From assembly GCF_006715565.1 (NCBI RefSeq), contig NZ_VFNL01000001.1, positions 992,001 to 1,056,000 on the forward strand: a DNA stretch of 64,000 nt, written 5' to 3'. The position numbers and the translations under genes are program-made. Positions 1-64,000 of the stretch are shown here, in pieces. The notes beneath the pieces are model-generated. The model did no database searches. It had not been told where the DNA came from and saw only the letters and a list, made by a program, of their open reading frames with translations. Position 1 is the stretch's first letter; each line of letters starts with the position of its first letter. Origin of the DNA: Microbacterium sp. SLBN-154. Lineage in GTDB: Bacteria > Actinomycetota > Actinomycetes > Actinomycetales > Microbacteriaceae.

Positions 1-510
1 CCCGATCGCGGCGAGCTCGGCGATGTCGGTGATCTTCAACAGGGGGTTCGACGGCGTCTCGACCCACACCAGCTGCGCGGGGCGCTCGGCGAGGGCGGCG
101 CGGACCGCCGCGGCGTCGGACATCTCGACCGTGCGCATCTGCACACCCCACGGCGCCAGCACACGGGCCAGCAGCCGGTGGGTGCCGCCGTAGACGTCGT
201 TGCCCAGCAGCACGCTGTCGCCGGGCTTCAGCGTCGCGCGCAGCAGCGCATCTTCGGCGGCCAGGCCCGACGAGAACGAGAACGCGTGGGCGCCGCCCTC
301 GAGTGCGGCGAGCTGACGCTGAAGGGCCGTGCGGGACGGGTTGCCGCTCCGGCCGTACTCGTAGCCCTGGCGGAGCCCGCCGATGCCGTCCTGGGCGAAG
401 GTGGTGGAGAAATGCACCGGGGGGATCACCGCTCCGGTGGTGGGGTCGAACTCCTGACCGGCGTGGACGGCGAGGCTGTCGAAGCGGTGGGTGCTCTTGT
501 CGACGCTCAC
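1..510 (-). CDS. Cystathionine gamma-synthase/lyase, N-terminal part (runs off the window)
   Basis: PLP-dependent Cys/Met metabolism enzyme (trans-sulfuration) in the cytoplasm. About 170 N-terminal residues are present; the rest, including the PLP lysine, lies beyond the left edge. The visible sequence has the family landmarks YEYGRSGNPT near residue 50 and the SSGLAA segment, followed by GGTHRL and WVETPSNP. The start is GTG at 510, because GTGA overlaps the stop of the upstream cystathionine beta-synthase gene by 4 bases, so the two are probably translationally coupled. Together they suggest cysteine/homocysteine interconversion. Whether it acts as synthase (metB) or lyase cannot be decided from this fragment. 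Confidence 0.88.
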   Translation of the reverse strand, partial: MSVDKSTHRFDSLAVHAGQEFDPTTGAVIPPVHFSTTFAQDGIGGLRQGYEYGRSGNPSRTALQRQLAALEGGAHAFSFSSGLAAEDALLRATLKPGDSVLLGNDVYGGTHRLLARVLAPWGVQMRTVEMSDAAAVRAALAERPAQLVWVETPSNPLLKITDIAELAAIG

Positions 511-1457
511 GGCAGGTTCCTCGTCATCCATTCGTCATCGAAGATCTTGCTGATGTAGCCGCGGCCCGAGTCGGGGAGGATGACGACGACGACGTCGTCC
601 TCGCCGAGGTCGCGTGCGGTGCGGAGGGCGGCGACGACCGCCATCCCGCACGATCCTCCGACGAGGAGGCCCTCCTCGCGCGCCAGGCGCCGAGTCATCT
701 CGAACGACTCGCGGTCATCCACCCGCTCGTAGCGGTCGACCACGTTCGGATCGAAGGTGGTGGGCCAGAAATCCTCGCCCACGCCCTCGACGAGGTAGCC
801 GTGCACCGGGCCGCCGGAGTAGATCGAGCCCTCGGGGTCGGCGCCGACGACCGTGACGCGGCCCTCGGAGACATCCTTCAGATACTTGCCGGTGCCGGTG
901 ATCGTGCCCCCGGTGCCGATGCCGGCGACGAGGTGGGTGACCCGGCCCTCGGTGTCGTCCCAGATCTCCGGGCCGGTTGTCTCGTAGTGCGAGAGCGGCC
1001 CGTTGATGTTGGCGAACTGGTTGGGCTTGAAGGCGCCCGGGATCTCCTCGGCCAGCCGGTCGCTGACCGAATAGTAGGAGTCGGGATGATCCGGCGGCAC
1101 GTTCGTCGGAACGGTGACGATCTCGGCGCCGTAGGCGCGGAGGACCGCGGTCTTCTCGCCGGAGAACTTCTCGGGCACCACGAAGATCATGCGGTAACCG
1201 CGCTGGAGGGCGACGAGGGCCAGGCCCACGCCGGTGTTGCCGCTCGTGGCCTCGACGATCGTGCCGCCGGGCTGGAGCTGGCCGCTTTCTTCGGCGGCGT
1301 CGATCATGCGACGCGCGATGCGGTCCTTGACCGATCCGCCGGGGTTGAAGTACTCGACCTTGGCCAGCACGGTCGGCTTGACATCAGCGACGACGCGGTT
1401 CAGGCGGACGAGGGGGGTGTGGCCGACGAGGTCGGCGACGTGGGAGGCGTAGCGCAC
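507..1457 (-). CDS. cbs: Cystathionine beta-synthase, short form without CBS domains
   Basis: Fold-type II PLP enzyme condensing serine (or an activated serine) with homocysteine or sulfide. The 316 residues contain the PLP lysine K44 in NPGGSVKDR, the substrate loop TSGNTG at 71-76 and a GTGGTITG phosphate loop. The EGVGEDFWP signature is shared with actinobacterial cystathionine beta-synthases rather than CysK. Mycobacterial-type homologues are about 460 residues with a C-terminal pair of CBS domains; this protein stops after the catalytic core. The 4-base overlap with the following gamma-synthase/lyase gene supports a trans-sulfuration operon. O-acetylserine sulfhydrylase activity is a possible alternative. 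Confidence 0.85.
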   Translation of the reverse strand: MRYASHVADLVGHTPLVRLNRVVADVKPTVLAKVEYFNPGGSVKDRIARRMIDAAEESGQLQPGGTIVEATSGNTGVGLALVALQRGYRMIFVVPEKFSGEKTAVLRAYGAEIVTVPTNVPPDHPDSYYSVSDRLAEEIPGAFKPNQFANINGPLSHYETTGPEIWDDTEGRVTHLVAGIGTGGTITGTGKYLKDVSEGRVTVVGADPEGSIYSGGPVHGYLVEGVGEDFWPTTFDPNVVDRYERVDDRESFEMTRRLAREEGLLVGGSCGMAVVAALRTARDLGEDDVVVVILPDSGRGYISKIFDDEWMTRNLP

Positions 1458-1555
1458 GGTGTGTTCCTGAGTAAGGGCTGCTCGTGGCAGCCGAAGGTGA
1501 GTGGTCGTCGAAGGCGCGCCGAGGGGCGCTCACTCACAACAACGACACGTCAGGG

Positions 1556-2092
1556 TCACGAAGGGAGGTTATCAGCATCCAGGCCCGCCATGAACGTGCG
1601 GGTGTGCGCGGCGGCCCGCCGGAGGTAGTCCGCGATGGCCTGCTGCTGCTCCTCGGAGTACTCGTCGGCGAGATCGTCGAGGGTGCGGAACAGCGGTGAG
1701 AGCCCTCCGATCACCTGGTCGACCGCCTGCGGCTGCACCGTCAGCTGAACCCGGCGGCGATCGCGCGGGCTGCGCTCCCGGGCGACGTGACCCGCCCGCT
1801 CGAGGCGGTCGACCAGCTCGGTCGCCGACCCCGGGCTGATGCGCAGGCGTGCGGCCAGCTCGAGGGTGCCGAGCGGCGAGCGCTCGGATTCCATGAGATG
1901 TCCGATGGCGTCGTAATCCATGGGGCGCAGGTGCATGTGCTCCGCGAGTGCGCGCTCCACGTCCGCCGTCGCGCGATTGAGGTCGCGCAGCGCCCAGCTC
2001 ACCTCGTGGGCGTCGGTGCGTCCGCGTTCCAGATGCTCGACGTCGTCGTACGAGTCGGGCCGGGTGGGGTCGTCGAAGGGGGCGGAGGCCAT
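1556..2092 (-). CDS. MarR-family transcriptional regulator
   Basis: A 178-residue protein with a winged-helix core: the recognition region around residues 75-100 (LRISPGSATELVDRLERAGH) is followed by the wing RSPRDRRRVQLTV typical of MarR proteins. It is transcribed away from a DHA2-type exporter across a 76-base gap with a promoter and a dyad. This is the usual layout of a repressor controlling a divergent efflux pump and relieved by its ligand. The N-terminus of about 40 residues is acidic and not conserved. The ligand is not predictable. Confidence 0.85.
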   Translation of the reverse strand: MASAPFDDPTRPDSYDDVEHLERGRTDAHEVSWALRDLNRATADVERALAEHMHLRPMDYDAIGHLMESERSPLGTLELAARLRISPGSATELVDRLERAGHVARERSPRDRRRVQLTVQPQAVDQVIGGLSPLFRTLDDLADEYSEEQQQAIADYLRRAAAHTRTFMAGLDADNLPS

Positions 2093-2104
2093 GTCGCGAT
2101 TCTA

Positions 2105-2151
2105 TTGACAACTCTGCGGAATCGGAAGAATATGGAAACCGAATCATTCCG
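2105..2151. promoter_or_regulatory. Divergent promoter and likely MarR operator
   Basis: TTGACA at 2105-2110 is followed after 17 bases by GAATAT at 2128-2133, a plausible sigma-70-type promoter reading right into the exporter gene. Directly downstream, CCGAATCATTCCG at 2139-2151 is a near-perfect dyad (GAAT-C-ATTC core). A repressor bound there would block the promoter. Assigning it to the adjacent MarR protein is inference. Confidence 0.55.
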
Positions 2152-2168
2152 AATCCGAAGGGAACGCC

Positions 2169-3710
2169 ATGTCCGCTCCGAGCGTCGCCTCGCCCCGCAC
2201 CTCGTCCGAGGGGCGGCTGCGAGGCCTTCTCATCAGCCTGTGCGTCGCGCTCGCACTCGTCGTCGCGGGAAACTCCGCCCTCGCGATCGCTCTCCCCGAC
2301 ATCGCGACCGACCTCGAGGCCGATCAGTCGGAGTTGACCTGGATCATCGACGCCTACGCGCTCACGTTCGCGGCGTTCCTGCTGACGGCGGGGCTGCTGG
2401 CGGACAAGATCGGTCGACGGACGGTCATCATCGTCGGGTTGGCCGTCTTCGGCGCGGCATCCCTCGCCTCGGCCTTCGCGCCCGATCCCGCCTGGTTCAT
2501 CGCCCTCCGCGCGATCTCGGGGGCGGGCGCCGCGGCCATCTTCCCGGTGACCCTGTCGGCTCTCGTCGATGCCTATCCGCCCGAGCGGCGGACCTTCGCC
2601 ATCGCCGTGTGGTCGGGGGTGAGTTCGGCCGGCGCTGTCGGCGGGACGATCGTCGCGGGCGTGCTGCTGGAGTGGTTCTGGTGGGGGAGCGTGCAGCTTC
2701 TCTTCGGCGGGGTGGCGCTGCTCCTCGTCATCCCCTCGGTGATCCTCGTGGCGCAGAACCGCAACCCGCGTCTGTCGGCCGACCCGCTTGCGGCGCTCTG
2801 GTCGGTTCTCGCGCTCACCGGCATCGTCTTCGCCGTCATCGAGGGCCCCAAGCGGGGGTGGGACGACGCGCTGGTGCTCGTGGCCCTCGTCGTCGGCGTC
2901 CTCGGCGTCGGCGCGTTCATCGTGCATCAGCTGCGGGCGAAGCAGCCGTCGCTCGATGTGCGGCTGTTCCGAAGCCGCGGCCTGTCGGCCGGGTCTCTCA
3001 TCGTCACCGCCCAGTTCTTCGCCTCGCTCGGTCTCTTCGTTCTGGCACCGCAGTACCTTCAGCTCGTGCAGGAGTTCACTCCTCTCGGGGCGGCGCTGTC
3101 GCTGCTGGTCATTCCGGTGGGAGTGGGGGCGGGGATCGGCGGATCGGTGGCGTTGGCCCGGCGGTTCGGGCAGGGAACACCGGGCGCACTCGGCCTCGTG
3201 CTCATGGCGGCCGGCTTCGCCGGGGCTGCCCTGACGCTCGCCGAGGGAACGGACGCCTCGATCTGGGTGCTCGCCGTCGCGCTGGCCGTCTTCGGGGTCG
3301 GCTTCGGGATGGGCATCACCCCGGGCACCGAACTGATCATCGAGGGCTTGCCCGCCGAGCGTCGGTCGATCGCCAGCGCCGTGAACGACATCACTCGCGA
3401 GGTCGGTGGGGTGCTCGGCATCGCCGTGCTCTCCAGCGTGCTGCTGTCGAGCTATCGCGACGAGATCGCCGGCGTGCTCGACGGGGTGCCCGAGCCGGCG
3501 CAGGAGGTCATCGAGTCGGGGGCCGGCGCTGCCATCGGTGCGTCGGAGGCCTTCGGCCCGGCAGGCGATGCCATCGCCGAGGCGGCGCGCGACGCGTTCG
3601 CGATCGGCCTCGGGTCGGCATCCTGGGTCGCCGCGGCGGTGCTGGCTGCGACCGCCGTCGTGTGCATCGCCCTCGTGCCGCCCCGGCGGCGGTCGACCAC
3701 GACCGCCTGA
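2169..3710 (+). CDS. MFS transporter, DHA2 (14-TMS) drug-exporter type
   Basis: A 513-residue integral membrane protein. After a short hydrophilic N-terminus the first helix ends in a NSALAIALPDIATDL segment, equivalent to the NIALP motif of DHA2 pumps. Motif A is present as LADKIGRRTV in loop 2-3. Many hydrophobic stretches follow, to a basic C-terminal tail (PPRRRS). The ATG at 2169 begins MSAPSVASP. Proton-driven export of drugs or toxic metabolites is expected for the family. The divergent MarR gene and shared operator suggest substrate-inducible expression. Substrate unknown. Confidence 0.87.
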   Translation: MSAPSVASPRTSSEGRLRGLLISLCVALALVVAGNSALAIALPDIATDLEADQSELTWIIDAYALTFAAFLLTAGLLADKIGRRTVIIVGLAVFGAASLASAFAPDPAWFIALRAISGAGAAAIFPVTLSALVDAYPPERRTFAIAVWSGVSSAGAVGGTIVAGVLLEWFWWGSVQLLFGGVALLLVIPSVILVAQNRNPRLSADPLAALWSVLALTGIVFAVIEGPKRGWDDALVLVALVVGVLGVGAFIVHQLRAKQPSLDVRLFRSRGLSAGSLIVTAQFFASLGLFVLAPQYLQLVQEFTPLGAALSLLVIPVGVGAGIGGSVALARRFGQGTPGALGLVLMAAGFAGAALTLAEGTDASIWVLAVALAVFGVGFGMGITPGTELIIEGLPAERRSIASAVNDITREVGGVLGIAVLSSVLLSSYRDEIAGVLDGVPEPAQEVIESGAGAAIGASEAFGPAGDAIAEAARDAFAIGLGSASWVAAAVLAATAVVCIALVPPRRRSTTTA

Positions 3711-3751
3711 CCGGGAGCGCCCCGCGTCGATCCGCGAGAGACTGGAGGGTG

Positions 3752-5014
3752 ATGAACACCCTCCCGACTCGCGTGCGCGACGACTTCCCCTTCCTCGCCG
3801 CGCATCCCGATCGCGCGTACCTCGACTCCGCGGCGACCTCGCAGCGGCCGCGGCAGGTGATCGACGCCGAGGCGGCGTTCGTCACCGCCGATTACGCGGC
3901 GGTTCATCGGGGCTCGAGCATGGCGACCGGGGCGGCGACCCAGGCCTTCGAAGACGCCCGCGCACGGGTCGCCTCGTTCGTGGGGGCGGGTGCCGATGAG
4001 ATCGTGTGGACCGAGAACGCCACCGATGCGATCAACATGGTGTCTCTGGGGATGTCGGATGCCGCTCTGGGCCTCGGCGGCGACGACGCCCGGGCGCGGT
4101 TCGGCCTCGGGCCCGGCGACGAGATCGTCGTCACCGAGGCCGAGCATCACGCCAATCTCCTTCCCTGGCAGCGCCTCGCCGCGCGAACCGGCGCGACCCT
4201 CCGGTGGGCCGCGACGGACGATGACGGCCTCTGGAGCGTCGATGCGCTCGCGGCCGTGGTCACCCCGCGCACCCGGATCATCGCCTTCGCCCACGTCTCC
4301 AATGTGACCGGCATGGTCGCGCCCGTCGCCGACGTCGTCGCACTCGCCCGACGGGTGGGTGCGTTGACGGTGCTCGATGCGTGTCAGTCGGTGCCGCATC
4401 ATCCGGTGGACCTCCCGTCGCTCGGCGTCGATTTCGCGGCGTTCTCGGCCCACAAGATGCTGGGTCCGACGGGCATCGGGGCGCTGTGGGGCCGCAAGGA
4501 CCTCCTCGACCTGCTGCCGCCCGCCCGCACCGGCGGGTCGACGATCACCACGGTGACGATGGAGTCGGCGCAGTTCCTCCCCGCTCCCTCGCGCTTCGAG
4601 GCGGGGACCCAGCCGGTGAGCCAGGCGGTCGGGTTCGGCGCCGCATCCGATTTCCTGCGCGAGATCGGGATGCCGGCTGTCGCCGCCCATGAGCACGAGA
4701 TGACCGGCCTTCTGGTCGACGCGGTCGTCGGCACACCGGGCGTGCGGCTCATCGGTGTGCCGGGCGGAGCGGAGCGGGGACCGCTGGTGAGCTTCGTCGT
4801 CGACGGGGTGCACGCGCATGACGTCGGGCAGTTCCTCGACGACCGGGGGATCACGGTGCGCACCGGACATCACTGCGCCCAGCCCCTGCACCGCCGTCTC
4901 GGGGTGGCGGCGACCACCCGCGCGAGCGCCTACGTCTACACCGACGCCGCCGAGGTGGCGCGCTTCGCCGCCGCGCTCGCCGAGGTGCGCCCCTTCTTCG
5001 GAGCCGACCGATGA
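3752..5014 (+). CDS. sufS: Cysteine desulfurase SufS
   Basis: PLP enzyme converting cysteine to alanine and passing the sulfur on as persulfide for Fe-S cluster assembly. The 420 residues (start ATG 3752, with GGAGG a few bases upstream; GTG 3749 is also in frame) carry the PLP lysine K235 in FSAHKMLGPTG. The persulfide-forming C375 lies in RTGHHCAQPLHRR, the SufS-type active loop. The gene overlaps sufU by ATGA. The SufBCD scaffold genes that usually accompany this pair are not in the window, so this is a detached SufSU module next to cysteine metabolism. Confidence 0.93.
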   Translation: MNTLPTRVRDDFPFLAAHPDRAYLDSAATSQRPRQVIDAEAAFVTADYAAVHRGSSMATGAATQAFEDARARVASFVGAGADEIVWTENATDAINMVSLGMSDAALGLGGDDARARFGLGPGDEIVVTEAEHHANLLPWQRLAARTGATLRWAATDDDGLWSVDALAAVVTPRTRIIAFAHVSNVTGMVAPVADVVALARRVGALTVLDACQSVPHHPVDLPSLGVDFAAFSAHKMLGPTGIGALWGRKDLLDLLPPARTGGSTITTVTMESAQFLPAPSRFEAGTQPVSQAVGFGAASDFLREIGMPAVAAHEHEMTGLLVDAVVGTPGVRLIGVPGGAERGPLVSFVVDGVHAHDVGQFLDDRGITVRTGHHCAQPLHRRLGVAATTRASAYVYTDAAEVARFAAALAEVRPFFGADR

Positions 5015-5442
5015 GCGATCTCGAGAGCCTGTACCGCGAGGTGATCCTCGACCACTCCCGTCACCCCGAGGGTCGCGGCGACGTCACGGGCTTCGCGGTG
5101 ACCCATCACGAGCTGAACCCGTCGTGCGGCGACGAGATCACGCTCGGCCTCGCCGTCGAGGACGGCGTCGTGAGCCGGCTCGCCTGGGAAGGGCAGGGCT
5201 GCAGCATCTCCATGGCATCGGCGTCGGTGATGTCGGGCCTGCTGAAAGGTGCCGACGTCGACACGGCGCGGGCGCTCATCGAGGACTTCCGCACCATGCT
5301 GCGTTCGCCGGGCATCGAGCCGCCCGAGCGTCTCGAAGATGCCGCCGCCTTCCAGGGCGTCGCCCGCTACGTCATGCGCGTGAAGTGCGCGATGCTCGGC
5401 TGGGTCGCCGCCGAGGCGTGCCTGCTGCGCGCCGCGGACTGA
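5011..5442 (+). CDS. sufU: SufU-type zinc-dependent sulfurtransferase
   Basis: IscU-like protein of 143 residues that accepts sulfur from SufS. The zinc ligands of the SufU family are all present: C39 and D41 in NPSCGDEI, C64 in GQGCSIS and C126 in VKCAML. The insert between the second and third cysteines that separates SufU from IscU is also there. The start ATG is embedded in the sufS stop (ATGA), implying coupled translation and a 1:1 partner. The NifU/IscU Fe-S scaffold role is less likely given the retained aspartate and the SufS partner. Confidence 0.92.
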   Translation: MSDLESLYREVILDHSRHPEGRGDVTGFAVTHHELNPSCGDEITLGLAVEDGVVSRLAWEGQGCSISMASASVMSGLLKGADVDTARALIEDFRTMLRSPGIEPPERLEDAAAFQGVARYVMRVKCAMLGWVAAEACLLRAAD

Positions 5443-5464
5443 ACCCGCCGACTGAGCGCCACGG

Positions 5465-5594
5465 CGAGAAGGTGGCGCAGATGGTCGGGTTGGGGCGCTG
5501 AAAGCGACAATCTGTGACACTTCCTTCGGCCCGGTCGCCGAGAAGGTGGCGCAGATGGTCGGGTTGGGGCGCTGAAGGCGACAATCCGTGACAC
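5465..5594. repeat. Two tandem copies of an imperfect palindrome
   Basis: Copies at 5465-5520 and 5539-5594 are 56 bases each with only two differences; the period is 74. Inside each copy the left arm GTGGCGCAGATGGTCG (5472-5487) pairs with CGACAATCTGTGACAC (5505-5520) at 13 of 16 positions around a 17-base G-rich loop. The repeat fills the gap between the ends of the convergent sufU and SDR genes. It looks like a REP/BIME-type element and may act as a bidirectional transcription or RNA-processing stop. No T-tract is present. Confidence 0.75.
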
Positions 5595-5615
5595 CTCGAT
5601 GGCGGGGGTGGGGCG

Positions 5616-6518
5616 TCAGCGCACGCTGCCCACACCCTCCACCCGCGCGCCCGCGGCCGACTCCTCTGCGGCCAGCCGATCGGCGGGGGTGACCCCGAAC
5701 ACGCGGTGCACCGCGGCGTCGAACACCCGATCCGGCAGCAGCCACCGGGCGAAGACGATGGCCTTCGCGGCGAAGGGAACGGTGTACCGGATCCGCGGCT
5801 TCGCGGCATCCACCGCCCGTCCGATCGCCTCGGCGACGACCGCCGGCCCCGGCGCGCTCTCGGTGTCGGCCGCGCTCAGCGCCCGCACGAGCGCGTGCGC
5901 CTGCGGGGCGTACGCGGTGTGGCCTGAGACCTCGAGGGCGCTCCGCCGCGAGATCTCGTTCCACTCGGTTCGGATCGCCCCGGGACGGATCAGCACCACC
6001 CGCACCCCGTGCGGCTCGACCTCGACCCGCAGCGAGTTGCTGAGCCCCTCCACGGCGTACTTCGTCGCGTGATACCAGGCGCCCAGCGGCTCGTAGATGC
6101 GGCCGCCGATCGAGGAGATGTTGACGATCGTGCCCCGGCGCTGGCGCCGCATCGTGGGCAGCACGAGCTGGGTGAGCCGCGCGAGCCCGAAGATGTTGAC
6201 CTCGAACTGGCGTCGCGCCTCGTCGATCGGCACGTCTTCGACGGCTCCGTACGAGCCGTATCCGGCGTTGTTGACGAGCACGTCGATGCGCCCTCGATCA
6301 TTAAGGATGCCGGTGACGGCCGCCGTCATCGACTCGTCGTCGGTGACATCCAGGCGGATGACGCGGGCGCCGTGATCGGCGAGGTGCGCCATGCGCTCGA
6401 CACGCCTCGCTCCCGCGTAGACGACGAATCCGCGCCGGATCAGTTCGAGGACGGTGGCCTCTCCGATTCCCGAGGATGCTCCGGTGACCAAGGCGACGCG
6501 TGAATCCATAGGGAACAC
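5616..6518 (-). CDS. Short-chain dehydrogenase/reductase
   Basis: Classical SDR of 300 residues: the nucleotide-binding TGASSGIG at 12-19, NNAG near 83 and the catalytic S136, Y149 and K153 (YHATK) are all intact. The basic residues after beta-2 (ARRVER) favour NADP(H). The C-terminal 60 residues resemble the oxidoreductase subgroup acting on lipid or sterol-like carbonyls, but the substrate is not identifiable. Starts at 6518 (MFPMDS) and 6509 (MDSRVA) are both possible. It is monocistronic and convergent with sufU. Confidence 0.85.
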   Translation of the reverse strand: MFPMDSRVALVTGASSGIGEATVLELIRRGFVVYAGARRVERMAHLADHGARVIRLDVTDDESMTAAVTGILNDRGRIDVLVNNAGYGSYGAVEDVPIDEARRQFEVNIFGLARLTQLVLPTMRRQRRGTIVNISSIGGRIYEPLGAWYHATKYAVEGLSNSLRVEVEPHGVRVVLIRPGAIRTEWNEISRRSALEVSGHTAYAPQAHALVRALSAADTESAPGPAVVAEAIGRAVDAAKPRIRYTVPFAAKAIVFARWLLPDRVFDAAVHRVFGVTPADRLAAEESAAGARVEGVGSVR

Positions 6519-6567
6519 AAAACCAGCTCCTCCTGCATGTCTCCTCCGCGGATCTGGTGCGTTTGCC

Positions 6568-6573
6568 TAGCCT
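6568..6573 (+). promoter_or_regulatory. Leaderless -10 box (TAGCCT)
   Basis: TAGCCT lies exactly 6 bases before the GTG at 6580, so transcription should begin at the start codon. No ribosome-binding site is present, which fits a leaderless mRNA. Confidence 0.55.
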
Positions 6574-6579
6574 GGCCGA

Positions 6580-7452
6580 GTGGGGGAGCGTGCACGACGT
6601 CGACGCCGCGCTCGCCTGCGTCGCGCGGGGACGGTGCTGGGCGGCATCCTGTTCGTCGCAGCCCTCACGGTCGGGTGGCTCGCGCTCACGCTCGGGCCCC
6701 TCAACGGCGTCGCCCGGGCTGCGGCTCCCCTGACGCCCGCACCGGTCCCCGCCGAGGCCGCCCCGGCCCCGACACCAGCGGCGACGCCGCTCCTGCCCAC
6801 CCCGGTGTTCGACGACGCGCCCGCCGACCCCGCCCCGCCTGCACCCCCGCCGCCACCCACCGCCTGGGTGATCGGCGACTCGCAGGCCGCGGCCGAGGCG
6901 TCATGGGTGGCGCGCGCCCCCGCCGAGCTCGGCTACGACGTCACCCTCTCCGCGCGCGGCGGCATCGGGTTCGTCGCCGCGCCCCCGGGCTCTGACGCAT
7001 CGACCGGGCACCCGAGCATCCGCGATGCGCTCGCCGCCGGGCTGTGGCAACCGCCCGCCGACCCCGCGCTCATCGTCGTGCAGTCCGGCGGCAACGACCA
7101 GACCTTCCCGATCGATCACGTGCGTGCCTCCGCCGAGGCCTCGCTCGATCAGCTGCGCACCACCTTCCCCGAGGCGACGATCGTCGTCGTCGGACCGCTC
7201 GTGCAGGTGGAGGCCTGGGCGCCCCAGCGCCGTGCCGTGAGCGCGACACTCGCCGAGGTCTCTGCGGCGCGCGGGATCGCCTTCGTCGACACGACCGGCT
7301 GGGTGGCGTCATCCGGTCTCTCGCCCTTCCTCGTCGACGACCGCCACTTCTCGCCCGCAGGGCACGACGCCCTCACGGGCATCTTCGTGCGCGCGCTCGC
7401 CGGCACCGGAGTCGGCGACCCCGCCGCGACGGCGCCGTCAGCAGCCTCCTGA
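6580..7452 (+). CDS. Membrane-anchored SGNH/GDSL-type hydrolase
   Basis: A 290-residue protein: an Arg-rich N-terminus, one membrane helix at about 17-38, and an Ala/Pro-rich spacer to about residue 94. An extracytoplasmic SGNH domain follows. The four blocks are visible: VIGDSQ with the nucleophile S101 (block I), RGGIGF (II), SGGND with N172 (III) and DDRHFSPAGHD with H256 (V). Such domains deacylate or transfer acyl groups on cell-wall polymers or glycans. The GTG start is set by the -10 box 6 bases upstream. Its 3' end overlaps the convergent neighbour by 15 bases. Confidence 0.75.
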   Translation: MGERARRRRRARLRRAGTVLGGILFVAALTVGWLALTLGPLNGVARAAAPLTPAPVPAEAAPAPTPAATPLLPTPVFDDAPADPAPPAPPPPPTAWVIGDSQAAAEASWVARAPAELGYDVTLSARGGIGFVAAPPGSDASTGHPSIRDALAAGLWQPPADPALIVVQSGGNDQTFPIDHVRASAEASLDQLRTTFPEATIVVVGPLVQVEAWAPQRRAVSATLAEVSAARGIAFVDTTGWVASSGLSPFLVDDRHFSPAGHDALTGIFVRALAGTGVGDPAATAPSAAS

Positions 7453-8061
7453 GCCCGCGGCATCCGACTCTCCCGGCGCGCTCTCCGCGCCGGTCAGCTC
7501 CGCGACCAGCGCCTCGGCGGCCGGCCAGTACGGCGCGTAGTGGTCGGGCTGGGCGTTGATCTGCGTTCGATGGGCGACGAGTGTCGGCTCCATCGCCAGG
7601 CGCTCGGCCTCGGGCACCTCGTCGAGCATCGCCCGGTAGAACATCGTCGCGGCGGTGTACGGATCCATGCGCGCCTCGCGCGGGCCCCACTCGTCCTGCT
7701 GCTGGAAGAGTCCGACCGAGGTCGTGGGGCTGCCGTCGGGGTTTCGCACGCCGCTGGTCTCCCAGTCGCCGTAGTCGAGGTTCCGCAGTGACGACTCGCC
7801 CATGGCGGTCATCACGGCGATGGTCTGGTCGCGCTCCGAGAGCCCGAGGTCCCGGCCCGCCTGAATGACGGTCGCGGCGTTCTCGCGCTGCTCGGCGGTC
7901 CAGGTGCGGCATTCGGATGCGCCCTCGCGGGGGGAGAACAGCACGACGACGGCGATCACCGCGACGACGGCGACGGTGACCAGACCCGCGAGCACGGTCT
8001 GGATTCGGGATGCCGCGGAGGAGCGCACCCGCACATGGTGGCACCCGTTCCTGAGATCCAC
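7438..8061 (-). CDS. Membrane-anchored lysozyme-like protein
   Basis: A 207-residue protein with a single N-terminal membrane helix at about 20-42 (LAGLVTVAVVAVIAVVVLF) and an exported domain. The segment MTAMGESSLRNL followed by SVGLFQQQDEWG resembles the E-S-S...GL-Q pattern of transglycosylase/lysozyme folds. A peptidoglycan-lytic role is therefore suggested but not proven. GTG 8061 (after TATACC and a 6-base gap) and GTG 8034 are alternative starts. The C-terminus is Gly/Ser-rich and ends in cysteine. Confidence 0.65.
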   Translation of the reverse strand: MDLRNGCHHVRVRSSAASRIQTVLAGLVTVAVVAVIAVVVLFSPREGASECRTWTAEQRENAATVIQAGRDLGLSERDQTIAVMTAMGESSLRNLDYGDWETSGVRNPDGSPTTSVGLFQQQDEWGPREARMDPYTAATMFYRAMLDEVPEAERLAMEPTLVAHRTQINAQPDHYAPYWPAAEALVAELTGAESAPGESDAAGSGGC

Positions 8062-8071
8062 CCGCCGGGTA

Positions 8072-8077
8072 TAGCCT
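8072..8077 (+). promoter_or_regulatory. Leaderless -10 box (TAGCCT), shared with a divergent one
   Basis: TAGCCT sits 7 bases before the ATG at 8085. On the other strand TATACC (8068-8073) sits 6 bases before the GTG at 8061. The two -10 boxes overlap by two bases, so the divergent genes may compete for polymerase. Confidence 0.5.
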
Positions 8078-8084
8078 GCCGCCG

Positions 8085-8510
8085 ATGCGCCTTCGCCCGA
8101 TCGATCTCGTGGACGTCTTCGTCTACCTCGTCGTGCTGGGCGTGTTCATCCAGCTCTTCCCCGCCGTCATCTCCGAGACCTTCCTTCTCGCCCTCCTCAC
8201 CGCGATCCTGCTGAAGGTCGTGCTCGAAGTCGTGCTGTGGCTGAAGAAGCGGGTGATCGCGCGCATCCGCGCCTCGAGCACCGCCCTCACGCGCACGGTC
8301 AACATCGTCGCGCTCGTGCTGATCCTTCCGGGCAGCAAGTTCGTGGTGCTGCTACTGGTCGACCTCGTCTTCGGCGACGAGGTGCGCCTCGGCGGCTTCT
8401 TCGCCGTCACGGCGCTCATCATCGTCCTGACCCTCGCGCGGGCGGGCGTCCGCCGGCTGCTCGCTCCGGTCCCGGGCGACCCGGCGAGCGATCAGAGCTC
8501 GCGGAGGTAG
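8085..8510 (+). CDS. Small integral membrane protein, unknown function
   Basis: 141 residues with three to four hydrophobic segments (about 10-30, 33-50, 70-95 and 102-120) separated by short basic loops such as LKKRVIARIR. Not recognised as any named family. The start at 8085 is supported by a TAGCCT box 7 bases upstream, consistent with leaderless expression. The 3' end overlaps the convergent acetyltransferase gene by 19 bases. Confidence 0.65.
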   Translation: MRLRPIDLVDVFVYLVVLGVFIQLFPAVISETFLLALLTAILLKVVLEVVLWLKKRVIARIRASSTALTRTVNIVALVLILPGSKFVVLLLVDLVFGDEVRLGGFFAVTALIIVLTLARAGVRRLLAPVPGDPASDQSSRR

Positions 8511-8965
8511 CAGAGCATCCGATAGTCCTCGCCGGGTTCGATGTTGACGAACCCGTGTCGCTCGTAGAACCGGCGGGTGTCGTGATCGATCTCGTCGACG
8601 TTGATGTGCATCTCGCCGGCCCCGCGGCGTCGCACCTCGTCGATCGCGGCGGTGAGGACGCGGGTGCCGATGCCCTCGTCGCGCAGCGTCGGGCGCACGT
8701 AGAGCTCTTCGAGCTGGGCGAGTGCGCCCCGGTAGTACGGCGTCGGCCGCAGCGTCAGGAAGGCGAAGGCCACAGCCGCGCCTGCGTCATCCTCCGCGAG
8801 GACGACCAGCACGTCGTCCCGCAGCAGGAGGGCGGCGAACCGCTCCCCGAAGAACGCGGCACCGGGGGTGGCCGATTCGAACTCGGTGTTGAAGTCGTGG
8901 AGCAGCGCGCCGACCGTCGCGGCATCCTCTTCGGTGGCGAATCGCACCGTGACCGGCGTCGGCAT
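8492..8965 (-). CDS. GNAT-family N-acetyltransferase
   Basis: 157 residues. The acetyl-CoA-binding motif A is visible as ELYVRPTLRDEGIGTRVL (pattern R-x-x-G-x-G), preceded by the beta-4 strand and followed by the FYERHGFVN motif B typical of GNATs. The start MPTPVTVRF at 8965 is preferred because the family begins with a beta-strand of the form VRFATEEDA; the frame stays open further upstream without homologous sequence. The acceptor is unknown. Confidence 0.83.
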   Translation of the reverse strand: MPTPVTVRFATEEDAATVGALLHDFNTEFESATPGAAFFGERFAALLLRDDVLVVLAEDDAGAAVAFAFLTLRPTPYYRGALAQLEELYVRPTLRDEGIGTRVLTAAIDEVRRRGAGEMHINVDEIDHDTRRFYERHGFVNIEPGEDYRMLCYLREL

Positions 8966-8998
8966 GGGTTCATCATTGCCGACGGCGGCGCGCGGCGG

Positions 8999-9004
8999 TA
9001 GCGT
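8999..9004 (+). promoter_or_regulatory. Leaderless -10 box (TAGCGT)
   Basis: TAGCGT ends 7 bases before the GTG at 9012, and no ribosome-binding site intervenes. This supports that GTG over the ATG at 9027. Confidence 0.5.
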
Positions 9005-9011
9005 GCGGCGC

Positions 9012-9431
9012 GTGAGCCATCCGATCATGTTCGATGAGGCGGATGCTGCGCTGCGGCGCATCCGCGAGATCGCCCTGGCGTTTCCGGGTGCGGCGGAGCG
9101 GGTCTCGCACGGCCGGCCGAACTTCTTCACCACGAAGACCTTCTGCTACTTCGGCGGATCGGAGCGGGGCGACCATGTGGGGGCGCGGCACGATCGCGCC
9201 ATCCTCGTCCGGCCCGACCCGGTCGACGAGCCGGCCCTCCGACAGGACCCCCGATTCTGGGAGCCCGCGTACCTCTGGCCGGCCGGGTGGCTCGGCGTCG
9301 ACGTTCCCGCCGGCGACGCTCCCGATGACGAGTGGGCCGAGGTCGCCGAACTCATCGACGCGTCGTACCGTGTCACCGCGCCGAAGAAGCTGGTGCGCGA
9401 GCTCGATCTGAGGGCAGCCGAGGCGGACTGA
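9012..9431 (+). CDS. MmcQ/YjbR-family protein
   Basis: 139 residues of the CyaY-like MmcQ/YjbR fold: an early ALAFPGAAERVSHGRPNF block, the central FCYFGG strand, WLGVD and the C-terminal WAEVAELIDASYRVTAPKK helix are characteristic. Members bind DNA or act as small adaptors; no catalytic activity is established. The start GTG at 9012 fits the -10 box. Confidence 0.78.
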   Translation: MSHPIMFDEADAALRRIREIALAFPGAAERVSHGRPNFFTTKTFCYFGGSERGDHVGARHDRAILVRPDPVDEPALRQDPRFWEPAYLWPAGWLGVDVPAGDAPDDEWAEVAELIDASYRVTAPKKLVRELDLRAAEAD

Positions 9432-9480
9432 CCCCGATCGCGCTCGCCCGCAACCCCTCGCCCGGCCGAGCCCGCGCCCC

Positions 9481-9486
9481 TAGAGT
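9481..9486 (+). promoter_or_regulatory. Leaderless -10 box (TAGAGT)
   Basis: TAGAGT is followed by six bases and then the ATG at 9493, giving a leaderless transcript. No Shine-Dalgarno sequence is present. Confidence 0.55.
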
Positions 9487-9492
9487 GCCCCC

Positions 9493-10959
9493 ATGGGAGA
9501 GGATGTCGCACCGCAGGAGTTCACCCGCGCCGACCGCACCCGCCACCGCGAGAAGGTGCGGCAGAACCTCGACGTCTTCGCGCAGATGCTGCGCGAATCG
9601 CGGTTCGACACCGACGATCCGCTGACGGGGCTGGAGGTCGAGTTCAACCTCATCGACGAGGTCGGCGATCCCGCGCTCCGCAACGCCGAGGCGCTCGCCG
9701 CGATCGCCGACCCGGCGTTCCAGACCGAGCTCGGTCAGTTCAACATCGAGATGAACGTCCCCCCGGCGCGACTGCGCGGGGGAGGGCTGACGACGTTCGA
9801 GGAGGGACTGCGCCGGAGCCTCAACCGAGCGGAGGAACGCTCGGCGGGTGTCGGCGCGCATCTGGTGATGATCGGTATCCTGCCGACGCTCGCCGAAGGA
9901 CACCTCACGCGCGAGACCCTGAGTGCCAACCCGCGCTACGCCCTGCTCAGCGAGCAGATCCTCGATGCCCGCGGCGAGGACATCGCGATCTCGATCACGG
10001 GTGCCGAGAAGCTTCGCACCACGGCCGACTCGATCATTCCCGAAGCGGCGTGCACGAGCACGCAATTCCACGTGCAGACCTCGCCCGACGACTTCGCCTC
10101 ATACTGGAACGCCTCGCAGGTGATCGCCGGGGTGCAGCTCGCCGTGTCGGCGAACTCGCCGTATCTCCTCGGCAAGGAGCTCTGGCGCGAGACGCGCATC
10201 CCGCTGTTCGAGCAGGCGACCGACACCCGCAGCGAGGAGCTGAAGGCGCAGGGCGTCCGCCCCCGGGTGTGGTTCGGCGAGCGGTGGATCACCTCGGTGT
10301 TCGACCTGTTCGAAGAGAACGTCCGGTACTTCCCGGCTCTTCTCCCCGTGGTCGACGACGAAGACCCGGCGGTCGCCCTCGAAGAGGGCCGGGTGCCGTC
10401 GCTCGCCGAGCTCAAGCTCCACAACGGCACCGTGTACCGCTGGAACCGCCCGGTGTACGACATCGCCGACGGGATGCCGCACCTGCGCGTGGAGAACCGG
10501 CTGCTGGCCGCAGGGCCCACCGTCGCCGACATCATGGCCAACGCCGCCTTCTACTTCGGGCTCGTGCGCGCGCTCGCCGAGGACGAGCGGCCGCTGTGGT
10601 CGCAGATGTCGTTCAGCGCCGCGGAGGAGAACTTCCACGCCGGCGCCCGCGACGGCATCGATGCGCGTGTCTACTGGCCGGGGGTCGGGCAGGTGGCGGC
10701 GACCGAGCTGGTGCTCCGGCGCCTGCTCCCCCTCGCCCACCGAGGCCTCGAGGCATGGGGCGTCGACACCGCCGAGCGCGAGCGTCTCCTCGGGATCATC
10801 GAGCAGCGGTGCCTCACCGGAGTCACCGGGGCGGAGTGGTTCATCGGGCGCATGCATCAGCGCCGCGGCATGGAGCGCTTCGATGCCCTGCGGGCCACCC
10901 TTCTCGACTACACCGCCGGCATGCACACCAACGAGCCGGTGCACACCTGGGAGCGCTGA
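9493..10959 (+). CDS. Glutamate-cysteine ligase family 2 (GCS2)-like carboxylate-amine ligase
   Basis: A 488-residue protein of the GCS2 superfamily. GLEVEFNLID near residue 45 is the metal/glutamate-binding strand, and ELGQFNIEMNVPP follows. STQFHVQTSP and VENRLLAAGPTVADIMANAAFYFG are later conserved blocks. Relatives make gamma-glutamyl bonds; actinobacterial paralogues also include members of unproven substrate. It differs from EgtA/GshA in length, so I call only the family. The start is supported by the leaderless -10. The gene is monocistronic. Confidence 0.75.
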   Translation: MGEDVAPQEFTRADRTRHREKVRQNLDVFAQMLRESRFDTDDPLTGLEVEFNLIDEVGDPALRNAEALAAIADPAFQTELGQFNIEMNVPPARLRGGGLTTFEEGLRRSLNRAEERSAGVGAHLVMIGILPTLAEGHLTRETLSANPRYALLSEQILDARGEDIAISITGAEKLRTTADSIIPEAACTSTQFHVQTSPDDFASYWNASQVIAGVQLAVSANSPYLLGKELWRETRIPLFEQATDTRSEELKAQGVRPRVWFGERWITSVFDLFEENVRYFPALLPVVDDEDPAVALEEGRVPSLAELKLHNGTVYRWNRPVYDIADGMPHLRVENRLLAAGPTVADIMANAAFYFGLVRALAEDERPLWSQMSFSAAEENFHAGARDGIDARVYWPGVGQVAATELVLRRLLPLAHRGLEAWGVDTAERERLLGIIEQRCLTGVTGAEWFIGRMHQRRGMERFDALRATLLDYTAGMHTNEPVHTWER

Positions 10960-10972
10960 TCGCCCGCGCCTG

Positions 10973-11758
10973 TCAGCGCGGCTTCTTCTCCGAGGTCTCG
11001 CCGCGCTTCCAGTAGCCCTTGATGACGGTCTGGTCCGCCGGCACGCCCCACCGCTCGAGCAGCAGCTCACGTCCGGGCTTGACGATCGACTGCTCGGCCG
11101 CGATGAACCCCAGGATGCTGCCGGCCGGCCGCTCCTCACCGCCGAGGGCGCTCAGGCGCGCAGCCAGCGCCGACCCAGGCGCCGTCGTGCCGCGGTGCAC
11201 CTGCTCGACGGCAACACCGGCGGGCGCGTCGATCGGCAGCTCGTGGGCGGCGTCGGCCACCTCGACGAAGATGCGCCCGCGCGCCTGGTCGTCCATGATC
11301 CCCGCGAAGCGGCGCATGGCCGGCATCGCCGTCTCGTCACCGGCGAGCAGCCAGAAGTCGGGTCGACCGTCGACGATCTTCGAGCCGCGTGGACCGCGGA
11401 TGCCCGCCAGGGCACCCGTCGGAGCGGTCGCCGCCCACGTGGACGCCGCACCGGCCGGTCCCTCGAGCGGGTCGCCGTGCAGCACGAATTCCAGATCGAG
11501 CCAGTCGGCACCCCACCGCGCCGGGGTGTATTCGCGGCTCGGCGCGGCGGCGAGCTCTTCGTCGGTGCGAGGATCGCCGTCGGGGAAGAAGATGCGCACG
11601 TGGTCGTCGGGTGCCGCCGAGACGAAGTCCGCCATGTCGTCCCCGACCAGCCGGACCCTCACATAGCCGGGCGTGACCCACTCGCGGTCGGCCAGGCGAA
11701 GGCGGCGGAACCGCAGCTCGTGACCCTGAGGGCGGAAGGAGAAGGAGGACTCGGGCAT
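10973..11758 (-). CDS. Siderophore-interacting FAD-binding reductase
   Basis: A 261-residue member of the SIP/ViuB family, cytoplasmic flavoproteins that reduce ferric siderophores with NAD(P)H. The FAD-binding motif is seen as SREYTPARW at 75-82. GPRGSK lies in the FAD pyrophosphate region and DFWLLAGDETAMPAMRR at 134-150 is the NAD(P)H-domain start. ATG 11758 is chosen because the SIP beta-barrel starts soon after and AAAGAG lies upstream. It is not next to siderophore transport genes, so it may serve an imported xenosiderophore. Confidence 0.85.
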   Translation of the reverse strand: MPESSFSFRPQGHELRFRRLRLADREWVTPGYVRVRLVGDDMADFVSAAPDDHVRIFFPDGDPRTDEELAAAPSREYTPARWGADWLDLEFVLHGDPLEGPAGAASTWAATAPTGALAGIRGPRGSKIVDGRPDFWLLAGDETAMPAMRRFAGIMDDQARGRIFVEVADAAHELPIDAPAGVAVEQVHRGTTAPGSALAARLSALGGEERPAGSILGFIAAEQSIVKPGRELLLERWGVPADQTVIKGYWKRGETSEKKPR

Positions 11759-11793
11759 GGCGCTCTTTCGTTCGGGTTTCTCTTTCCACCCTG

Positions 11794-12051
11794 TCACGGA
11801 GTGCCATCGGGGCCCGAGGCGCCGTCACTGAGTGGGCCCCCCGCCCCGTCGGCTTCGAACCTCAGGATGTCGCCGGGCTGGCAGTCCAGGGCCTGGCACA
11901 GCGCATCGAGGGTCGAGAAGCGCACCGCCTTGGCCCGGCCGTTCTTCAGGACGGCGAGGTTCGCGGGGGTGATGCCGATGAGGTCGGCGAGCGTGCCGAC
12001 GGCCATCTTGCGCCGCGCGAGCATCACGTCGATGTCGACGATGATCGGCAT
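11794..12051 (-). CDS. Small XRE-type HTH regulator
   Basis: 85 residues forming one Cro/C1 helix-turn-helix of the YozG type: an N-terminal strand MPIIVDIDVML, then LADLIGITPANLAVLKNGRAK (recognition helix) and LDALCQALDCQPGDILRF. A 15-residue Gly/Pro tail follows. The gene starts in the stop codon of the upstream DUF2975 membrane protein (TGATG). Fused or adjacent DUF2975/HTH pairs are a recurrent module, probably a membrane sensor controlling its own HTH partner. Confidence 0.83.
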   Translation of the reverse strand: MPIIVDIDVMLARRKMAVGTLADLIGITPANLAVLKNGRAKAVRFSTLDALCQALDCQPGDILRFEADGAGGPLSDGASGPDGTP

Positions 12052-12536
12052 CAGATCACCTCGTCGAGCTCGGCGCGGAGCCGCCCCGCCTCGACCTCGC
12101 GGGCGATGGCCTGCGTCAGCAGCATCCTCATCACCACCACCAGCAGGGCCATGCCGGCGAGCACGAGGGCGAAGCCCGAGATGAGGCCGATGATTCCGGG
12201 GGCTGCCTCGCCGAAGCGGAGCACCACGGCGAAGGCGAAGGTGACGACGGATGCCGCGATCACCGCGCCGATGATCACGTCGACGTAGCGGAACGCGGCC
12301 GGGATGAACACGGCGCCGCGGCGCACCATCGTCAGGAGGCGCCAGACGCAGACGGCGAAGACCTGGAGGGTCAGAACCCCGAGGACGACGAGAACCGCGA
12401 TGCTCACCCGCGCCCACAGCGGAGCGCCGTCGAGGTCGATCCACAGCAGGGGGACGATGACCGTCTGTACGATCAGCGACCCGACCAGCGAGAGCGCAAT
12501 GATCACCCGCAGCGCCAGAATCGTCTTCTTTCCCAT
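12051..12536 (-). CDS. DUF2975 membrane protein
   Basis: 161 residues with four predicted membrane helices (about 7-30, 45-65, 86-105 and 118-138) and a short cytoplasmic C-terminal helix rich in Arg/Glu. The helix pattern and the central LLTMVRRGAVFIPAAFRYV loop match DUF2975 proteins, which pair with a YozG-type HTH. The start ATG at 12536 has a spaced GGAGG; ATG 12539 overlaps it too closely. One-base overlap with the HTH gene implies coupled translation. Confidence 0.8.
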   Translation of the reverse strand: MGKKTILALRVIIALSLVGSLIVQTVIVPLLWIDLDGAPLWARVSIAVLVVLGVLTLQVFAVCVWRLLTMVRRGAVFIPAAFRYVDVIIGAVIAASVVTFAFAVVLRFGEAAPGIIGLISGFALVLAGMALLVVVMRMLLTQAIAREVEAGRLRAELDEVI

Positions 12537-12603
12537 CATTCCTCCTGTTGCTCGAGAGGAATCTATCGAATATCGATAGTTCAGGCAACTCGAAGATATA
12601 GAC

Positions 12604-12619
12604 ATACCCCCGGGGGTAT
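12604..12619. promoter_or_regulatory. CsoR/CstR-type operator
   Basis: A perfect 16-base palindrome ATACCCCC/GGGGGTAT lies 9 bases before the ATG of the CoA-disulfide reductase gene. The shape (TA, C-tract, G-tract, TA) is the classic operator of CsoR-family repressors, and a CsoR-family gene is the next gene of this operon. Binding is inferred. Confidence 0.75.
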
Positions 12620-12628
12620 CATCGGAGC

Positions 12629-14356
12629 ATGCCCCAGAGCCCTTCCCCACACAGGATCGTCATCGTCGGAGGCGTCGCCGGCGGAATGAGCTGCGCCGCC
12701 CGCGCCCGACGGCTGGACGAGTCCGCCGAGATCATCGTGCTCGAGCGCGGCCCGCACGTCTCCTTTGCGAACTGCGGTCTGCCCTACTACGTCGGCGGCG
12801 AGATCGCCGAGGCCGACAAGCTCCTCGTCCAGACTCCGGCCTCGCTCCGCGCCGCGCTGAATCTCGACGTGCGCACCGACCACGACGTCACGGCGGTAGA
12901 CACCGCGGCGCAGACGGTCACCGTCATGACCGCCGACGGGGTGGAGCAGATCCGCTACGACGCCCTCGTTCTCTCCCCGGGCGGGCAGGCGGTGCGTCCG
13001 CCGCTTCCGGGCCTCGACTCCCCGCGGGTGCGGACCCTTCGCACCGTCGACGATGCCCTGGCGCTCCGGAACCGCGTCGACACGGGCGCTCGCCGGGCAG
13101 TGGTGCTCGGCGCCGGGTTCATCGGGCTCGAAGCCGCCGAGGCGCTCGCCGCTCGAGGGCTCGCCGTCTCGCTCGTCGAACTCGCCGGGCATGTGCTGCC
13201 CCCGCTCGAGCGGGAGCTTGCGACCCTCGTCGCCGATGAGCTCGTCGACCTCGGCGTCGATCTGCACATCGGGGTCGGCGCGAACGCGGTCGAGCAGGGC
13301 ACCGAGCACGACGTCGTCGTGCTCGCCGACGGCACCCGCATCGACGCCGACCTCATCGTCCTGTCGGTGGGCGTCCGTCCTGACACCGCCACCTTCGAGG
13401 CGGCCGGCATCGTGTGCGACCGGGGCGCCATCGTCGTCGACGAGCACGGGCGCACCTCCGCTCCGCGGGTCTGGGCGGTGGGTGACGCCACCGCCGCGAT
13501 CGATGCGGTCACCGGCGTCCGGCGCCCGATCGCCCTAGCGGGCCCGGCCAACCGCGCCGGTCGGCTCATCGCCGACGACATCCTCCGCCCCGGTGCCGCT
13601 CGGGCGGTGCCCTCGTCGGTGGGCACGGCGATCGTGCGGGTCGGCTCTCTCGCCGCAGCCCTCACCGGCGCGAACCGCACGTCGCTCGACGCCGCGGGCA
13701 CGCGCTACCGCACCCTGCACCTGCACCCCAATCAGCACGCAGGGTACTTCCCGGGCGCCGCGCAGCTGCACCTCATCGTGCACTTCCGCGAGGACGACGG
13801 CCTGCTTCTGGGAGCGCAGGCGGTGGGGGAAGACGGCGTCGACAAGCGCATCGACGTCCTGGCCACCGCCATCCGCTCCTCTCTCACCGTCGATGACCTC
13901 ATGGATCTCGACCTCGCCTACTCGCCGCCCTACGGTGCTGCGAAAGACCCGGTGAACCTCGTCGGGATGCTGGGTGAGAACGTCCGCACCGGTCAGCTGC
14001 GCCTCTGGTACGCCGACGACCTCGACGAGGTGCTCGCCTCGGCGCTCGTACTCGACGTGCGCTCGGCTGACGAGGTCGCCACCGGTCACCTGCCCGGCGC
14101 GCTGCACATTCCGCACACCGAGCTGCGTGCTCGGCTGGCCGAGGTGACGGATGCCGCCGACGGCCGTCCGGTCCGCGTCATGTGCGCGTCGGGGGTGCGC
14201 TCGGCGATCGCCTACCGCGTGCTCGTGCAGGCGGGCTTCGATGCCGCGTCGCTCTCGGGCGGCATCCTCACCCTGCGTGCGGCGCTCGGACCGCGCGCCG
14301 CCGATCTGCTGCGCGTCTGGTCCGAACCCGTCGTCCGTGAAGGGGGATCCCGCTGA
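12629..14356 (+). CDS. CoA-disulfide reductase fused to a rhodanese domain (CoADR-Rhd)
   Basis: A 575-residue flavoprotein. The FAD motif GGVAGG is at 14-19 and the single redox cysteine C49 lies in FANCGLPYYVGG (CoADR/Npx type). An NAD(P)H Rossmann motif VLGAGFIGLEAAEAL and a pyridine-nucleotide oxidoreductase dimerisation domain follow. A C-terminal rhodanese domain has active C519 in MCASGVRS. Such fusions reduce CoA-disulfides, CoA-persulfides or polysulfides with NAD(P)H. The upstream CsoR-type operator and the downstream CstR-like gene suggest a reactive-sulfur response. Confidence 0.88.
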   Translation: MPQSPSPHRIVIVGGVAGGMSCAARARRLDESAEIIVLERGPHVSFANCGLPYYVGGEIAEADKLLVQTPASLRAALNLDVRTDHDVTAVDTAAQTVTVMTADGVEQIRYDALVLSPGGQAVRPPLPGLDSPRVRTLRTVDDALALRNRVDTGARRAVVLGAGFIGLEAAEALAARGLAVSLVELAGHVLPPLERELATLVADELVDLGVDLHIGVGANAVEQGTEHDVVVLADGTRIDADLIVLSVGVRPDTATFEAAGIVCDRGAIVVDEHGRTSAPRVWAVGDATAAIDAVTGVRRPIALAGPANRAGRLIADDILRPGAARAVPSSVGTAIVRVGSLAAALTGANRTSLDAAGTRYRTLHLHPNQHAGYFPGAAQLHLIVHFREDDGLLLGAQAVGEDGVDKRIDVLATAIRSSLTVDDLMDLDLAYSPPYGAAKDPVNLVGMLGENVRTGQLRLWYADDLDEVLASALVLDVRSADEVATGHLPGALHIPHTELRARLAEVTDAADGRPVRVMCASGVRSAIAYRVLVQAGFDAASLSGGILTLRAALGPRAADLLRVWSEPVVREGGSR

Positions 14357-14631
14357 TGCGCACCGCCGACCCCGAAGTCCAGCGCCGGATCGTCAATCGC
14401 CTGCGCCGCGCCCGCGGCCAGCTCGATGCGGTCATCGCCGCCGTCGAGCAGGACAAGCCCTGTCGCGACGTGATCACCCAGCTCGCCGCCGCCGGCAGCG
14501 CGATCGACCGTGCCGGATTCGCCATCGTCTCCACGGCGATGAAGGAATGCCTGGCCGACCCCGATGCCGCGTTCGAAGACGACGGCACCACCCCCGAAGA
14601 GCTCGAGAAGCTCTTCATGATGCTCGCCTGA
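14356..14631 (+). CDS. CsoR-family repressor, persulfide-sensing (CstR-like) type
   Basis: A 91-residue all-helical CsoR-family protein. Copper-sensing CsoR uses Cys-His-Cys; here the first and last cysteines are kept (C36 in KPCRDV and C65 in MKECLAD) but the intervening histidine position is Ala61. Two cysteines without the histidine is the CstR pattern, in which they form a di- or trisulfide on exposure to persulfides. The start overlaps the reductase stop by one base (TGATG). Likely autoregulated through the palindrome at 12604-12619. Confidence 0.82.
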   Translation: MRTADPEVQRRIVNRLRRARGQLDAVIAAVEQDKPCRDVITQLAAAGSAIDRAGFAIVSTAMKECLADPDAAFEDDGTTPEELEKLFMMLA

Positions 14632-14657
14632 CCCCCCGCACCCGAAGGAGATTCCCC

Positions 14658-14825
14658 ATGTGCTACCCCGTCACCTGCGCCACCTGCGGCAAGACCACCT
14701 GGGACGGATGCGGCCAGCATGCCGACCAGGTCATGAAGGCCGTTCCCGCCGGTCAGCGCTGCCCCGGTCACCAGTCGGCGCCCCGCGCCGGCATCCTCGC
14801 GCGCCTCTTCGGCGGCGCCGCCTGA
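14658..14825 (+). CDS. Cys-rich mini-protein, putative zinc ribbon
   Basis: 55 residues with cysteines at 2, 7, 10, 18 and 35 and histidines at 21 and 38. CATCGK plus GCGQH and RCPGH look like a small metal-binding knuckle. I recognise this as a recurring actinobacterial hypothetical (pattern TCxxCGKTTWxGCGxH) without known function. The start has a good AAGGAG 8 bases upstream. It is 26 bases downstream of the CstR-like gene and probably in the same operon, hinting at a sulfur- or metal-related role. Confidence 0.75.
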   Translation: MCYPVTCATCGKTTWDGCGQHADQVMKAVPAGQRCPGHQSAPRAGILARLFGGAA

Positions 14826-14860
14826 GCCGGAGAGGCCTTTCCCACGCTGCGCCGCTCGGG

Positions 14861-14866
14861 TAGCGT
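14861..14866 (+). promoter_or_regulatory. Leaderless -10 box (TAGCGT)
   Basis: TAGCGT is followed by seven bases and then ATG 14874. A GTG at 14865 lies inside the box and is therefore not the start. Confidence 0.5.
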
Positions 14867-14873
14867 GGCGGCG

Positions 14874-15401
14874 ATGCCCACGCTTTCGCCTCCTCAGCCC
14901 GACGCCGCCGCGCCGCGCACCCCGGCTCCGGGGCTCGCCGGTCGCGAGCTGGTGGTCCAGATCCGGCGCCTGCTCGTCGTCACGCTCGTGGCGTGCGTGG
15001 TCTACCCCGCCTTCATCGGGGGGTCGAGATCGTTCTGCCCCGGCGGGTTCGACGCCGACGGCGGGTTCATCGACCGCGACGGACAGGCGACCGACCTCGC
15101 GCCGCAGTGCCTGTCGCTGCAGATGGGGCCCGGCCCCTTCGTCTTCGCTGCGATCGCGGCGATCGTGCTTCTGGCGCTCGGTCGCGTGATCCGCGTGGCG
15201 GACGATCTCGAGTCGGCGACACGGATGCTCCGCCGCGCGGGCCTCGCGATCATGATCGTCACGGGGCTGTCGCTGGTGATCGCGCACGTGTGGTTCGCGC
15301 TGCTTCCGGTCACGGAATGGGATCCGGCGAGCGGGTCCTTCTTCCTGTTCCCCTTCCCGTTCGCGGGAGTCGAGATGACGGTCGCGCCCCTGACGCCCTG
15401 A
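14874..15401 (+). CDS. Membrane protein of unknown function
   Basis: 175 residues with three hydrophobic segments at roughly 33-50, 85-105 and 122-145. An extracytoplasmic loop between the first two contains two cysteines (FCPGGFDADGG and QCLSL) that could form a disulfide. The Pro-rich N-terminus is cytoplasmic by charge. Not recognised as a named family. The start at 14874 is set by the leaderless -10. Confidence 0.6.
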   Translation: MPTLSPPQPDAAAPRTPAPGLAGRELVVQIRRLLVVTLVACVVYPAFIGGSRSFCPGGFDADGGFIDRDGQATDLAPQCLSLQMGPGPFVFAAIAAIVLLALGRVIRVADDLESATRMLRRAGLAIMIVTGLSLVIAHVWFALLPVTEWDPASGSFFLFPFPFAGVEMTVAPLTP

Positions 15402-15408
15402 CCGCGCC

Positions 15409-16458
15409 TCAGACGGCGGGCTGCTGCTGGGTGATGCAGTGGATGCCGCCGCCTCGGTCGAACAGGGGCCGCGCGTCGACGGTCGCCACGCGACGGCCGG
15501 GGTAGGCGTCGGCGAGGATCTCGCGCGCGCGGGTGTCGGCGAGTTCCTCGCCGAAGCCGCAGGCGATCACCCCGTCGTTGACGACGAGGTGGTTGACGTA
15601 GCTCCAGTCGACGACGCCGGTCTCATCGCGGAGTGTCGCCGGTGCCGGCAGCCCCGTGATCGTGACGCCCCGACCGCGGGCGGCGAACGCCTCCTCGAGC
15701 TCGGTGCGGATCTGGCGCGACACCTCGAAGTCGGGATGGTCGGGATTCTGCTGCTCGTGGAGCAGCACGTGGCCCTCTGCCGCGAAGGTCGCGACGATGT
15801 CCACGTGACCGTTGGTGCCCAGGTCGTCGTAGTCGCGGGTGAGTCCGCGCGAGAGCCAGATCGCGTCGGTCGCGCCGATCGTGCGGGCCATCTCGGCCTC
15901 GACGCGGGCTTTGTCGGCGAAGGGGTTCCGGCGGGGGTCGAGCTGCACCGTCTCGGTCAACAGGACGGTACCCGTCCCGTCGACGTGCAGGCCGCCGCCC
16001 TCGTTGACCAGCAGTGAGCTGATCACCTCGACGCCGAGGAGCTCGCCGATGAATCGGCCGATGAGGGCGGACTTCTGCCACTCCGCCCAGTCGGGTGCGC
16101 CCCAGCCGTTGAACACCCAGTCCACCGCGGCGAGCGTGCCGGGTCGCGCATCGTCGACGACGAAGGTCGGCCCGACATCGCGCATCCAGAACTCGTCGAT
16201 GGGGGCTTCGACGATCTCGATCTCGGCGCTGAGCATCCGCCGCGCGCGTGTGATCTCGGTGGGGTCGACCACCATCGTGACCGGTTCGAAGTCGGTGATC
16301 GCGTGGGCGACCGCCGTCCATGCGGCGTAGCCTTCCTCGCGCTCGGCGTCGCTGTCACCGAGGGTGAAGCCCTCGCGGGGGAACGCCATCCACGTCCGCT
16401 CGTGCCGCGCGGTCTCGGCGGGCATGCGCCACCCGAGGGGCGGGAAGCTGTCGGTCAT
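15409..16458 (-). CDS. aguA: Agmatine deiminase (peptidyl-arginine deiminase-like)
   Basis: A 349-residue guanidine-modifying enzyme converting agmatine to N-carbamoylputrescine and ammonia. Family blocks are present: FWMRDVGPTFVV near the N-third (substrate Asp), the NEGGGLHVDG strand, GTNGHVDIVATF with the catalytic histidine, and the nucleophile C341 in GGGIHCITQQQP at the C-terminus. The start ATG 16458 overlaps the amidase stop (ATGA), so the two are one operon. The usual second enzyme, a nitrilase-type carbamoylputrescine amidase, is absent here. Confidence 0.88.
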   Translation of the reverse strand: MTDSFPPLGWRMPAETARHERTWMAFPREGFTLGDSDAEREEGYAAWTAVAHAITDFEPVTMVVDPTEITRARRMLSAEIEIVEAPIDEFWMRDVGPTFVVDDARPGTLAAVDWVFNGWGAPDWAEWQKSALIGRFIGELLGVEVISSLLVNEGGGLHVDGTGTVLLTETVQLDPRRNPFADKARVEAEMARTIGATDAIWLSRGLTRDYDDLGTNGHVDIVATFAAEGHVLLHEQQNPDHPDFEVSRQIRTELEEAFAARGRGVTITGLPAPATLRDETGVVDWSYVNHLVVNDGVIACGFGEELADTRAREILADAYPGRRVATVDARPLFDRGGGIHCITQQQPAV

Positions 16459-18503
16459 AGGGGAGATCCTTCCGTGGTTGCCAGGGCGCCCGCCACGGCA
16501 CCGGTGAAGCCGCGTGCGACGACGACGACGAGCGGTCCGAACGGCGGCAGCCACTCACTGAACGGCGTCGTGTGCGCGTCGGCGGCGAGGTGGTGGCGGC
16601 CGTCGATGCGCGAACCGCTCACGGTGAGGGTCGCGCGGACACCGTCGACGAAGGCGACGACCTCGTCGATCGGTCCGCCCTCGACGGTCGCGGTGAAGGT
16701 GACGGTGGTGTGGTCGTGATCCGGGTCGATCCGCACCTCGTCGATCCGCACCTCGAGGGGTCCGGCCGCGGCGGGGCGCGGGGCGTCGAACAGTGCCTCG
16801 TCGGGCAGCGCCGGAGTGCGCGGGGGCGTGGTGCGCCGGCGCCCGAGGGCTTCGATCGCGGCGCCCAGCTGCACGAGGTGGACGTCGGCGTAAGCGGCGC
16901 CGGCGATCGTCACGCCGACGGGCATGCCCGTGTCATCCATCGTCCCCATCGGCACGGTCACGGTCGGAATGCCCAGGTGGCGGGGCACGAGGTTGCCGTT
17001 GGAGACCCACACCCCGTTTCGCCATGCGATGTCGGCCGAGGCCTCGTTCACGTCGGCGTCCGCCGGCCCGACATCGGAGTGGGTGGGGAAGATGACGGCG
17101 TCGAACCCTTCGGCGACGAGCCAGTCGTCGACGTCGACTCTGCGGGTGTGCTCGAGTCCTCGCATCCCCTGCTCCACACTCGGGATGTCGGTGGGCGCAC
17201 GCACCCCGGCACGCGCGGCGCCGACGTACTCGGCGATGTCGTACGCGATGTCGAAGGAGTAGATGCCGTAGCGGTCGGGCAGGGCGCCGGTGGGGTGGGG
17301 GAAGATGCGGTCGCCATCGACGTCGGCGAGTCGGTTCAGCGTCGGGTCGCCGTTCAGGCGCAGAAAGGTGTCGAAGCCCCACACGGCCAGGTCGCCGACC
17401 TCATCGGTGAGGAACTCGCGGGGCACGAACCCGCGGTCGACGAAGTCCTCATCGCCGGCGTGGAGCTTCTCGTAGTTGTTGACCGCGGGGAAGTCGACTT
17501 CGACAACCTCGGCTCCGGCGGCTTCGAGGTCGGTGCGCAGCTGCTGCCAGAGCGCCATCACCGACGGGCGCGGGTCGATCGGGTGGGCGCTGTCGTCGTC
17601 GGCGCCGACGTAGATGCGGGGGACCGCGAGCCGCAGTCCCGCGAGATCGGCCGGCTCCAGGGCGGCGAAGGAGTCGGGGCGCACCTCCGACGGCCGGGGG
17701 AGGGCGATCCACGGCTGGCTGCGCCACAGGTCGCCCTCGGTCTCGGGGTCGTCGGCGACGACGGCGTCGAGCACATGGGCGAGGTCGTCCACGCTGCGGG
17801 TGTGGGGGACGACGACGTCCATCGTGGGGACGAGGGGCCAGTTGCCGCGCACCGAGATCATGCCGCGCGAGGGGGTGTAGGCGCACAGGGCGTTGTGGGA
17901 TGCCGGGGCGCGCCCCGACGACCAGGTCTCCTCGCCCAGGCCGAAGGCGGCGAAGCTCGCCGCGGTCGCCGTGCCCGACCCGTTGGACGACCCCGAACCG
18001 AAAGCCGAGGTGAGGTAGGCGGCGTTGTAGGGCGACTCCGCCCGACCGTAGAGCCCTCGCTGCATGCCGCCGGCCGCCATCGGCGGCATGTTGGTCAGGC
18101 CGAGGAACACCGCGCCGGCCTCACGCAGCTTCGCGACGGCGAAGGCGTCGTCGCCCGCGATGAGATCGGCGAAGGCGGGGGATCCGGATGCGACGGGCAG
18201 GCCCGTGACGCAGTAGCTGTCCTTCGCGGTGAACGGGATGCCGTCGAGCACTCCGCGCGTCTCGCCGTGGGCGCGGCGTTCATCGGCAGCGCGCGCTTCG
18301 GCGAAGGCGGACGGGTTCAGCACGATCACCGAGTTCAGGGCGATGCCGGCGCGGTCGTAGAACGCGATGCGGTTCAGATAGCGGGCGACGAGCTCGACGC
18401 TCGTGACCCGGCCCTCGCCGAGTGCAGCCGCGAGCTCGGCGATGTCGGCTTCGACCACGGTGGCGAGAGGGGTGGACGGAGGGGCGGTCATGGGCGTAAA
18501 CAT
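16455..18503 (-). CDS. Amidase-signature hydrolase with a C-terminal extra domain
   Basis: A 682-residue amidase-signature enzyme. The Ser-cisSer-Lys triad is readable as K94 (FTAKDSYC), S173 (GSGSSNGSG) and S196 (ETWSSGRAP). The signature is divergent (ETWSSGR replaces the usual GTDxGGSxR). After the roughly 570-residue catalytic domain, a C-terminal domain of about 90 residues resembles a beta-sandwich (DPDHDHTTVTFTATVEGG). The substrate is unknown; coupling to agmatine deiminase suggests amides or ureido compounds of polyamines. A second possible start is 18491. Confidence 0.82.
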   Translation of the reverse strand: MFTPMTAPPSTPLATVVEADIAELAAALGEGRVTSVELVARYLNRIAFYDRAGIALNSVIVLNPSAFAEARAADERRAHGETRGVLDGIPFTAKDSYCVTGLPVASGSPAFADLIAGDDAFAVAKLREAGAVFLGLTNMPPMAAGGMQRGLYGRAESPYNAAYLTSAFGSGSSNGSGTATAASFAAFGLGEETWSSGRAPASHNALCAYTPSRGMISVRGNWPLVPTMDVVVPHTRSVDDLAHVLDAVVADDPETEGDLWRSQPWIALPRPSEVRPDSFAALEPADLAGLRLAVPRIYVGADDDSAHPIDPRPSVMALWQQLRTDLEAAGAEVVEVDFPAVNNYEKLHAGDEDFVDRGFVPREFLTDEVGDLAVWGFDTFLRLNGDPTLNRLADVDGDRIFPHPTGALPDRYGIYSFDIAYDIAEYVGAARAGVRAPTDIPSVEQGMRGLEHTRRVDVDDWLVAEGFDAVIFPTHSDVGPADADVNEASADIAWRNGVWVSNGNLVPRHLGIPTVTVPMGTMDDTGMPVGVTIAGAAYADVHLVQLGAAIEALGRRRTTPPRTPALPDEALFDAPRPAAAGPLEVRIDEVRIDPDHDHTTVTFTATVEGGPIDEVVAFVDGVRATLTVSGSRIDGRHHLAADAHTTPFSEWLPPFGPLVVVVARGFTGAVAGALATTEGSPL

Positions 18504-18516
18504 ACACCGTATGTTT
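18498..18516. promoter_or_regulatory. TetR-type operator between amidase and regulator
   Basis: AAACATA (18498-18504), a 5-base spacer, then TATGTTT (18510-18516): a perfect 7-base inverted repeat overlapping the amidase start codon on the minus strand. It lies just upstream of the divergent TetR-like gene. Repressor identity is inferred from position. Confidence 0.7.
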
Positions 18517-18552
18517 TTCCTTTCGCCACCACTTTCTCCGGCACCTGCCCCG

Positions 18553-18558
18553 TAGGCT
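18553..18558 (+). promoter_or_regulatory. -10 box (TAGGCT) of the TetR-like gene
   Basis: TAGGCT would place the transcript start near 18565, giving a short leader that includes GAGGAG at 18572-18577, six bases before ATC 18584. Confidence 0.5.
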
Positions 18559-18583
18559 CGGCACAGACCTCGAGGAGTCCGTC

Positions 18584-19213
18584 ATCGCCCGACCGCCCCG
18601 CCCCCTGCTGAGCCGTGAGCTCATCGCGAAGACGGCGCTCGCCCTCGTGGACCGGTACGGGGCCGAGGGCGCGAGCATCCGCCGGGTGGCGACGAAGCTC
18701 GCGGTGAACCCCACGTCTCTCTACAACCACGTGCCGAATCTCGCGGCGATGATCGAGGACGTGCGGTCCCTGGTGTCGGCCCGCATCGACTCGTCGCCGC
18801 TGCGCACCCTGAAGTGGGAGGACGGACTGCGGGAGTGGGCGCGCTCCTACCGACGGGCGTTCGCCGATCACCCGCGCGCCGTCCCGCTGCTGATGACCCA
18901 TCCGGCATCCGCGCCGGTGCTGCTGGCCGAGTACGAGGATTTCGCGGTGGCGGCGCGCGCGGTGGGGTGGCCCGATCGCGACATCCTTCCCCTCCTCACC
19001 GCGTTCGAGTCGTTCATCCTCGGCAGCGTGCTCGACATGTCGGGCCCGACGGTCGTCTTCGATCCGCGGGGCCAGGAGGAGCGGTTCCCCACCTTCGCGG
19101 CAGCCTTCGCGACCCTGCGTGACGAGGACCCGGATGATCCGATCGCCACGCGAGCCTTCGAGATGGGCCTGACGATGCTCATCGCCTCGGCCCGCCCTTC
19201 CCCAGGAGGGTGA
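18584..19213 (+). CDS. TetR/AcrR-family regulator, apparently with a non-standard ATC start
   Basis: About 209 residues. The N-terminal HTH is complete only if translation begins upstream of the first GTG (18647): [22 protein letters not shown] is helix 1, and [19 protein letters not shown] is the HTH. In that stretch no ATG/GTG/TTG is in frame, but ATC at 18584 lies six bases after GAGGAG, giving [12 protein letters not shown]. Starting at 18647 would delete helix 1. The C-terminal domain (TetR_C type) is normal. It presumably represses the divergent amidase-agmatine deiminase operon through the dyad at 18498-18516. Confidence 0.75.
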
Positions 19214-19215
19214 CG

Positions 19216-19221
19216 TACCCT
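19216..19221 (+). promoter_or_regulatory. Leaderless -10 box (TACCCT)
   Basis: TACCCT is followed by six bases and ATG 19228. It favours this ATG over the in-frame GTG at 19210, which overlaps the previous stop. Confidence 0.45.
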
Positions 19222-19227
19222 CGCCTC

Positions 19228-20688
19228 ATGACCCCGACGGCCGCCGCAGAGATCACCCTCTCGCATCGCTTCGCCGATGAGCTGCCCGAGCTCGCCGTCG
19301 ATTGGCAGGCGGTCGAGCCGCCGGCGCCGCGGCTGCTCGTCCTGGGCGACGCGCTTGCCGCCGACCTCGGGCTCGACCCCGCGTACCTCCGCACGTCGGA
19401 GGGTGTCGGCTTCCTCACCGGCACCGCGGTGCCGAGCGGCGCCCGACCCGTCGCGCAGGCCTACGCCGGACACCAGTTCGGGGCGTTCAACCCGCGGCTC
19501 GGCGACGGCAGGGCGCTGCTGCTCGGGGAGGTCGAGGGCGCGGACGGCGCACTTCGCGACATCCATCTGAAGGGCTCGGGTCCGACGCCCTTCTCCCGGG
19601 GCGGCGACGGCCTCGCCGCGGTCGGTCCGATGCTCCGGGAGTACGTCATCAGCGAGGCGATGCACGCACTCGGCATCCCCACGACGCGTGCGCTCGCCGT
19701 CGTCGCGACCGGTCGCACGGTGCGGCGCGAGAGCGATCTGCCCGGCGCGGTGCTGGCCCGTGTCGCGTCGAGCCACCTGCGGGTCGGCACCTTCGTGCTC
19801 GCGCGGGCGATGGGCGACGTTCTGCTCCTCGAGCGCCTCGTCGACCACGCGATCGCGCGCCACTATCCCCACGCCGAGGGCGCCGAGAACCGGGCGCTTG
19901 CGCTTCTCGACGCGGTCATCGACGCCCAGGCGCGCCTCATCGCCCGGTGGATGCTCGTCGGATTCGTCCACGGCGTCATGAACACCGACAACATGACCAT
20001 CTCGGGCGAGACCATCGACTACGGCCCCTGCGCCTTTCTCGACACCTTCGACGTCGGCGCCGTCTACAGCTCCATCGATCAGCAGGGCCGCTACGCGTAC
20101 GGCGCCCAGCCCGCGATCGGCGAGTGGAACCTCGCGCGCTTCGCCGAGGCTCTCCTGCCGCTGCTGGCGGAGGACACGGATGCTGCCGTCGCGACCGCCC
20201 AGCAGTCGCTCGCCGCCTACCGCGAGACCTACAACGCCGCCTGGGCCGAGGGGATGCACGCCAAGCTCGGCGGCACGCCCGACGATGAGCGGACGGCCGC
20301 GCTCGTGAACGACATGTTCGACATGCTGGCAATCGGCCGGGTCGATCACACCTCGTTCTTCCGCCGCCTGGCGACAGTCGCGCGCGGTGATCGCGAGCCC
20401 GCGCGCGCTCTCTTCGCCGATCCGGCACCCTTCGACCTGTGGGTCGAGCGCTGGCTGGCGCTCGACCCCGACGCCGACCTGATGGACCGGGTCAATCCGC
20501 TGTACATCCCGCGCAACCACCTCGTCGAAGAGGCGCTCGCCGCGGCATCCGATGACGGCGACCTGGCCCCCCTCAACGAACTGGTCGGCGTCATCCGCCA
20601 CCCCTTCACCGCCCGTCCCGGGCTCACCCGGTATGAGCAACCGGCCCCTGAGGCCTTCGGCCCCTACGTCACCTACTGCGGCACCTGA
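19228..20688 (+). CDS. selO: SelO-family protein adenylyltransferase (YdiU/UPF0061)
   Basis: A 486-residue pseudokinase of the SelO family, which transfers AMP to Ser/Thr/Tyr of proteins, often redox proteins. Typical blocks are [36 protein letters not shown] with the nucleotide-contacting Lys, [21 protein letters not shown] and [19 protein letters not shown] carrying the metal-binding Asn/Asp. It ends CGT rather than carrying a C-terminal selenocysteine. The start is chosen by the -10 box 6 bases upstream; GTG 19210 is also in frame. Confidence 0.9.
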
Positions 20689-20711
20689 ACTCCGGCGGCA
20701 TCCGAGGTCCT

Positions 20712-20717
20712 TAGGCT
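20712..20717 (+). promoter_or_regulatory. Leaderless -10 box (TAGGCT)
   Basis: TAGGCT, six bases, then GTG 20724; no ribosome-binding site. Confidence 0.55.
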
Positions 20718-20723
20718 GAGCCC

Positions 20724-21722
20724 GTGACGTCGGCAGCCGAATGGTGGGATCGCCACCAGGTCTGGCTGTACGTCGCCGCCATCGCGCTCGGCGTCGTCGT
20801 CGGGCTCACGCTCCCCGCCGCCGGCCCCGCTCTGTCGCTCGCGACGACGCCGGTGCTCGCCCTGCTGCTGTTCGCCACCTTCCTCGGGGTTCCGCTGATC
20901 GAGGTGGGGCGGGCATTCCGCGACATCCGGTTCCTCGGCACGGTGCTCGCCGTCAACTTCGTGATCGTGCCGCTTGTGGCCTTCGGACTTTCCCGATTCG
21001 TCGCCGACGACCGCGCCCTCCTCCTCGGCGTGCTGCTGGTGCTGCTCACCCCCTGCGTCGACTACGTCATCGTCTTCACCGGACTCGCCGGGGGCGCTCG
21101 TGCGCGTCTCCTCGCCGCGACGCCCCTGCTGATGCTCGCGCAGATCGTGCTGCTCCCCGTCTACCTGTGGGTTTTCGTCGGCGGAGCGGTGGTCGCCGAC
21201 GTCGCACTCGATCCTTTCGTCGAGGCCTTCCTCTGGCTCATCGCGGTCCCCCTCGCGGCGGCCGCGATCGTGCAGGCTCTGGCGCGCCGGCACCGCGTCG
21301 GTCGTCGGATCGAGCGCTTCTTCGCGGCGGCGATGGTCCCGCTGATGATGTCGACGCTCGCGGTGGTGGTCGGGTCGCAGATCGCAGATGTCGGCGCCGC
21401 GGCCGCCGCGCTCGTGCGCCTGGTGCCGATCTACGCCGCGTTCCTCGTGGTCATGCTCTTCGCCGGTCTGGGTGCGGCGCGGCTCACGCGGCTGCCGCTT
21501 CCCGAAACCCGGGCCCTCATCTTCAGCGGCGCCACACGCAACTCGCTCGTCGTGCTGCCCCTCGCCCTCGCCCTGCCTCCGTCCTTCGCGATCACACCCC
21601 TGGCCGTGGTCACTCAGACGCTCGTGGAGCTGGTCGGAATGGTCGTCTTCCTCCGCGTCGTGCCGGCGCTCACGCGGGTGGCGGGTCGGTCGTCCGTGCA
21701 TCGAGTTCGGCGAGGGCGGTGA
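20724..21722 (+). CDS. Bile acid:Na+ symporter superfamily carrier, ACR3/arsenic-resistance type
   Basis: 332 residues with about ten hydrophobic helices. LLVLLTPCVDYVIVFTGLAGG in the middle is equivalent to the conserved cysteine-containing helix of ACR3 arsenite carriers (APCxxMVF), and SGATRNSLVVLPLALAL matches the second inverted half. Actinobacterial members of this subgroup are usually annotated as arsenic resistance proteins. No arsR or arsC gene lies nearby, so arsenite is only one candidate. The start is given by the leaderless -10. Confidence 0.72.
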   Translation: MTSAAEWWDRHQVWLYVAAIALGVVVGLTLPAAGPALSLATTPVLALLLFATFLGVPLIEVGRAFRDIRFLGTVLAVNFVIVPLVAFGLSRFVADDRALLLGVLLVLLTPCVDYVIVFTGLAGGARARLLAATPLLMLAQIVLLPVYLWVFVGGAVVADVALDPFVEAFLWLIAVPLAAAAIVQALARRHRVGRRIERFFAAAMVPLMMSTLAVVVGSQIADVGAAAAALVRLVPIYAAFLVVMLFAGLGAARLTRLPLPETRALIFSGATRNSLVVLPLALALPPSFAITPLAVVTQTLVELVGMVVFLRVVPALTRVAGRSSVHRVRRGR

Positions 21723-21999
21723 GGGCCGCCTCGCGGCGGTCGTCTTCGGGCCTCGTCCGCGCATCCGCATGATAGGAATTTGCGTTCTTCTCCGGGTCTG
21801 TGAAACGGTGGGGCCGGGCCGGTTGCGGCCCACTCCCGACCAGTCCGCGGTCGCTGGTGGCTCCCGAAAGCCAGACCGGCGAGCGTACGGTCGGCGGCTT
21901 CACCCGGCGGGTCCGATGCCCGCTCTTCGGCGCGCCCGCGCCGCCTGAAGCCGCCACCCGGGCGTGACCGAATGCAGTCACGTGACTGCCGAGGTGCCT
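21723..21999. other. 277-base non-coding leader before the glycine betaine operon
   Basis: No convincing gene on either strand. It is rich in short inverted repeats, for example TGGCT-CCCGAA-AGCCA near 21855. No known riboswitch consensus is recognised. Because it precedes an osmolyte transporter it may hold its promoter and a structured leader, but I see no specific site. Confidence 0.3.
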
Positions 22000-23289
22000 G
22001 TGACGATCACTCCTGCCATCGAGGCGCGAGGCCTCTTCAAAGTCTTCGGTCGTCATCCCCGATCCGCGGTCGAGCGCCTTCGCGCCGGAGCCCGCCGTGA
22101 CGAGGTCGCCGACTCCGGAACAGCTGCGGTCATCGACGCCAGCTTCAGCGTGAACCCCGGCGAGATCTTCGTCATCATGGGCTTGTCGGGGTCGGGGAAG
22201 TCGACCGTCATCCGCATGCTCAACGGCCTGCACGACACGACCGCCGGCGAGGTCACGATCGGTGGCGACTCGATCACCGACGTCTCCCCCTCCCGCCTTC
22301 GAGCCCTACGTCGCGACCGGGTATCGATGGTCTTTCAGCACTTCGCCCTGCTGCCCCATCGCTCGGTCGCGGCGAACGTGGCGTATCCGCTCGAGCTTCG
22401 CGGCGTCGGCAAGGACAAGCGCCATGCCAAGGCCGAGGAGATCCTCGAGCTGGTGGGCCTGGGGGGCTGGGGTGACAAGCTGCCCGACGAGCTGTCGGGC
22501 GGTATGAAGCAGCGGGTCGGAATCGCCCGGGCGCTCGCCGCCGACACCGACATCCTCCTCATGGACGAGGCGTTCAGTGCACTCGATCCGCTGATCCGCC
22601 GCGAGATGCAGGAGCAGCTGCTCGAGCTGCAGCGAACGCTCAAGAAGACCATTGTCTTCATCACTCACGACCTCAACGAGGCGATGTTCCTCGGAGACCG
22701 GATCGCGGTGATGCGCGATGGCCGGATCGTGCAGATCGGCACGCCGGAAGACATCCTCACCGACCCCGCCAACGACTACGTCGAGCAGTTCGTGCAGGAC
22801 GTCGACAGGGCCCGCGTGCTGACGGCGGCGAACGTGATGGAGCGACCACGTCCGGTGGTCACCGACAGCGGAGGGCCCCGCACCGCCCTTCGCCTCATGC
22901 GCGACGCGTACATGTCGGCGGCGTACGTGGTCGACCGCGACCGGCACCTCCTGGGCGTGGTGAGCGATCGCGATGCGGTGAAGCTGGTGCGTCGCGGTGA
23001 GCGATCGCTGCTCTCGGCGATCCGGCCCGCACCTCCCACCGTCTCGGAAGACGAGGTGCTCATGAACCTCTTCGTCCCCGCGGTCGAGTCGCCCCTGCCG
23101 GTCGGGGTCACCGACAGCGACGGACGCCTCGTCGGCGTCATCCCCCGGGTCACCCTCCTCGCCGCGCTCCAGCCGGGCACGGGAGCGACGGGCGAGATCA
23201 CGATTCCGATCCAGCCGATGCCGACGACGGAGATCGACGAACTGCTGGCCGGATTCCCCGAGTCCGCGAGCGACGAGGGAGCACACTGA
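22000..23289 (+). CDS. proV: Glycine betaine/proline ABC transporter, ATP-binding subunit
   Basis: A 429-residue ATPase of the OpuA/ProV class. It has an N-terminal KVFGRHP helical extension, Walker [10 protein letters not shown] at 61-69, signature [15 protein letters not shown], Walker [13 protein letters not shown] and H-loop ITHDLNEA. Two CBS domains (about 280-400) act in family members as ionic-strength sensors. GTG 22000 is preferred because GAGG lies 5 bases before it; GTG 21964, 21982 and 21994 are in frame. It overlaps the permease start by one base. Confidence 0.93.
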
Positions 23290-24218
23290 TGGACGGGTTC
23301 CGCATTCCGATCGGCCTCTGGGTGGAAGACGCCGTCGACTGGGCCCGCGACACCTTCAGCGGGTTCTTCGACCTCATCACCGTTGTCGTGCGGGTGCTCG
23401 TCGAGGGGCTCACCGACGGCCTCCTCGCCGTTCCGATCCCCCTGGCGATCCTGCTGTTCGCGCTCATCGGCTGGGGCGTGCGCTCCTGGCAGCTGGCGGT
23501 GGGAACGGCGGTGACCTTCACCTTCATCGTGGCGATGGACCTGTGGGTCGAATCGATGCAGACCCTCGCGCTCGTGCTCGTGGCCACCGTGGTGGCGCTT
23601 CTCATCGCGATCCCGCTCGGCATCTGGTCGGCGCGCAACGACACCGTCCGCGCCATCCTGAAGCCGGTACTCGACTTCATGCAGACGATGCCCGGCTTCG
23701 TCTACCTGATCCCCGCCATCACGTTCTTCAGCATCGGCGTGGTGCCGGGGGTCGTGGCGACGGTCATCTTCGCGTTGCCGCCGGGGGTCCGGCTCACCGA
23801 GCTCGGCATCCGCGGGGTGGATTCCGAGACGGTCGAGGCTGGATACGCCTTCGGTGCGAAGCCCGGCCAGATCCTCCGCGGCATACAGCTGCCGCTGGCG
23901 ATGCCGACCATCATGGCGGGCGTCAACCAGGTCATCATGCTCGCGCTGTCGATGGCGGTGCTCGCGGGCATCGTCGGCGCCGACGGCCTCGGAAAGCTCG
24001 TCGTGCAGTCGGTCTCGACCGCACGACTCGCGATCGGTGTCGAGGCGGGTCTCGCCGTCGTCATCATCGCCGTCTACCTCGACCGCGTCACCGCGGCGCT
24101 GGGGAGTCCTGGCGAGCACCCCTCGTCGCTCCGCGGCGCCCTCCGTCGGCGCCGACTCACGGCGAGGACAGCGACCACCTCGAAGGCTCCCGAAGACCAG
24201 AGGGTGAAAGCCCTTTGA
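23289..24218 (+). CDS. proW: Glycine betaine/proline ABC transporter, permease
   Basis: A 309-residue inner-membrane permease of the ProW/OpuAB type. A hydrophilic N-terminus is followed by about six helices. The BPD_transp_1 coupling segment is readable as ELGIRGVDSETVEAGYAFGA...ILRGIQLPLAMPTIMAGVNQ (EAA loop with conserved G). A 55-residue polar tail follows the last helix. It is translated from the overlapping TGATG after the ATPase, and the complex carries osmoprotectants inward. Confidence 0.92.
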   Translation: MDGFRIPIGLWVEDAVDWARDTFSGFFDLITVVVRVLVEGLTDGLLAVPIPLAILLFALIGWGVRSWQLAVGTAVTFTFIVAMDLWVESMQTLALVLVATVVALLIAIPLGIWSARNDTVRAILKPVLDFMQTMPGFVYLIPAITFFSIGVVPGVVATVIFALPPGVRLTELGIRGVDSETVEAGYAFGAKPGQILRGIQLPLAMPTIMAGVNQVIMLALSMAVLAGIVGADGLGKLVVQSVSTARLAIGVEAGLAVVIIAVYLDRVTAALGSPGEHPSSLRGALRRRRLTARTATTSKAPEDQRVKAL

Positions 24219-24299
24219 CCGAGCACGCGGCGACGCGCGCTCAACACCAAGAGAACAGATACGGAACGAGTGACTGACATGCATCAAGGAGCACAGCGA

Positions 24300-25214
24300 A
24301 TGAAGAAGAAGCACCTCACGGGAATCCTCGCGTTCGGGGCGGCAGCAACCCTGACGCTCGCCGGCTGCGCCGGGGGATCGGATGACGCGGACCCGGCCAC
24401 CGGCGGAGACGCGGCGGCCGAGAACTGCGACACCATCACGCTCGGGTTCCTCCCGTCGTGGACCGACGGACTGAGCACCGCCTACCTGCTGGAGAACCTC
24501 CTCGGCGAGCGCGGCATCGACGTCGAGATGGAGACCCTCACCGAGGCGGGGCCGCTGTACACCGGTCTCGCGCAAGGCGACGTCGACATCTATCCGTCGG
24601 CCTGGCCGGAACTCACCCACGCCTCCTACATGGAGGAGTACGGCGATGACATCGAAGACCTCGGTGCGTACTACGACAACGCCAAGCTGACCATCGCGGT
24701 GCCGAGCTACGTCGACATCGACTCGATCGAAGACCTCGAGGGCAACGCCGACCGCTTCGGCGGGCGCATCGTCGGCATCGAGCCCGGTGCGGGTCTCACC
24801 GCCCAGACGCAGGACTCGATGCTTCCCGAGTACGGCCTCGACGGCGATTACGAGCTGGTCACCTCCTCCACGGCGGCGATGCTGGCCGAGTTGGATGCCG
24901 CGATCGCGGCAGAAGAGGACATCGTCGTGACGCTCTGGCGTCCCTTCTGGGCGAACGACGCCTACGACGTCAAGGACCTCGAAGACCCGATGGGTGCCAT
25001 GGGTGAGGCCGAGGCGCTGCACTTCCTCGGCACCGCCGGGTTCTCCGATCGCTGCGCCGAGGCCGCCGAGCTCATCGGCGAGATCCAGCTGAACGACGAG
25101 CAGTACGGTGCGCTCGAAGACCTCGTGGTCAACGAGTACGGCGAGGGCCGCGAAGCCGAGGCCGTCGAGGCCTGGCTCGAGCAGTACACCGACGCCGTGC
25201 CCAGCAACAGCTGA
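24300..25214 (+). CDS. proX: Glycine betaine-binding lipoprotein
   Basis: A 304-residue substrate-binding protein of the OpuAC family. The signal peptide (MKKKHLTGIL...) ends in a lipobox TLAGC with C23 as the lipidated residue. The mature part starts with a low-complexity Asp/Gly linker and then ITLGFLPSWTDGLSTAYLLE, the OpuAC ligand-pocket start. ATG 24300 is chosen for the AAGGAG ahead of it and the proper signal peptide; an earlier in-frame start (24270) adds ten residues. It is third in the transporter operon and is followed by a strong terminator. Confidence 0.92.
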   Translation: MKKKHLTGILAFGAAATLTLAGCAGGSDDADPATGGDAAAENCDTITLGFLPSWTDGLSTAYLLENLLGERGIDVEMETLTEAGPLYTGLAQGDVDIYPSAWPELTHASYMEEYGDDIEDLGAYYDNAKLTIAVPSYVDIDSIEDLEGNADRFGGRIVGIEPGAGLTAQTQDSMLPEYGLDGDYELVTSSTAAMLAELDAAIAAEEDIVVTLWRPFWANDAYDVKDLEDPMGAMGEAEALHFLGTAGFSDRCAEAAELIGEIQLNDEQYGALEDLVVNEYGEGREAEAVEAWLEQYTDAVPSNS

Positions 25215-25227
25215 TCGGAAGCGGCTG

Positions 25228-25266
25228 ACACCCCGTCACCACACCCCGTCACCACACCCCGTCACC
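25228..25266. repeat. Three perfect 13-base direct repeats
   Basis: ACACCCCGTCACC occurs three times head-to-tail just after the stop codon of the binding-protein gene and before the terminator. It is probably a slippage-generated microsatellite with no clear role. Confidence 0.85.
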
Positions 25267-25272
25267 CACACA

Positions 25273-25318
25273 GCGGCACCCCCGGCATCCGTGCGGACGC
25301 CGGGGGTGCCGCAATTCT
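25273..25318 (+). terminator. Strong hairpin terminator of the glycine betaine operon
   Basis: A perfect 14-base stem, GCGGCACCCCCGGC at 25273-25286 pairing with 25299-25312, with a 12-base loop, is followed by AATTCT. It lies 58 bases after the binding-protein stop. Confidence 0.8.
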
Positions 25319-25380
25319 GAACCCGCTCGCCTCGGCCCTGCCGTTCGAGCCCTCGGCGCACAGATCATCCATCCGAGCGC

Positions 25381-26019
25381 TCATGAGTGCTCGTTGGTCT
25401 TCTCCAGCAGTGCCACCACCTCGGCCTCGGTGGTCTGGCCGAAGTCGCGGTAGTACTCGCCCACGGCCTGGAAGCCGGCCGGCTGCTCGAGGCAGATCAC
25501 CCGGTCGGCGCCGCGCACGCGCTGGACGGCGTCGCTGCCGCCGACCGGTGCGGCCACGATCACTTCGGCAGCGCCGCGCTTTCGGGCGACCAGGCACGCC
25601 GCGGAGGCGGTGGCGCCCGTCGCGATGCCGTCGTCGACGATGAGGATGCTCGCGCCGGCGAGGTTGCGCGGTGGTCGATCACCGCGGAGCGCCGCGGCGC
25701 GGCGGATCAGCACATCGCGCTCGCGCGCTTCGACCGCATCGATCTCGGTGAGGGTGACTCCGAGGTGGCGCACGAGGTCGGTGTCGATGAGGCGGACACC
25801 CTCCTCGCCGATGGCGCCCATCGCCACCTCGGGATGACGGGGGTAGCCCAGCTTGCGGACGATGATCACGTCGAGCGGCGCTCCGAGGATCGTCGCCACC
25901 TCGGCCGCAACGGGCACCCCGCCGCGGGGAAGCCCCGCCACGACAGTCGCCGTGACGCCGAGGTTCCGGAGGTGGGCCCCGAGGCGCCGCCCCGCGTCTA
26001 CCCTGTCGTCGAACATCAT
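25381..26019 (-). CDS. Phosphoribosyltransferase-domain protein
   Basis: A 212-residue type I PRTase fold. The PRPP-binding motif is ILIVDDGIATGATA near residue 127; the N-terminal VVAGLPRGGVPVAAEVA and RKLGYPRHPEVAMGAIGEEG blocks match the stand-alone PRTase-like proteins often found beside stress genes in actinobacteria. Their substrate is unknown and many lack a demonstrated nucleobase activity. The start MMFDDRVDAG at 26019 is natural. It is monocistronic and convergent with the glycine betaine operon. Confidence 0.82.
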   Translation of the reverse strand: MMFDDRVDAGRRLGAHLRNLGVTATVVAGLPRGGVPVAAEVATILGAPLDVIIVRKLGYPRHPEVAMGAIGEEGVRLIDTDLVRHLGVTLTEIDAVEARERDVLIRRAAALRGDRPPRNLAGASILIVDDGIATGATASAACLVARKRGAAEVIVAAPVGGSDAVQRVRGADRVICLEQPAGFQAVGEYYRDFGQTTEAEVVALLEKTNEHS

Positions 26020-26040
26020 CCGGGCTCTAGGTCTTGCGGA

Positions 26041-26943
26041 TCACGCGCCGTCCATCCGCATGCTGTCCCCGCCGGGGCCGCTCGTGCCCGAGCCTGCTCC
26101 CGCCTTCCTGCTCCGCCGCGAGAGGACGATCCATGTGATGACGATCGCGAGGATCAGCACGACGAGCGCGATGATGATCCCGATCAGAAGGCCCGAGTCA
26201 CCGCCTGCCGGCTCCGGCGTCGGAGTCGGGGTCGCCGTCGTCGGCGTGGGCGTCGGAGTCGGCGTGGGCGTGGCCGTGACCGTGACATCCACCGATGCGA
26301 GCGGCGTCTCGCCGTCGCCGACCGCGATGACGAGGTCGCCCGCCTCGGTGGCGGTGAGGGTGGTGGTCGCCTCGCCGTTCGTGACGGGTACCTGCGCCGA
26401 CGTTCCGCCGCCGTCGAAGGTGCCGCTCCCGGTGCCGCCCAGTCCGAACGAGGCCTGCTCGAGGCCGCCGAGTCCGGTCGCGGTGACGGTGGTGCTCTCA
26501 CCTGTGTCGATAGATGTGGGGTTCGCGGTGATCGTGACGCCGCCCCCGCCCCCGCCCCCGGTGACGGTGATCTCGACGGTCGCGAGCACGTTCTCACCGT
26601 CGCCGACCGAGATGGTGTTGGTGCCCTCGGCCAGCGCGCTGAGAGTCGCGGTCGCCTCGCCGTTCGAAACGGGCGCCGCGTAGATGCTGTCGTTGTTCTC
26701 GGTGAAGACGGCCGCCGATGGGTCGCCGAGTCCGAAGAACGCCTGCTCGAGGCCGCCGAGTCCGGTCGCGGTGACCACGGTGGTCTCGCCGACCGCGATC
26801 GAGCTCTCCGCCGTCGTCACCTCCGGAGTGCCCGATGCCTGCGCCGCAACGGAACCTCCGAGCGACAGCACCGCAGCGCCGATGCCGGCGAGCAGGGCGA
26901 GCCCGAGGCGACGAGGACGACGGATGACGGAGCTGGATGTCAC
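26041..26943 (-). CDS. Surface protein with two duplicated Ig-like repeats and a C-terminal membrane anchor
   Basis: 300 residues: signal peptide (to about 37), two beta-rich repeats of about 90 residues each, and a TPTPTP linker. A membrane helix at about 253-275 ends in a basic stop (RRSRK). The repeats share GETTVVTATGLGGLEQA and GESTTVTATGLGGLEQA, and a 35-base stretch is identical in both (26453-26487 and 26741-26775, period 288). A poly-Gly run separates the domains. Likely a wall-spanning adhesin or stalk-type protein; no enzymatic motif is visible. Confidence 0.72.
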   Translation of the reverse strand: MTSSSVIRRPRRLGLALLAGIGAAVLSLGGSVAAQASGTPEVTTAESSIAVGETTVVTATGLGGLEQAFFGLGDPSAAVFTENNDSIYAAPVSNGEATATLSALAEGTNTISVGDGENVLATVEITVTGGGGGGGVTITANPTSIDTGESTTVTATGLGGLEQASFGLGGTGSGTFDGGGTSAQVPVTNGEATTTLTATEAGDLVIAVGDGETPLASVDVTVTATPTPTPTPTPTTATPTPTPEPAGGDSGLLIGIIIALVVLILAIVITWIVLSRRSRKAGAGSGTSGPGGDSMRMDGA

Positions 26944-27114
26944 GGTGGGGCTCGCTCTCTGGCGCCAGGTGGCGTGCGTCGAACGCTACACCCGCACACC
27001 GACGTCGGGATAGCAACTCCTGGCGGTGCATCCGCGACCGGCCTACCGTGAGAACAACCTGGTGAGCGCTCGGTGTCCTGGCGGAGCGTTCGATGCCACG
27101 AGCAAGGAGTCACG

Positions 27115-27945
27115 ATGTCCGGCAAGACTGCGTCTCACACGACCACCGAGCCCACGACCCGCACCCGGGCCATCGCGCGTCAGGTGATCATCCTCGTCAG
27201 CTCGATCCTCGCGATCGTGGCCGCTTTCATCGGCTCGGGGGTGTTCTTCGGCACTCCGATCCAAGAGGCCGCGGGCGGGTTCCTCAACTCCGACTCCACC
27301 CTGATCGCCCCCGGCACCGGGGCGTTCCGCATCTGGAGCGTCATTTACACCGGCATGCTGGCCTACGCGATCTGGCAGGCCCTGCCCGCGCAGCGCTTCG
27401 ATGAGCGGCAGCAGCGGATCGGCTGGTGGGTCGCCGCATCCCTCATCCTCAACGCCGTCTGGATCGGCGTCGTGCAGCTGAACCTGCTGGCACTCAGCCT
27501 TCCCGTGATCGCCCTGCTTCTCGTGGTGCTGTGCCGGATCTTCGTGATCCTGCGTCAGACGCGCCCGAAGAACAAGGTCGAGGTCGTCGTCGCCGACGGC
27601 GCGATCGGCCTCTATCTCGGCTGGGTCATCATCGCCACCGCCGCGAACGCGACCGCGATCTTCTACGCGGTCGGCTTCGACGGCTTCGGCATCGCGCCGG
27701 AGGTGTGGTCGTCGTTCGTGCTCGCCGTCGCTGCGGCGGTCGGCATCGCTCTGGCCTTCTGGGGTGGCGGACGCATCGCTCCGGCGCTGTCGCTCACCTG
27801 GGGTATCGCGTGGGTCGCCATCGCGCGCTTCACCGACGAGCCCTCCTCGCCCCCGACGGGCGTGGCGGCGATCATCGCCGTCGCCCTGATCGTCATCGCG
27901 ACCGTCGTCGCCCGCGTGCGGCACGACCGCGCGGTGCGTCGCTGA
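27115..27945 (+). CDS. TspO/MBR-related membrane protein
   Basis: 276 residues with about eight hydrophobic helices. The block FRIWSVIYTGMLAYAIWQALP followed by GWWVAASLILNAVWI resembles the tryptophan-rich TspO/MBR motif (WxxxW...N), though the protein is longer than the 160-residue TspO. The ATG at 27115 has AAGGAG seven bases upstream. It may bind tetrapyrroles or lipids like TspO; this is inference from motif spacing only. Confidence 0.62.
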   Translation: MSGKTASHTTTEPTTRTRAIARQVIILVSSILAIVAAFIGSGVFFGTPIQEAAGGFLNSDSTLIAPGTGAFRIWSVIYTGMLAYAIWQALPAQRFDERQQRIGWWVAASLILNAVWIGVVQLNLLALSLPVIALLLVVLCRIFVILRQTRPKNKVEVVVADGAIGLYLGWVIIATAANATAIFYAVGFDGFGIAPEVWSSFVLAVAAAVGIALAFWGGGRIAPALSLTWGIAWVAIARFTDEPSSPPTGVAAIIAVALIVIATVVARVRHDRAVRR

Positions 27946-27958
27946 CGTCGGCTCGTCC

Positions 27959-28165
27959 CTATCGACCGTCCTCGGCCTCGTCGCCGGACTCCGGGGCCGA
28001 GCGTGCGTCGAGGGCTGCGCCGATCGCGATGCCGAACACCAACCCGAGCCCCGTCCCGATCGCGATGTTGTCGAACAGCAGCATGCCGATGACCGCGCCG
28101 AAGGGCAGGCCGAGAGCGATCCCCAGGCCGATGCCGTTTCGCGACTTCTTTCTCTCAACCGCCAT
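27959..28165 (-). CDS. Small glycine-zipper membrane protein
   Basis: 68 residues: a basic start (MAVERKKSRNG), two hydrophobic stretches with regular glycines (GIGLGIALGLPFGAVIG and GLGLVFGIAIGAA) and an acidic tail. The pattern is a glycine-zipper hairpin. Not a named family. A TAGGCT box six bases upstream of the ATG supports leaderless expression and that this is a real gene. Confidence 0.65.
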   Translation of the reverse strand: MAVERKKSRNGIGLGIALGLPFGAVIGMLLFDNIAIGTGLGLVFGIAIGAALDARSAPESGDEAEDGR

Positions 28166-28171
28166 CCGGCG

Positions 28172-28177
28172 AGCCTA
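28172..28177 (-). promoter_or_regulatory. Leaderless -10 box (TAGGCT on the minus strand)
   Basis: Reads TAGGCT, six bases, then the ATG at 28165 on the minus strand. Confidence 0.55.
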
Positions 28178-28234
28178 GCCGTCCGCCTCCGCACGCATGC
28201 CGGTCAGCGGAGGAACTCCTGATGCTGCTACATT

Positions 28235-28249
28235 GTGAATATCATTCAC
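28235..28249. promoter_or_regulatory. Likely MarR operator
   Basis: GTGAAT-ATC-ATTCAC, a perfect inverted repeat, lies 13 bases before the ATG of the SnoaL-like gene. The MarR-type repressor gene is second in the operon, so autoregulation is likely. Confidence 0.65.
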
Positions 28250-28262
28250 GAAAGGCAGCACC

Positions 28263-28703
28263 ATGGCGGAATCGACACACCCGAACATCACCCGGTTACG
28301 CACCGGCCTCGACCTCGTCGCCGCCGGCCGGTCGGATGAGGTCGTGGCCCTCCTCACCGATGACTTCCGCATCACCGTGCACGGTGCCCCCGAGACTCTC
28401 GTCGGCCGCGAGGCCTGGCTCGGCAATGTCGCGATCATGAATGCGTCCTTCTCAGACCTGACGCTCGACATCCGTCACGAGCTCGCCGCGGGCGACCTCG
28501 TCGCATTCAACATCACGTACACAGCTCGCCATACGGGCGATTTCCTGGGGATTCCCGCCACGGGCCGCACGGTCTCGTGGCAGAGCCTGGAGCACTACCG
28601 GGTGAGCGACGGGCTCATCGCGGAGGAGTGGATCGCCTCCGATATCGGCACTCTCCTGGGCCAGCTCACCCCGCAGTCCGACCCGTCGAGTGAGGACGCA
28701 TGA
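28263..28703 (+). CDS. SnoaL/NTF2-like polyketide cyclase-family protein
   Basis: 146 residues of the NTF2-like alpha+beta cone fold. LRTGLDLVAAGRSDEVVALLTDDF is the first helix-strand, and DLVAFNITYTARHTGDFLGIPATGR is the SnoaL signature with the typical G-D-F-x-G-I-P turn. Members isomerise or cyclise small molecules, or are non-catalytic binders. GAAAGG precedes the ATG by about 8 bases. It overlaps the MarR gene by 4 bases (ATGA). Confidence 0.8.
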   Translation: MAESTHPNITRLRTGLDLVAAGRSDEVVALLTDDFRITVHGAPETLVGREAWLGNVAIMNASFSDLTLDIRHELAAGDLVAFNITYTARHTGDFLGIPATGRTVSWQSLEHYRVSDGLIAEEWIASDIGTLLGQLTPQSDPSSEDA

Positions 28704-29158
28704 CGAGCGACGCCTTGCGCATCCTCGACGGTGTGATGCGCCTCGCGGACCTGGTTCAGCGCGACATGGCCGAACCCTTCGCCGGCACGTCGTTGACAAT
28801 GTCTCGGGCGGCGCTCCTCTGGGTTCTCCGATCGACGGGACCGTCGACGCAGCAGGCGCTCGCGACGGCGCTGGAGGTCAGTCCCCGCAACGTCACCGGA
28901 CTCGTCGACGCGCTGGAGACGAGCGGCCACGTCGAGCGTGCACCCCACCCGACCGATCGACGGGCGACGCTCGTCACGCTCACCGACCTCGGACTCGATG
29001 TCGTGCAGCAGATGGTCGCGCAGCGCGAGCAGATGGCCGATGATCTCGTCGCCGAACTCGCGTCGGCCGAAAAGGAAGCTCTCGGCGCAGGCCTGGAGAA
29101 GCTGGCGAATCGCTACGAGACCATGCTGGCGGTTCGTGAGCGGAAGGACTCCCCGTGA
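28700..29158 (+). CDS. MarR-family transcriptional regulator
   Basis: 152 residues with the winged HTH: QQALATALEVSPRNVTGLVDALE is the HTH region and HPTDRRATLVTLTDLG the wing. It overlaps both neighbours (ATGA with the SnoaL gene, GTGA with the next), so the three form one operon. The dyad upstream of the first gene is the probable target. Confidence 0.85.
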   Translation: MTSDALRILDGVMRLADLVQRDMAEPFAGTSLTMSRAALLWVLRSTGPSTQQALATALEVSPRNVTGLVDALETSGHVERAPHPTDRRATLVTLTDLGLDVVQQMVAQREQMADDLVAELASAEKEALGAGLEKLANRYETMLAVRERKDSP

Positions 29159-29865
29159 CCTCCGCATCCGTCCCGACGTCAGCGGCTGCCCCAGAGCCGG
29201 CGACTCCGGGTCCCGCCTTCCCCGCCGAGACGCGAGCCGATCGTGCGAAGCGCCTCGCACGTCGTGCGACCCAGATGGAGGCTGCCGGCTGGGTCAGTCT
29301 GGCGCGACTCGTCTTCTTGCGGCCGCGCGTCCCCGCGGGAGCGGTCGCGGTGCCGTACCACCGGCCGGTCACCGGCATCCTCACGATCTTCATCGTGCTG
29401 TCAGCGCTCGAGGTGCCGATCATCGATCTGATCGTGCATCCCTGGCCGTTCGTGCGCATTCCCCTTCTGATCCTCGGGATCTGGGGTGTCGTCTTCATGC
29501 TCGGGATGCTGGCGGGCTACGTCACTCGTCCGCACGCCGTCGGTGCGGGCGGCCTTCGCATCCGTCAGAGCACCGACCTCGAGATCGCGCTCAGCTGGGA
29601 CGACGTCCTCTCGGTCGCCCGCCGGCGCGAAGTCCGGCACAGGGGCCCGAAGTTCACGCCCGGACGCACGGATGATGCGTGGACCGTGCACCTGCCGATG
29701 CAGGATGAGACCAACCTCTCGGTCAAGCTCGAGCGTCCGATCGAGGTGGCGATGCCGCAGGGTGTTGTTCGCATCGACGAGATCCGCTTCTGGGCCGACG
29801 ATCCGACGGCCTTCATGGATGCCGCGCGTCCGCACCTCGAGGCTGCGCCTGCGTCCGCTGCGTGA
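29155..29865 (+). CDS. Membrane protein of unknown function with a soluble C-terminal domain
   Basis: 236 residues: a polar N-terminus, two closely spaced membrane helices (about 72-90 and 97-118), and a beta-rich cytoplasmic domain of about 110 residues with LRIRQSTDLEIALSWDDVLSV reminiscent of bacterial PH-like domains. GTG at 29155 overlaps the MarR stop (GTGA). The function is unknown, but coupling to the MarR/SnoaL genes places it in the same response. Confidence 0.65.
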   Translation: MTSASVPTSAAAPEPATPGPAFPAETRADRAKRLARRATQMEAAGWVSLARLVFLRPRVPAGAVAVPYHRPVTGILTIFIVLSALEVPIIDLIVHPWPFVRIPLLILGIWGVVFMLGMLAGYVTRPHAVGAGGLRIRQSTDLEIALSWDDVLSVARRREVRHRGPKFTPGRTDDAWTVHLPMQDETNLSVKLERPIEVAMPQGVVRIDEIRFWADDPTAFMDAARPHLEAAPASAA

Positions 29866-29867
29866 TC

Positions 29868-30020
29868 GAGAAAGTGGCCCCCTCGAGCGCACGTCTGGCG
29901 AGGGGCGCTCGAGGGGGCCGGACTGCACGGGCAGGCGGCGAAACGGGGGAGTTCGCGCGTCACCGCACGCGGGGGGAGCGTGCGGGCGTTGCCTGACCGG
30001 GGGAGTCCTCACCCAGCCTA
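29868..30020 (-). ncRNA. Putative C-rich-loop small RNA A (6C-like)
   Basis: Minus-strand element. TAGGCT (30020-30015) is a -10 box, putting the 5' end near 30008. Then come a weak hairpin with ACUCCCCC, an 8-bp stem at 29963-29985 closing a UCCCCCC loop, and a 6-bp stem at 29938-29956 (one bulged U) closing UCCCCC. Last is a 15-bp terminator stem at 29876-29919 followed by ACTTTCT. C-rich loops plus an intrinsic terminator are the architecture of the actinobacterial 6C RNA, whose loops pair with G-rich mRNA sites. Homologous to the element at 43341-43488. No protein is plausible here. Confidence 0.6.
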
Positions 30021-30115
30021 GGCCTGCATCCTGAGAGCGACGGAGCGCACACGGGCCTGTTCGCGCATTTGCGGTAAATCGGATGCGCCGGGGCCAGCCC
30101 GTGCTTCCGCGCGTG

Positions 30116-30283
30116 TCAGTGCGTGGGTGCGCTGCGCGCCGAGATCGCCCGGGCGGGCGCGACGGGGCGCTCGTGCTGATCGGCGACGGAGATGCTGCGG
30201 CCTACGAGCAGGCCTGCGGTGATCGAGAGAGCTATCCAGGCAACGACGGCGACGATCGCGATGACGAGGAGGGTGGTGACCAT
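30116..30283 (-). CDS. Small single-pass membrane protein
   Basis: 55 residues: one membrane helix at about 2-28 (TTLLVIAIVAVVAWIALSI...) and a basic, Ala/Pro-rich tail. The ATG at 30283 has GGAG seven bases upstream (AAGGAGAGTCTT), strong support for such a small gene. No family recognised. Confidence 0.65.
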   Translation of the reverse strand: MVTTLLVIAIVAVVAWIALSITAGLLVGRSISVADQHERPVAPARAISARSAPTH

Positions 30284-30429
30284 AAGACTCTCCTTCGAGT
30301 CTCGGTGGTGCTTCCGGACGGGTTGCGACCCACGATAGGGCCGCCGTGGGCAGGCGGGTCGCTCATTGAGCCAGTCCTGTGGAAATGTTGAGGAACCCCG
30401 TACGCCGACGATCGGTGGGTGTGCCCGGA

Positions 30430-30446
30430 CGACAACGGTTTTGTCG
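30430..30446. promoter_or_regulatory. 17-base dyad upstream of the DUF4442 gene
   Basis: CGACAA-CGGTT-TTGTCG, a perfect 6-base inverted repeat about 30 bases before the ATG at 30476. Possible regulator site; no partner identified. Confidence 0.4.
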
Positions 30447-30475
30447 CCGCGGGGGGTGGCTTCGACAATCGGTGG

Positions 30476-30955
30476 ATGCGCGTCACACCTCGCACGTTGG
30501 CTTGGGGCATGAGTCTCTGGCCGCCGAACCTCTTCAGCGGCATCCGAGTGCGGCGTTTCGCCGACGACTGGACGGAGGCGGTCGTCGAACTGCACGTCAA
30601 TCGCTTCACGCGGAATTATGTGGGCACGGCGTTTGGGGGATCGATGTCGGCGATGACCGATCCGTACTTCTTCATGCTGGTGATGCATCAGCTGGGGCGC
30701 GACTACGTCGTCTGGGATACCCGCGGTGAGATCGAGTTCCTCAAGCCCGGTCGCGGCGTGCTGACGGCACGCTTCTGCGTTGCGCCCGAGCAGGTCGCCG
30801 AGCTTCGTGCCCGCGCGGCCGGCGGCGCGAAGGTTCGCGAGTGGTTCGAGACGACGATCACCGACGAGAGCGGCGACGTGGTCGCCCGCAGCCGCCGAGA
30901 GGTGTTCGTGCGCGAGAAGCGGCGCGTCACCCATTCTCAACTCGCTGGAGCCTGA
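30476..30955 (+). CDS. DUF4442 hotdog-fold (thioesterase-like) protein
   Basis: 159 residues of the PaaI/YiiD-type hotdog superfamily: LWPPNLFSGIRVRRFADDW, then NRFTRNYVGTAFGGSMSAMTDPYFFMLV, where the long hotdog helix starts, and GEIEFLKPGRGVLTA strands. DUF4442 proteins lack a clearly defined substrate; acyl-CoA hydrolysis is the default suggestion. ATG 30476 is preferred, though an in-frame GTG lies at 30419. Confidence 0.75.
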   Translation: MRVTPRTLAWGMSLWPPNLFSGIRVRRFADDWTEAVVELHVNRFTRNYVGTAFGGSMSAMTDPYFFMLVMHQLGRDYVVWDTRGEIEFLKPGRGVLTARFCVAPEQVAELRARAAGGAKVREWFETTITDESGDVVARSRREVFVREKRRVTHSQLAGA

Positions 30956-30969
30956 CCGTCCCGATTCCG

Positions 30970-32337
30970 TCAGAAGGGTGCGACGCCGTATCCGCCGTCG
31001 TCGGTGGGGACGAATGCCACCCGTGAGGGTGGGTGGCTGTCGTACGTCTTTCCGCCGGGGCTGGTGAACTTTAGGATGCCGCCGGGGAGCTGTTCGACGT
31101 GCCAGTTTGTCGCGTGCTTCAGGGTGTGGTGTCTGGCGCATTCGTTGCAGAGGTTGTCATTGCAACTCTTCCCGCCCAGGGCGAAGTCCTTCGAGTGGTC
31201 GATATGGCAGAGCTTCGCCGGCCTTCGGCACCCTGGGGTTCGACACGTGACATCTCGCGCGTTCACGTATCGGGTTTGAGATGGATGCAGCTGATACCTG
31301 TCCACCGCGGTCACGACCCCGCTGATCGGGTCGGTCATCACCCGTTCCCAGATCCTCGCGGTGCCCGCCATGCGTCTGGCGGTCTCTGGGTCGACGGGGG
31401 TGACCCCGTTCAGCTCCGCCCCCGACTTCGTCACCCCCGTCAACGTGGTGATGGGGATGGTGATCTGCACCTCAGCCCGAATCGCGCCGAGCCCGCCGGT
31501 GGTGGGGTCGGTGGGGTCGATCACCGGGGACCCGGCGAGGAGCATGTCCAGGGCGAGGTCGCAGCGGATCTCATCCAGCGACCGGTCATCGAACCACGGC
31601 TCGGTGTCCTCGGTGGGTGCGGCATCTCCACCGTTCTGTTCAGCCTCGGCCTTTGCGGCCGCGTGTGCGCGTCGCTTCTCCCGGTCCACGGTCTTGATCT
31701 CGGTGCCCTGGCCCGTCAGTCGGTGGTACACCCCGTGGACGTAGACGTTCCCGCCCAGGATCGTCAACGTCGACAGGGTGTCATCCAGGTCAGTGACCCA
31801 CACCCGCCGCTCCCGTATCGCGGTGTCGTGTCGTTCCTGCAACGGCCGCGGGTCCAACACCGCGGCGCGTTGGATGGCGTACTTCTTCGTCCGCGGCACC
31901 GTCTGCCGCTCCGCCTCGGCCAACACGATCCGCTCGAACGACGCCCGATCCGTAGCATCCTCGATCACCCGCCCGGCGTCCTGGATCACCTGCGCATGCG
32001 CCCGCGACACCCGCCCCTCCACCAACGCCGCCATCGTCTGAGGGAACAACTCGATCAACTCATACGCGTCATGCATCTGCGATTGCATCGACCGGTCATT
32101 GACCCGCACCGCCATCCCGAGCTCGAGCGCCATCGACCGCAACGGCATGTCCCGCTCCCTGGACGACACCGACCCCACCCGCGACCGCTGCTCGAGTGTC
32201 AGCGCGTACGCGTCCGCGAGCAGCCGGGTCTTCCTGGCCGCAAGCTTCGCCTCCGCCCGCTGCAGCTTCGCCAGCTCATCCGCGAACACCCCGGCGCGCT
32301 TATCCTCCGCCCGCCGCCGCTTCTCATCCGCGTCCAC
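30970..32337 (-). CDS. DUF222 protein with C-terminal HNH endonuclease domain
   Basis: 455 residues. The N-terminal ~300 form the helical DUF222 region (13E12-repeat family). The C-terminal HNH domain reads CRTPGCRRPAKLCHIDH, then NLCNECARHHTLKH, keeping the HNH histidines and two CxxC zinc pairs. These genes are highly multicopy in Microbacteriaceae and usually stand alone, as here. GTG 32337 begins VDADEKRRRAED. The biological role is unsettled. Confidence 0.87.
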   Translation of the reverse strand: MDADEKRRRAEDKRAGVFADELAKLQRAEAKLAARKTRLLADAYALTLEQRSRVGSVSSRERDMPLRSMALELGMAVRVNDRSMQSQMHDAYELIELFPQTMAALVEGRVSRAHAQVIQDAGRVIEDATDRASFERIVLAEAERQTVPRTKKYAIQRAAVLDPRPLQERHDTAIRERRVWVTDLDDTLSTLTILGGNVYVHGVYHRLTGQGTEIKTVDREKRRAHAAAKAEAEQNGGDAAPTEDTEPWFDDRSLDEIRCDLALDMLLAGSPVIDPTDPTTGGLGAIRAEVQITIPITTLTGVTKSGAELNGVTPVDPETARRMAGTARIWERVMTDPISGVVTAVDRYQLHPSQTRYVNARDVTCRTPGCRRPAKLCHIDHSKDFALGGKSCNDNLCNECARHHTLKHATNWHVEQLPGGILKFTSPGGKTYDSHPPSRVAFVPTDDGGYGVAPF

Positions 32338-32543
32338 TGGAAACCCCGTCTCGATGACCTACCCACATCATCGCAGAGGGTTCCGACATTGACCTCCGGA
32401 GGCATAGCACTCGTGTAGAACTAATGTTCCAAGAAGATCCCATTCCACCCCTCACCCCCCACGCCCGACCCCTGACGAATGTCACCCCAGAAGGTGTCAC
32501 CCCGACACTGCCGCCGCGCGCCGACATCCGGTGCGATGGACTC

Positions 32544-33203
32544 ATGCCCACTCACACCCCCTCGTGGCGCACCCGCCTCGCCGAGCGTCGCGCGAAGCCC
32601 GGCGACGGGCGCCCGCTCCCGCCGTTCCGCTGGTGGCAGACCCTCGGGCGCTCGCTGTTCCTCCTTGACCTCGCCACCGCCGAGGGCGCGAGAACCACCT
32701 TCGCCGTCGATGTGCGCCAGCTCGGCGACCGCGACGATGGAGTGGTCCGCGCGCGCCTCTACCGCGACGGCCGTCAGACGGCGGTGTCGAAGCTCCCCGC
32801 GAGGTTCGCCGTCCCGGGCGGCCACATCGAGGTCGCCGCGCGCGCCTCCGGATTGCGGCGCTGCCATTTCGTTCCGGATGCCGGTGAGGAGCGTCAACTC
32901 ACCCCGCACCCTCGCTCGGCCGAAGGCCTGCGGGCGCGTCTTCATCACCGATATCCGGTCCTGAGTACCGTGATCGGCGTCATCGCTACACTCGTCGTGC
33001 TCGTCGGCGTGTGCATCACGGTGCCGCAGATCATCGAGACGATCTCGCAGGTGCCGGCGATCGCCGACAGTATCGGGACGTTCGCGTCTCCGATTCATCT
33101 CCCGCCCGCCCTGAACGTCATCGTCACCATCGCCGTGGTCCTCGCCAGCACCGAGCGCGCCCTCCGCCTGCGCTCGTCGTGGCTCGACGAGCTGGCCAAC
33201 TGA
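32544..33203 (+). CDS. Hypothetical membrane-associated protein
   Basis: 219 residues. The N-terminal half is a soluble, Arg-rich domain with beta-strand character (TTFAVDVRQLGDRDDGVVRARLYRDGR). Two hydrophobic segments follow at about 140-160 and 187-205. It has the look of a lipid- or carbohydrate-domain protein linked to two membrane helices, but I recognise no family. The start at 32544 lacks a clear RBS. It is 18 bases upstream of the hydrolase gene and may be co-transcribed. Confidence 0.55.
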   Translation: MPTHTPSWRTRLAERRAKPGDGRPLPPFRWWQTLGRSLFLLDLATAEGARTTFAVDVRQLGDRDDGVVRARLYRDGRQTAVSKLPARFAVPGGHIEVAARASGLRRCHFVPDAGEERQLTPHPRSAEGLRARLHHRYPVLSTVIGVIATLVVLVGVCITVPQIIETISQVPAIADSIGTFASPIHLPPALNVIVTIAVVLASTERALRLRSSWLDELAN

Positions 33204-33221
33204 CACAGAAGGAGTGCAGAC

Positions 33222-34379
33222 GTGATAACCGCGTCCCTCGTCCCCGACCTCGTGCTCGGCGCTGTCGAGATCGAGCCGACCGAGCGGGGCCTGCGGCCCC
33301 ACCGCCTGCCGCGCCACGTCCGTGAGCGCGACGCCGACCCGCAGCTGACGCTCATGGAGGCTCAGCCGTCGGGCGTCCGCCTCCGGTTCGTGACCTCCGC
33401 GACCGTGGCGGCGCTCGAGCTGCACACCACCCGCGTGGCCTATCGCGGTTTCGCTCGGCCGCGCGGCGCCGTGGATGTCGTGATCGACGGGGTGCCCGCC
33501 GGCAGCCACGGGCTGTCGGGCGGTGACGCCCTCGAACTCGACCTGCAGACCGGGGCGACGACCCTCGCGTCCGGAGCGCTCGACATCGTCGAGGTGTCGC
33601 TTCCGGCAACAGGGGAGAAGACCGTCGAGCTGTGGTTGCCGCACAACGAGCAGGTCGACATCGTTTCGCTCCGCGCCGACGCCCCCGTGCGACCGGCGCC
33701 GTCAACCGATCCGGTCTGGCTCCATCACGGCAGCTCGATCAGTCACGGCTCGAATGCCGCGACGCCGACCGGCATCTGGCCGGTCGTGGCGGCACGCCGT
33801 GCGGGCGTGCAGCTGCAGAATCTCGGGTTCGGCGGCAGCGCGCTGGTCGATCCGTTCCTGGCGCGTGTGATGCGCGACACGCCCGCCGACCTGATCAGCG
33901 TCAAGCTCGGCATCAACGTGGTGAATCTCGACGGTATGCGTCTGCGCACCTTCGTGCCGACGGTGCACGGGTTCCTCGACACCGTCCGCGACGGTCATCC
34001 CGAGACCCCGCTGCTGCTGGTGTCGCCGATCTTCTGCGGCATCCACGAGAACACCCCCGGTCCCGGAGCGGTCGATCCCGTCGCCGGGGCGGCGGGTGAG
34101 ACCCGCTTCATCGCAACCGGCACGCCGGGAGACACCGCCGCCGGCCGGCTGACCCTCGAGGTCATCCGAGGGGCGCTCGAGAGCGTGGTCGCCGCGCGGT
34201 CCGACGACCCCCACCTGCACTATCTCGACGGCCTCGACCTCTACGGCCCCGAGGATGCCGAAGACCTGCCGCTGCCCGACGATCTCCACCCCGGTCCTGA
34301 GGCGCACGCCCTGATCGGCGCACGCTTCGCCGATCGGATTCTTCGCCCGGGGGGCCCGTTGCGTCCGCAGGAGGCCTGA
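33222..34379 (+). CDS. GDSL/SGNH-type esterase with N-terminal beta-domain
   Basis: 385 residues: an N-terminal jelly-roll-like domain (about 1-160) and a C-terminal SGNH hydrolase domain. Block I reads LHHGSSISHGSNA, with serine in the GDS position. FGGSALV resembles block II, VKLGINVVNL block III with N, and DDLHPGPEAHALIG block V with the catalytic Asp/His. This two-domain form is typical of carbohydrate or polyketide tailoring acyl esterases. The start GTG at 33222 has AAGGAG 8 bases upstream. Confidence 0.78.
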   Translation: MITASLVPDLVLGAVEIEPTERGLRPHRLPRHVRERDADPQLTLMEAQPSGVRLRFVTSATVAALELHTTRVAYRGFARPRGAVDVVIDGVPAGSHGLSGGDALELDLQTGATTLASGALDIVEVSLPATGEKTVELWLPHNEQVDIVSLRADAPVRPAPSTDPVWLHHGSSISHGSNAATPTGIWPVVAARRAGVQLQNLGFGGSALVDPFLARVMRDTPADLISVKLGINVVNLDGMRLRTFVPTVHGFLDTVRDGHPETPLLLVSPIFCGIHENTPGPGAVDPVAGAAGETRFIATGTPGDTAAGRLTLEVIRGALESVVAARSDDPHLHYLDGLDLYGPEDAEDLPLPDDLHPGPEAHALIGARFADRILRPGGPLRPQEA

Positions 34380-34403
34380 GGGCCGGCCTGAACTCCGCGT
34401 CGG

Positions 34404-34970
34404 TCAGGATCCGGATGCTGCCAGTGCACCGTCCACGAGAAGATGCGCGAGGCGCTCCGGGTCGTACCCGGGCGCCGCGCCGCCGATGCAGAGGTTCCCG
34501 ATCCCCCGCAGGAAGGCGTACGCCTCGACCGGCGCGCCTTGCGGCGCGGCGGCGTCGAGCAGCTCGGCGCAGACCGGCACGAGCCGGTCGGTCAGCAGCT
34601 GGTGCAGCGCGGAGAAGCGCTCGGTGTCGCCCTGCAAAGCGTCGGCGAGGCCGTGCTTGGTGACGAGGAACTCCACGAACAGCGTCACCCAGGCGTGCAG
34701 AGCAGCGGCGGGGGTCGCGCTGTCGCGCAGCAGCGTCGGCCCTGCGGCGGCGGCGGCGTCGACCTGGTGCCGGTAGACGGCGACGACGAGATCGGCCCGG
34801 GTGGGGAAGTGGCGGTACAGCGTGCCCATGCCCACTCCGGCCCTGTCGGCGACCTCCCGTACCGGCGCCTGGACGCCAGACTCCACGAACACCGCCGCCG
34901 CGGCGTCGAGAATCGCCTGCGCGTTGCGCTGCGCATCGCGGCGTCTGCCGCGTGCGGTCTCGTCGGTCAT
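34404..34970 (-). CDS. TetR-family regulator
   Basis: 188 residues. The HTH is complete: NAQAILDAAAAVFVESGVQA, then VREVADRAGVGMGTLYRHFPTRADLV. ATG 34970 begins MTDETARG. It is divergent from an alpha/beta hydrolase gene with two 5-4-base dyads in the intergenic region, and probably represses it and itself. The C-terminal domain is small (about 120 residues); the ligand is unknown. Confidence 0.87.
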   Translation of the reverse strand: MTDETARGRRRDAQRNAQAILDAAAAVFVESGVQAPVREVADRAGVGMGTLYRHFPTRADLVVAVYRHQVDAAAAAGPTLLRDSATPAAALHAWVTLFVEFLVTKHGLADALQGDTERFSALHQLLTDRLVPVCAELLDAAAPQGAPVEAYAFLRGIGNLCIGGAAPGYDPERLAHLLVDGALAASGS

Positions 34971-34988
34971 CCACACCCTCCTTGCAAA

Positions 34989-35027
34989 ACGGAACGTCGC
35001 TCCGTATAGTTTCGGAACGTTGCTCCG
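34989..35027. promoter_or_regulatory. Twin TetR operators flanking a -10 box
   Basis: ACGGA-N7-TCCGT (34989-35005) and CGGA-N7-TCCG (35013-35027) share the core GGAACGTYGCTCC. The box TATAGT (35005-35010) lies between them, so a bound repressor would block the rightward promoter. Confidence 0.65.
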
Positions 35028-35034
35028 TTTAAGT

Positions 35035-36033
35035 ATGGCCGAGCACGCGACATCCGGAAAAGAGACCCCCGTGCAGACACTCGCACCCCTCCACGACTCC
35101 GCCCTCCTCGCCGCTCTCGACGCGGTGACCGGCCCTTCGACGCCGGTCGTCTCCGTCGCCCCCGTGGTGCTCGACGCACCCGGTCGCCCCTTCCCCCTCG
35201 AGGTGCGGGTCTCAGCTCCCGCCACGGGCGATGACCTGCCGCTCCTGCTCTTCTCTCACGGCAACGGCTGGTCGCTCGACGGCTACGCACCTGTCGTGTC
35301 GTTCTGGGCGTCGCAGGGCTTCGTCGTCGTGCAGCCGACCCACCTCGATTCGCGCCGCCACGGCATCGGCTTCGACGATGAGAGGTTCGGATCGATCTGG
35401 ATGCAGCGCCGCGACGACCTCGTGCGGGTGCTCGATCAGCGCGCCACCGTCGAGGCCGCCGTCCCCGGCCTCGCGGGGCGGCTCCACCGCGTCGCGACCG
35501 CCGCGGCGGGCCACTCGTGGGGTGCGCAGACCGTGCAGATGCTGCTCGGTGCGCGGGTGCTCGAGACCGACGGGTCTCCGGGCTCCGACCTCGGCGATGC
35601 CCGCGTGCGAGCCGGCGTTCTGATGGCCGCGACCGGACTCGGCGGCGAGGAGCTGCATCCGTTCGCGAAGGCCAACTTCCCCTTCATGAACCCGTCGTTC
35701 GCCGAGCTGACTACGCCGACCCTGGTGGTGGCGGGCGACCGTGACCAGTCGAGGATGTCTACCCGCGGGCCGGACTGGTTCACCGACGTCTTCCATCGCA
35801 GCCCCGGCGCGACCGATCTGCTCACCCTGTTCGAGGCCGAGCATTCGCTCGGCGGGATTCCGAGCTGGGAGGCGGCGGAGACCACCGACGAGAACCCCGA
35901 GCGCGTCGCGGTGCTCGCCCGGCTGACCGCGATCTACCTGCGCGCGACGCTCGCCGGTGATGAGGCGGCGTGGGAGAGCGCGCGCCGGGTGTTCGACGAG
36001 GTCGGTGGGGCGATCGGCCGCCTTGATCGCTGA
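35035..36033 (+). CDS. Alpha/beta hydrolase (chlorophyllase/PAF-acetylhydrolase-like)
   Basis: 332 residues. The oxyanion strand LLLFSHGNGWSLDGY and nucleophile elbow GHSWGAQT (G-x-S-x-G) are intact. TLVVAGDRDQ with the likely Asp precedes EAEHSLGG with the histidine. No signal peptide. ATG 35035 is used; GTG 35071 gives MQTLAPLHD as an alternative and lies after a purine-rich stretch. Divergent TetR control suggests an inducible ester hydrolase. Confidence 0.82.
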   Translation: MAEHATSGKETPVQTLAPLHDSALLAALDAVTGPSTPVVSVAPVVLDAPGRPFPLEVRVSAPATGDDLPLLLFSHGNGWSLDGYAPVVSFWASQGFVVVQPTHLDSRRHGIGFDDERFGSIWMQRRDDLVRVLDQRATVEAAVPGLAGRLHRVATAAAGHSWGAQTVQMLLGARVLETDGSPGSDLGDARVRAGVLMAATGLGGEELHPFAKANFPFMNPSFAELTTPTLVVAGDRDQSRMSTRGPDWFTDVFHRSPGATDLLTLFEAEHSLGGIPSWEAAETTDENPERVAVLARLTAIYLRATLAGDEAAWESARRVFDEVGGAIGRLDR

Positions 36034-36075
36034 ATCCTGATCCACCGGACCTGCAGACCCAGCCCGCGAGCCCCG

Positions 36076-37035
36076 TCAGTCAAGCGCCTCCAACGCGGTC
36101 GCCGCGGCGGCGGCGACGAGCGCGTCGTCGGTGGTGGCGCCCTCGACACCGCGGGTGGTCAGCACGGCGACGACGATCGGCTCGCCATCGGGAGGCCAGA
36201 CGATCGCGAGGTCGTTGCGGGTGCCGTACTGTCCGGTGCCCGACTTGTCGGCGACATCCCATCCGCTCGGTGCACCGGCACGGATGAGCGTGTCGCCGGT
36301 GGCGTTGCCGCTCATCCAGTCGATGAGCGTCGCGGCGTCATCCTCGCTCAGCCCGCCGTCCAGGGCGAACCCCCGCAGCGTCTCGGCCAGGGCGCGGGGC
36401 GTGCTGGTGTCGCGGGGGTCGTCCGGCACCGCGGTGTTGAGCTCGGGCTCGCGTCGCTCGGGTCGGGTGGTGTCGTCCCCGGCGGCAGTGAGCGCGGCGG
36501 CCAAACCCTCGGGACCGCCGATCTGGTCGAGCAGCAGGTTGGCGGCGGTGTTGTCGCTCACGCGGACCGCGGCCTCGGCCAGGTCGGCCACCGACATCCC
36601 GCTCCCGGCGTACTGCTCGGTGACGGGGGAGTAGGTCACCAGCGCGTCGGCGCCGTAGGCCACCTGCTGGTCGAGGTCGTCGACCTGCTGCAGCACCACC
36701 GCGGCCAGCAGCGCCTTGAACGTCGAGGCGTAGGCGAAGCGCTCGTCGGCGCGGTGGGCGACGGTCTCGCCGGTGCCGGTGTCGACCGCGTACACCCCGA
36801 CACGCGCGTCGTACTGCTCCTCCAGAGAGCTCAGCTCGTCGGTGACGTCGATGGTCGGCGCGGCGCTCGGCGTCGGCGCCGCTGCATCCGTTCGGGAGGG
36901 CGAGGATGTCGGCGACGCACCGCCCGGCGCACTGGTCGCGCAGGCGGGCGCGACCAGTGCGAGGGATGCCGCGAGGCTCACGCCGACGGCAGTGCGGCGG
37001 ATGCGCTGAGCATGCCCCGACGTGACGGTGTTCAT
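36076..37035 (-). CDS. bla: Class A serine beta-lactamase
   Basis: 319 residues with a signal peptide to about 35 and a Ser/Pro-rich linker, suggesting an exported, perhaps anchored enzyme. All class A motifs are present: S104-T-F-K107, the SDN loop 160-162, E196 in EPELN (omega loop) and K264-S-G. Hydrolysis of penicillin/cephalosporin rings is expected. The gene starts inside the stop of the S15 peptidase gene (ATGA), so the two are co-translated. Confidence 0.92.
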   Translation of the reverse strand: MNTVTSGHAQRIRRTAVGVSLAASLALVAPACATSAPGGASPTSSPSRTDAAAPTPSAAPTIDVTDELSSLEEQYDARVGVYAVDTGTGETVAHRADERFAYASTFKALLAAVVLQQVDDLDQQVAYGADALVTYSPVTEQYAGSGMSVADLAEAAVRVSDNTAANLLLDQIGGPEGLAAALTAAGDDTTRPERREPELNTAVPDDPRDTSTPRALAETLRGFALDGGLSEDDAATLIDWMSGNATGDTLIRAGAPSGWDVADKSGTGQYGTRNDLAIVWPPDGEPIVVAVLTTRGVEGATTDDALVAAAAATALEALD

Positions 37036-38780
37036 TCCCCTCCGGAAGTTGTGTCGCCCTCCGCGCCGTCGATCGTGAAGGTCGGGGGCGCCTCGGGCAG
37101 CGTGGCGGTCGAGAGAGCGAGATAGCTGTCGAGGTACAGCGCCCGCTCGCCGGGGATGTCGACGTCGGCGGCGGGGTCTTGCAGCGCGAGCTGCAGCTGC
37201 ACGTCCGAGACCGCGATGCGCTGGTACGACGGGGTGTCGATCCAGTCGCTCAGCGGACCGGCTTCGATGGTACCGATCTGCACGGCCAGCGCGTGCCCGG
37301 CGGCCAGGCGCCAGTCGCCGGCCTTCATCTCCAGCGTCACCTCGCCCGGGGTCACCGCGGCGACCTGCTCGTTGATCAGCACGGCGGTGCCGTCGGCGGC
37401 GACGTCGTACAGCTTCGCCATCAGGTTTCCGTGGCCGGCCGACGTGAGCGTCATCGAGGGTGTTCCGGTGATCCGGGTGTCTGCGGCCACCGGCTCCGAC
37501 ATCTGCACGAAGCGGTTGCCGGTGTCGACGGTCGGGTCGCCCTCGGCCCCGTCATCGAGGTACTCGCCGCCGTCCAGGGCGATGCCGGCGGTCTCGTCGA
37601 CCACGGGCCAGCTGTCCTGCGCCCGCCACGACCCCGTGTTGTCCTGGATGACGAAGGCGGGGTATTCCTCGGTCGGCGCGACGCCCTTCAGGTGCTCGTC
37701 GTAGAACGCCATGACCTCGTCGAACCACCCCTCGCGGCCGGTCTTCACGGTGCCGTCTTCATCCACCTCGTTGCCTCGGATGTGGTCCCAGGGTCCGAAC
37801 CAGCCTCGGACCGGGCCCTCGTGGTTCGCGAGGAACTCCTCCAGCGCCTCCGACTCGGTGTTCCACTCCGCCCACCCCTGCGTGAACAGCAGCGGGGTCG
37901 TCGACCCGTCGACGCGCGCGGCGAAGTCGCGGCTCGTCCAATACGGCGATGCCGGGTCGGCCGTCTGCGCACTGAGCGTGTTGATCGCGACGCACTCGGG
38001 ATGCGCCTGCTCGTACGCGGCGTTCTCCCGGTAGCGCTCGGTGTCGTCGGGCAGCTGTTCCAGAGTCGCGATCTCGTTGTAGGTCTGCACGGCGACGGTC
38101 AGCGGCAGCCGGGGGACGCCGCCCGACCGGTTGTTGCGGTACTTGTCCCAGATGGGTGCCTGCGCCACGACTGCCCGGAGACCCTCCGGCTGGAGCACGG
38201 TGCCGACGAGCCCGGTGATGGCGTCGTACGACTTGCCGTACATGCCCACGTCGCCCGTCGACCACGGCTGCGATGCCGCCCACTCGATCGCCGCGGCGAC
38301 GTCGGCCTGCTCGCCGTCGCCCATGAAGTCGAGGCATCCGGTCGATCCGCCGAAGCCGCGCAGGTCGACCATCACGAACGCATAGCGCTCGTCGAACAGG
38401 TCGCCGCCCTCGATGAGGTCGGCGAACCGGTCCGAGGGGCCGGGGTGTGCCCAGTCCTCGTCGGCGATCTCTCCGGAGTGGCCAAAGTACGATCCCACGG
38501 AGAGAATGACCGGAACCTGCTCGTCCTCGCCGAGGTCTTCGGGAAGCAGGACGTCGGCGTGCAGCTCGACCTCCTCGCCGTCGAGGCCCGGTGCCGATGG
38601 GAAGTAGTGCTGGGTCCAGGCCGCGCCCTCGGGGACGCGGTCGTTCTCGGCGTGGGTGACGGCCTCGGTGTCGCCGGCGACTCTGGCCGCGGGGGCCTCG
38701 GTGCAGGCTGCGAGACCGATCGCGAGCGGGATCGCCGCTGCGATCGCGATGATGCGGCGTCGCCGCGAGTGTGTGAGCAT
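37032..38780 (-). CDS. Lipoprotein of the CocE/NonD, X-Pro dipeptidyl-peptidase (S15) family
   Basis: A 582-residue exported alpha/beta hydrolase: lipobox IGLAAC with C26, nucleophile S183 in YGKSYDA, and DHIRG near the histidine region. A C-terminal jelly-roll domain follows, with LEMKAGDWRLAAGHALAVQIG. The family cleaves Xaa-Pro peptides or acts as acylases such as cocaine esterase. ATG 38780 is supported by AAGGAG eight bases upstream. Upstream are two 21-base dyads shared with a divergent MerR gene. Confidence 0.87.
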   Translation of the reverse strand: MLTHSRRRRIIAIAAAIPLAIGLAACTEAPAARVAGDTEAVTHAENDRVPEGAAWTQHYFPSAPGLDGEEVELHADVLLPEDLGEDEQVPVILSVGSYFGHSGEIADEDWAHPGPSDRFADLIEGGDLFDERYAFVMVDLRGFGGSTGCLDFMGDGEQADVAAAIEWAASQPWSTGDVGMYGKSYDAITGLVGTVLQPEGLRAVVAQAPIWDKYRNNRSGGVPRLPLTVAVQTYNEIATLEQLPDDTERYRENAAYEQAHPECVAINTLSAQTADPASPYWTSRDFAARVDGSTTPLLFTQGWAEWNTESEALEEFLANHEGPVRGWFGPWDHIRGNEVDEDGTVKTGREGWFDEVMAFYDEHLKGVAPTEEYPAFVIQDNTGSWRAQDSWPVVDETAGIALDGGEYLDDGAEGDPTVDTGNRFVQMSEPVAADTRITGTPSMTLTSAGHGNLMAKLYDVAADGTAVLINEQVAAVTPGEVTLEMKAGDWRLAAGHALAVQIGTIEAGPLSDWIDTPSYQRIAVSDVQLQLALQDPAADVDIPGERALYLDSYLALSTATLPEAPPTFTIDGAEGDTTSGGE

Positions 38781-38850
38781 GATGGACTCCTTGGAGGTCA
38801 TCCGTGCCAGGCGAGGGCGCGGCGAGGTGGGATCAGCCGTATCCACTCCA

Positions 38851-38913
38851 GACCGTGCCCCCGGGGCACGGTCAAGTCGCAGGGTCGGTGTTGACCGTGC
38901 CCCTGGGGCATGG
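38851..38913. promoter_or_regulatory. Two 21-base MerR-type operators
   Basis: Arms ACCGTGCCCC and GGGGCACGGT around one base form a perfect dyad at 38851-38871. A second copy with one mismatch is at 38893-38913, preceded by TTGACC. Long dyads like this, between a divergent MerR gene and its target, are typical MerR binding sites. Confidence 0.75.
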
Positions 38914-38957
38914 TTTGGAATGGATGCTGCGCAGAACGGACCGCAAGGAGCTCGACC

Positions 38958-39731
38958 ATGGCTTGGAGCACGCGACAGCTCGCCGAGCTGGCCGGCACCA
39001 CGGTGAAGGCCGTTCGGCACTATCACAAGGTCGGATTGCTCGAGGAGCCCGAGCGGCTGTCGAACGGGTACAAGCAGTACCAGGTGCCGCACCTCATCCG
39101 GCTGCTGCAGATCGTGCGGCTGGCCGAGCTCGGGGTGCCGCTCGCCCAGATCGCGACGCTCGACCAGGCCGAAGAGCGCCCCGACGACGCCATCGCGGTG
39201 CTCGATGCCGAGCTCGCGGCGACCATCGAGCGGCTGCAACGGGTGCGGGAGGAACTCGCCGTCATCCTGCAGCACCGATCTCCCGCGTCGCTTCCCCCTC
39301 GGTTCGCACCGCTCGCCGACCGCCTCACCGAGACGGATCAGTCGATGGTCATGATCTATTCGCGCGTCTTCGACGATCAGGCCATCGCCGAGCTCGAGCA
39401 GATGATCCGCGACACTCCCGTGTCACCGGCCGAGGCCGCGCTCGCGGCGTTGCCGGCCGACGCCGACCGCGCCACGAGGCGCCGCCTCGGCGAGGAGTTG
39501 GCGCCGGATCTGGCTGCAGCGCGGGAGGCCTACCCGTGGCTGCGTGACCCGGGTGCGCACGGCCGCCGCGGTGCGGCGCACGCCGAGGCGACCGTCGGTC
39601 GGGCGGTGGGTGAGCTTTACAACGTCGCCCAGCTCGAGGTGCTCCACCGGGCGAATCTGATTGCCACAGGCCAACTCGATCAGCTCGAGGAGTTCGAGCG
39701 GGCCGTGACGGGAAAGGACGACGAAGGATGA
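38958..39731 (+). CDS. MerR-family regulator with C-terminal ligand-type domain
   Basis: 257 residues. The winged HTH is WSTRQLAELAGTTVKAVRHY with a GYKQY wing. A coiled-coil helix is followed by a ~150-residue helical C-terminal domain, like actinobacterial MerR proteins that respond to organic ligands rather than metals (no Cys metal site). AAGGAG lies upstream of ATG 38958. It starts a two-gene operon with GPP34 (ATGA overlap) and faces the S15/beta-lactamase operon. Confidence 0.85.
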   Translation: MAWSTRQLAELAGTTVKAVRHYHKVGLLEEPERLSNGYKQYQVPHLIRLLQIVRLAELGVPLAQIATLDQAEERPDDAIAVLDAELAATIERLQRVREELAVILQHRSPASLPPRFAPLADRLTETDQSMVMIYSRVFDDQAIAELEQMIRDTPVSPAEAALAALPADADRATRRRLGEELAPDLAAAREAYPWLRDPGAHGRRGAAHAEATVGRAVGELYNVAQLEVLHRANLIATGQLDQLEEFERAVTGKDDEG

Positions 39732-40414
39732 ACACCACCGACACCCTCGCATCGCCGACACTGGCGGAGGACCTGCTGCTCGTCCTCTTCCAGCCCGATT
39801 CGGGCACCATCGCGGGCGAGAACACGCTATTCTACGTGCTCGGCGGGGCCGTTCTGGCCCAGCTCGGCCTCGAGAAGCGCGTGACGACCGAGAAGACATG
39901 GACCGGCACGGTCGATATGTCTGCGGTCGCCGATCAGGCACCGTCCGATGAGATCCTCCGCGCCGCGTGGACATCTGTGCAGGACAAGCCGCGCGGGGTG
40001 CAGACGGTCCTTCCGGCGATCGGTCCGACGCTCCGTCAGCCTCTGATCGATCGTCTCGTCGCGCGCGGCGACCTGCGGGAGGAGAAGACCAAGACCCTGG
40101 GCCTCTTCCCGACGACCGTCCTCAAGGACGGCGGGACCGGGCGTCGTGATCGACTGCTCTCCGACATCCGAGGCGTCCTCGTCGACGGGGTATCGCCCGC
40201 TCCGCGGCTGGCGGCCCTGACGGGATTGCTGTCGGCGAGCGGCACCCTTCCCCAGTTCGACCCCTTGATCCCCTGGAACTCGGCGGTGTACACGCGCGCA
40301 GAGGAGCTCGAACGCGGCGACTGGGGTGCCGCCGGCGCCGGCGAGGCGGTCGAGGGCGTGATGATGGCCATGATCGTCAACAGCGTGATGATCGCGACTA
40401 TCGCTCTTCGGTAG
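39728..40414 (+). CDS. GPP34 (GOLPH3/Vps74-like) domain protein
   Basis: 228 residues of the GPP34 fold, best known from the eukaryotic PI4P-binding protein GOLPH3. LAEDLLLVLFQPDSGTI, the central FYVLGGAVLAQLGLEKRV and RRDRLLSDIRGVLVDG blocks match bacterial members. Bacterial GPP34 proteins are common in actinobacteria but uncharacterised; membrane-lipid binding is inferred from fold. A C-terminal hydrophobic stretch (MMAMIVNSVMIATIAL) is also family-like. Confidence 0.8.
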   Translation: MNTTDTLASPTLAEDLLLVLFQPDSGTIAGENTLFYVLGGAVLAQLGLEKRVTTEKTWTGTVDMSAVADQAPSDEILRAAWTSVQDKPRGVQTVLPAIGPTLRQPLIDRLVARGDLREEKTKTLGLFPTTVLKDGGTGRRDRLLSDIRGVLVDGVSPAPRLAALTGLLSASGTLPQFDPLIPWNSAVYTRAEELERGDWGAAGAGEAVEGVMMAMIVNSVMIATIALR

Positions 40415-40778
40415 GTGCGTCCCGGCGCGCGTCGTAGCGGTCACGCGCGGCGTCGACGTCGGCCAGCGCCTGCGTCGCCCAGGCCTGCAGGGCCGCGATG
40501 GGCGCCTCGAGGGTGCGGCCCAGGTCGCTGATGCGGTACTCCACGGCGATCGGCGTCGTGTCGATCACGCGGCGGTGGATCATGCCGTTGCGCTCCAGTC
40601 GTCGCAATGTCTGCGAGAGCGACTTCTGCGTGATGCCGTCGATCTCCGCCCTCAGACGGCTGAAGCGCTGCGGCCCGTCGCACAGCACGGCGAGGACCGA
40701 GATCGACCACTTGTCGAGCGTCTGGTCGAGCAGCTCGCGTCGTGAGCCGGAGAGTTCGGCGAGTTCCCTTCGCGACAT
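40398..40778 (-). CDS. HxlR-family transcriptional regulator
   Basis: 126 residues: KWSISVLAVLCDGPQRFSRLRAEI is the HxlR signature and TQKSLSQTLRRLERNGMIHRRV the recognition helix and wing. It has no cysteine, so it is not a cysteine-based redox HxlR. It is divergent from the RidA gene with two operator dyads in between. The 3' end overlaps the GPP34 gene by 17 bases on the other strand. Confidence 0.86.
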   Translation of the reverse strand: MSRRELAELSGSRRELLDQTLDKWSISVLAVLCDGPQRFSRLRAEIDGITQKSLSQTLRRLERNGMIHRRVIDTTPIAVEYRISDLGRTLEAPIAALQAWATQALADVDAARDRYDARRDAPTEER

Positions 40779-40811
40779 CCGGTTTCCTTCCCGTCACCTG
40801 GTTGCGTTGAA

Positions 40812-40845
40812 GTATCTGATAGATACCGAGTATCACAGAGATACT
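40812..40845. promoter_or_regulatory. Twin HxlR operators
   Basis: GTATCT-GAT-AGATAC at 40812-40826 and AGTATC-ACAGA-GATACT at 40829-40845 are both perfect inverted repeats with a shared GTATC/GATAC core. They are the likely target of the adjacent HxlR protein. Confidence 0.72.
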
Positions 40846-40883
40846 AGCCGCGCCGATGGACGGCGCCGCGAGAGGAGACTCCG

Positions 40884-41285
40884 ATGACTGTCACGCTGTC
40901 CAATCCCGACGGCCTCTTGGCGACCGACGCATACCACCACGTCGCGGTCGCGACCGGGAGCAGGCATGTGCACGTCGCCGGCCAGGTGGGCTGGGATGCC
41001 CAGGGCGAACTGGTCGCCCCAGACCTCGCCGGCCAGGTGGCGCAGGCCTATCGCAATGTCGCGGCGGCGCTCGCCGGCGTGGGTGCGACATTCGCCGATG
41101 TCGTGCGCCTCACCGTCTACGTCGCGGACTGGGATGTCGCTCAGTACCCGGCCTTCGCCGACGGTGTCGCACGGGCGGCCGACGAGATCGGCTTCACCGC
41201 GCCGCCGGCCTCGCTGATCGGAGTGCAATCGCTCTTCCAGCCGGGAATCCTCGTCGAGGTGGAGGCGACGGCCGTCCTGGATTGA
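40884..41285 (+). CDS. ridA: RidA-family enamine/imine deaminase
   Basis: 133 residues of the YjgF/YER057c/UK114 family: the HVAGQVGWDAQGELV block, AYRNVAAALAGVGATFADVVRLTVYVAD and the C-terminal EVEATAVL strand. The subgroup with WD after G-Q-V is close to RutC-like or Rid6/7-like members, so classical RidA activity is likely but not assured. GAGAGGAG precedes the ATG. Divergent HxlR control is probable. Confidence 0.85.
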   Translation: MTVTLSNPDGLLATDAYHHVAVATGSRHVHVAGQVGWDAQGELVAPDLAGQVAQAYRNVAAALAGVGATFADVVRLTVYVADWDVAQYPAFADGVARAADEIGFTAPPASLIGVQSLFQPGILVEVEATAVLD

Positions 41286-41310
41286 CGGATTGCGTATGTC
41301 AACGTAGCCT
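41283..41310 (+). promoter_or_regulatory. Leaderless promoter (TTGACG, 16 bases, TAGCCT)
   Basis: TTGACG at 41283-41288 and TAGCCT at 41305-41310 are followed by six bases and ATG 41317: a complete leaderless promoter starting at the end of ridA. Confidence 0.65.
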
Positions 41311-41316
41311 TGACGC

Positions 41317-41928
41317 ATGCAATTGAACGTGACAGACGCGCTGGGTGCTCTTCGCGCGGAGACCGATGCGTTCCTCGCCGCCCCCGTGCTGCAGCAGCAG
41401 CCGGACGCTGCCGGAGCCATCCGGCGGGCGCTCCAGATGCGAGCCGCAGCCGACGCCGTCGTGCGTGCGGTCGTGGTCGACGCCCGCGCGTCGGGCATGA
41501 CCTGGCAGGCGATCGGCGAGGCGCTGGGGGTGACCCGGCAGGCGGCCTTCCAGCGCTATGGTCGGCCGACCGATCCTGCGACCGGGCAGCCGATCGACGC
41601 TCCTCCGATCCCCGATGCCGCCGCCCTCGCCTCCGCCGTCGTCGACGATCTGGCGAGCGGCCGCTGGGCCCGCGTCACCGAGCGTTTCGACCCGACCATG
41701 CGTGACGGTCTTTCTGAAGACGCGCTCGCCGCCGCGTGGGCGCAGATCCAGGCGCTCTCGGGCGCCCTCGAGCGGGTCGGCGAGACCGATGTCGTGCGTG
41801 CCGCCGACGTCACGATCACCACCACACCCCTGGCCATGGAGGCCGGCGATTACGCGGCGCGCATCGCGTTCCGCGACGACAAGACGATCGCCGGCCTGCA
41901 CCTCATCGAAGCGAAGGAGACGACATGA
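41317..41928 (+). CDS. HTH-containing protein with a DUF3887-like C-terminal domain
   Basis: 203 residues. The N-terminal region has an HTH-like segment [23 protein letters not shown]. The C-terminal ~110 residues ([29 protein letters not shown]) resemble the DUF3887 beta-rich domain, common in exported or membrane-linked ORFs. It may sense a ligand and regulate the CPBP gene it overlaps (ATGA). The start is fixed by the leaderless promoter. Confidence 0.68.
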
Positions 41929-42947
41929 CCGTCACCGACACCTCCCGCGACCGGGCGACACGGCCACGCCTCGCGCCCGGCGACGGCCGCCTGATCGCCA
42001 TCTTCCTCGCGATCTCTTTCGCGCTGGCCTGGCTCTTCGCCCTTCCCCTGTGGTTCGGCGACGGCCTCGCATCCCCCTGGTTCATGGTTGTCGCGGTGGC
42101 CACGATGATGACGCCCGCGATCGCCGCGCTCGTCGTGGTGTTCTTGATCGAGCGCCCCGCCCGCAGGGCACGGGCCCTCGGCCTCACTCCGTTCCGTCCC
42201 CTCGGCCGCTTCATCGCCTACTGCGCCCTGGGCATCTTCGTGCCGATCGCCCTCGTGCTGGTGGCGCTTCCCATCGGGGCGCTCCTCGGGGTGTACCCGG
42301 CGGACTTCGTGAACTTCTCGGCGTTCCGCGAGGTTCTCGACGCCCAGCTCGCCGCGGCCGGCGGAGGCGAGGTCCCGATCCCCGTCGGCGTCATCATCGC
42401 CCTGCAACTGGCGATGCTGCCGCTCACCGCCTTCATCAACCTCATCCCCGCCCTCGGCGAAGAGCTCGGCTGGCGCGGCTGGCTGCTCCCGAAGCTCCTG
42501 CCGCTGGGCACGCTTCCCGCGATCCTCATCTCCGGTGTCATCTGGGGGCTCTGGCACGCGCCGCTCATCCTTCTCGGCTACAACTATCCCGACGCGCCTG
42601 GCTGGCTGGGGCTCTCCGCGATGGTCGCGATGTGCATCGTGATCGGGGCGGTCTTCGGGTGGCTCCGCATCCGCTCCGAGTCGGTCTGGCCCGCCGCCCT
42701 CGCTCACGCGGCATTCAACGGCGCCGCCGGGTCGTTCCTGCTCTTCGCGATGGCCGGCGAACAGATCGACACCACGCAGGCCACGGTGCTCGGCTGGAGC
42801 GGCTGGATCGTCCCGGTCGTCCTCGTCGTCATCCTCATCGTCACGGGCCAGTTCCGTCCGACCCGCCCCGCGGCCGAGCAGGCGGCAGGACGACCGGATG
42901 CCGCGGCGCAGCCTGTCGCAGACACCGCGACGAAGGCCCGCTCGTGA
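41925..42947 (+). CDS. CPBP-family intramembrane metalloprotease
   Basis: 340 residues with about eight membrane helices. The CPBP/Abi motifs are present: EELGWRG (glutamates of motif 1, with EExxxR spacing), the HAPLILLGY motif 2 with histidine, and LAHAAFNG motif 3. These enzymes clip or process membrane peptides, and some give bacteriocin immunity. The C-terminal tail is Ala-rich. It is coupled to both neighbours by ATGA and GTGA overlaps. Confidence 0.85.
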
Positions 42948-43306
42948 GCGGCACCCGTGTCACCGTGACGGGCGGCAACCTGGTCGTCGAGCCGAAGGGT
43001 CTCGACAAGGTCTGGTCGTTCACTCGCCGCATCGTCGTGCCGACGTCGGCTGTCAAAGGCGTCTCCGTCCGCCCCGCCGCTGACGTACGGCCTCGTGGGC
43101 GGAGGTGGCCGGGCCTGCGCCTCTTCGGCAAGGTCTCGGGCAGGTTCGTCTCCGACGGCAGGCGCCAGTTCTGGAACGTCTCCGGTCGCGGCGACGTCGT
43201 GGTCATCCGTCTCGCCTCGCAGCCCCGGTTCGACGAACTCGTCCTCACCGTCGACGACCCCTCTGCCGTCGCCGGGGAGTTGCATCGTCAGGGCTCGAGC
43301 AGCTGA
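42944..43306 (+). CDS. Hypothetical protein, possible PH-like domain
   Basis: 120 residues, soluble and strand-rich: VTGGNLVVEPKGLDKVWSF, then FWNVSGRGDVVVIRLASQPRFDELVLTVDDP. The seven-strand-plus-helix layout is like bacterial PH domains, but identity is weak. GTG 42944 overlaps the protease stop (GTGA). Co-operon position suggests it assists the CPBP protein. Confidence 0.6.
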   Translation: MSGTRVTVTGGNLVVEPKGLDKVWSFTRRIVVPTSAVKGVSVRPAADVRPRGRRWPGLRLFGKVSGRFVSDGRRQFWNVSGRGDVVVIRLASQPRFDELVLTVDDPSAVAGELHRQGSSS

Positions 43307-43340
43307 CGTGCCCGCCTCTGACCGTGGCCCGTCGGATCAG

Positions 43341-43488
43341 AGGCGGCCCCCTCGAGCGCAGTACCGACGAGGGATGCTCGAGGGGGCCCGACTCCACGTC
43401 ACGGCCGCGGGTACGGGTGCCCGCGCGGCGCGGTCAGCCGGGGGAGCGCTGACAGCGTCACCGATCAGGGGAGTCTCCGGTCAGGGTA
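43341..43488 (-). ncRNA. Putative C-rich-loop small RNA B (paralogue of RNA A)
   Basis: Minus-strand element beginning near 43476 after a TACCCT box (43488-43483). It comprises a weak 4-bp hairpin presenting CUCCCC and a 6-bp stem at 43433-43453 closing GCUCCCCCG. A 5-bp stem at 43407-43424 and a terminator stem at 43345-43388 follow. The terminator arms (GGCCCCCTCGAGC) and the preceding GTGNAGTC are shared with RNA A at 29868-30020. The U-tract is poor here (GCCTCTG). Homology over the whole element with a different intergenic context argues for a duplicated RNA gene. Confidence 0.55.
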
Positions 43489-43585
43489 TTGGCCGCTGGC
43501 GGGTCTCACCACGATCTGGGCGGCCGATCCCCGTGTTTCTCATCTGAACTCACCGGGCGCAGCTGGCTTCACATGGGCCGCCTCG

Positions 43586-45151
43586 TCACCGCTCCCGCAT
43601 CGCGCGGGCGATGACCTCGCCGACGAGCACCGCCGACGCGGCGGGCCCGCGGGTAGGGACGACGGGGAGGATCGAGGTGTCCGCGACGCGGAGGCCGGCG
43701 AGGCCGTGAACGCGACCTGCACCGTCCACGACCGGGCCCATCGGAGCCGTGCCGCACATGTGGATCGCCGTGCCGAGGTGCGACAGCATCCACGCGTCGA
43801 GCGTCTCGTCGTCGAGGTCCGATTCGTTGAGCTCCGTCAGCCGACCGCCCATGTCGCGCACGAGCGCGGCCGCCTCCCGGATCCCTGCGCGCAACCGCCG
43901 GCGGTCGTCGACGTCGGCGAGGTAGCGGTACTCGATGCGCGGCGGCGCAGCGGGGTCGGGGGCTTGCAGGGCGAGCGACCCCCGCCCGGCCGGGCATTGC
44001 AGTCCGACGATGAGCGGCAGGTCGTCGCGGTGCGCCACCTGCATCGCGGCGCGCCGCGCCGAGATTCCCGTCACCGCACGCGCGGTGCGGAGAGGATGCC
44101 GCAGTGCGGCCCCGAGCCCCCCGGCGAGGGTGCGCGTGGTTCCCGTCAACAGATACCCCAGCGGCTTCACCGACAGGAGGATCTCGACGTCGGCGTCGGG
44201 ATGGCCGCCGGTGTCGATGTTGACGGCCGCGGGGAACGCGAATCGTTCAGCCGGGTCGATCGTCGGGCCATCCGGTCGCCACGAGAGGGAGATGTCGGGA
44301 TGATCCGAGAACGCCGTTCCCACGGGAAGATCGGCGCGGACCCGGATGTCGAAGCGTTCCAGATCGGCTGCCGGCCCGACACCGGAGGCGAGGAGGATGC
44401 GGGCCGAGCCGATCGCGCCTGCCGAGAGCACGACCTCGTCGGCCCGGATCTCGCCCCGGGAGGTCTCCACGCCGATGGCGCGGATTCCGTCGAAGATCAC
44501 GCGACCCACCGTGGTGCGATCCAGGATCCGCAACCCCGGTCGGGCCCGCACGGCGCCGGGGAGGTACGCCATCGCTGTGTTCACGCGCTGCCCGTCGCGA
44601 ATGTTCGAGGGAACGGGGCCCGCGCCGGGAACCCCCTCCCCGTTCTTGTCGGGCTCCTCGGCGTGTCCCCGCACCCGTGCGGCCCTCAGGAAGGCCGCCG
44701 CGAGGGCCCCCGGCGCCGGCCGCCGCACCGGCATAGGGCCCGTGGAACCGTGCATCGGAGAGTCGGGGAAATCGACGTCGGATTCGATCGCGCGCCACAC
44801 CGGCAGGGCCGCGTCGTACGACCAGCGGTCGCCGCCGACCTGGGCCCACCGGGCATGATCGCCCGAGCGCGCGCGAACGAAGTAGGCGCCGTTGATGGCG
44901 CTCGAGCCACCCAGCATCCGTCCGCGCACGACGGTGTAGGCGAGGTCGGGTGTCAGGTGACCGAGAAACGACCAGTTCGCGGGATGCCCCGGCATGGCGC
45001 CTCGGATGCTGGAGGCGTCGCGCACATCGGGAGCGAAGTCCGGATCGGCTGGTCCTGCCTCCACGAGGATCACGTCGCGGCCGTCATCCTCGGTCAGGCG
45101 GGCGGCCAGGGCCGACCCCGATGATCCTGCACCGACGATGAGTGTGGTCAT
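43586..45151 (-). CDS. mftG: Mycofactocin-system GMC oxidoreductase MftG
   Basis: A 521-residue GMC flavoprotein: FAD motif VGAGSSGSALA at 6-16, GRMLGGSSAING, and the C-terminal catalytic block HLGTAIHMCGTAPMG with the active-site His. In mycobacteria MftG is needed to reoxidise reduced mycofactocin, linking alcohol dehydrogenases to respiration. The start (45151) overlaps the mftR stop by one base. Assignment as MftG rests on linkage to mftR/mftA; other GMC enzymes share the fold. Confidence 0.9.
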   Translation of the reverse strand: MTTLIVGAGSSGSALAARLTEDDGRDVILVEAGPADPDFAPDVRDASSIRGAMPGHPANWSFLGHLTPDLAYTVVRGRMLGGSSAINGAYFVRARSGDHARWAQVGGDRWSYDAALPVWRAIESDVDFPDSPMHGSTGPMPVRRPAPGALAAAFLRAARVRGHAEEPDKNGEGVPGAGPVPSNIRDGQRVNTAMAYLPGAVRARPGLRILDRTTVGRVIFDGIRAIGVETSRGEIRADEVVLSAGAIGSARILLASGVGPAADLERFDIRVRADLPVGTAFSDHPDISLSWRPDGPTIDPAERFAFPAAVNIDTGGHPDADVEILLSVKPLGYLLTGTTRTLAGGLGAALRHPLRTARAVTGISARRAAMQVAHRDDLPLIVGLQCPAGRGSLALQAPDPAAPPRIEYRYLADVDDRRRLRAGIREAAALVRDMGGRLTELNESDLDDETLDAWMLSHLGTAIHMCGTAPMGPVVDGAGRVHGLAGLRVADTSILPVVPTRGPAASAVLVGEVIARAMRER

Positions 45152-45753
45152 CAGCTGGCTCTCCACGCGTCGCCGAATCTGACGAAGGCCTCGTCGATGA
45201 GGGCGAGGAGGTCGGCATCCGGGTGCGCCAGCCACTGCTCGTACGCCGCCAGCGACAGGCCAAGGCACGCCCACGCGATCGCCTGGGGTTCGATCGCGTC
45301 GGGCGGATCACCGAGGCGCTCGGCGACGAACTCGGCGATCACCTGCCGCCACTCCGCGTACCGCAGCGTCGAGTGGGCGGTGAGGCTCGGCACGTTGAAC
45401 AGGAGCCACATGCGCTCCCGGTGGACCGGGATCTCGATGTCGGGGAACCGATTGAACTCCACCACCGCCGTACGCAGGGCATCGCGAAGGGGCAGGTCGT
45501 CGGGGAGACCGGCGAGGTGGGCGCGCATTCCCGCGAGCATGCTCTCGAAGTCGCCCCATGGCAGGTCGTTCTTGGATCGGAAGTACCGGAAGAACGTACG
45601 GCGTCCGATCCCCGCGGCCTCGACGATGTCATCGATGGTGGTCTGCTCGAAGCCGCGCTCCAGGAAGAGGGCGAGCGCGATGTGGCTCAGCTGGCCGTGC
45701 GTCGTGGCGGGAGCGCGCCCCATCCGCGCGCGGGTCTCGGAGCTCACCGGCAC
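45151..45753 (-). CDS. mftR: Mycofactocin-system TetR repressor MftR
   Basis: 200 residues: HTH QTTIDDIVEAAGIGRRTFFRYFRSKNDL. The Trp-rich PWGDFESMLAGMRAHL and RERMWLLFNVPSLTAHSTLRYAEWR segments are diagnostic of the mft TetR subgroup. It faces mftA over a 92-base intergenic region with a promoter and dyad. In mycobacteria MftR is relieved by acyl-CoA; whether this holds here is unknown. Confidence 0.92.
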   Translation of the reverse strand: MPVSSETRARMGRAPATTHGQLSHIALALFLERGFEQTTIDDIVEAAGIGRRTFFRYFRSKNDLPWGDFESMLAGMRAHLAGLPDDLPLRDALRTAVVEFNRFPDIEIPVHRERMWLLFNVPSLTAHSTLRYAEWRQVIAEFVAERLGDPPDAIEPQAIAWACLGLSLAAYEQWLAHPDADLLALIDEAFVRFGDAWRAS

Positions 45754-45762
45754 GGCTCACCC

Positions 45763-45791
45763 TTCCATTCGGCACTGAGTGTCATTAGTAT
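45763..45791 (+). promoter_or_regulatory. mftA promoter and possible MftR site
   Basis: TTCCAT at 45763-45768 (weak -35), 17 bases, then TAGTAT at 45786-45791. Between them CACTGAGTG at 45773-45781 is a palindrome and may be part of the MftR operator. SD GAGGAGGAG lies before ATG 45846. Confidence 0.5.
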
Positions 45792-45845
45792 CGTCCTCAG
45801 CAACGGATCCGCCAACGGCGGCGGATCGCTGAGGAGGAGCTTTTC

Positions 45846-45944
45846 ATGGATCCTGCGAAGACCGAGGCCCCCGATCCGGAGATCGTCGAGACCGACTCCC
45901 TCGTTGAGGAAGTGTCGATCGACGGCATGTGCGGCGTCTACTGA
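45846..45944 (+). CDS. mftA: Mycofactocin precursor peptide MftA
   Basis: A 32-residue peptide ending IDGMCGVY, the invariant MftA C-terminus. Val31 and Tyr32 are the residues modified by MftC (Tyr decarboxylation and a Val-Tyr carbon-carbon bond), then excised by MftE. The N-terminal part is acidic (EAPDPEIVETDSLVEEVS), the leader that binds MftB. It has a strong SD (GAGGAGGAGC). It is missed by automatic calling because of its size. It is followed after four bases by mftB. Confidence 0.97.
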   Translation: MDPAKTEAPDPEIVETDSLVEEVSIDGMCGVY

Positions 45945-45948
45945 CGTC

Positions 45949-46215
45949 ATGGACATGCACGCGCCGTGGCGGCTCAGCCCCCAGGTGTCGGTGCGGCCCG
46001 AGCCGTTCGGAGCATTGCTCTACCACTTCGGCACCCGCAAGCTGTCGTTCCTGAAGGACCGCACGCTGCTGGCCCTGGTGGAGCAGCTCGACAGTTCTGA
46101 CACCCTCGCGGCGGCGTGCGACGCCGCCGGCGTCTCCGTCCCGGATCGCCCCCGATATCTGCGCGCATTGGAGACCCTCGCCGGGTCCGCGATGATCGAA
46201 AGGCGTTCGTCATGA
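45949..46215 (+). CDS. mftB: Mycofactocin peptide chaperone MftB
   Basis: An 88-residue PqqD-like RiPP-recognition element that presents the MftA leader to MftC. It contains VSVRPEPFGALLYHFG and RKLSFLK, both characteristic of MftB, then a helical C-terminal part. ATG 45949 lies four bases after the mftA stop; the 3' end overlaps mftC by 4 bases (ATGA). Confidence 0.95.
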   Translation: MDMHAPWRLSPQVSVRPEPFGALLYHFGTRKLSFLKDRTLLALVEQLDSSDTLAAACDAAGVSVPDRPRYLRALETLAGSAMIERRSS

Positions 46216-47495
46216 CCCTTCTGGCCGACGCCCCGGCATCCCGCCCCACTCGCCTGGTCGACCATTTCGAGCGGGGCCTGGATGCGCCGATCTGCCTGAC
46301 CTGGGAACTGACGTACGCCTGCAATCTCTCGTGCGTGCACTGCCTGTCCAGTTCCGGCCGGCGGGATCCTCGTGAGCTCAGCACCGAGGAGTGCAAAGCC
46401 ATCATCGACGAGCTGGAACGGATGCAGGTGTTCTACGTGAACATCGGCGGGGGTGAGCCGACGGTCCGCAGTGATTTCTGGGAGCTCGTCGACTACGCGA
46501 CGGCTCACCATGTCGGCGTCAAGTTCTCGACCAACGGGGTGAAGATCACCCCCGATGTCGCCGCCCGACTCGCTGCGAACGACTATGTCGACGTACAGAT
46601 CTCGCTCGATGGGACGACCGCCGACGTCAATGACGCGATTCGCGGCCCCCGGTCGTACGAGACGGCGATGCGGGCGATGCAGAATCTGTCGGATGCCGGG
46701 ATGCGCGGATTCAAGCTGTCGGTGGTGTGCACCCGCACCAACATCGCTCAGCTGGACCACTTCAAGGTCATCGCGGATCAGTACGGGGCGCAACTGCGAC
46801 TGACGCGGCTTCGTCCTTCCGGTCGCGGGGCGGACGTCTGGGACGATCTCCACCCGACCCGCGAGCAGCAGCGCGAGCTCTACGAGTGGCTCGTCGCTCA
46901 CGGTGACGACGTCCTCACCGGAGACTCGTTCTTCCACCTTTCGGCCTACGGATCCTCCCTCCCGGGGCTGAATCTGTGCGGTGCGGGGCGCGTGGTCTGC
47001 CTCATCGACCCCGTCGGCGACGTCTACGCCTGTCCGTTCGCCATCCACGACGAATTCCTCGCCGGAAGCGTCCGCGAAGCGGGCTTCCAGGAGGTCTGGC
47101 AGCGATCCGATCTGTTCGCCCGTCTCCGTCAACCGCAGTCGGGCGGCGCCTGTACGTCGTGCCAGTTCTTCGACTCCTGCAAGGGCGGCTGCATGGCTGC
47201 GAAGTTCTTCACCGGTCTGCCTCTCGACGGTCCCGACCCCGAATGCGTGCGCGGCTTCGGGGAGGAGCTGCTCAAGACCAAGGGCGCCGTGCCGCAGCCA
47301 TCCCAGGACCACTCTCACCGCACCTCCCCACCGCGGTCTCGACCCGTCAGGGTCAGCATCGGCCGTCGCGACGACATCACGGCGCCGCCGGTGAGCGCCT
47401 GCGCGGAGAGCCCGCTCGCGGGCTTCACACCGACATCCCACCCCGCCCACGAGGGCGCTCATCTCTCAGGAGGTCCTCACTCCCGCACCGCGTGA
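46212..47495 (+). CDS. mftC: Mycofactocin radical SAM maturase MftC
   Basis: A 427-residue radical SAM/SPASM enzyme. The SAM cluster cysteines are C37, C41 and C44 (ACNLSCVHC). The GGGEP motif follows, and the C-terminal SPASM cysteines are in LCGAGRVVC, YACPF and CTSCQFFDSCKGGC. It decarboxylates the MftA C-terminal tyrosine and then links it to valine. After the usual end the protein carries an extra ~70-residue Pro/Ser/His-rich tail not expected in MftC. Confidence 0.97.
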   Translation: MTLLADAPASRPTRLVDHFERGLDAPICLTWELTYACNLSCVHCLSSSGRRDPRELSTEECKAIIDELERMQVFYVNIGGGEPTVRSDFWELVDYATAHHVGVKFSTNGVKITPDVAARLAANDYVDVQISLDGTTADVNDAIRGPRSYETAMRAMQNLSDAGMRGFKLSVVCTRTNIAQLDHFKVIADQYGAQLRLTRLRPSGRGADVWDDLHPTREQQRELYEWLVAHGDDVLTGDSFFHLSAYGSSLPGLNLCGAGRVVCLIDPVGDVYACPFAIHDEFLAGSVREAGFQEVWQRSDLFARLRQPQSGGACTSCQFFDSCKGGCMAAKFFTGLPLDGPDPECVRGFGEELLKTKGAVPQPSQDHSHRTSPPRSRPVRVSIGRRDDITAPPVSACAESPLAGFTPTSHPAHEGAHLSGGPHSRTA

Positions 47496-47561
47496 CATCG
47501 CTTCACTCGACGACCGCGCCGCGGTCGCGGCGATGTCGTGCGCCTTGAGAAAGGAACATCG

Positions 47562-48371
47562 ATGGCTGGACGAGTCGAAGGCAAGGTCGCGCTCATCACC
47601 GGAGCCGCCCGCGGACAGGGGCGCAGCCACGCGCTCCGGCTGGCAGAGGAGGGCGCCGACATCATCGCCGTGGACCTCTGCGCCCCCGTGCCGAATCTGC
47701 AGTATCCGCCTGCAACGGAGGAAGACCTCGCCGAGACGGTTCGACAGGTCGAGGCGCTCGATCGCCGGATCGTTGCGACGAAGACCGACGTCCGCGACCG
47801 GGATGCCTTCAAGGCCGCGATCGACGAGGGCGTCGCCGCGCTGGGCCGACTCGACATCGTCGTCGGCAACGCCGGCATCTGCATCATCGCCGCCTATGAC
47901 GAGGTGACTCCGCAGATCTGGGACGACACGATCGCCACCAATCTCACCGGTGTGTTCAACACCGTGCAGCTCTCGGCGCCGCACCTCATCTCGGCGGGCG
48001 GAGGTTCGATCATCCTGACCAGCTCGGCGGCCGGGCTCAAGGGTCTGCCCTTCCTCGCCCCCTACGTGGCGTCGAAGTGGGGCGTGACCGGCCTCGGCAA
48101 AGCCTTCGCGGCGGAACTCGCGGTTCACAACATCCGGGTCAACACCCTGCACCCCACGGGTGTCGCCACGCCGATGGGCGAGATGGGCAACGCCTTCCCG
48201 CCGCTGCTGGAGAAGAACCCGAACCTTGGGGGGATGCTCACCAACATGCTTCCGGTCCAGGTCACCGAACCTCGTGATCAGTCGAACGCCGTCCTGTTCC
48301 TCGCCAGTGACGAAGCCCGGTACGTCACCGCGATGGCGATGACCGTCGACGCCGGGAACACCCAGTACTGA
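47562..48371 (+). CDS. Mycofactocin-coupled SDR family oxidoreductase (1)
   Basis: 269 residues of the mycofactocin-dependent SDR class (carveol dehydrogenase-like). It has [31 protein letters not shown], the class-specific long insert between beta-2 and beta-3 ([19 protein letters not shown]), and the YxxxK tetrad in PYVASKWG. In this class NAD stays bound and electrons pass to mycofactocin. GAAAGGAAC precedes ATG 47562. The substrate is an alcohol, unidentified. Confidence 0.93.
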
Positions 48372-48417
48372 CCCCGGTACTCACAGACCCCGTCCGATAA
48401 CCCGAGAAAGGAACATC

Positions 48418-49230
48418 ATGGGAGTCCTCGAAGGCAAAGTCGCCTTCATCACCGGAGCGGCGCGCGGTCAAGGTCGCGCGCACGCCATCCGTCTCGCCCA
48501 GGAGGGCGCAGACATCATCGCGGTGGACATCGCCGCGCAGATCGACTCCGTCGCCTACCCGATGGCGACACCCGAGGATCTGGAAGAGACCGTGCGGCTG
48601 GTCGAGGAACTCGATCGCCGTATCCACGCAGTGCCGGCCGACGTGCGCGATCGCGCAGCCCTGCAGGCCGCGTTCGACGGCGGAGTGGCCTCGCTGGGCG
48701 GGTGCGACATCGTGCTCGGCAACGCCGGCATCGCTCCCCTGTCCATGCATCCCACCGAGCAGGAGTGGTTCGACGTCATCGACGTTAACCTCACCGGGGT
48801 CTACCACACGGTCGAAGTTGCCAAGCAGGCCCTCATCGACCGCGGCGGGGGTGCCATCGTGCTCACCAGCTCCACGGCAGGCCTCGCCGGAATCGGCGGC
48901 GCGACACCCGGCGGGCTCGGGTACACGGCGGCTAAGCACGGCGTGGTCGGTCTCATGCGCTCGTACGCGAACCAGCTCGCGCAGTACAGCATCCGTGTGA
49001 ACACGATCCACCCCACCGGTGTGGACACCCCGATGGTCGTGAACGACGTCATGCAGGAGTTCCTCCAGAGCGATCCGCAGCTCAGCAACGCCATGGCCAA
49101 CGCCCTGCCGGTGCCGATGCTCGACGCGGTCGACATCAGCAACGCCGTCCTGTTCCTCGTCTCCGACGCCGGCCGCTACGTCACCGGTGTGACGCTGCCC
49201 GTCGACGCCGGGTTCCTCAACAAGCGCTGA
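48418..49230 (+). CDS. Mycofactocin-coupled SDR family oxidoreductase (2)
   Basis: 270 residues, same class as its neighbours: [20 protein letters not shown] and the insert [21 protein letters not shown]. The catalytic tetrad includes YTAAKHG. It differs from copies 1 and 3 in the substrate loop ([18 protein letters not shown]) and C-terminus (VDAGFLNKR), so it may oxidise a different alcohol. Identical GAAAGGAACATC ribosome-binding leader to copy 1. Confidence 0.93.
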
Positions 49231-49245
49231 AGAAAGGAGATCGTC

Positions 49246-50079
49246 ATGGGACGACTCGACGGAAAGGTCGCCTTCATCACCGGAGCGGCGCGCGGGCAGG
49301 GGCGCTCGCACGCGATACGTCTCGCTCAGGAGGGTGCGGACATCATCGCCGTTGACCTCGCCGCGCAGGTGGACACGGTTCCGTATCCGATGGCCACGCC
49401 GGAGGATCTCGCCGAGACGGTCCGCCAGGTCGAGGCGCTGGATCGCCGGATCGTGGCGACCCAGGCGGATGTCCGCGACGTCGACGGTCTCCGGCAGGCG
49501 GTGGATGCGGGGGTGGCGGATCTCGGCAGGCTCGACATCGTCAGCGCCAATGCCGGGATCTTCTCCAATGCCCGGGCAGAGGATCTCACCGAGGTCGAAT
49601 GGGACGACATGATCGACATCAACCTCAAGGGGGTGTGGCTCACGGCGAAAGTCGCGATCCCCCACCTTCGCGCGGCCGGTGGCGGATCGATCATCATCAC
49701 CAGTTCGGCAGCTGGGCTCAAGGGCTATCCGAACTTCATCCACTACGTCGCTGCCAAGCACGGTGTGATCGGCATCATGCGCACGCTGGCGCTGGAGCTG
49801 GCCCCCGACTTCATCCGCGTCAACTCGCTGCATCCGACGTCGGTAGACACCGACATGATCCAGAACCCCGCGCTCTACGCGCTCTTCGCGCCCGACCTCG
49901 CACCCGAGGAGCGCACGCGCGAAGTACTCGGGGAACGGTTCGCCGCGCTCAATGCGCTGCCCATCCCGTGGGTGGAGTCGGTCGACATCTCCAACGCGCT
50001 GCTGTGGCTCGCCTCCGACGAGGCGCGCTACGTCACCGGCGTGACCCTCCCGGTCGACGCCGGCAACACGCAGAAGTAG
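49246..50079 (+). CDS. Mycofactocin-coupled SDR family oxidoreductase (3)
   Basis: 277 residues: [22 protein letters not shown], insert [28 protein letters not shown] catalytic block and VDAGNTQK end. Slightly longer substrate-lid region (YALFAPDLAPEERTREVLGERFAAL) than copies 1 and 2. AAAGGAG lies before ATG 49246. Third of a tandem SDR trio between mftC and the MoxR gene. Confidence 0.93.
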   Translation: MGRLDGKVAFITGAARGQGRSHAIRLAQEGADIIAVDLAAQVDTVPYPMATPEDLAETVRQVEALDRRIVATQADVRDVDGLRQAVDAGVADLGRLDIVSANAGIFSNARAEDLTEVEWDDMIDINLKGVWLTAKVAIPHLRAAGGGSIIITSSAAGLKGYPNFIHYVAAKHGVIGIMRTLALELAPDFIRVNSLHPTSVDTDMIQNPALYALFAPDLAPEERTREVLGERFAALNALPIPWVESVDISNALLWLASDEARYVTGVTLPVDAGNTQK

Positions 50080-50098
50080 CAGGGAAAGAGAGAACGAC

Positions 50099-51037
50099 GT
50101 GACGATCGACGCACTGTCCGACGTGGAGAATGCGGACACCCTCCGCCAGAACCGTGCGAAGATCGCCGCGCACCTCGTCGGCCGCGAGCGTGAACTGGAG
50201 CTCACGCTCGCGGCCGTCGCCGCGGGCCGCGACATCGTGCTGGAAGGTCCCCCGGGTACGAGCAAGACCACGATTCTCCGGGCGATCACCGACGAGTGGG
50301 GCATTCCGCTGCTCTTCGTGGAGGGCAACGCCGACCTCACACCGGCGAAGCTCGTCGGTCATCACAACCCCGCCCGCGTGCTCCGGGAGGACTATTCGCC
50401 CGAGAACTTCGTCCCCGGGCCGCTGCTGGAGGCCATGCAGCGCGGAGGGTTCCTCTACATCGAGGAGTTCAACCGTGCCCCGGAAGACACCCTCAACACG
50501 CTCCTGACAGCGATGGCCGATCGGTCGATCACGGTGCCACGGGTGGGGCGCATCGACGCATTGCCGACCTTCCGGGTCATCGCGTCGATGAACCCCTACG
50601 ACAACGTGGGGACCACGCGCCTCTCCACGAGCGTGCACGACCGCCTCAACCGGCTCGCGGTGGACTACCAGAGCGCTGAGGAGGAGGAGCGGATCGTCTC
50701 CCTCCGCACCGGCGCGCGCGGACTCCTCGCCGAACGCGCGGTGGTGGATGCGGTCGCCGTGACGCGGGCCACTCGCGAGCATCCCGACGTTCGTCAGGGC
50801 TCGAGCGTCCGAGGTGCGATCGACACCACCCTGGTCGCCCTCCGTCTCGCGGCCCTCCGCGGACACACCGAACCGGGGGCCGCGGAGTACCCCGAGCTGA
50901 TGTACGACGCCATGGTGGTGGCGCTGTCGGGCCGCATCCATCTGGATGAGGCTGTGGAGACGACGCCGGAGGCGGTGCTGCGGGAGATCTGGGAGGACCG
51001 CTTCGTGCTCGAACCGCGCCAGGCCGCGCCCGGGTGA
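50099..51037 (+). CDS. MoxR-family AAA+ ATPase
   Basis: 312 residues. Walker A EGPPGTSKTT at 49-58, Walker B FLYIEEFNRA, and the sensor-1 region VIASMNPYDNVGTTRLS are intact. MoxR ATPases pair with VWA proteins to insert metal or cofactor into partner enzymes (methanol dehydrogenase, CO dehydrogenase CoxD). Here the partner VWA gene follows 6 bases later. Position inside the mft array suggests maturation of a mycofactocin-linked enzyme. GTG start at 50099. Confidence 0.9.
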   Translation: MTIDALSDVENADTLRQNRAKIAAHLVGRERELELTLAAVAAGRDIVLEGPPGTSKTTILRAITDEWGIPLLFVEGNADLTPAKLVGHHNPARVLREDYSPENFVPGPLLEAMQRGGFLYIEEFNRAPEDTLNTLLTAMADRSITVPRVGRIDALPTFRVIASMNPYDNVGTTRLSTSVHDRLNRLAVDYQSAEEEERIVSLRTGARGLLAERAVVDAVAVTRATREHPDVRQGSSVRGAIDTTLVALRLAALRGHTEPGAAEYPELMYDAMVVALSGRIHLDEAVETTPEAVLREIWEDRFVLEPRQAAPG

Positions 51038-51043
51038 AGAGAA

Positions 51044-52021
51044 GTGGCCGCTGACTCACCGGTCCGCTCCGGGCGCCGCCGCACGACGAAGGTGCGGGGT
51101 GCGCCCCTGAAGCGGACTCCGAAGCACCTCGACGAACCGCCGACGGTGTTCGACGTCACGATCAGAGGGGGGACGGCCCTCCGTGCCGGCGGGTCGCGCC
51201 GCTCCGCGGTGCGGCCGCAGCGCGGGGCCACCGCCCCGGGGGAGACCGATGAGGAGGCCGTCCTGGTGCCTGCACCCGTCGACGAGGCGACGCTGGATCC
51301 GGCGGTGCGGGTGATCGCTCGGCAGATCGCCGGGCGCCTGTCGGTGCGTCGTGCCCGTCGCGATGTCACGACCCGTCGCGGCATCGGCGACCTGCTCAGC
51401 ACGCCCTACCGCGGCGCGTCCGACGAGATCGACCTCGACCAGACGATCGAGGTGCTGGCCGAGCGGCCTGTACCCGAGGATGAAGACATCGTGGTGCGGG
51501 AGCGGATGCGCACGACGCGATCGGTCGTCCTCCTCGTCGACGTCTCGGGATCGATGCGGGGTGAGCGGATCAAGACCGCTGCAGCCACCGTGGGCGCGGT
51601 GTCGTCAGAGCTGCACGCCGATGCGCTCGGGGTGATCGCGTTCTGGTCGGATGCGGCCATTCTGCTCAAGCTCGGCGATGTCGTGCGGCCGATGACCCTG
51701 CTCGACCAGATCCTGCGAATCCCGGCACGGGGCCTGACGAACCTCGCCTTCCCGCTGGAGCTCGCTCGACAGCAGCTCGCCCGGGTCCCCGCGCGGGACG
51801 CCCGCGTGCTCCTGCTCTCGGACTGCGTCCACAACGCCGGCCCCGATCCCCGCCCGCTCGCGGCTCGACTCCCGCGACTGGACGTGCTGCTGGATGCGAC
51901 CGGCGAGAAGGATCTCGAGCTCGGCCGCGAGCTGGCTGCGAAAGGACGGGGCGTGTGCCGCGTCATCCATGGCCATCGGGATGTCGCACCGGCCATCTCA
52001 CAGATCTTCGCGGGCACGTGA
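51044..52021 (+). CDS. VWA-domain protein (CoxE/MoxR-partner type)
   Basis: 325 residues. A basic, disordered N-terminus of about 150 residues precedes the von Willebrand A domain, with the MIDAS motif DVSGSM (D166-S170) and the conserved RGLTNL Thr. It is the predicted chaperone partner of the MoxR ATPase just upstream. GTG 51044 follows the MoxR stop by 6 bases; no RBS stronger than GAAGAGAAG is visible. Confidence 0.88.
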   Translation: MAADSPVRSGRRRTTKVRGAPLKRTPKHLDEPPTVFDVTIRGGTALRAGGSRRSAVRPQRGATAPGETDEEAVLVPAPVDEATLDPAVRVIARQIAGRLSVRRARRDVTTRRGIGDLLSTPYRGASDEIDLDQTIEVLAERPVPEDEDIVVRERMRTTRSVVLLVDVSGSMRGERIKTAAATVGAVSSELHADALGVIAFWSDAAILLKLGDVVRPMTLLDQILRIPARGLTNLAFPLELARQQLARVPARDARVLLLSDCVHNAGPDPRPLAARLPRLDVLLDATGEKDLELGRELAAKGRGVCRVIHGHRDVAPAISQIFAGT

Positions 52022-52055
52022 CCCGCGTCCCTACGAGGCACAGCAGAGGAGTCCC

Positions 52056-53357
52056 ATGATGCTCGACGTGAAGAACCTTTGGCCCTGGCGGCAGAACCCG
52101 TGGTTCGAGACCGTCTTGGAAGCGCAGCGGCGGGCGCGCAAGCGTCTCCCGCCGTCGGTGTACGCCGCGCTCGTGGCGGGGTCGGAGCGCGGCCGCACCC
52201 CCCGAGACAACCAGGACGCGTTCGCTGAACTGCAGTTCGCTCCGCACGTGGCGGGGCATCAGGCGGAGCGCGACCTGTCGACGACGGTGCTCGGCATCCC
52301 GATCTCGATTCCCGTGCTGATCTCGCCGACGGGCGTGCAGGCCGTCGATCCCGCCGGCGAGCTCGCCGTGGCGCGGGCAGCGGCGGCGCGCGGCACGATC
52401 ATGGGGCTGAGCTCGTTCGCCAGCAAGCCGGTCGAGGAGGTGGTCGCCGCCAACGGCAACACCTTCTACCAGCTGTACTGGACGGGCTCGAAAGAGTCGA
52501 TGATCCAACGGATGGATCGAGCGAGGGATGCCGGTGCGAAGGCGCTCATCGCGACGCTCGACTGGTCGTTCTCCGTCGGCCGCGACTGGGGGAGCCCGAC
52601 CATCCCCGAGAAGCTCGACCTGAACGCGATGATCCAGATGGCACCGGAGGCGATCCGCAGACCGGGATGGACACTCCGTTTCCTTCGCGAGGGTCTCCCC
52701 GATCTCACCGCCCCGAATCTCCAGCCACCCGACGGCGCGGCCCCGACGTTCTTCGGCGCCTACTACGAATGGATGCAGACGCCCCCGCCCTCATGGGACG
52801 ACGTGGCGTGGCTTCGCGAGGAGTGGGGCGGCCCCTTCATGCTCAAGGGGATCACACGGGTCGACGACGCCAAGCGCGCCGTCGACATCGGAGCTCACGC
52901 GATCTCGGTGTCCAACCACGGCGGCAACAACCTCGACACGACGCCGGCGACCATCCGCTGCCTTCCGGCGATCGCCGAGGCGGTCGGTGATCAGGTGGAG
53001 GTCCTCCTGGACGGCGGTGTCCGGCGCGGCGGCGATGTCGCGAAGGCACTTGCGCTCGGTGCGCGCGCCGTCATGATCGGCCGCGCCTACCTCTGGGGTC
53101 TGGCCGCGAACGGCCAGGCCGGTGTGGAGAACGTGCTCGATCTGCTGCGGATGGGGCTCGACTCCGCCGTGCTCGGACTCGGCCACCGCTCGATCACCGA
53201 GCTCAGTCCGGACGATCTGTGGATCCCCGCCGGCTTCACCCGTACTCTGGGCGCCGAGGGCGCAGCCGACGCGCCTGCGGGGCGGCCGTCGCAGAAGCCG
53301 GTGGTTTCGCCGAAGGACGCCACGATCGACGGCGAGATCCCCGCCGGCGCGAAATGA
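52056..53357 (+). CDS. mftD: Mycofactocin FMN dehydrogenase MftD
   Basis: A 433-residue FMN alpha-hydroxyacid oxidase-family enzyme that oxidatively deaminates the AHDP intermediate to premycofactocin. FMN/active-site blocks: ISIPVLISPTGVQAVDPAGE, LKGITRVDDAKRA (catalytic Lys), SNHGGNNLDTTPAT with the catalytic His, and LLDGGVRRGGDVAKALALGA. Two in-frame ATGs (52056, 52059); AGAGGAG lies upstream. The last ~35 residues are a disordered extension. Confidence 0.95.
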   Translation: MMLDVKNLWPWRQNPWFETVLEAQRRARKRLPPSVYAALVAGSERGRTPRDNQDAFAELQFAPHVAGHQAERDLSTTVLGIPISIPVLISPTGVQAVDPAGELAVARAAAARGTIMGLSSFASKPVEEVVAANGNTFYQLYWTGSKESMIQRMDRARDAGAKALIATLDWSFSVGRDWGSPTIPEKLDLNAMIQMAPEAIRRPGWTLRFLREGLPDLTAPNLQPPDGAAPTFFGAYYEWMQTPPPSWDDVAWLREEWGGPFMLKGITRVDDAKRAVDIGAHAISVSNHGGNNLDTTPATIRCLPAIAEAVGDQVEVLLDGGVRRGGDVAKALALGARAVMIGRAYLWGLAANGQAGVENVLDLLRMGLDSAVLGLGHRSITELSPDDLWIPAGFTRTLGAEGAADAPAGRPSQKPVVSPKDATIDGEIPAGAK

Positions 53358-53364
53358 TGGCGGG

Positions 53365-54057
53365 ATGCCGCAGCCGCTCGTCCCCTCGCCCTCCCGCCTC
53401 GCGTCGCACACGTGGGAGTCGGCGAGCGGCATCCTGATCGTCCCCCTCGGATCGACCGAGCAGCACGGTCCGCATCTTCCGCTCGCCGTCGACGCCTTGA
53501 TCGCGGAGGCGGTCGCCGACGACCTCGCGGATCGGTGGGGATCGCAGGGTGTCGCCGCTGTGGTGGCCCCGGTGCTGTCCTACGGCGCAAGCGGCGAGCA
53601 CGAGGACTTCGCAGGCACGATCTCGATCGGCACGGCCGCGATGCGGACCGTCGTCGTCGAGATCGGCCGCTCGGCCGGCCGCTGGGCTGAGCGCATCGTG
53701 TTCGTCAACGGGCATGGCGGAAACGTCGAGGCTCTCTCGGAGGCGGTGGCCATGCTGAGAGCTGAGGGGCGGGATGTCCGTTCCGTGGGATGCGGGGTGC
53801 CGGGGTCGGATGCGCACGCCGGCCGCACCGAGACCTCGATCCTTCTTCACCTGTCACCGCAGAGCGTCCGAGTCGAGCGACAGGCGCCGGGCGAGACTCG
53901 CCCGCTGGACGAGATCTTCCCACTGCTGCGCGAGCGCGGCGTCGCGGCGGTGTCGCCGAACGGCGTGCTCGGCGACCCGACCGGGGCATCGGCTGAGGAG
54001 GGCGCCCACCTCCTCGAGGCCATGGGCGATGCGGCGTGGGAGGCGGTGCGACGGTGA
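53365..54057 (+). CDS. mftE: Mycofactocin peptidase MftE
   Basis: A 230-residue creatininase-like metallopeptidase that releases the C-terminal VY-derived AHDP from modified MftA. Metal-ligand motifs are visible: PLGSTEQHGPHLPL (Glu/His), SYGASGEHEDFAGTI and NGHGGN. It begins 7 bases after mftD; its end overlaps mftF as GTGA. Confidence 0.95.
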   Translation: MPQPLVPSPSRLASHTWESASGILIVPLGSTEQHGPHLPLAVDALIAEAVADDLADRWGSQGVAAVVAPVLSYGASGEHEDFAGTISIGTAAMRTVVVEIGRSAGRWAERIVFVNGHGGNVEALSEAVAMLRAEGRDVRSVGCGVPGSDAHAGRTETSILLHLSPQSVRVERQAPGETRPLDEIFPLLRERGVAAVSPNGVLGDPTGASAEEGAHLLEAMGDAAWEAVRR

Positions 54058-55526
54058 TCGACGAGCGCGGTCGCGCGTCGTCATCCCGGCTTCCGGACGG
54101 TTTCACCGTCAGGATGGGGCGGCAGACGCGGGTCGTCGACGACGGTGAGGTGCTCATCGGCGGCACGAGCGCCCGGGTGGTGCGGTTGACGCCTCGAGCC
54201 CGCGCGATCGCGTCGGCCGGCACCGTGGTGGTCCGCGATGCCGCCTCCCGCGCCCTCGCGGAGTATCTCCTCGACGCGGGCTTGGCCCACCCGGTGCCGG
54301 ACGCGCTGGCGGAGATCGGGCTCGACCGATTGACCGTGGTGATCCCGACGAAGGACCGGGCGCGCCTTCTCGCGCGGCTGCTGGGCACCATTCCCGCCGA
54401 GGTCGCCGAGGTGATCGTCGTCGACGACGGTTCGGATGATGCGGGGGCGGTCGCACGCGCTGCGGGCGCGCACGGTGCCCGGCTGATCGTGCACCCGCAG
54501 AATCTCGGCGTGTCGGCGGCGCGCAACTCAGGGATGCGAGCGACGGAGACCGAGTTCGTGGCGTTCGTCGACACCGATGTCATGGTGGATGCCGCCTGCT
54601 TCTCCCTCCTGCTGCGGCATTTCGCCGACCCGCGCTTGGCGTTGGCTGCGCCGCGGGTCGGCGGGATGACGGAGGGAGCGCCCACGTGGATCACGCGATA
54701 CGAAGATGCGCGATCATCGCTGGATCTCGGTCAGGAGAGCGCGCCCGTCGTGCCGCGGACGCGGGTGGCGTGGGTGCCGACGACGTGTGTCGTGGGCAGG
54801 GTCGAGCTGCTCGGTGACGGCTTCGACGAAACGACGAACGCGGGCGAGGATGTCGATCTCGTCTGGCGGCTTCATGCCGCCGGGCACCGGGTGCGCTTCG
54901 AACCGGCGGCCGTCGTCCACCATGAGCATCGGGCGCGCGCGATGCGGTGGTTGGGGCGGAAGTTCTTCTACGGCACCGGCGCTCAGCCGCTCGCGGCCCG
55001 CCACCCCGCCAACATCGCTCCCGTGGTGCTCGCGCCGTGGAGCGCCGTCGTTCTGGGTGCGGCCCTTGCGCAACGGAGGTGGTCACTGCCGGTCATCGTC
55101 GGCACCGCGGGGTTCGTGACGTGGCGGATCGCCCGCCGCGTCAGTCACGTACGACGGCCGTATCGCGTCGCGATGAAGCTCGTCGGCAGCGCTCTCGTGT
55201 CGACCGCTGCACAGGGCATCGCCCTTCTCGTGCGGCACTGGTGGCCGCTCGCAGCCGTGGGGGTGGTCTTCTCCCGCCGCCTTCGCCGGGCGGTGGTCGT
55301 AGCAGCCGTGGCCGATGCCGCGTGGGAGTACCTGCGGCTGCGGCCGCGCCTTGATCCGCTCCGCTTCGCGATCGCCAAGCGGCTGGACGATCTCGCCTAT
55401 GGCGCGGGCGTGTGGTGGTCGTCGCTTCGGGTCGGTTCGGTTCGCGCCCTCCTCCCGGCGTTCGTGCGCACCACCTCGCGTTCCCGTTCGGCGCCTGCGC
55501 GCCCAGCTGAAGCTCCCCCGCGCTGA
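54054..55526 (+). CDS. mftF: Mycofactocin glycosyltransferase MftF
   Basis: 490 residues: an N-terminal region, a GT2 domain (LTVVIPTKDRARLLARLL..., DDGSDD as the nucleotide site, and FVDTDVMVD as DXD), and a C-terminal part with several hydrophobic helices, giving a membrane-bound transferase. In mycobacteria MftF adds beta-1,4-linked glucoses to premycofactocin. GTG start at 54054 within the mftE stop. Last gene of the array. Confidence 0.95.
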   Translation: MIDERGRASSSRLPDGFTVRMGRQTRVVDDGEVLIGGTSARVVRLTPRARAIASAGTVVVRDAASRALAEYLLDAGLAHPVPDALAEIGLDRLTVVIPTKDRARLLARLLGTIPAEVAEVIVVDDGSDDAGAVARAAGAHGARLIVHPQNLGVSAARNSGMRATETEFVAFVDTDVMVDAACFSLLLRHFADPRLALAAPRVGGMTEGAPTWITRYEDARSSLDLGQESAPVVPRTRVAWVPTTCVVGRVELLGDGFDETTNAGEDVDLVWRLHAAGHRVRFEPAAVVHHEHRARAMRWLGRKFFYGTGAQPLAARHPANIAPVVLAPWSAVVLGAALAQRRWSLPVIVGTAGFVTWRIARRVSHVRRPYRVAMKLVGSALVSTAAQGIALLVRHWWPLAAVGVVFSRRLRRAVVVAAVADAAWEYLRLRPRLDPLRFAIAKRLDDLAYGAGVWWSSLRVGSVRALLPAFVRTTSRSRSAPARPAEAPPR

Positions 55527-55551
55527 TCTAACGGCGGTGCCCGCCCCGCCC

Positions 55552-56172
55552 TCACAGCCAGCCGCGGTCGCGGGCGGCCCTCGCGGCGTCGTGCCGGGTG
55601 GTGGCGCCGGTCTTCTGCATCGCGCTCGAGAGGTAGTTGCGCACCGTGCCGGGCGCCAGGTGCAGTCGTCGTGCGATGTCCCTGACCGAGTAGCCCTCGC
55701 GGGTCTCGCGGAGGGCGTCGGCCTCCCGGTCGGTCAAGGGCGAGTCATCCACGACGGACGCCTCGAGCACGTCGTGTGCGATCCATCGCCCTCCCGCGTG
55801 GAGTTTGTGGATCACCTCGGCGATCTCTTCGGGATCTGCGCCTTTGCTCATGAAGCCGACGATCCCGAGTCCCAGTGCGCGTCGCAGCACCCCCGGCCGC
55901 GCATGCCGGGTGAGCATCAGCACCCGCTGTTCGGGCCGCTCCGCCAGGATCACGCGGACAGCCTCGAGGCCGTCCAATTCGGGCATCTCCAGGTCGATGA
56001 CCACGACATCGGGGCTGTGCCGCCGTGTCGCGGTGACGGCATCGGCGCCGTTGTCGGCTTGCGCGACGACCTCGATGGTGCCGTCGAGGGGAAGCAGCGC
56101 GGCGAGTGCGCCGCGCAGAAGACGTTCGTCATCGGCCAGTACGATGCGGACGGGCTCGACGTCGGTCGTCAC
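55552..56172 (-). CDS. LuxR-type response regulator (NarL family)
   Basis: 206 residues: receiver domain with acidic pair D14/D15, phospho-acceptor D60 and FMSKGA near residue 108, and a C-terminal HTH LTDREADALRETREGYSVRDIARRLHLAPGTVRNYLS. GTG 56172 overlaps the histidine-kinase stop by 4 bases (GTGA). Typical target is an efflux or envelope operon; none is assured here. Confidence 0.9.
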   Translation of the reverse strand: MTTDVEPVRIVLADDERLLRGALAALLPLDGTIEVVAQADNGADAVTATRRHSPDVVVIDLEMPELDGLEAVRVILAERPEQRVLMLTRHARPGVLRRALGLGIVGFMSKGADPEEIAEVIHKLHAGGRWIAHDVLEASVVDDSPLTDREADALRETREGYSVRDIARRLHLAPGTVRNYLSSAMQKTGATTRHDAARAARDRGWL

Positions 56173-57269
56173 GTCATCTCCTTCATTCGCTCGGGGGAAT
56201 CCGCCGGAATGCGCGCCGTCACGACGAATCGTTCCGGCGTGCGCGTGATGTCGAGGGTGCCGTCTGCGGCCTCCACTCGCGCGCGCAGGCGCGCCAGGCC
56301 CCGGAGGCTCATCTCCGCCCCGTCCTCGAGACCGTCGCCGAGCCCGTCGTTGGCCACCTCCACGGCGACCGGGGACGCCGTGATCGACACGCTGGTCGGG
56401 TGGGCGTGGCGGAGCAGGTTCGTCGTCGCCTCGCGCAGAACCTGGGCCAAGAGCGGGTGCGTGGCGGCGCCGGGGTCCCCGTCGAAGCGCGCCTCCACCG
56501 ACAAGCCCGCAGCCTGGCACAGGCGTTTGGCGTTCTCGAGCTCGGCCACGAGGTTCAGCTCGTGGTGCGCGTAGGCCAGCGACTGGGTCTGCGTGATCGT
56601 CTCGTCGGCGATCCGACGGATCTCGCCGAGCTCGGCATCCGCACGATCCGGGTCGGTCCGCATCACCTTCCTCGCCAGCGCTGCCTTGAGTTTGATCACG
56701 TGGAGGGAATGGCCCTGGATGTCGTGCAGATCGCCGGCGAAGCGCACGCGCTCGCGGGCCACGGCGAGATCGGCCTCGATCTGCTTCGCGCGGTCCAACC
56801 GTCGAGCGATGAGCCACGCCTGCTCACTGGTGAGGATGACGCCGAAGACGAACAGCGTGCCGATGAGCGGGACGACGACGTAAGAGGCGAAGAGAGTCCA
56901 TGTCGGGGGACGGAACGCGAAAGCGCTGGCGCCGATCGCTGCGACGCCGACCGCGAAGAATCCGACCCAGATCCTCCAGCGCCCGGTTCGCATGAGGAGC
57001 ATGCCCCCGACGAGCGCGAGGGGGACGAATCCGATGAAGGTCGTGCCCCGCAGCGAGTCGGCGGTCCAGGTCGCCGCGGTGAACGCCAGGGCGAAGATCG
57101 CGTGGCGAGGGTAGCCGTCCAGGCTCCAGGCCCTCAGCACACCGAGGGCGAGCAGATAGCCGAACATCATCGTCAGGCCCTCCCACCACGACCGGGCGGT
57201 GAACACCACGCCGATGATGCTGATCGGCGCGATCGCGGCGATCGCGCTGAGCATCGACACTCGCCGCAT
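56169..57269 (-). CDS. DesK-type sensor histidine kinase
   Basis: 366 residues: four to six membrane helices in the N-terminal half, then HisKA_3 with phospho-acceptor H182 in the LHDIQGHSL (LHDxxGH) motif, and an HATPase with EATTNLLRHAHP (N-box). Membrane-thickness or envelope sensing is expected of the DesK class. Paired with the LuxR regulator downstream (GTGA). ATG 57269 is used; the upstream sequence holds no better start. Confidence 0.9.
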   Translation of the reverse strand: MRRVSMLSAIAAIAPISIIGVVFTARSWWEGLTMMFGYLLALGVLRAWSLDGYPRHAIFALAFTAATWTADSLRGTTFIGFVPLALVGGMLLMRTGRWRIWVGFFAVGVAAIGASAFAFRPPTWTLFASYVVVPLIGTLFVFGVILTSEQAWLIARRLDRAKQIEADLAVARERVRFAGDLHDIQGHSLHVIKLKAALARKVMRTDPDRADAELGEIRRIADETITQTQSLAYAHHELNLVAELENAKRLCQAAGLSVEARFDGDPGAATHPLLAQVLREATTNLLRHAHPTSVSITASPVAVEVANDGLGDGLEDGAEMSLRGLARLRARVEAADGTLDITRTPERFVVTARIPADSPERMKEMT

Positions 57270-57307
57270 GCGGGCATCGATGGGGGGATACTGCGTGGCG
57301 TCTCGGA

Positions 57308-57556
57308 TCAGTTCTGCTCCCCGCTGCGGTCTCGCCTCATCGCGCGGTCGGTGCGGATCTTGGCGATCATCGCCGCGACGAGGAGGGCGAGGGCCACGTA
57401 CATCAGGAAGGGGTTCTCGATGAAGATCCGCGTGATGCCCTCGGGGAGGGTCACGAAGAGACCGAAATCGAAGAAGTACAGACCAATGTAGGCGAGGAAG
57501 ACGACCGCCGATATGGCGATGAGGCCGCTCAGAAGTGTGCTGCGAAGTCTGGTCAC
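57308..57556 (-). CDS. Small membrane protein upstream of the two-component pair
   Basis: 82 residues with two membrane helices (about 8-28 and 49-66) and an Arg-rich tail ending RRDRSGEQN. GTG 57556 begins VTRLRSTLLSG. It is 38 bases before the kinase gene and co-directional, so it may be part of the signalling operon. No family recognised. Confidence 0.6.
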   Translation of the reverse strand: MTRLRSTLLSGLIAISAVVFLAYIGLYFFDFGLFVTLPEGITRIFIENPFLMYVALALLVAAMIAKIRTDRAMRRDRSGEQN

Positions 57557-57664
57557 CGTGCCAGCGTCGTCGTGTGGGGCGGGCGCCGGTAGTGACGTGG
57601 TGTCACCTTTCGTCGTGACATGACGCCACTGCACGAAAAGCTCCGCACCGTGTGCGATGGATGC

Positions 57665-58327
57665 ATGACCTCCACATCGACCACTCCCGTCCCGACGGCA
57701 CGCGTGCCACTGTGGCGGCGTCCCTTTCGGCTCATCCGCGAGAACGCCCGCGTGTACCTTCTTCTCAACCTCGCCACCTACGGACTCGTCCTGATCGGCT
57801 TCGTGATCGGCCTGATCTTCCCCGAGCTCAACGAGGCGCGTATCGCCGCGCTCGAAGAGAGCGGTGACGCCGACCTGGTGGCCAGGGTGTTCATGAACCC
57901 GGTGCTGTTCGGCCTCGTGATCTTCGGGGTGAACGTGGTCCGGCTGAGCCTGTTCACCATCGTCCTGCCTTCCCTCATCGTGCCTTTCGCCGGACTGGCG
58001 TTCTTCGGATACTGGGCGCTCCAGACCGGCATCACGCTCGTCCCGACCACTCCGGTGGGATGGGTCGCCCAGATCCCGCACGCCCTCACGGTGATCATCG
58101 AGCTCCAGGCCTACCTGATGCTCGTCCTCGGTGCGTACCTTCTGGGCAAGCACTGGCTCTTCCCCCGCACGGTGGGGGCGAAGAACCGGCGGCAGGGCTA
58201 CGTTCGAGGTCTGCAGCGGATCGGTCTTCTGGCGCTGCCGGCACTGGTCCTCCTCGTGATCGGCGCGGTTTGGGAGGCGTACTCGCTGCGGTACCTCGTC
58301 GGGCCGCTCAGCGAGCTCCTTCTGTAG
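57665..58327 (+). CDS. SpoIIM-like (stage II sporulation protein M family) membrane protein
   Basis: 220 residues with about five membrane helices. RRPFRLIRENARVYLLLNLATYGLVLIGFVIGLIFPELN and VFMNPVLFGLVIFGVNVVRLSLF are like COG1300 SpoIIM proteins, which are not limited to sporulating bacteria. It is divergent from the small membrane/kinase operon. ATG 57665 is chosen; an in-frame ATG at 57620 adds 15 residues. Followed by a clear terminator. Confidence 0.6.
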   Translation: MTSTSTTPVPTARVPLWRRPFRLIRENARVYLLLNLATYGLVLIGFVIGLIFPELNEARIAALEESGDADLVARVFMNPVLFGLVIFGVNVVRLSLFTIVLPSLIVPFAGLAFFGYWALQTGITLVPTTPVGWVAQIPHALTVIIELQAYLMLVLGAYLLGKHWLFPRTVGAKNRRQGYVRGLQRIGLLALPALVLLVIGAVWEAYSLRYLVGPLSELLL

Positions 58328-58346
58328 CCTCGGCGCACAGTCGGAC

Positions 58347-58386
58347 GGGGCGATCGCGTGGGGGCGCGATCGCCCCGTTTCGTCTT
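58347..58386 (+). terminator. Rho-independent terminator
   Basis: A 12-base stem, GGGGCGATCGCG pairing with CGCGATCGCCCC (58365-58376), with a 6-base loop and a T-rich tail GTTTCGTCTT. Ends the SpoIIM-like gene. Confidence 0.85.
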
Positions 58387-58393
58387 CACGGCA

Positions 58394-58413
58394 GAGTGAG
58401 TGTACAGTCACTC
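58394..58413. promoter_or_regulatory. TetR operator upstream of the TetR gene
   Basis: GAGTGA-GTGTACAG-TCACTC, a perfect 6-base inverted repeat ending 2 bases before ATG 58416. The same core is found before the exporter gene. Confidence 0.78.
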
Positions 58414-58415
58414 TC

Positions 58416-58976
58416 ATGACGCCCCGCATGATCCTCTCGACCGCCGACTCCCGTCGTCCCCTCGTGGCGGCGGCGGCGCTGCGAGAGTTCGGTCGTGGCG
58501 GTTATCACCGCACGACGGTGGCCGATGTCGCCCGGGAGGCGAAGATCTCCCCGGCGTACGCCTTCAAGCTGTACCCGCGCAAAGAGTCGCTGTTCGTGGC
58601 CGCGCTCGACGAGTGCTTCGATCGGATCATCGCTGCGCTGGCAGCGGGGGCGGATGCCTCGGAGTCGCCCCTTCCCGCCGATGTGCTCGAGGCGATGGGG
58701 GATGCGTACGCGGCCCTCATCGACGACAGCGCGCTGCTGATGCTTCAGGTGCACGCCCAGTCGGTTGCCGAGATTCCCGAGATCGGCGACGCGTTGCGAG
58801 CCGGACTCGCACGGGTCGTCGACTTCGCCCGCGCCCGGTCGGCCGGAACCGACGAGGACGTGCAGCGCTTCGTGGCCTACGGCCAGCTCTGCCACCTGAT
58901 CGTGACCGCCCGGCTCGAGGGCGTCACCGCCGACTGGGCCCGCCTGCTTCTGAAGGGCATGAGTCACCCGCGGTGA
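58416..58976 (+). CDS. TetR-family regulator of the downstream MFS exporter
   Basis: 186 residues. HTH YHRTTVADVAREAKISPAYAFKLYPRKESLF is standard TetR (F-K-L-Y-P-R-K instead of the frequent Y-Y-H-F-x-x-K). The C-terminal domain is YcnC-like. Identical operator cores before itself and the exporter support joint autoregulation. Confidence 0.88.
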   Translation: MTPRMILSTADSRRPLVAAAALREFGRGGYHRTTVADVAREAKISPAYAFKLYPRKESLFVAALDECFDRIIAALAAGADASESPLPADVLEAMGDAYAALIDDSALLMLQVHAQSVAEIPEIGDALRAGLARVVDFARARSAGTDEDVQRFVAYGQLCHLIVTARLEGVTADWARLLLKGMSHPR

Positions 58977-59013
58977 ACGCCGCCCGCGGGGGACCCTTTT
59001 TCTTTATCCATAA

Positions 59014-59033
59014 GAGTGAGTGACTACTCACTC
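59014..59033. promoter_or_regulatory. TetR operator upstream of the exporter
   Basis: GAGTGAGT-GACT-ACTCACTC, a perfect 8-base inverted repeat 40 bases before ATG 59073. It shares GAGTGA-N8-TCACTC with the dyad at 58394-58413. Confidence 0.8.
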
Positions 59034-59072
59034 GCTCACCGCCTCCTTCCCTCATCTTCGAAAGGAATCATC

Positions 59073-60575
59073 ATGACCGCATCGCCCGCCAGCACCGCAC
59101 CGCGGCTCCCCGCGACCGGGAAGACGGCCGCACCGGCATCGAACCCGGCCGGCGCCCGCCGCTGGTTTGCCCTGGGCGTCCTCGCCCTCGCGCAGTTCCT
59201 TGTCGTCCTCGACGCCTCCATCGTCAACATCGCCCTGCCGGTCCTCGGCGCCGAGCTCGGAATGGACACCGTCGCGCTCGCCTGGGTCATCACCGCGTAC
59301 GTGCTCGCCTTCGGTGGCCTGCTGCTGCTCGGCGGGCGCCTCGGCGACCGGTGGGGGCACCGGCGAGTCTTCCTCGTCGGCACCGCCGGATTCGTCGCCG
59401 CCTCGGCGCTGGCCGGGTTCTCGTTCACAGACGGGATGCTGCTGACCGCACGTGCTCTGCAGGGCGCCTCGGCCGCGCTTCTCGCTCCCGCTGCGCTGGC
59501 TCTGCTGATGCGCCTGTTCGTCGACCCGGCCGACCGGTCCAAGGCCTTGGGTGTCTGGGGCGGCGTGGCCGGCATCGGCTCGGCTGTCGGGGTGCTGCTG
59601 GGTGGTGTGCTGACGGCGACCCTCGGATGGCAGTCGGTGTTCTTCATCAACGTCCCTGTCGGCGCCGTCGTGCTCGTGGCTGTTCCGCTGCTGATCGTGA
59701 GGGACGCCCCGGCCGAGCGACGGCGGCTCGACGTGCCCGGAGCCGCCACCATCACCGGCGCCCTGCTCGCCGCCGTCGGCGCATTGAGCGCCATCGAGCA
59801 GGTCGGCGTCTTCCACGTCATCACGGTCGGCCTGGCCATCGCCGCCGCGGTCCTCGGCGTCGCGTTCGTCCTGATCGAACGGCGGGCGGTTGAGCCTCTC
59901 ATCCCGCTCACGGTGTTCCGCAACCGCAGTCTGACCGTCGGCAACGTCGTCATGCTCCTCATCGGTGCGGCAATGGTGTCGCTGTTCTTCGCGCTGTCGG
60001 TGTTCATGCAGGCCGTCCTCGGGTACGACGCTCTAACGGCGGGACTCACGCAGCTGCCGTTGGCAGGCGCCCTCGTCGTGGCGGCGGGGATCGTGCCCGC
60101 TGTCGTGGCGCGGTTCCGCCTTCCGGCGACCCTGATCGGCTCGCTGGCCATCCTCGCGGCCGGTCTCGTCTGGCTGTCGTTCGCGCCCGCCGATGCCGGG
60201 TTCGTCACCGACATCCTCGGGCCCAGCATCCTCATCGGAGTCGGAATGGGCGGCGCCTTCGTCACCGCGACCCAGCTGGCGGTCGACGGCGTCGAGGACG
60301 GCGAATCCGGCCTCGCCGGAGGCTTGGTCAACACCAGTCAGCAGATCGGCGGCGCCCTGGGCCTCGCGGTGCTCGGCACGCTGGCCGCGCTTCGCACGGA
60401 AGCGGTGCTCGAGAGCGGGGCCGGGGCGTCCGAAGCGCTCACCAGCGGGTTCTCGTGGCTGTTCCTCGGTGCCGCGGGCATCGCCGCGGTCGCCGCCGTC
60501 GTCTCCGGCCTTGCGCTATCGCGGGGGTCTCGCAGTCCTCACGCCGAAAGCGCGACGTCCTCACCGCGAGCGTGA
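59073..60575 (+). CDS. MFS transporter, DHA2/EmrB-QacA type
   Basis: 500 residues, about 14 helices. First-helix NIALPVLGAEL, motif A LGDRWGHRRVF, and motif C-like GVAGIGSAVGVLLGGVL are present. ATG 59073 follows a strong GAAAGGAATCATC. Probably a drug/proton antiporter controlled by the upstream TetR protein. Its 3' end overlaps the convergent XRE gene by 37 bases. Confidence 0.9.
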   Translation: MTASPASTAPRLPATGKTAAPASNPAGARRWFALGVLALAQFLVVLDASIVNIALPVLGAELGMDTVALAWVITAYVLAFGGLLLLGGRLGDRWGHRRVFLVGTAGFVAASALAGFSFTDGMLLTARALQGASAALLAPAALALLMRLFVDPADRSKALGVWGGVAGIGSAVGVLLGGVLTATLGWQSVFFINVPVGAVVLVAVPLLIVRDAPAERRRLDVPGAATITGALLAAVGALSAIEQVGVFHVITVGLAIAAAVLGVAFVLIERRAVEPLIPLTVFRNRSLTVGNVVMLLIGAAMVSLFFALSVFMQAVLGYDALTAGLTQLPLAGALVVAAGIVPAVVARFRLPATLIGSLAILAAGLVWLSFAPADAGFVTDILGPSILIGVGMGGAFVTATQLAVDGVEDGESGLAGGLVNTSQQIGGALGLAVLGTLAALRTEAVLESGAGASEALTSGFSWLFLGAAGIAAVAAVVSGLALSRGSRSPHAESATSSPRA

Positions 60576-60805
60576 TCGGCGATGTCGTCCAGCGACAGGT
60601 GCAGCGCGGCGGCGACCGCCGCCACCGTCTCGAACGAGGGGGTGGGGAGGCGCCCCGTCTCGATCTTGCGGAGCGTCTCCGCGGAGATACCCGCGCACGC
60701 GGCGACATCGACGATCGAGCGACCGCCCCGGGCCTCACGGAGGAAGGTGCCGACTCGTCGGCCCCGCGCGAGGGTCTCGGGCGTGTGGGGCAGGCGCACC
60801 ATCAT
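60539..60805 (-). CDS. XRE-family HTH protein
   Basis: 88 residues, one Cro/C1 HTH: VGTFLREARGGRSIVDVAACAGISAETLRKIETGRLPTP with recognition helix SAETLRKIE. No extra domain. Starts at 60805 after a leaderless -10. It is divergent from map with a dyad between them. Confidence 0.83.
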   Translation of the reverse strand: MMVRLPHTPETLARGRRVGTFLREARGGRSIVDVAACAGISAETLRKIETGRLPTPSFETVAAVAAALHLSLDDIADHARGEDVALSA

Positions 60806-60812
60806 GCCGGCC

Positions 60813-60818
60813 AGCCTA
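60813..60818 (-). promoter_or_regulatory. Leaderless -10 box (TAGGCT on the minus strand)
   Basis: Reads TAGGCT, seven bases, then ATG 60805 of the XRE gene. Confidence 0.5.
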
Positions 60819-60833
60819 GCGGTATTATCGGCC

Positions 60834-60849
60834 CGGTATTCTTATACCG
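60834..60849. promoter_or_regulatory. Dyad between XRE gene and map
   Basis: CGGTAT-TCTT-ATACCG, a perfect inverted repeat; a related half-site GCGGTATTATCGGC lies at about 60819-60832. Candidate XRE operator controlling the map promoter. Confidence 0.5.
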
Positions 60850-60887
60850 CCCGACTTGCCCGCCCCCGAGACCCCCGAAGGCGCCCC

Positions 60888-61664
60888 ATGATCGAGATCC
60901 TCAACGCCCGCCAACTCGAGCACGCACGGTCTGCGGGCGCCATCGTGGGGGCGACGCTGCAGGAACTGCGCGAGCGCGTGACCGTCGGCGTGAACCTCCT
61001 CGAGATCGACGAGTGGGCGCGGCAGCTCATCGTGAAGGCGGGCGCGCAATCGTGCTACGTCGACTACGCGCCATCCTTCGGCAACGGTCCGTTCGGTCAC
61101 TACATCTGCACGGCCGTCAATGACGCCGTTCTCCACGGGATGCCGCATGACTACGCCCTGCAGCCCGGAGACCTCCTCACCCTCGACCTCGCCGTGCTGA
61201 AGGACGGCATCGCCGCCGACGCCGCGATCAGTTTCATCGTCGGGCCCGAAACCCCCGCAAGCCCCGAAGACGCCGCCCTCATCGCCGTCACCCAGCGCGC
61301 GCTCGCCGCCGGCATCGAGGTCGCCCGTTCGGGCAACCGCATCGGCGACATCTCCCACGCGATCGGCACCGTGCTCACCGATGCCGGGTACCTCGTGAAC
61401 ACCGAGTTCGGCGGCCACGGCATCGGCACCACCATGCACGGCGACCCGCACGTGCCGAACATCGGCCGCCCGGGGCGGGGCTACAAGCTGCGACCGGGAC
61501 TCCTCCTCGCCCTGGAGCCCTGGGTGATGCGCGACACCGACGTTCTGATCACCGATCCCGACGGCTGGACGCTCCGCAGTGCCACCGGCTGCCGCACCGC
61601 GCACACCGAGCACACGATCGCCATCACCGACGGCGAGCCCGAGATCCTCACGCTCCCGCGATAG
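60888..61664 (+). CDS. map: Methionine aminopeptidase, type I
   Basis: 258 residues. The five metal ligands are in place: Asp in LTLDLAV, Asp in IAADAAISF (normally GDT), His in EFGGHGIGT, Glu in LLALEPW and Glu in RTAHTEHTIAIT. Removes the initiator methionine from nascent proteins. ATG 60888 follows GAAGG. The ADAA variant of the second Asp motif is atypical but keeps the Asp. A second map copy elsewhere is likely. Confidence 0.9.
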   Translation: MIEILNARQLEHARSAGAIVGATLQELRERVTVGVNLLEIDEWARQLIVKAGAQSCYVDYAPSFGNGPFGHYICTAVNDAVLHGMPHDYALQPGDLLTLDLAVLKDGIAADAAISFIVGPETPASPEDAALIAVTQRALAAGIEVARSGNRIGDISHAIGTVLTDAGYLVNTEFGGHGIGTTMHGDPHVPNIGRPGRGYKLRPGLLLALEPWVMRDTDVLITDPDGWTLRSATGCRTAHTEHTIAITDGEPEILTLPR

Positions 61665-61679
61665 CACTCACCCGCCACG

Positions 61680-62978
61680 TCACGTCACGTCGAGCGACGG
61701 GTCCGGTTCGGCATCCGACACGACATCCGTCCCCCCGCTCACCGACGTCACCTCGTCCGCCGGATCCTTCTGAGCGCGACTGAGAAGCACGAAGGGCACC
61801 GCGACGGCGCTGATCACTCCGCTCCACAGCAGCGACTGCCCGTATCCGCCGATGTCGGCCGCCCGCCCGAGCACCGGCTGCCACACCACACCGCCGCCCG
61901 AACCGAGGAGCGAGTCGAACGACAGCACCGTCGCCCGCTGCTGCGACGGGATCATGTCGTTGAGGTAGGCGCGGCGCACGGGGTCGTCGATGGCCGAGAC
62001 GATTCCCCAGGCGGCGAGCAGGACGACCGCGACCCAGAAGTTCTGCACGAGGCCGAGGACGACGAGAACGAAGATGCTCCCCACGGTCGCGATGAGGATG
62101 ACGGTGGTGCGGCGTCGGAACAGTCGCCGCACCCAGGGAGCGAGTGCGCCGCCGACGATCGATGAGCCGGCGATGAGGGCGGCGGCCAAGCCTGCGATCG
62201 AGTACGCCTCTTCGTCACCCCAGAGTTCGAGCAGGTACGGCTGCAGTGCGTAGAACACGTACATGCCGACGCCGGCGGCGAACGGGCTCGCGAGCATCAG
62301 CCAACGTACCGGCGGGTTTCCGAGCCCGTACGTCACCGACGCGCGGAACACCGTTCGCGTCGCGCGCAGCGGTCCCTCGCTGCGATCGGGCGTGAAGCCG
62401 AGGTCACGCATGAGCAGGGCGGCGACGACGAGCATCACCACGAGGATTCCGCCGCGCACGAGGAACGGCACTCCGAGGTCGGTCAGCTGCGCGATCACTC
62501 CGCCGAGCACCGAACCCGAGAGCATCGCGACTCCGCCGACGATCTGCGCGCGTCCGAACACCGTCTCGAGGCTCCCGGTGTACCCGGTCGCGCGGAGCGC
62601 ATCGACGAGCCATGCGTCGACCGCCCCCGAGAAGAACGTGAATCCCAGCCCCAGCAGCATCGACACCACGGCCCACGCCCAGAACGGCGACTCCATCACC
62701 CAGAGCCACCAGTAGAGCGCGGTGGTGATCGCGAGCGTTAGGGTCCCGAGAAGGTACGACGCTCGGCGGCCGAGGGTGTCGGCCACGACTCCGGTGGGGA
62801 TCTCGAAGATCAGCATGCCCGCCGTGAAGAACGCGTTGGCCGCGAACGCCTCCAGGTTGCTCAATCCGGCGTCGAGGAGGAACAGGGTGTTGATGCCCCA
62901 GATGAACGACGCGGCAAGCGTGTTGCCGAGCATGAGCGTGTAGTAGGTGCCCTGCACACGCCTGGGCGACGGTGTCAT
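61680..62978 (-). CDS. MFS transporter (12-TMS)
   Basis: 432 residues. First helix TYYTLMLGNTLAASFIWGINTLFLLD, motif A GVVADTLGRRASYLLG, a second half with RRLFRRRTTVILIATVG, and a hydrophilic C-terminus with SGGTDVVSDAEPD. Resembles multidrug or small-metabolite uniporters/antiporters of the MFS_1 class. Substrate unknown. ATG 62978 is preferred. Confidence 0.85.
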   Translation of the reverse strand: MTPSPRRVQGTYYTLMLGNTLAASFIWGINTLFLLDAGLSNLEAFAANAFFTAGMLIFEIPTGVVADTLGRRASYLLGTLTLAITTALYWWLWVMESPFWAWAVVSMLLGLGFTFFSGAVDAWLVDALRATGYTGSLETVFGRAQIVGGVAMLSGSVLGGVIAQLTDLGVPFLVRGGILVVMLVVAALLMRDLGFTPDRSEGPLRATRTVFRASVTYGLGNPPVRWLMLASPFAAGVGMYVFYALQPYLLELWGDEEAYSIAGLAAALIAGSSIVGGALAPWVRRLFRRRTTVILIATVGSIFVLVVLGLVQNFWVAVVLLAAWGIVSAIDDPVRRAYLNDMIPSQQRATVLSFDSLLGSGGGVVWQPVLGRAADIGGYGQSLLWSGVISAVAVPFVLLSRAQKDPADEVTSVSGGTDVVSDAEPDPSLDVT

Positions 62979-63065
62979 GTGCCTAGTGTGCTCCTCAGCG
63001 ACGACACCGGGCTCAACCCTTCTTCTGGAACCCTGGCCGTCCCAGCCCGGGGGCGCCGCGACCCC

Positions 63066-63488
63066 TCAGTCGTCGACGACCGAGACCGTCACCTCGATGT
63101 TCCCGCGCGTCGCGTTCGAGTACGGGCACACCTCGTGGGCGGCATCGGCCAGCTGCTGCGCGACATCGCCGTCGACCCCCGGGATGTTCACCTCGAGCAG
63201 CACCGCGAGCTGAAACCCGCCGTTGCCGTTCGAGCCGAGCTGCACGCGCGACCCGACGCTCGATCCCTCGACCGACACCTTCTGCGCGCGCGCGACGCTC
63301 TGCAGCGCGCTGTGGAAGCACGCCGCATACCCGGCGGCGAACAGCAGCTCGGGGTTCGGGGCGCCGCCGGCTCCGCCGAGCTCCTTGGGCACCCGCACCT
63401 CGGTGTCGAGAATGCCGTCGGCCGTGCGCACGTGACCGTTGCGTCCTCCGCCGGTGGCGAGGGCTTCTGCGGTGTAGAGGGCGTCCAT
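63066..63488 (-). CDS. ohr: Organic hydroperoxide resistance protein (Ohr/OsmC)
   Basis: 140 residues: the OsmC-fold thiol peroxidase with resolving and peroxidatic cysteines C57 (GYAACFHSAL) and C121 (HEVCPYSNATRG). Reduces organic hydroperoxides with lipoyl/dihydrolipoyl reductants. It lies downstream of the ohrR-type regulator on the same strand. Confidence 0.93.
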   Translation of the reverse strand: MDALYTAEALATGGGRNGHVRTADGILDTEVRVPKELGGAGGAPNPELLFAAGYAACFHSALQSVARAQKVSVEGSSVGSRVQLGSNGNGGFQLAVLLEVNIPGVDGDVAQQLADAAHEVCPYSNATRGNIEVTVSVVDD

Positions 63489-63540
63489 GAGTGTCCTTTC
63501 GTAGGGGATGAAGAGATGACGGATGCCGCGGCGACGCGCG

Positions 63541-63990
63541 TCAGGAAGCGGCGCGAAGCTCGCCGGCGAGCGCCCGCATATTGGCGGTGATCGCGTGCAG
63601 CTGCGCCAGGAGCTCGGGCACGCTGCGACCGCTGTCGACGAAGCCGGGTACGAGGCATCCCGCTGCCGCGACGACGTCGGCGTAGACCGACCGCCCCTCC
63701 TCGGTCAGGCTGACCCGCACCACCCGCTCGTCGCCCGGGTCGCGGCGACGGTCGACGAGTCCGCGCGCCTCGAGCCGGCGCAAGAGGGGCGAGAGCGTCC
63801 CCGAGTCGAGGTGCAGCTCCTCGCCGAGCGAGCTCACCGTCCGCTCGCCGGTGGCGAGCACGACCATTGCGAGGTACTGCGGATACGTCAGCGACCACGG
63901 CTTCAGCACCTCGCGGTACGCCTGCGTGGTCGCGTGCGACGCGGTGTACATCGCGAAGCAGACGAAGTCGTCGAGCGCAACGGGCGGCAT
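63541..63990 (-). CDS. ohrR: OhrR-type MarR regulator
   Basis: 149 residues. The reactive cysteine C11 is in the canonical DDFVCFAMYTAS block; the HTH is SLGEELHLDSGTLSPLLRRLEARGLV with wing RRDPGDERVVRVSL. Oxidation of the cysteine by organic peroxide should derepress ohr. A 52-base gap separates it from ohr; no textbook OhrR dyad was found. An N-terminal start upstream of 63990 cannot be excluded at the window edge. Confidence 0.9.
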   Translation of the reverse strand: MPPVALDDFVCFAMYTASHATTQAYREVLKPWSLTYPQYLAMVVLATGERTVSSLGEELHLDSGTLSPLLRRLEARGLVDRRRDPGDERVVRVSLTEEGRSVYADVVAAAGCLVPGFVDSGRSVPELLAQLHAITANMRALAGELRAAS

Positions 63991-64000
63991 GGAAGAAGCA

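Follow-up and report, generated by a model that had tools for sequence, protein, structure and literature searches.

The analysed window covers 64,000 nucleotides of DNA from Microbacterium sp. SLBN-154. Its minus strand contains at 29868..30008 a candidate small RNA, here named A, whose predicted transcript measures about 140 nt and is supported by its fold, orthologues, compensatory changes and a drop of conservation outside. The gene of a 236-aa protein (29155..29865, plus strand) is convergent with A. On the other side, on the same strand as A, there is a 55-aa gene (30116..30283) that ends about 107 nt before A and, by eye, encodes a membrane protein. Neither protein has a Pfam match. Open reading frames crossing A are unlikely to be genes, since the loops of the orthologues contain indels of 1-2 nt, which fit a coding role poorly.

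The original prediction for this region consisted of a minus-strand -10 box followed by three C-rich loops and a 15-bp terminator stem. Indeed, the -10-like hexamer TAGGCT (30015..30020, minus strand; the four remaining A orthologues have TACGCT) is followed after a few bases by GGACUCCCCC, which begins at 30008. The same strand contains the conserved sequence CTCTCAGG (CTGTCAGG in genome G228) at 30030..30037, whose TSTCAG core ends 10 nt ahead of the -10 hexamer, and a block conserved across the A orthologues at 30056..30088 (approximate limits), a possible regulatory site. The terminator hairpin (29876..29919, minus strand) likewise stood up to inspection: it is a perfect 15-bp inverted repeat with a 14-nt loop, a length equalled but not exceeded by other perfect stems in the window whose loops measure 3-24, and is followed by the tail ACTTTCTC at 29875-29868. 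Simple scans at A detected neither a promoter of the sigma-70 consensus nor a T-rich terminator.

The 5' part of the transcript folds into a branched domain (29920..30008, minus strand). The closing stem P1 pairs 30008-30004 with 29924-29920, and the inner stem P1b pairs 29999-29991 with 29936-29928. They are accompanied by hairpin P2 (29958..29988), with a C-run in the loop at 29976-29971, and hairpin P3 (29938..29956), with a CUCCCCC loop and its C-run at 29949-29945. The fold of A has an energy of -80.1 kcal/mol (z -4.03) and is equalled by one of 200 dinucleotide shuffles; single-sequence folds match the consensus in four of the five A copies, the best A fold of G228 departing from it. Two of the three proposed C-loops are apical, with a mean unpaired probability in the five orthologues of 0.97-1.00 for P2 and 0.96-1.00 for P3. 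The remaining 5' C-run (29999..30003) is not a loop of this kind, as it adjoins the closing stem and is unpaired at 0.40-0.68; P1 engages part of the 5' end of A. This C-run is also the least conserved of the three, interrupted in three of the nine known copies. The three TCCCCC motifs within 90 nt are the sole such triple in the window, both strands considered. Since a first-order Markov simulation produced such a triple in 6 of 400 strands, the cluster by itself is just moderately rare, and it is the conservation in orthologues and in a paralogue that places A beyond chance.

The gene convergent with A has matches in 102 of 366 Microbacterium genomes. From these a clade of six was drawn, comprising the own genome (G000) and five at 83-90% identity, namely M. 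sp. AK009 (G340, L017), M. kunmingense (G074, L018), G109, G228 and G260; the remaining 96 matches are at 52% identity or less. A covariance model of the A and B sequences, R2, finds A in five of the six clade genomes and the paralogue B in four. The orthologues of A are located behind the same small gene in all five A-carrying genomes, M. kunmingense included, and this gene is itself conserved there, whereas the downstream neighbour changes in M. kunmingense and G260. The share of invariant columns per 20, gap columns being treated as variable, is 0.45-1.00 in the A transcript and 0.45-0.55 in its promoter block, compared with 0.00-0.10 just downstream of A and 0.05-0.25 between the promoter block and the upstream gene. 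The terminator loop and the upper stem are nearly invariant in the five species.

The paralogue B is diverged (43337..43477, minus strand, with a 13-bp terminator at 43345-43388). Its terminator was first picked up by a DNA search, 13.5 kb from A in the window. A model made of A sequences only, with filters off, matches the whole B unit at 31.4 bits (E 1.2e-5), the next match in the window having E 0.13. On the minus strand B is preceded by the -10-like hexamer TACCCT (43483..43488), by the conserved block AGTTCAGATGAGAAA (43536..43550), which is unlike the block of A, and by a GMC oxidoreductase gene (43586-45157 of the window). The fold of B alone is not exceptional (z -1.47, 16 of 200 shuffles being as good), and the four B copies have z -0.64 to -2.72 against mononucleotide shuffles. 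The outermost pair of P1 is lost in B. Stable stems exposing unpaired C-runs are present in A, and the P2 loop of B is unpaired at 0.86-0.99. The CCCCC of the P2 loop is retained in all nine copies, while the P3 run has 5-6 C in the five A copies and CCC in the four B copies. A common descent of the gene convergent with A and that convergent with B is not supported, the best BLASTP stretch being 14 residues long with E 0.033.

The terminator loops of A (29876-29919) and B (43345-43388) have the sequence CCCUCGYCRG in common. Within A and within B these loops are nearly invariant, which exceeds the need of a plain terminator, and the loop is possibly a further pairing site. In G260 (L099, L156) a lipoprotein-like start, judged by eye, comes next after B in the same orientation, with a GGAGG site just past the terminator, unlike the situation in the other three genomes with B.

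The stems are conserved across relatives and show the covariation that the original prediction had called for. In the alignment of nine sequences 94.3% of the cells form standard pairs; shuffling gives 85.1%, none of 500 shuffles reaching the observed value, and slid controls give 28-46%. Cells changed on both sides number 26, the shuffles having 10.1 and the slid controls 0-5, and the covariation score is 0.279 (0.134 in shuffles); this alignment was fitted to the covariance model, which favours the model. Two other counts do not rise above shuffles: seven pairs are changed on both sides (reached by 135 of 500) and 20 further pair types are seen (reached by 119 of 500). The both-side changes cluster in P2 (four pairs), P3 (two pairs, all cells paired) and one pair of P1b. 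RNAalifold, applied to an unfitted alignment of seven sequences, recovered P1, P3 and the terminator, with four pairs changed on both sides. It is very probable that this part of the minus strand is a genuine bacterial sRNA gene with C-rich loops that is so far uncatalogued, and A and B very probably constitute a real, structured, duplicated family of RNA genes.

Plain DNA similarity among relatives extends little past the terminator and therefore cannot show the range of the family, which was done with covariance models. Of 136 loci found with a neighbouring protein, the best 80 were searched, yielding M. kunmingense (L018) at 100.7 bits and two weak matches at 25.4 and 21.4 bits. A model of four A sequences, R1, matches eight of the 366 Microbacterium genomes, five strongly (87.1-113.4 bits) and three weakly (G218, G186 and G384, 27.3-28.6 bits). 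Among 398 genomes of the family, R2 matches six, the own genome strongly and five from other genera weakly (29.5-40.5 bits). The weak R1 and R2 matches were set aside as chance. Each lies within an open frame that runs for 299-1027 aa between stops, and CTCCCC occurs at most once per strand; long open frames are common in GC-rich DNA, so that this rejection is suggestive only. Two more R2 matches within the six clade genomes (E 0.65 and 0.91) were also attributed to chance. No other convincing copies were found in the 366 Microbacterium and 398 family genomes, with 10-11 candidates scored per genome, a depth that could overlook diverged members. Within the reach of these searches, A and B are limited to one small clade. 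The fixed neighbours and the presence of at most two convincing copies per genome argue against a mobile repeat, and no match was found in phages or plasmids.

In the midpoint-rooted DNA tree of the convergent gene G228 and M. kunmingense are separated from a group of the own genome, AK009, G109 and G260, with support 92/94, which falls below the star threshold of the tree tool; the protein tree with three outgroups left the six clade members unresolved. B is confined to the second group. In AK009 the 213 bases 29869-30081 are replaced by five, the flanks aligning at 87% and 91%. The gap runs from inside the upstream block to the terminator tail, and the small gene is kept. Given that B occurs in one tree group only, the simplest history would be that A came first, B arose by duplication and A was lost in AK009.

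One possibility is that A has no promoter of its own and is the 3' UTR, or a small RNA processed from the 3' UTR, of the 55-aa gene. This gene is on the same strand and stops close ahead of A, the scan found no sigma-70 consensus, and B likewise stands behind a gene of its own strand. However, the -10 hexamer and the upstream block are conserved and the stretch from the gene end to this block is not. Moreover, the genes preceding A and B are unrelated, and AK009 keeps the small gene but lacks A together with most of its upstream block. This explanation appears unlikely.

The difference between the upstream blocks makes separate regulation of the two genes probable. The PafBC/RecA-NDp motif has the form TGTCRGTG-N8-TANNNT. 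Of this motif A has just the TSTCAG core, at the corresponding spacing from the -10, and by eye B has no such match. With one mismatch allowed, the pattern occurs at 60 places in the own genome, compared with 19 for a reversed control. This offers a lead, and nothing firmer, towards DNA-damage control of A by a PafBC-like element. In C. glutamicum the 6C RNA is described as about two-fold up under mitomycin C. Several of the 60 places read TGTCGGAGG..TANNCT, perhaps a promoter class of Microbacterium.

In the mechanism that we infer, from transcription through mRNA pairing and the direction of the effect to the targets, A and B would each be transcribed independently as a non-coding RNA of about 140 nt. 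The branched scaffold of closing stem, inner stem, P2 and P3 would keep the C-runs exposed, and the separate GC-rich hairpin would end the transcript. The pairing partners of the exposed C-runs would be G-rich stretches (GGGGGAG) located at ribosome-binding sites, and this pairing would lower the translation of several mRNAs. A and B probably tune other genes in this way. For A and its paralogue, a role as a trans-acting small RNA with C-rich loops is the reading towards which we lean, the confidence in it being slightly lowered by the interruption of the 5' C-run in three of nine copies and by a wobble in G228 (see below).

Instead of pairing with mRNA, the C-rich loops might serve to sequester or deliver a protein that binds RNA. 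A scaffold with several exposed copies of a motif would suit a sponge, and conservation is highest in the P2 loop and the terminator. However, no actinobacterial protein is known to bind CUCCCCC. Further, small RNAs with C-rich loops, namely B11 (PMC12395582) and sX13 (PMC3771888), pair with G-rich mRNAs according to the available parts of their descriptions, and thus the protein-binding explanation seems quite improbable.

Among the closest known RNAs is 6C of actinobacteria, which according to the available text has a pair of stem-loops that each carry about six consecutive C (PMC4046766). B11, the 6C RNA of mycobacteria, represses by pairing of its C-rich loop near the ribosome-binding site, and its authors note that target prediction from C-runs is inaccurate in GC-rich mycobacteria (PMC12395582, available part). 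The original prediction had likened the element to 6C with no obvious sequence match. cmscan with the 6C model RF01066 gives no match at E <=10 for the own A or for the four A and four B copies. It is nevertheless conceivable that A and B are strongly diverged 6C members, as they come from the same class, have C-rich loops and are of similar size, and the own genome has no 6C above the cut-off (the best score, at a hairpin behind a different gene, is 26.4 bits; cut-off 47 bits). Further, a true 6C may score below the cut-off, as in C. glutamicum, the only one of 14 named control genomes that matches RF01066. However, 66 of 118 genomes of the class do match the model, 52 of them above the cut-off, and none of the nine copies does. 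The architecture also differs. Eight 6C loci that were folded each form two simple hairpins, of which the second resembles a terminator and has the second C-run as its loop. In A and B, by contrast, a closing stem is combined with a branched junction, the terminator stands apart, and there are two paralogues. The terminator loop of A and B has just CCCC or CCC, and the longer runs are in P2, P3 and the 5' strand. Membership in 6C is therefore considered very improbable.

sX13 of Xanthomonas, in the accessible part of its description, has three C-rich motifs (4C/5C) on stable stems and acts on G-rich mRNA sites independently of Hfq (PMC3771888). It is similar to A and B in presenting C-rich motifs on stable stems; it is set apart by its host and by its published description as three distinct stem-loops preceded by an unstructured 5' region, with no closing stem described in that part of the source. 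The same paper, as far as it was available, describes C-rich loops matched to G-rich targets in HPnc5490 of Helicobacter and RNAIII of Staphylococcus, which on that description can be set beside A and B, their hosts being unrelated. Rfam gave no matches in the window at the gathering threshold, and no Rfam 15 family is above its cut-off for the A and B copies. Below threshold were several microRNA precursors at the terminator hairpin, among them mir-1540 (27.1 bits, cut-off 90), sodF_sRNA on the opposite strand (16.5 bits, cut-off 46), and two microRNA matches at the loci of other copies, outside the unit; all were rejected. A and B are most likely a separate family with its own architecture that works like 6C/B11 or sX13.

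Finally, it is highly improbable that A is a mere DNA-level or terminator element: its hairpin is nearly symmetric and lies between convergent genes in the window, but the 90-nt domain preceding the hairpin covaries as RNA, and in M. kunmingense and G260 the unit stays while the downstream neighbour differs.

The open-licence literature searched lists no study of small RNAs in Microbacterium and no description there of an RNA like A and B. If the interpretation is true, they are an uncatalogued RNA family of this genus, outside Rfam 15 above cut-off, and regulation by C-rich loops arises on different scaffolds in actinobacteria. A and B would then show compactly, within six species, how a bacterial small RNA is born, duplicated and lost, with AK009, which is devoid of A, as a natural control.

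Candidate targets were sought with the pattern GGGGGAGT-N(1-12)-RTG, which occurs 54-76 times per genome in six genomes, compared with 21-30 for the reversed pattern, the matches comprising real starts and others. From 143 matches counted in G260 and G228, 40 stretches with ATG were taken. Among the matches listed, seven pairs of stretches are common to these two genomes, and two of the pairs have real starts as judged by eye, upstream of purA (adenylosuccinate synthetase, Pfam PF00709) and of a glycosyltransferase gene.

The glycosyltransferase has domains PF06722 and PF00201 (UDPGT) in the full frame of G260, the 166-aa fragment alone having no Pfam match; its start was assigned by eye, and there is an in-frame GTG 33 nt upstream in G260. 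At E <=1e-30 it is matched in three of the six clade genomes (G260, G228, G109) and in eight of 18 others, with no match at E 1e-30 in the own genome, AK009 and M. kunmingense. In each of the three clade copies the AUG is preceded by CGGGGGAGUCC, which is complementary over 11 nt to the 5' end of A. A single U replaces C in this part of A in G228, where pairing would need one G-U wobble. Seven outgroup genes read GAAAG- or GAAGG-like and do not contain CGGGGGAGUCC; one more is unaligned at the start. This distribution would fit co-adaptation of the site with the small RNA, in a gene that came up through the motif search itself. A broader scenario, in which a lineage-specific pair of global Shine-Dalgarno-targeting RNAs was born in one clade and duplicated, the promoters diverged and target sites were rewired afterwards, A maybe being responsive to DNA damage through the PafBC-like element, is rather unlikely as a whole.

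The purA gene has GGGGGAGT ahead of its ATG in all six clade genomes and in 12 of 18 others, which indicates that the site is independent of the small RNA. In the own genome the purA sequence ACGGGGGAGU is complementary to ACUCCCCCGU of P3, the ends of ACUCCCCCGU being paired in the fold. The purA leader, consisting of GATAGGAT..GGGTGTAACCGTCC and the G-rich site (L246-L264), is conserved in many Microbacterium genomes, with GGGGGAGT present in 18 of the 24 examined, and may itself have a regulatory function.
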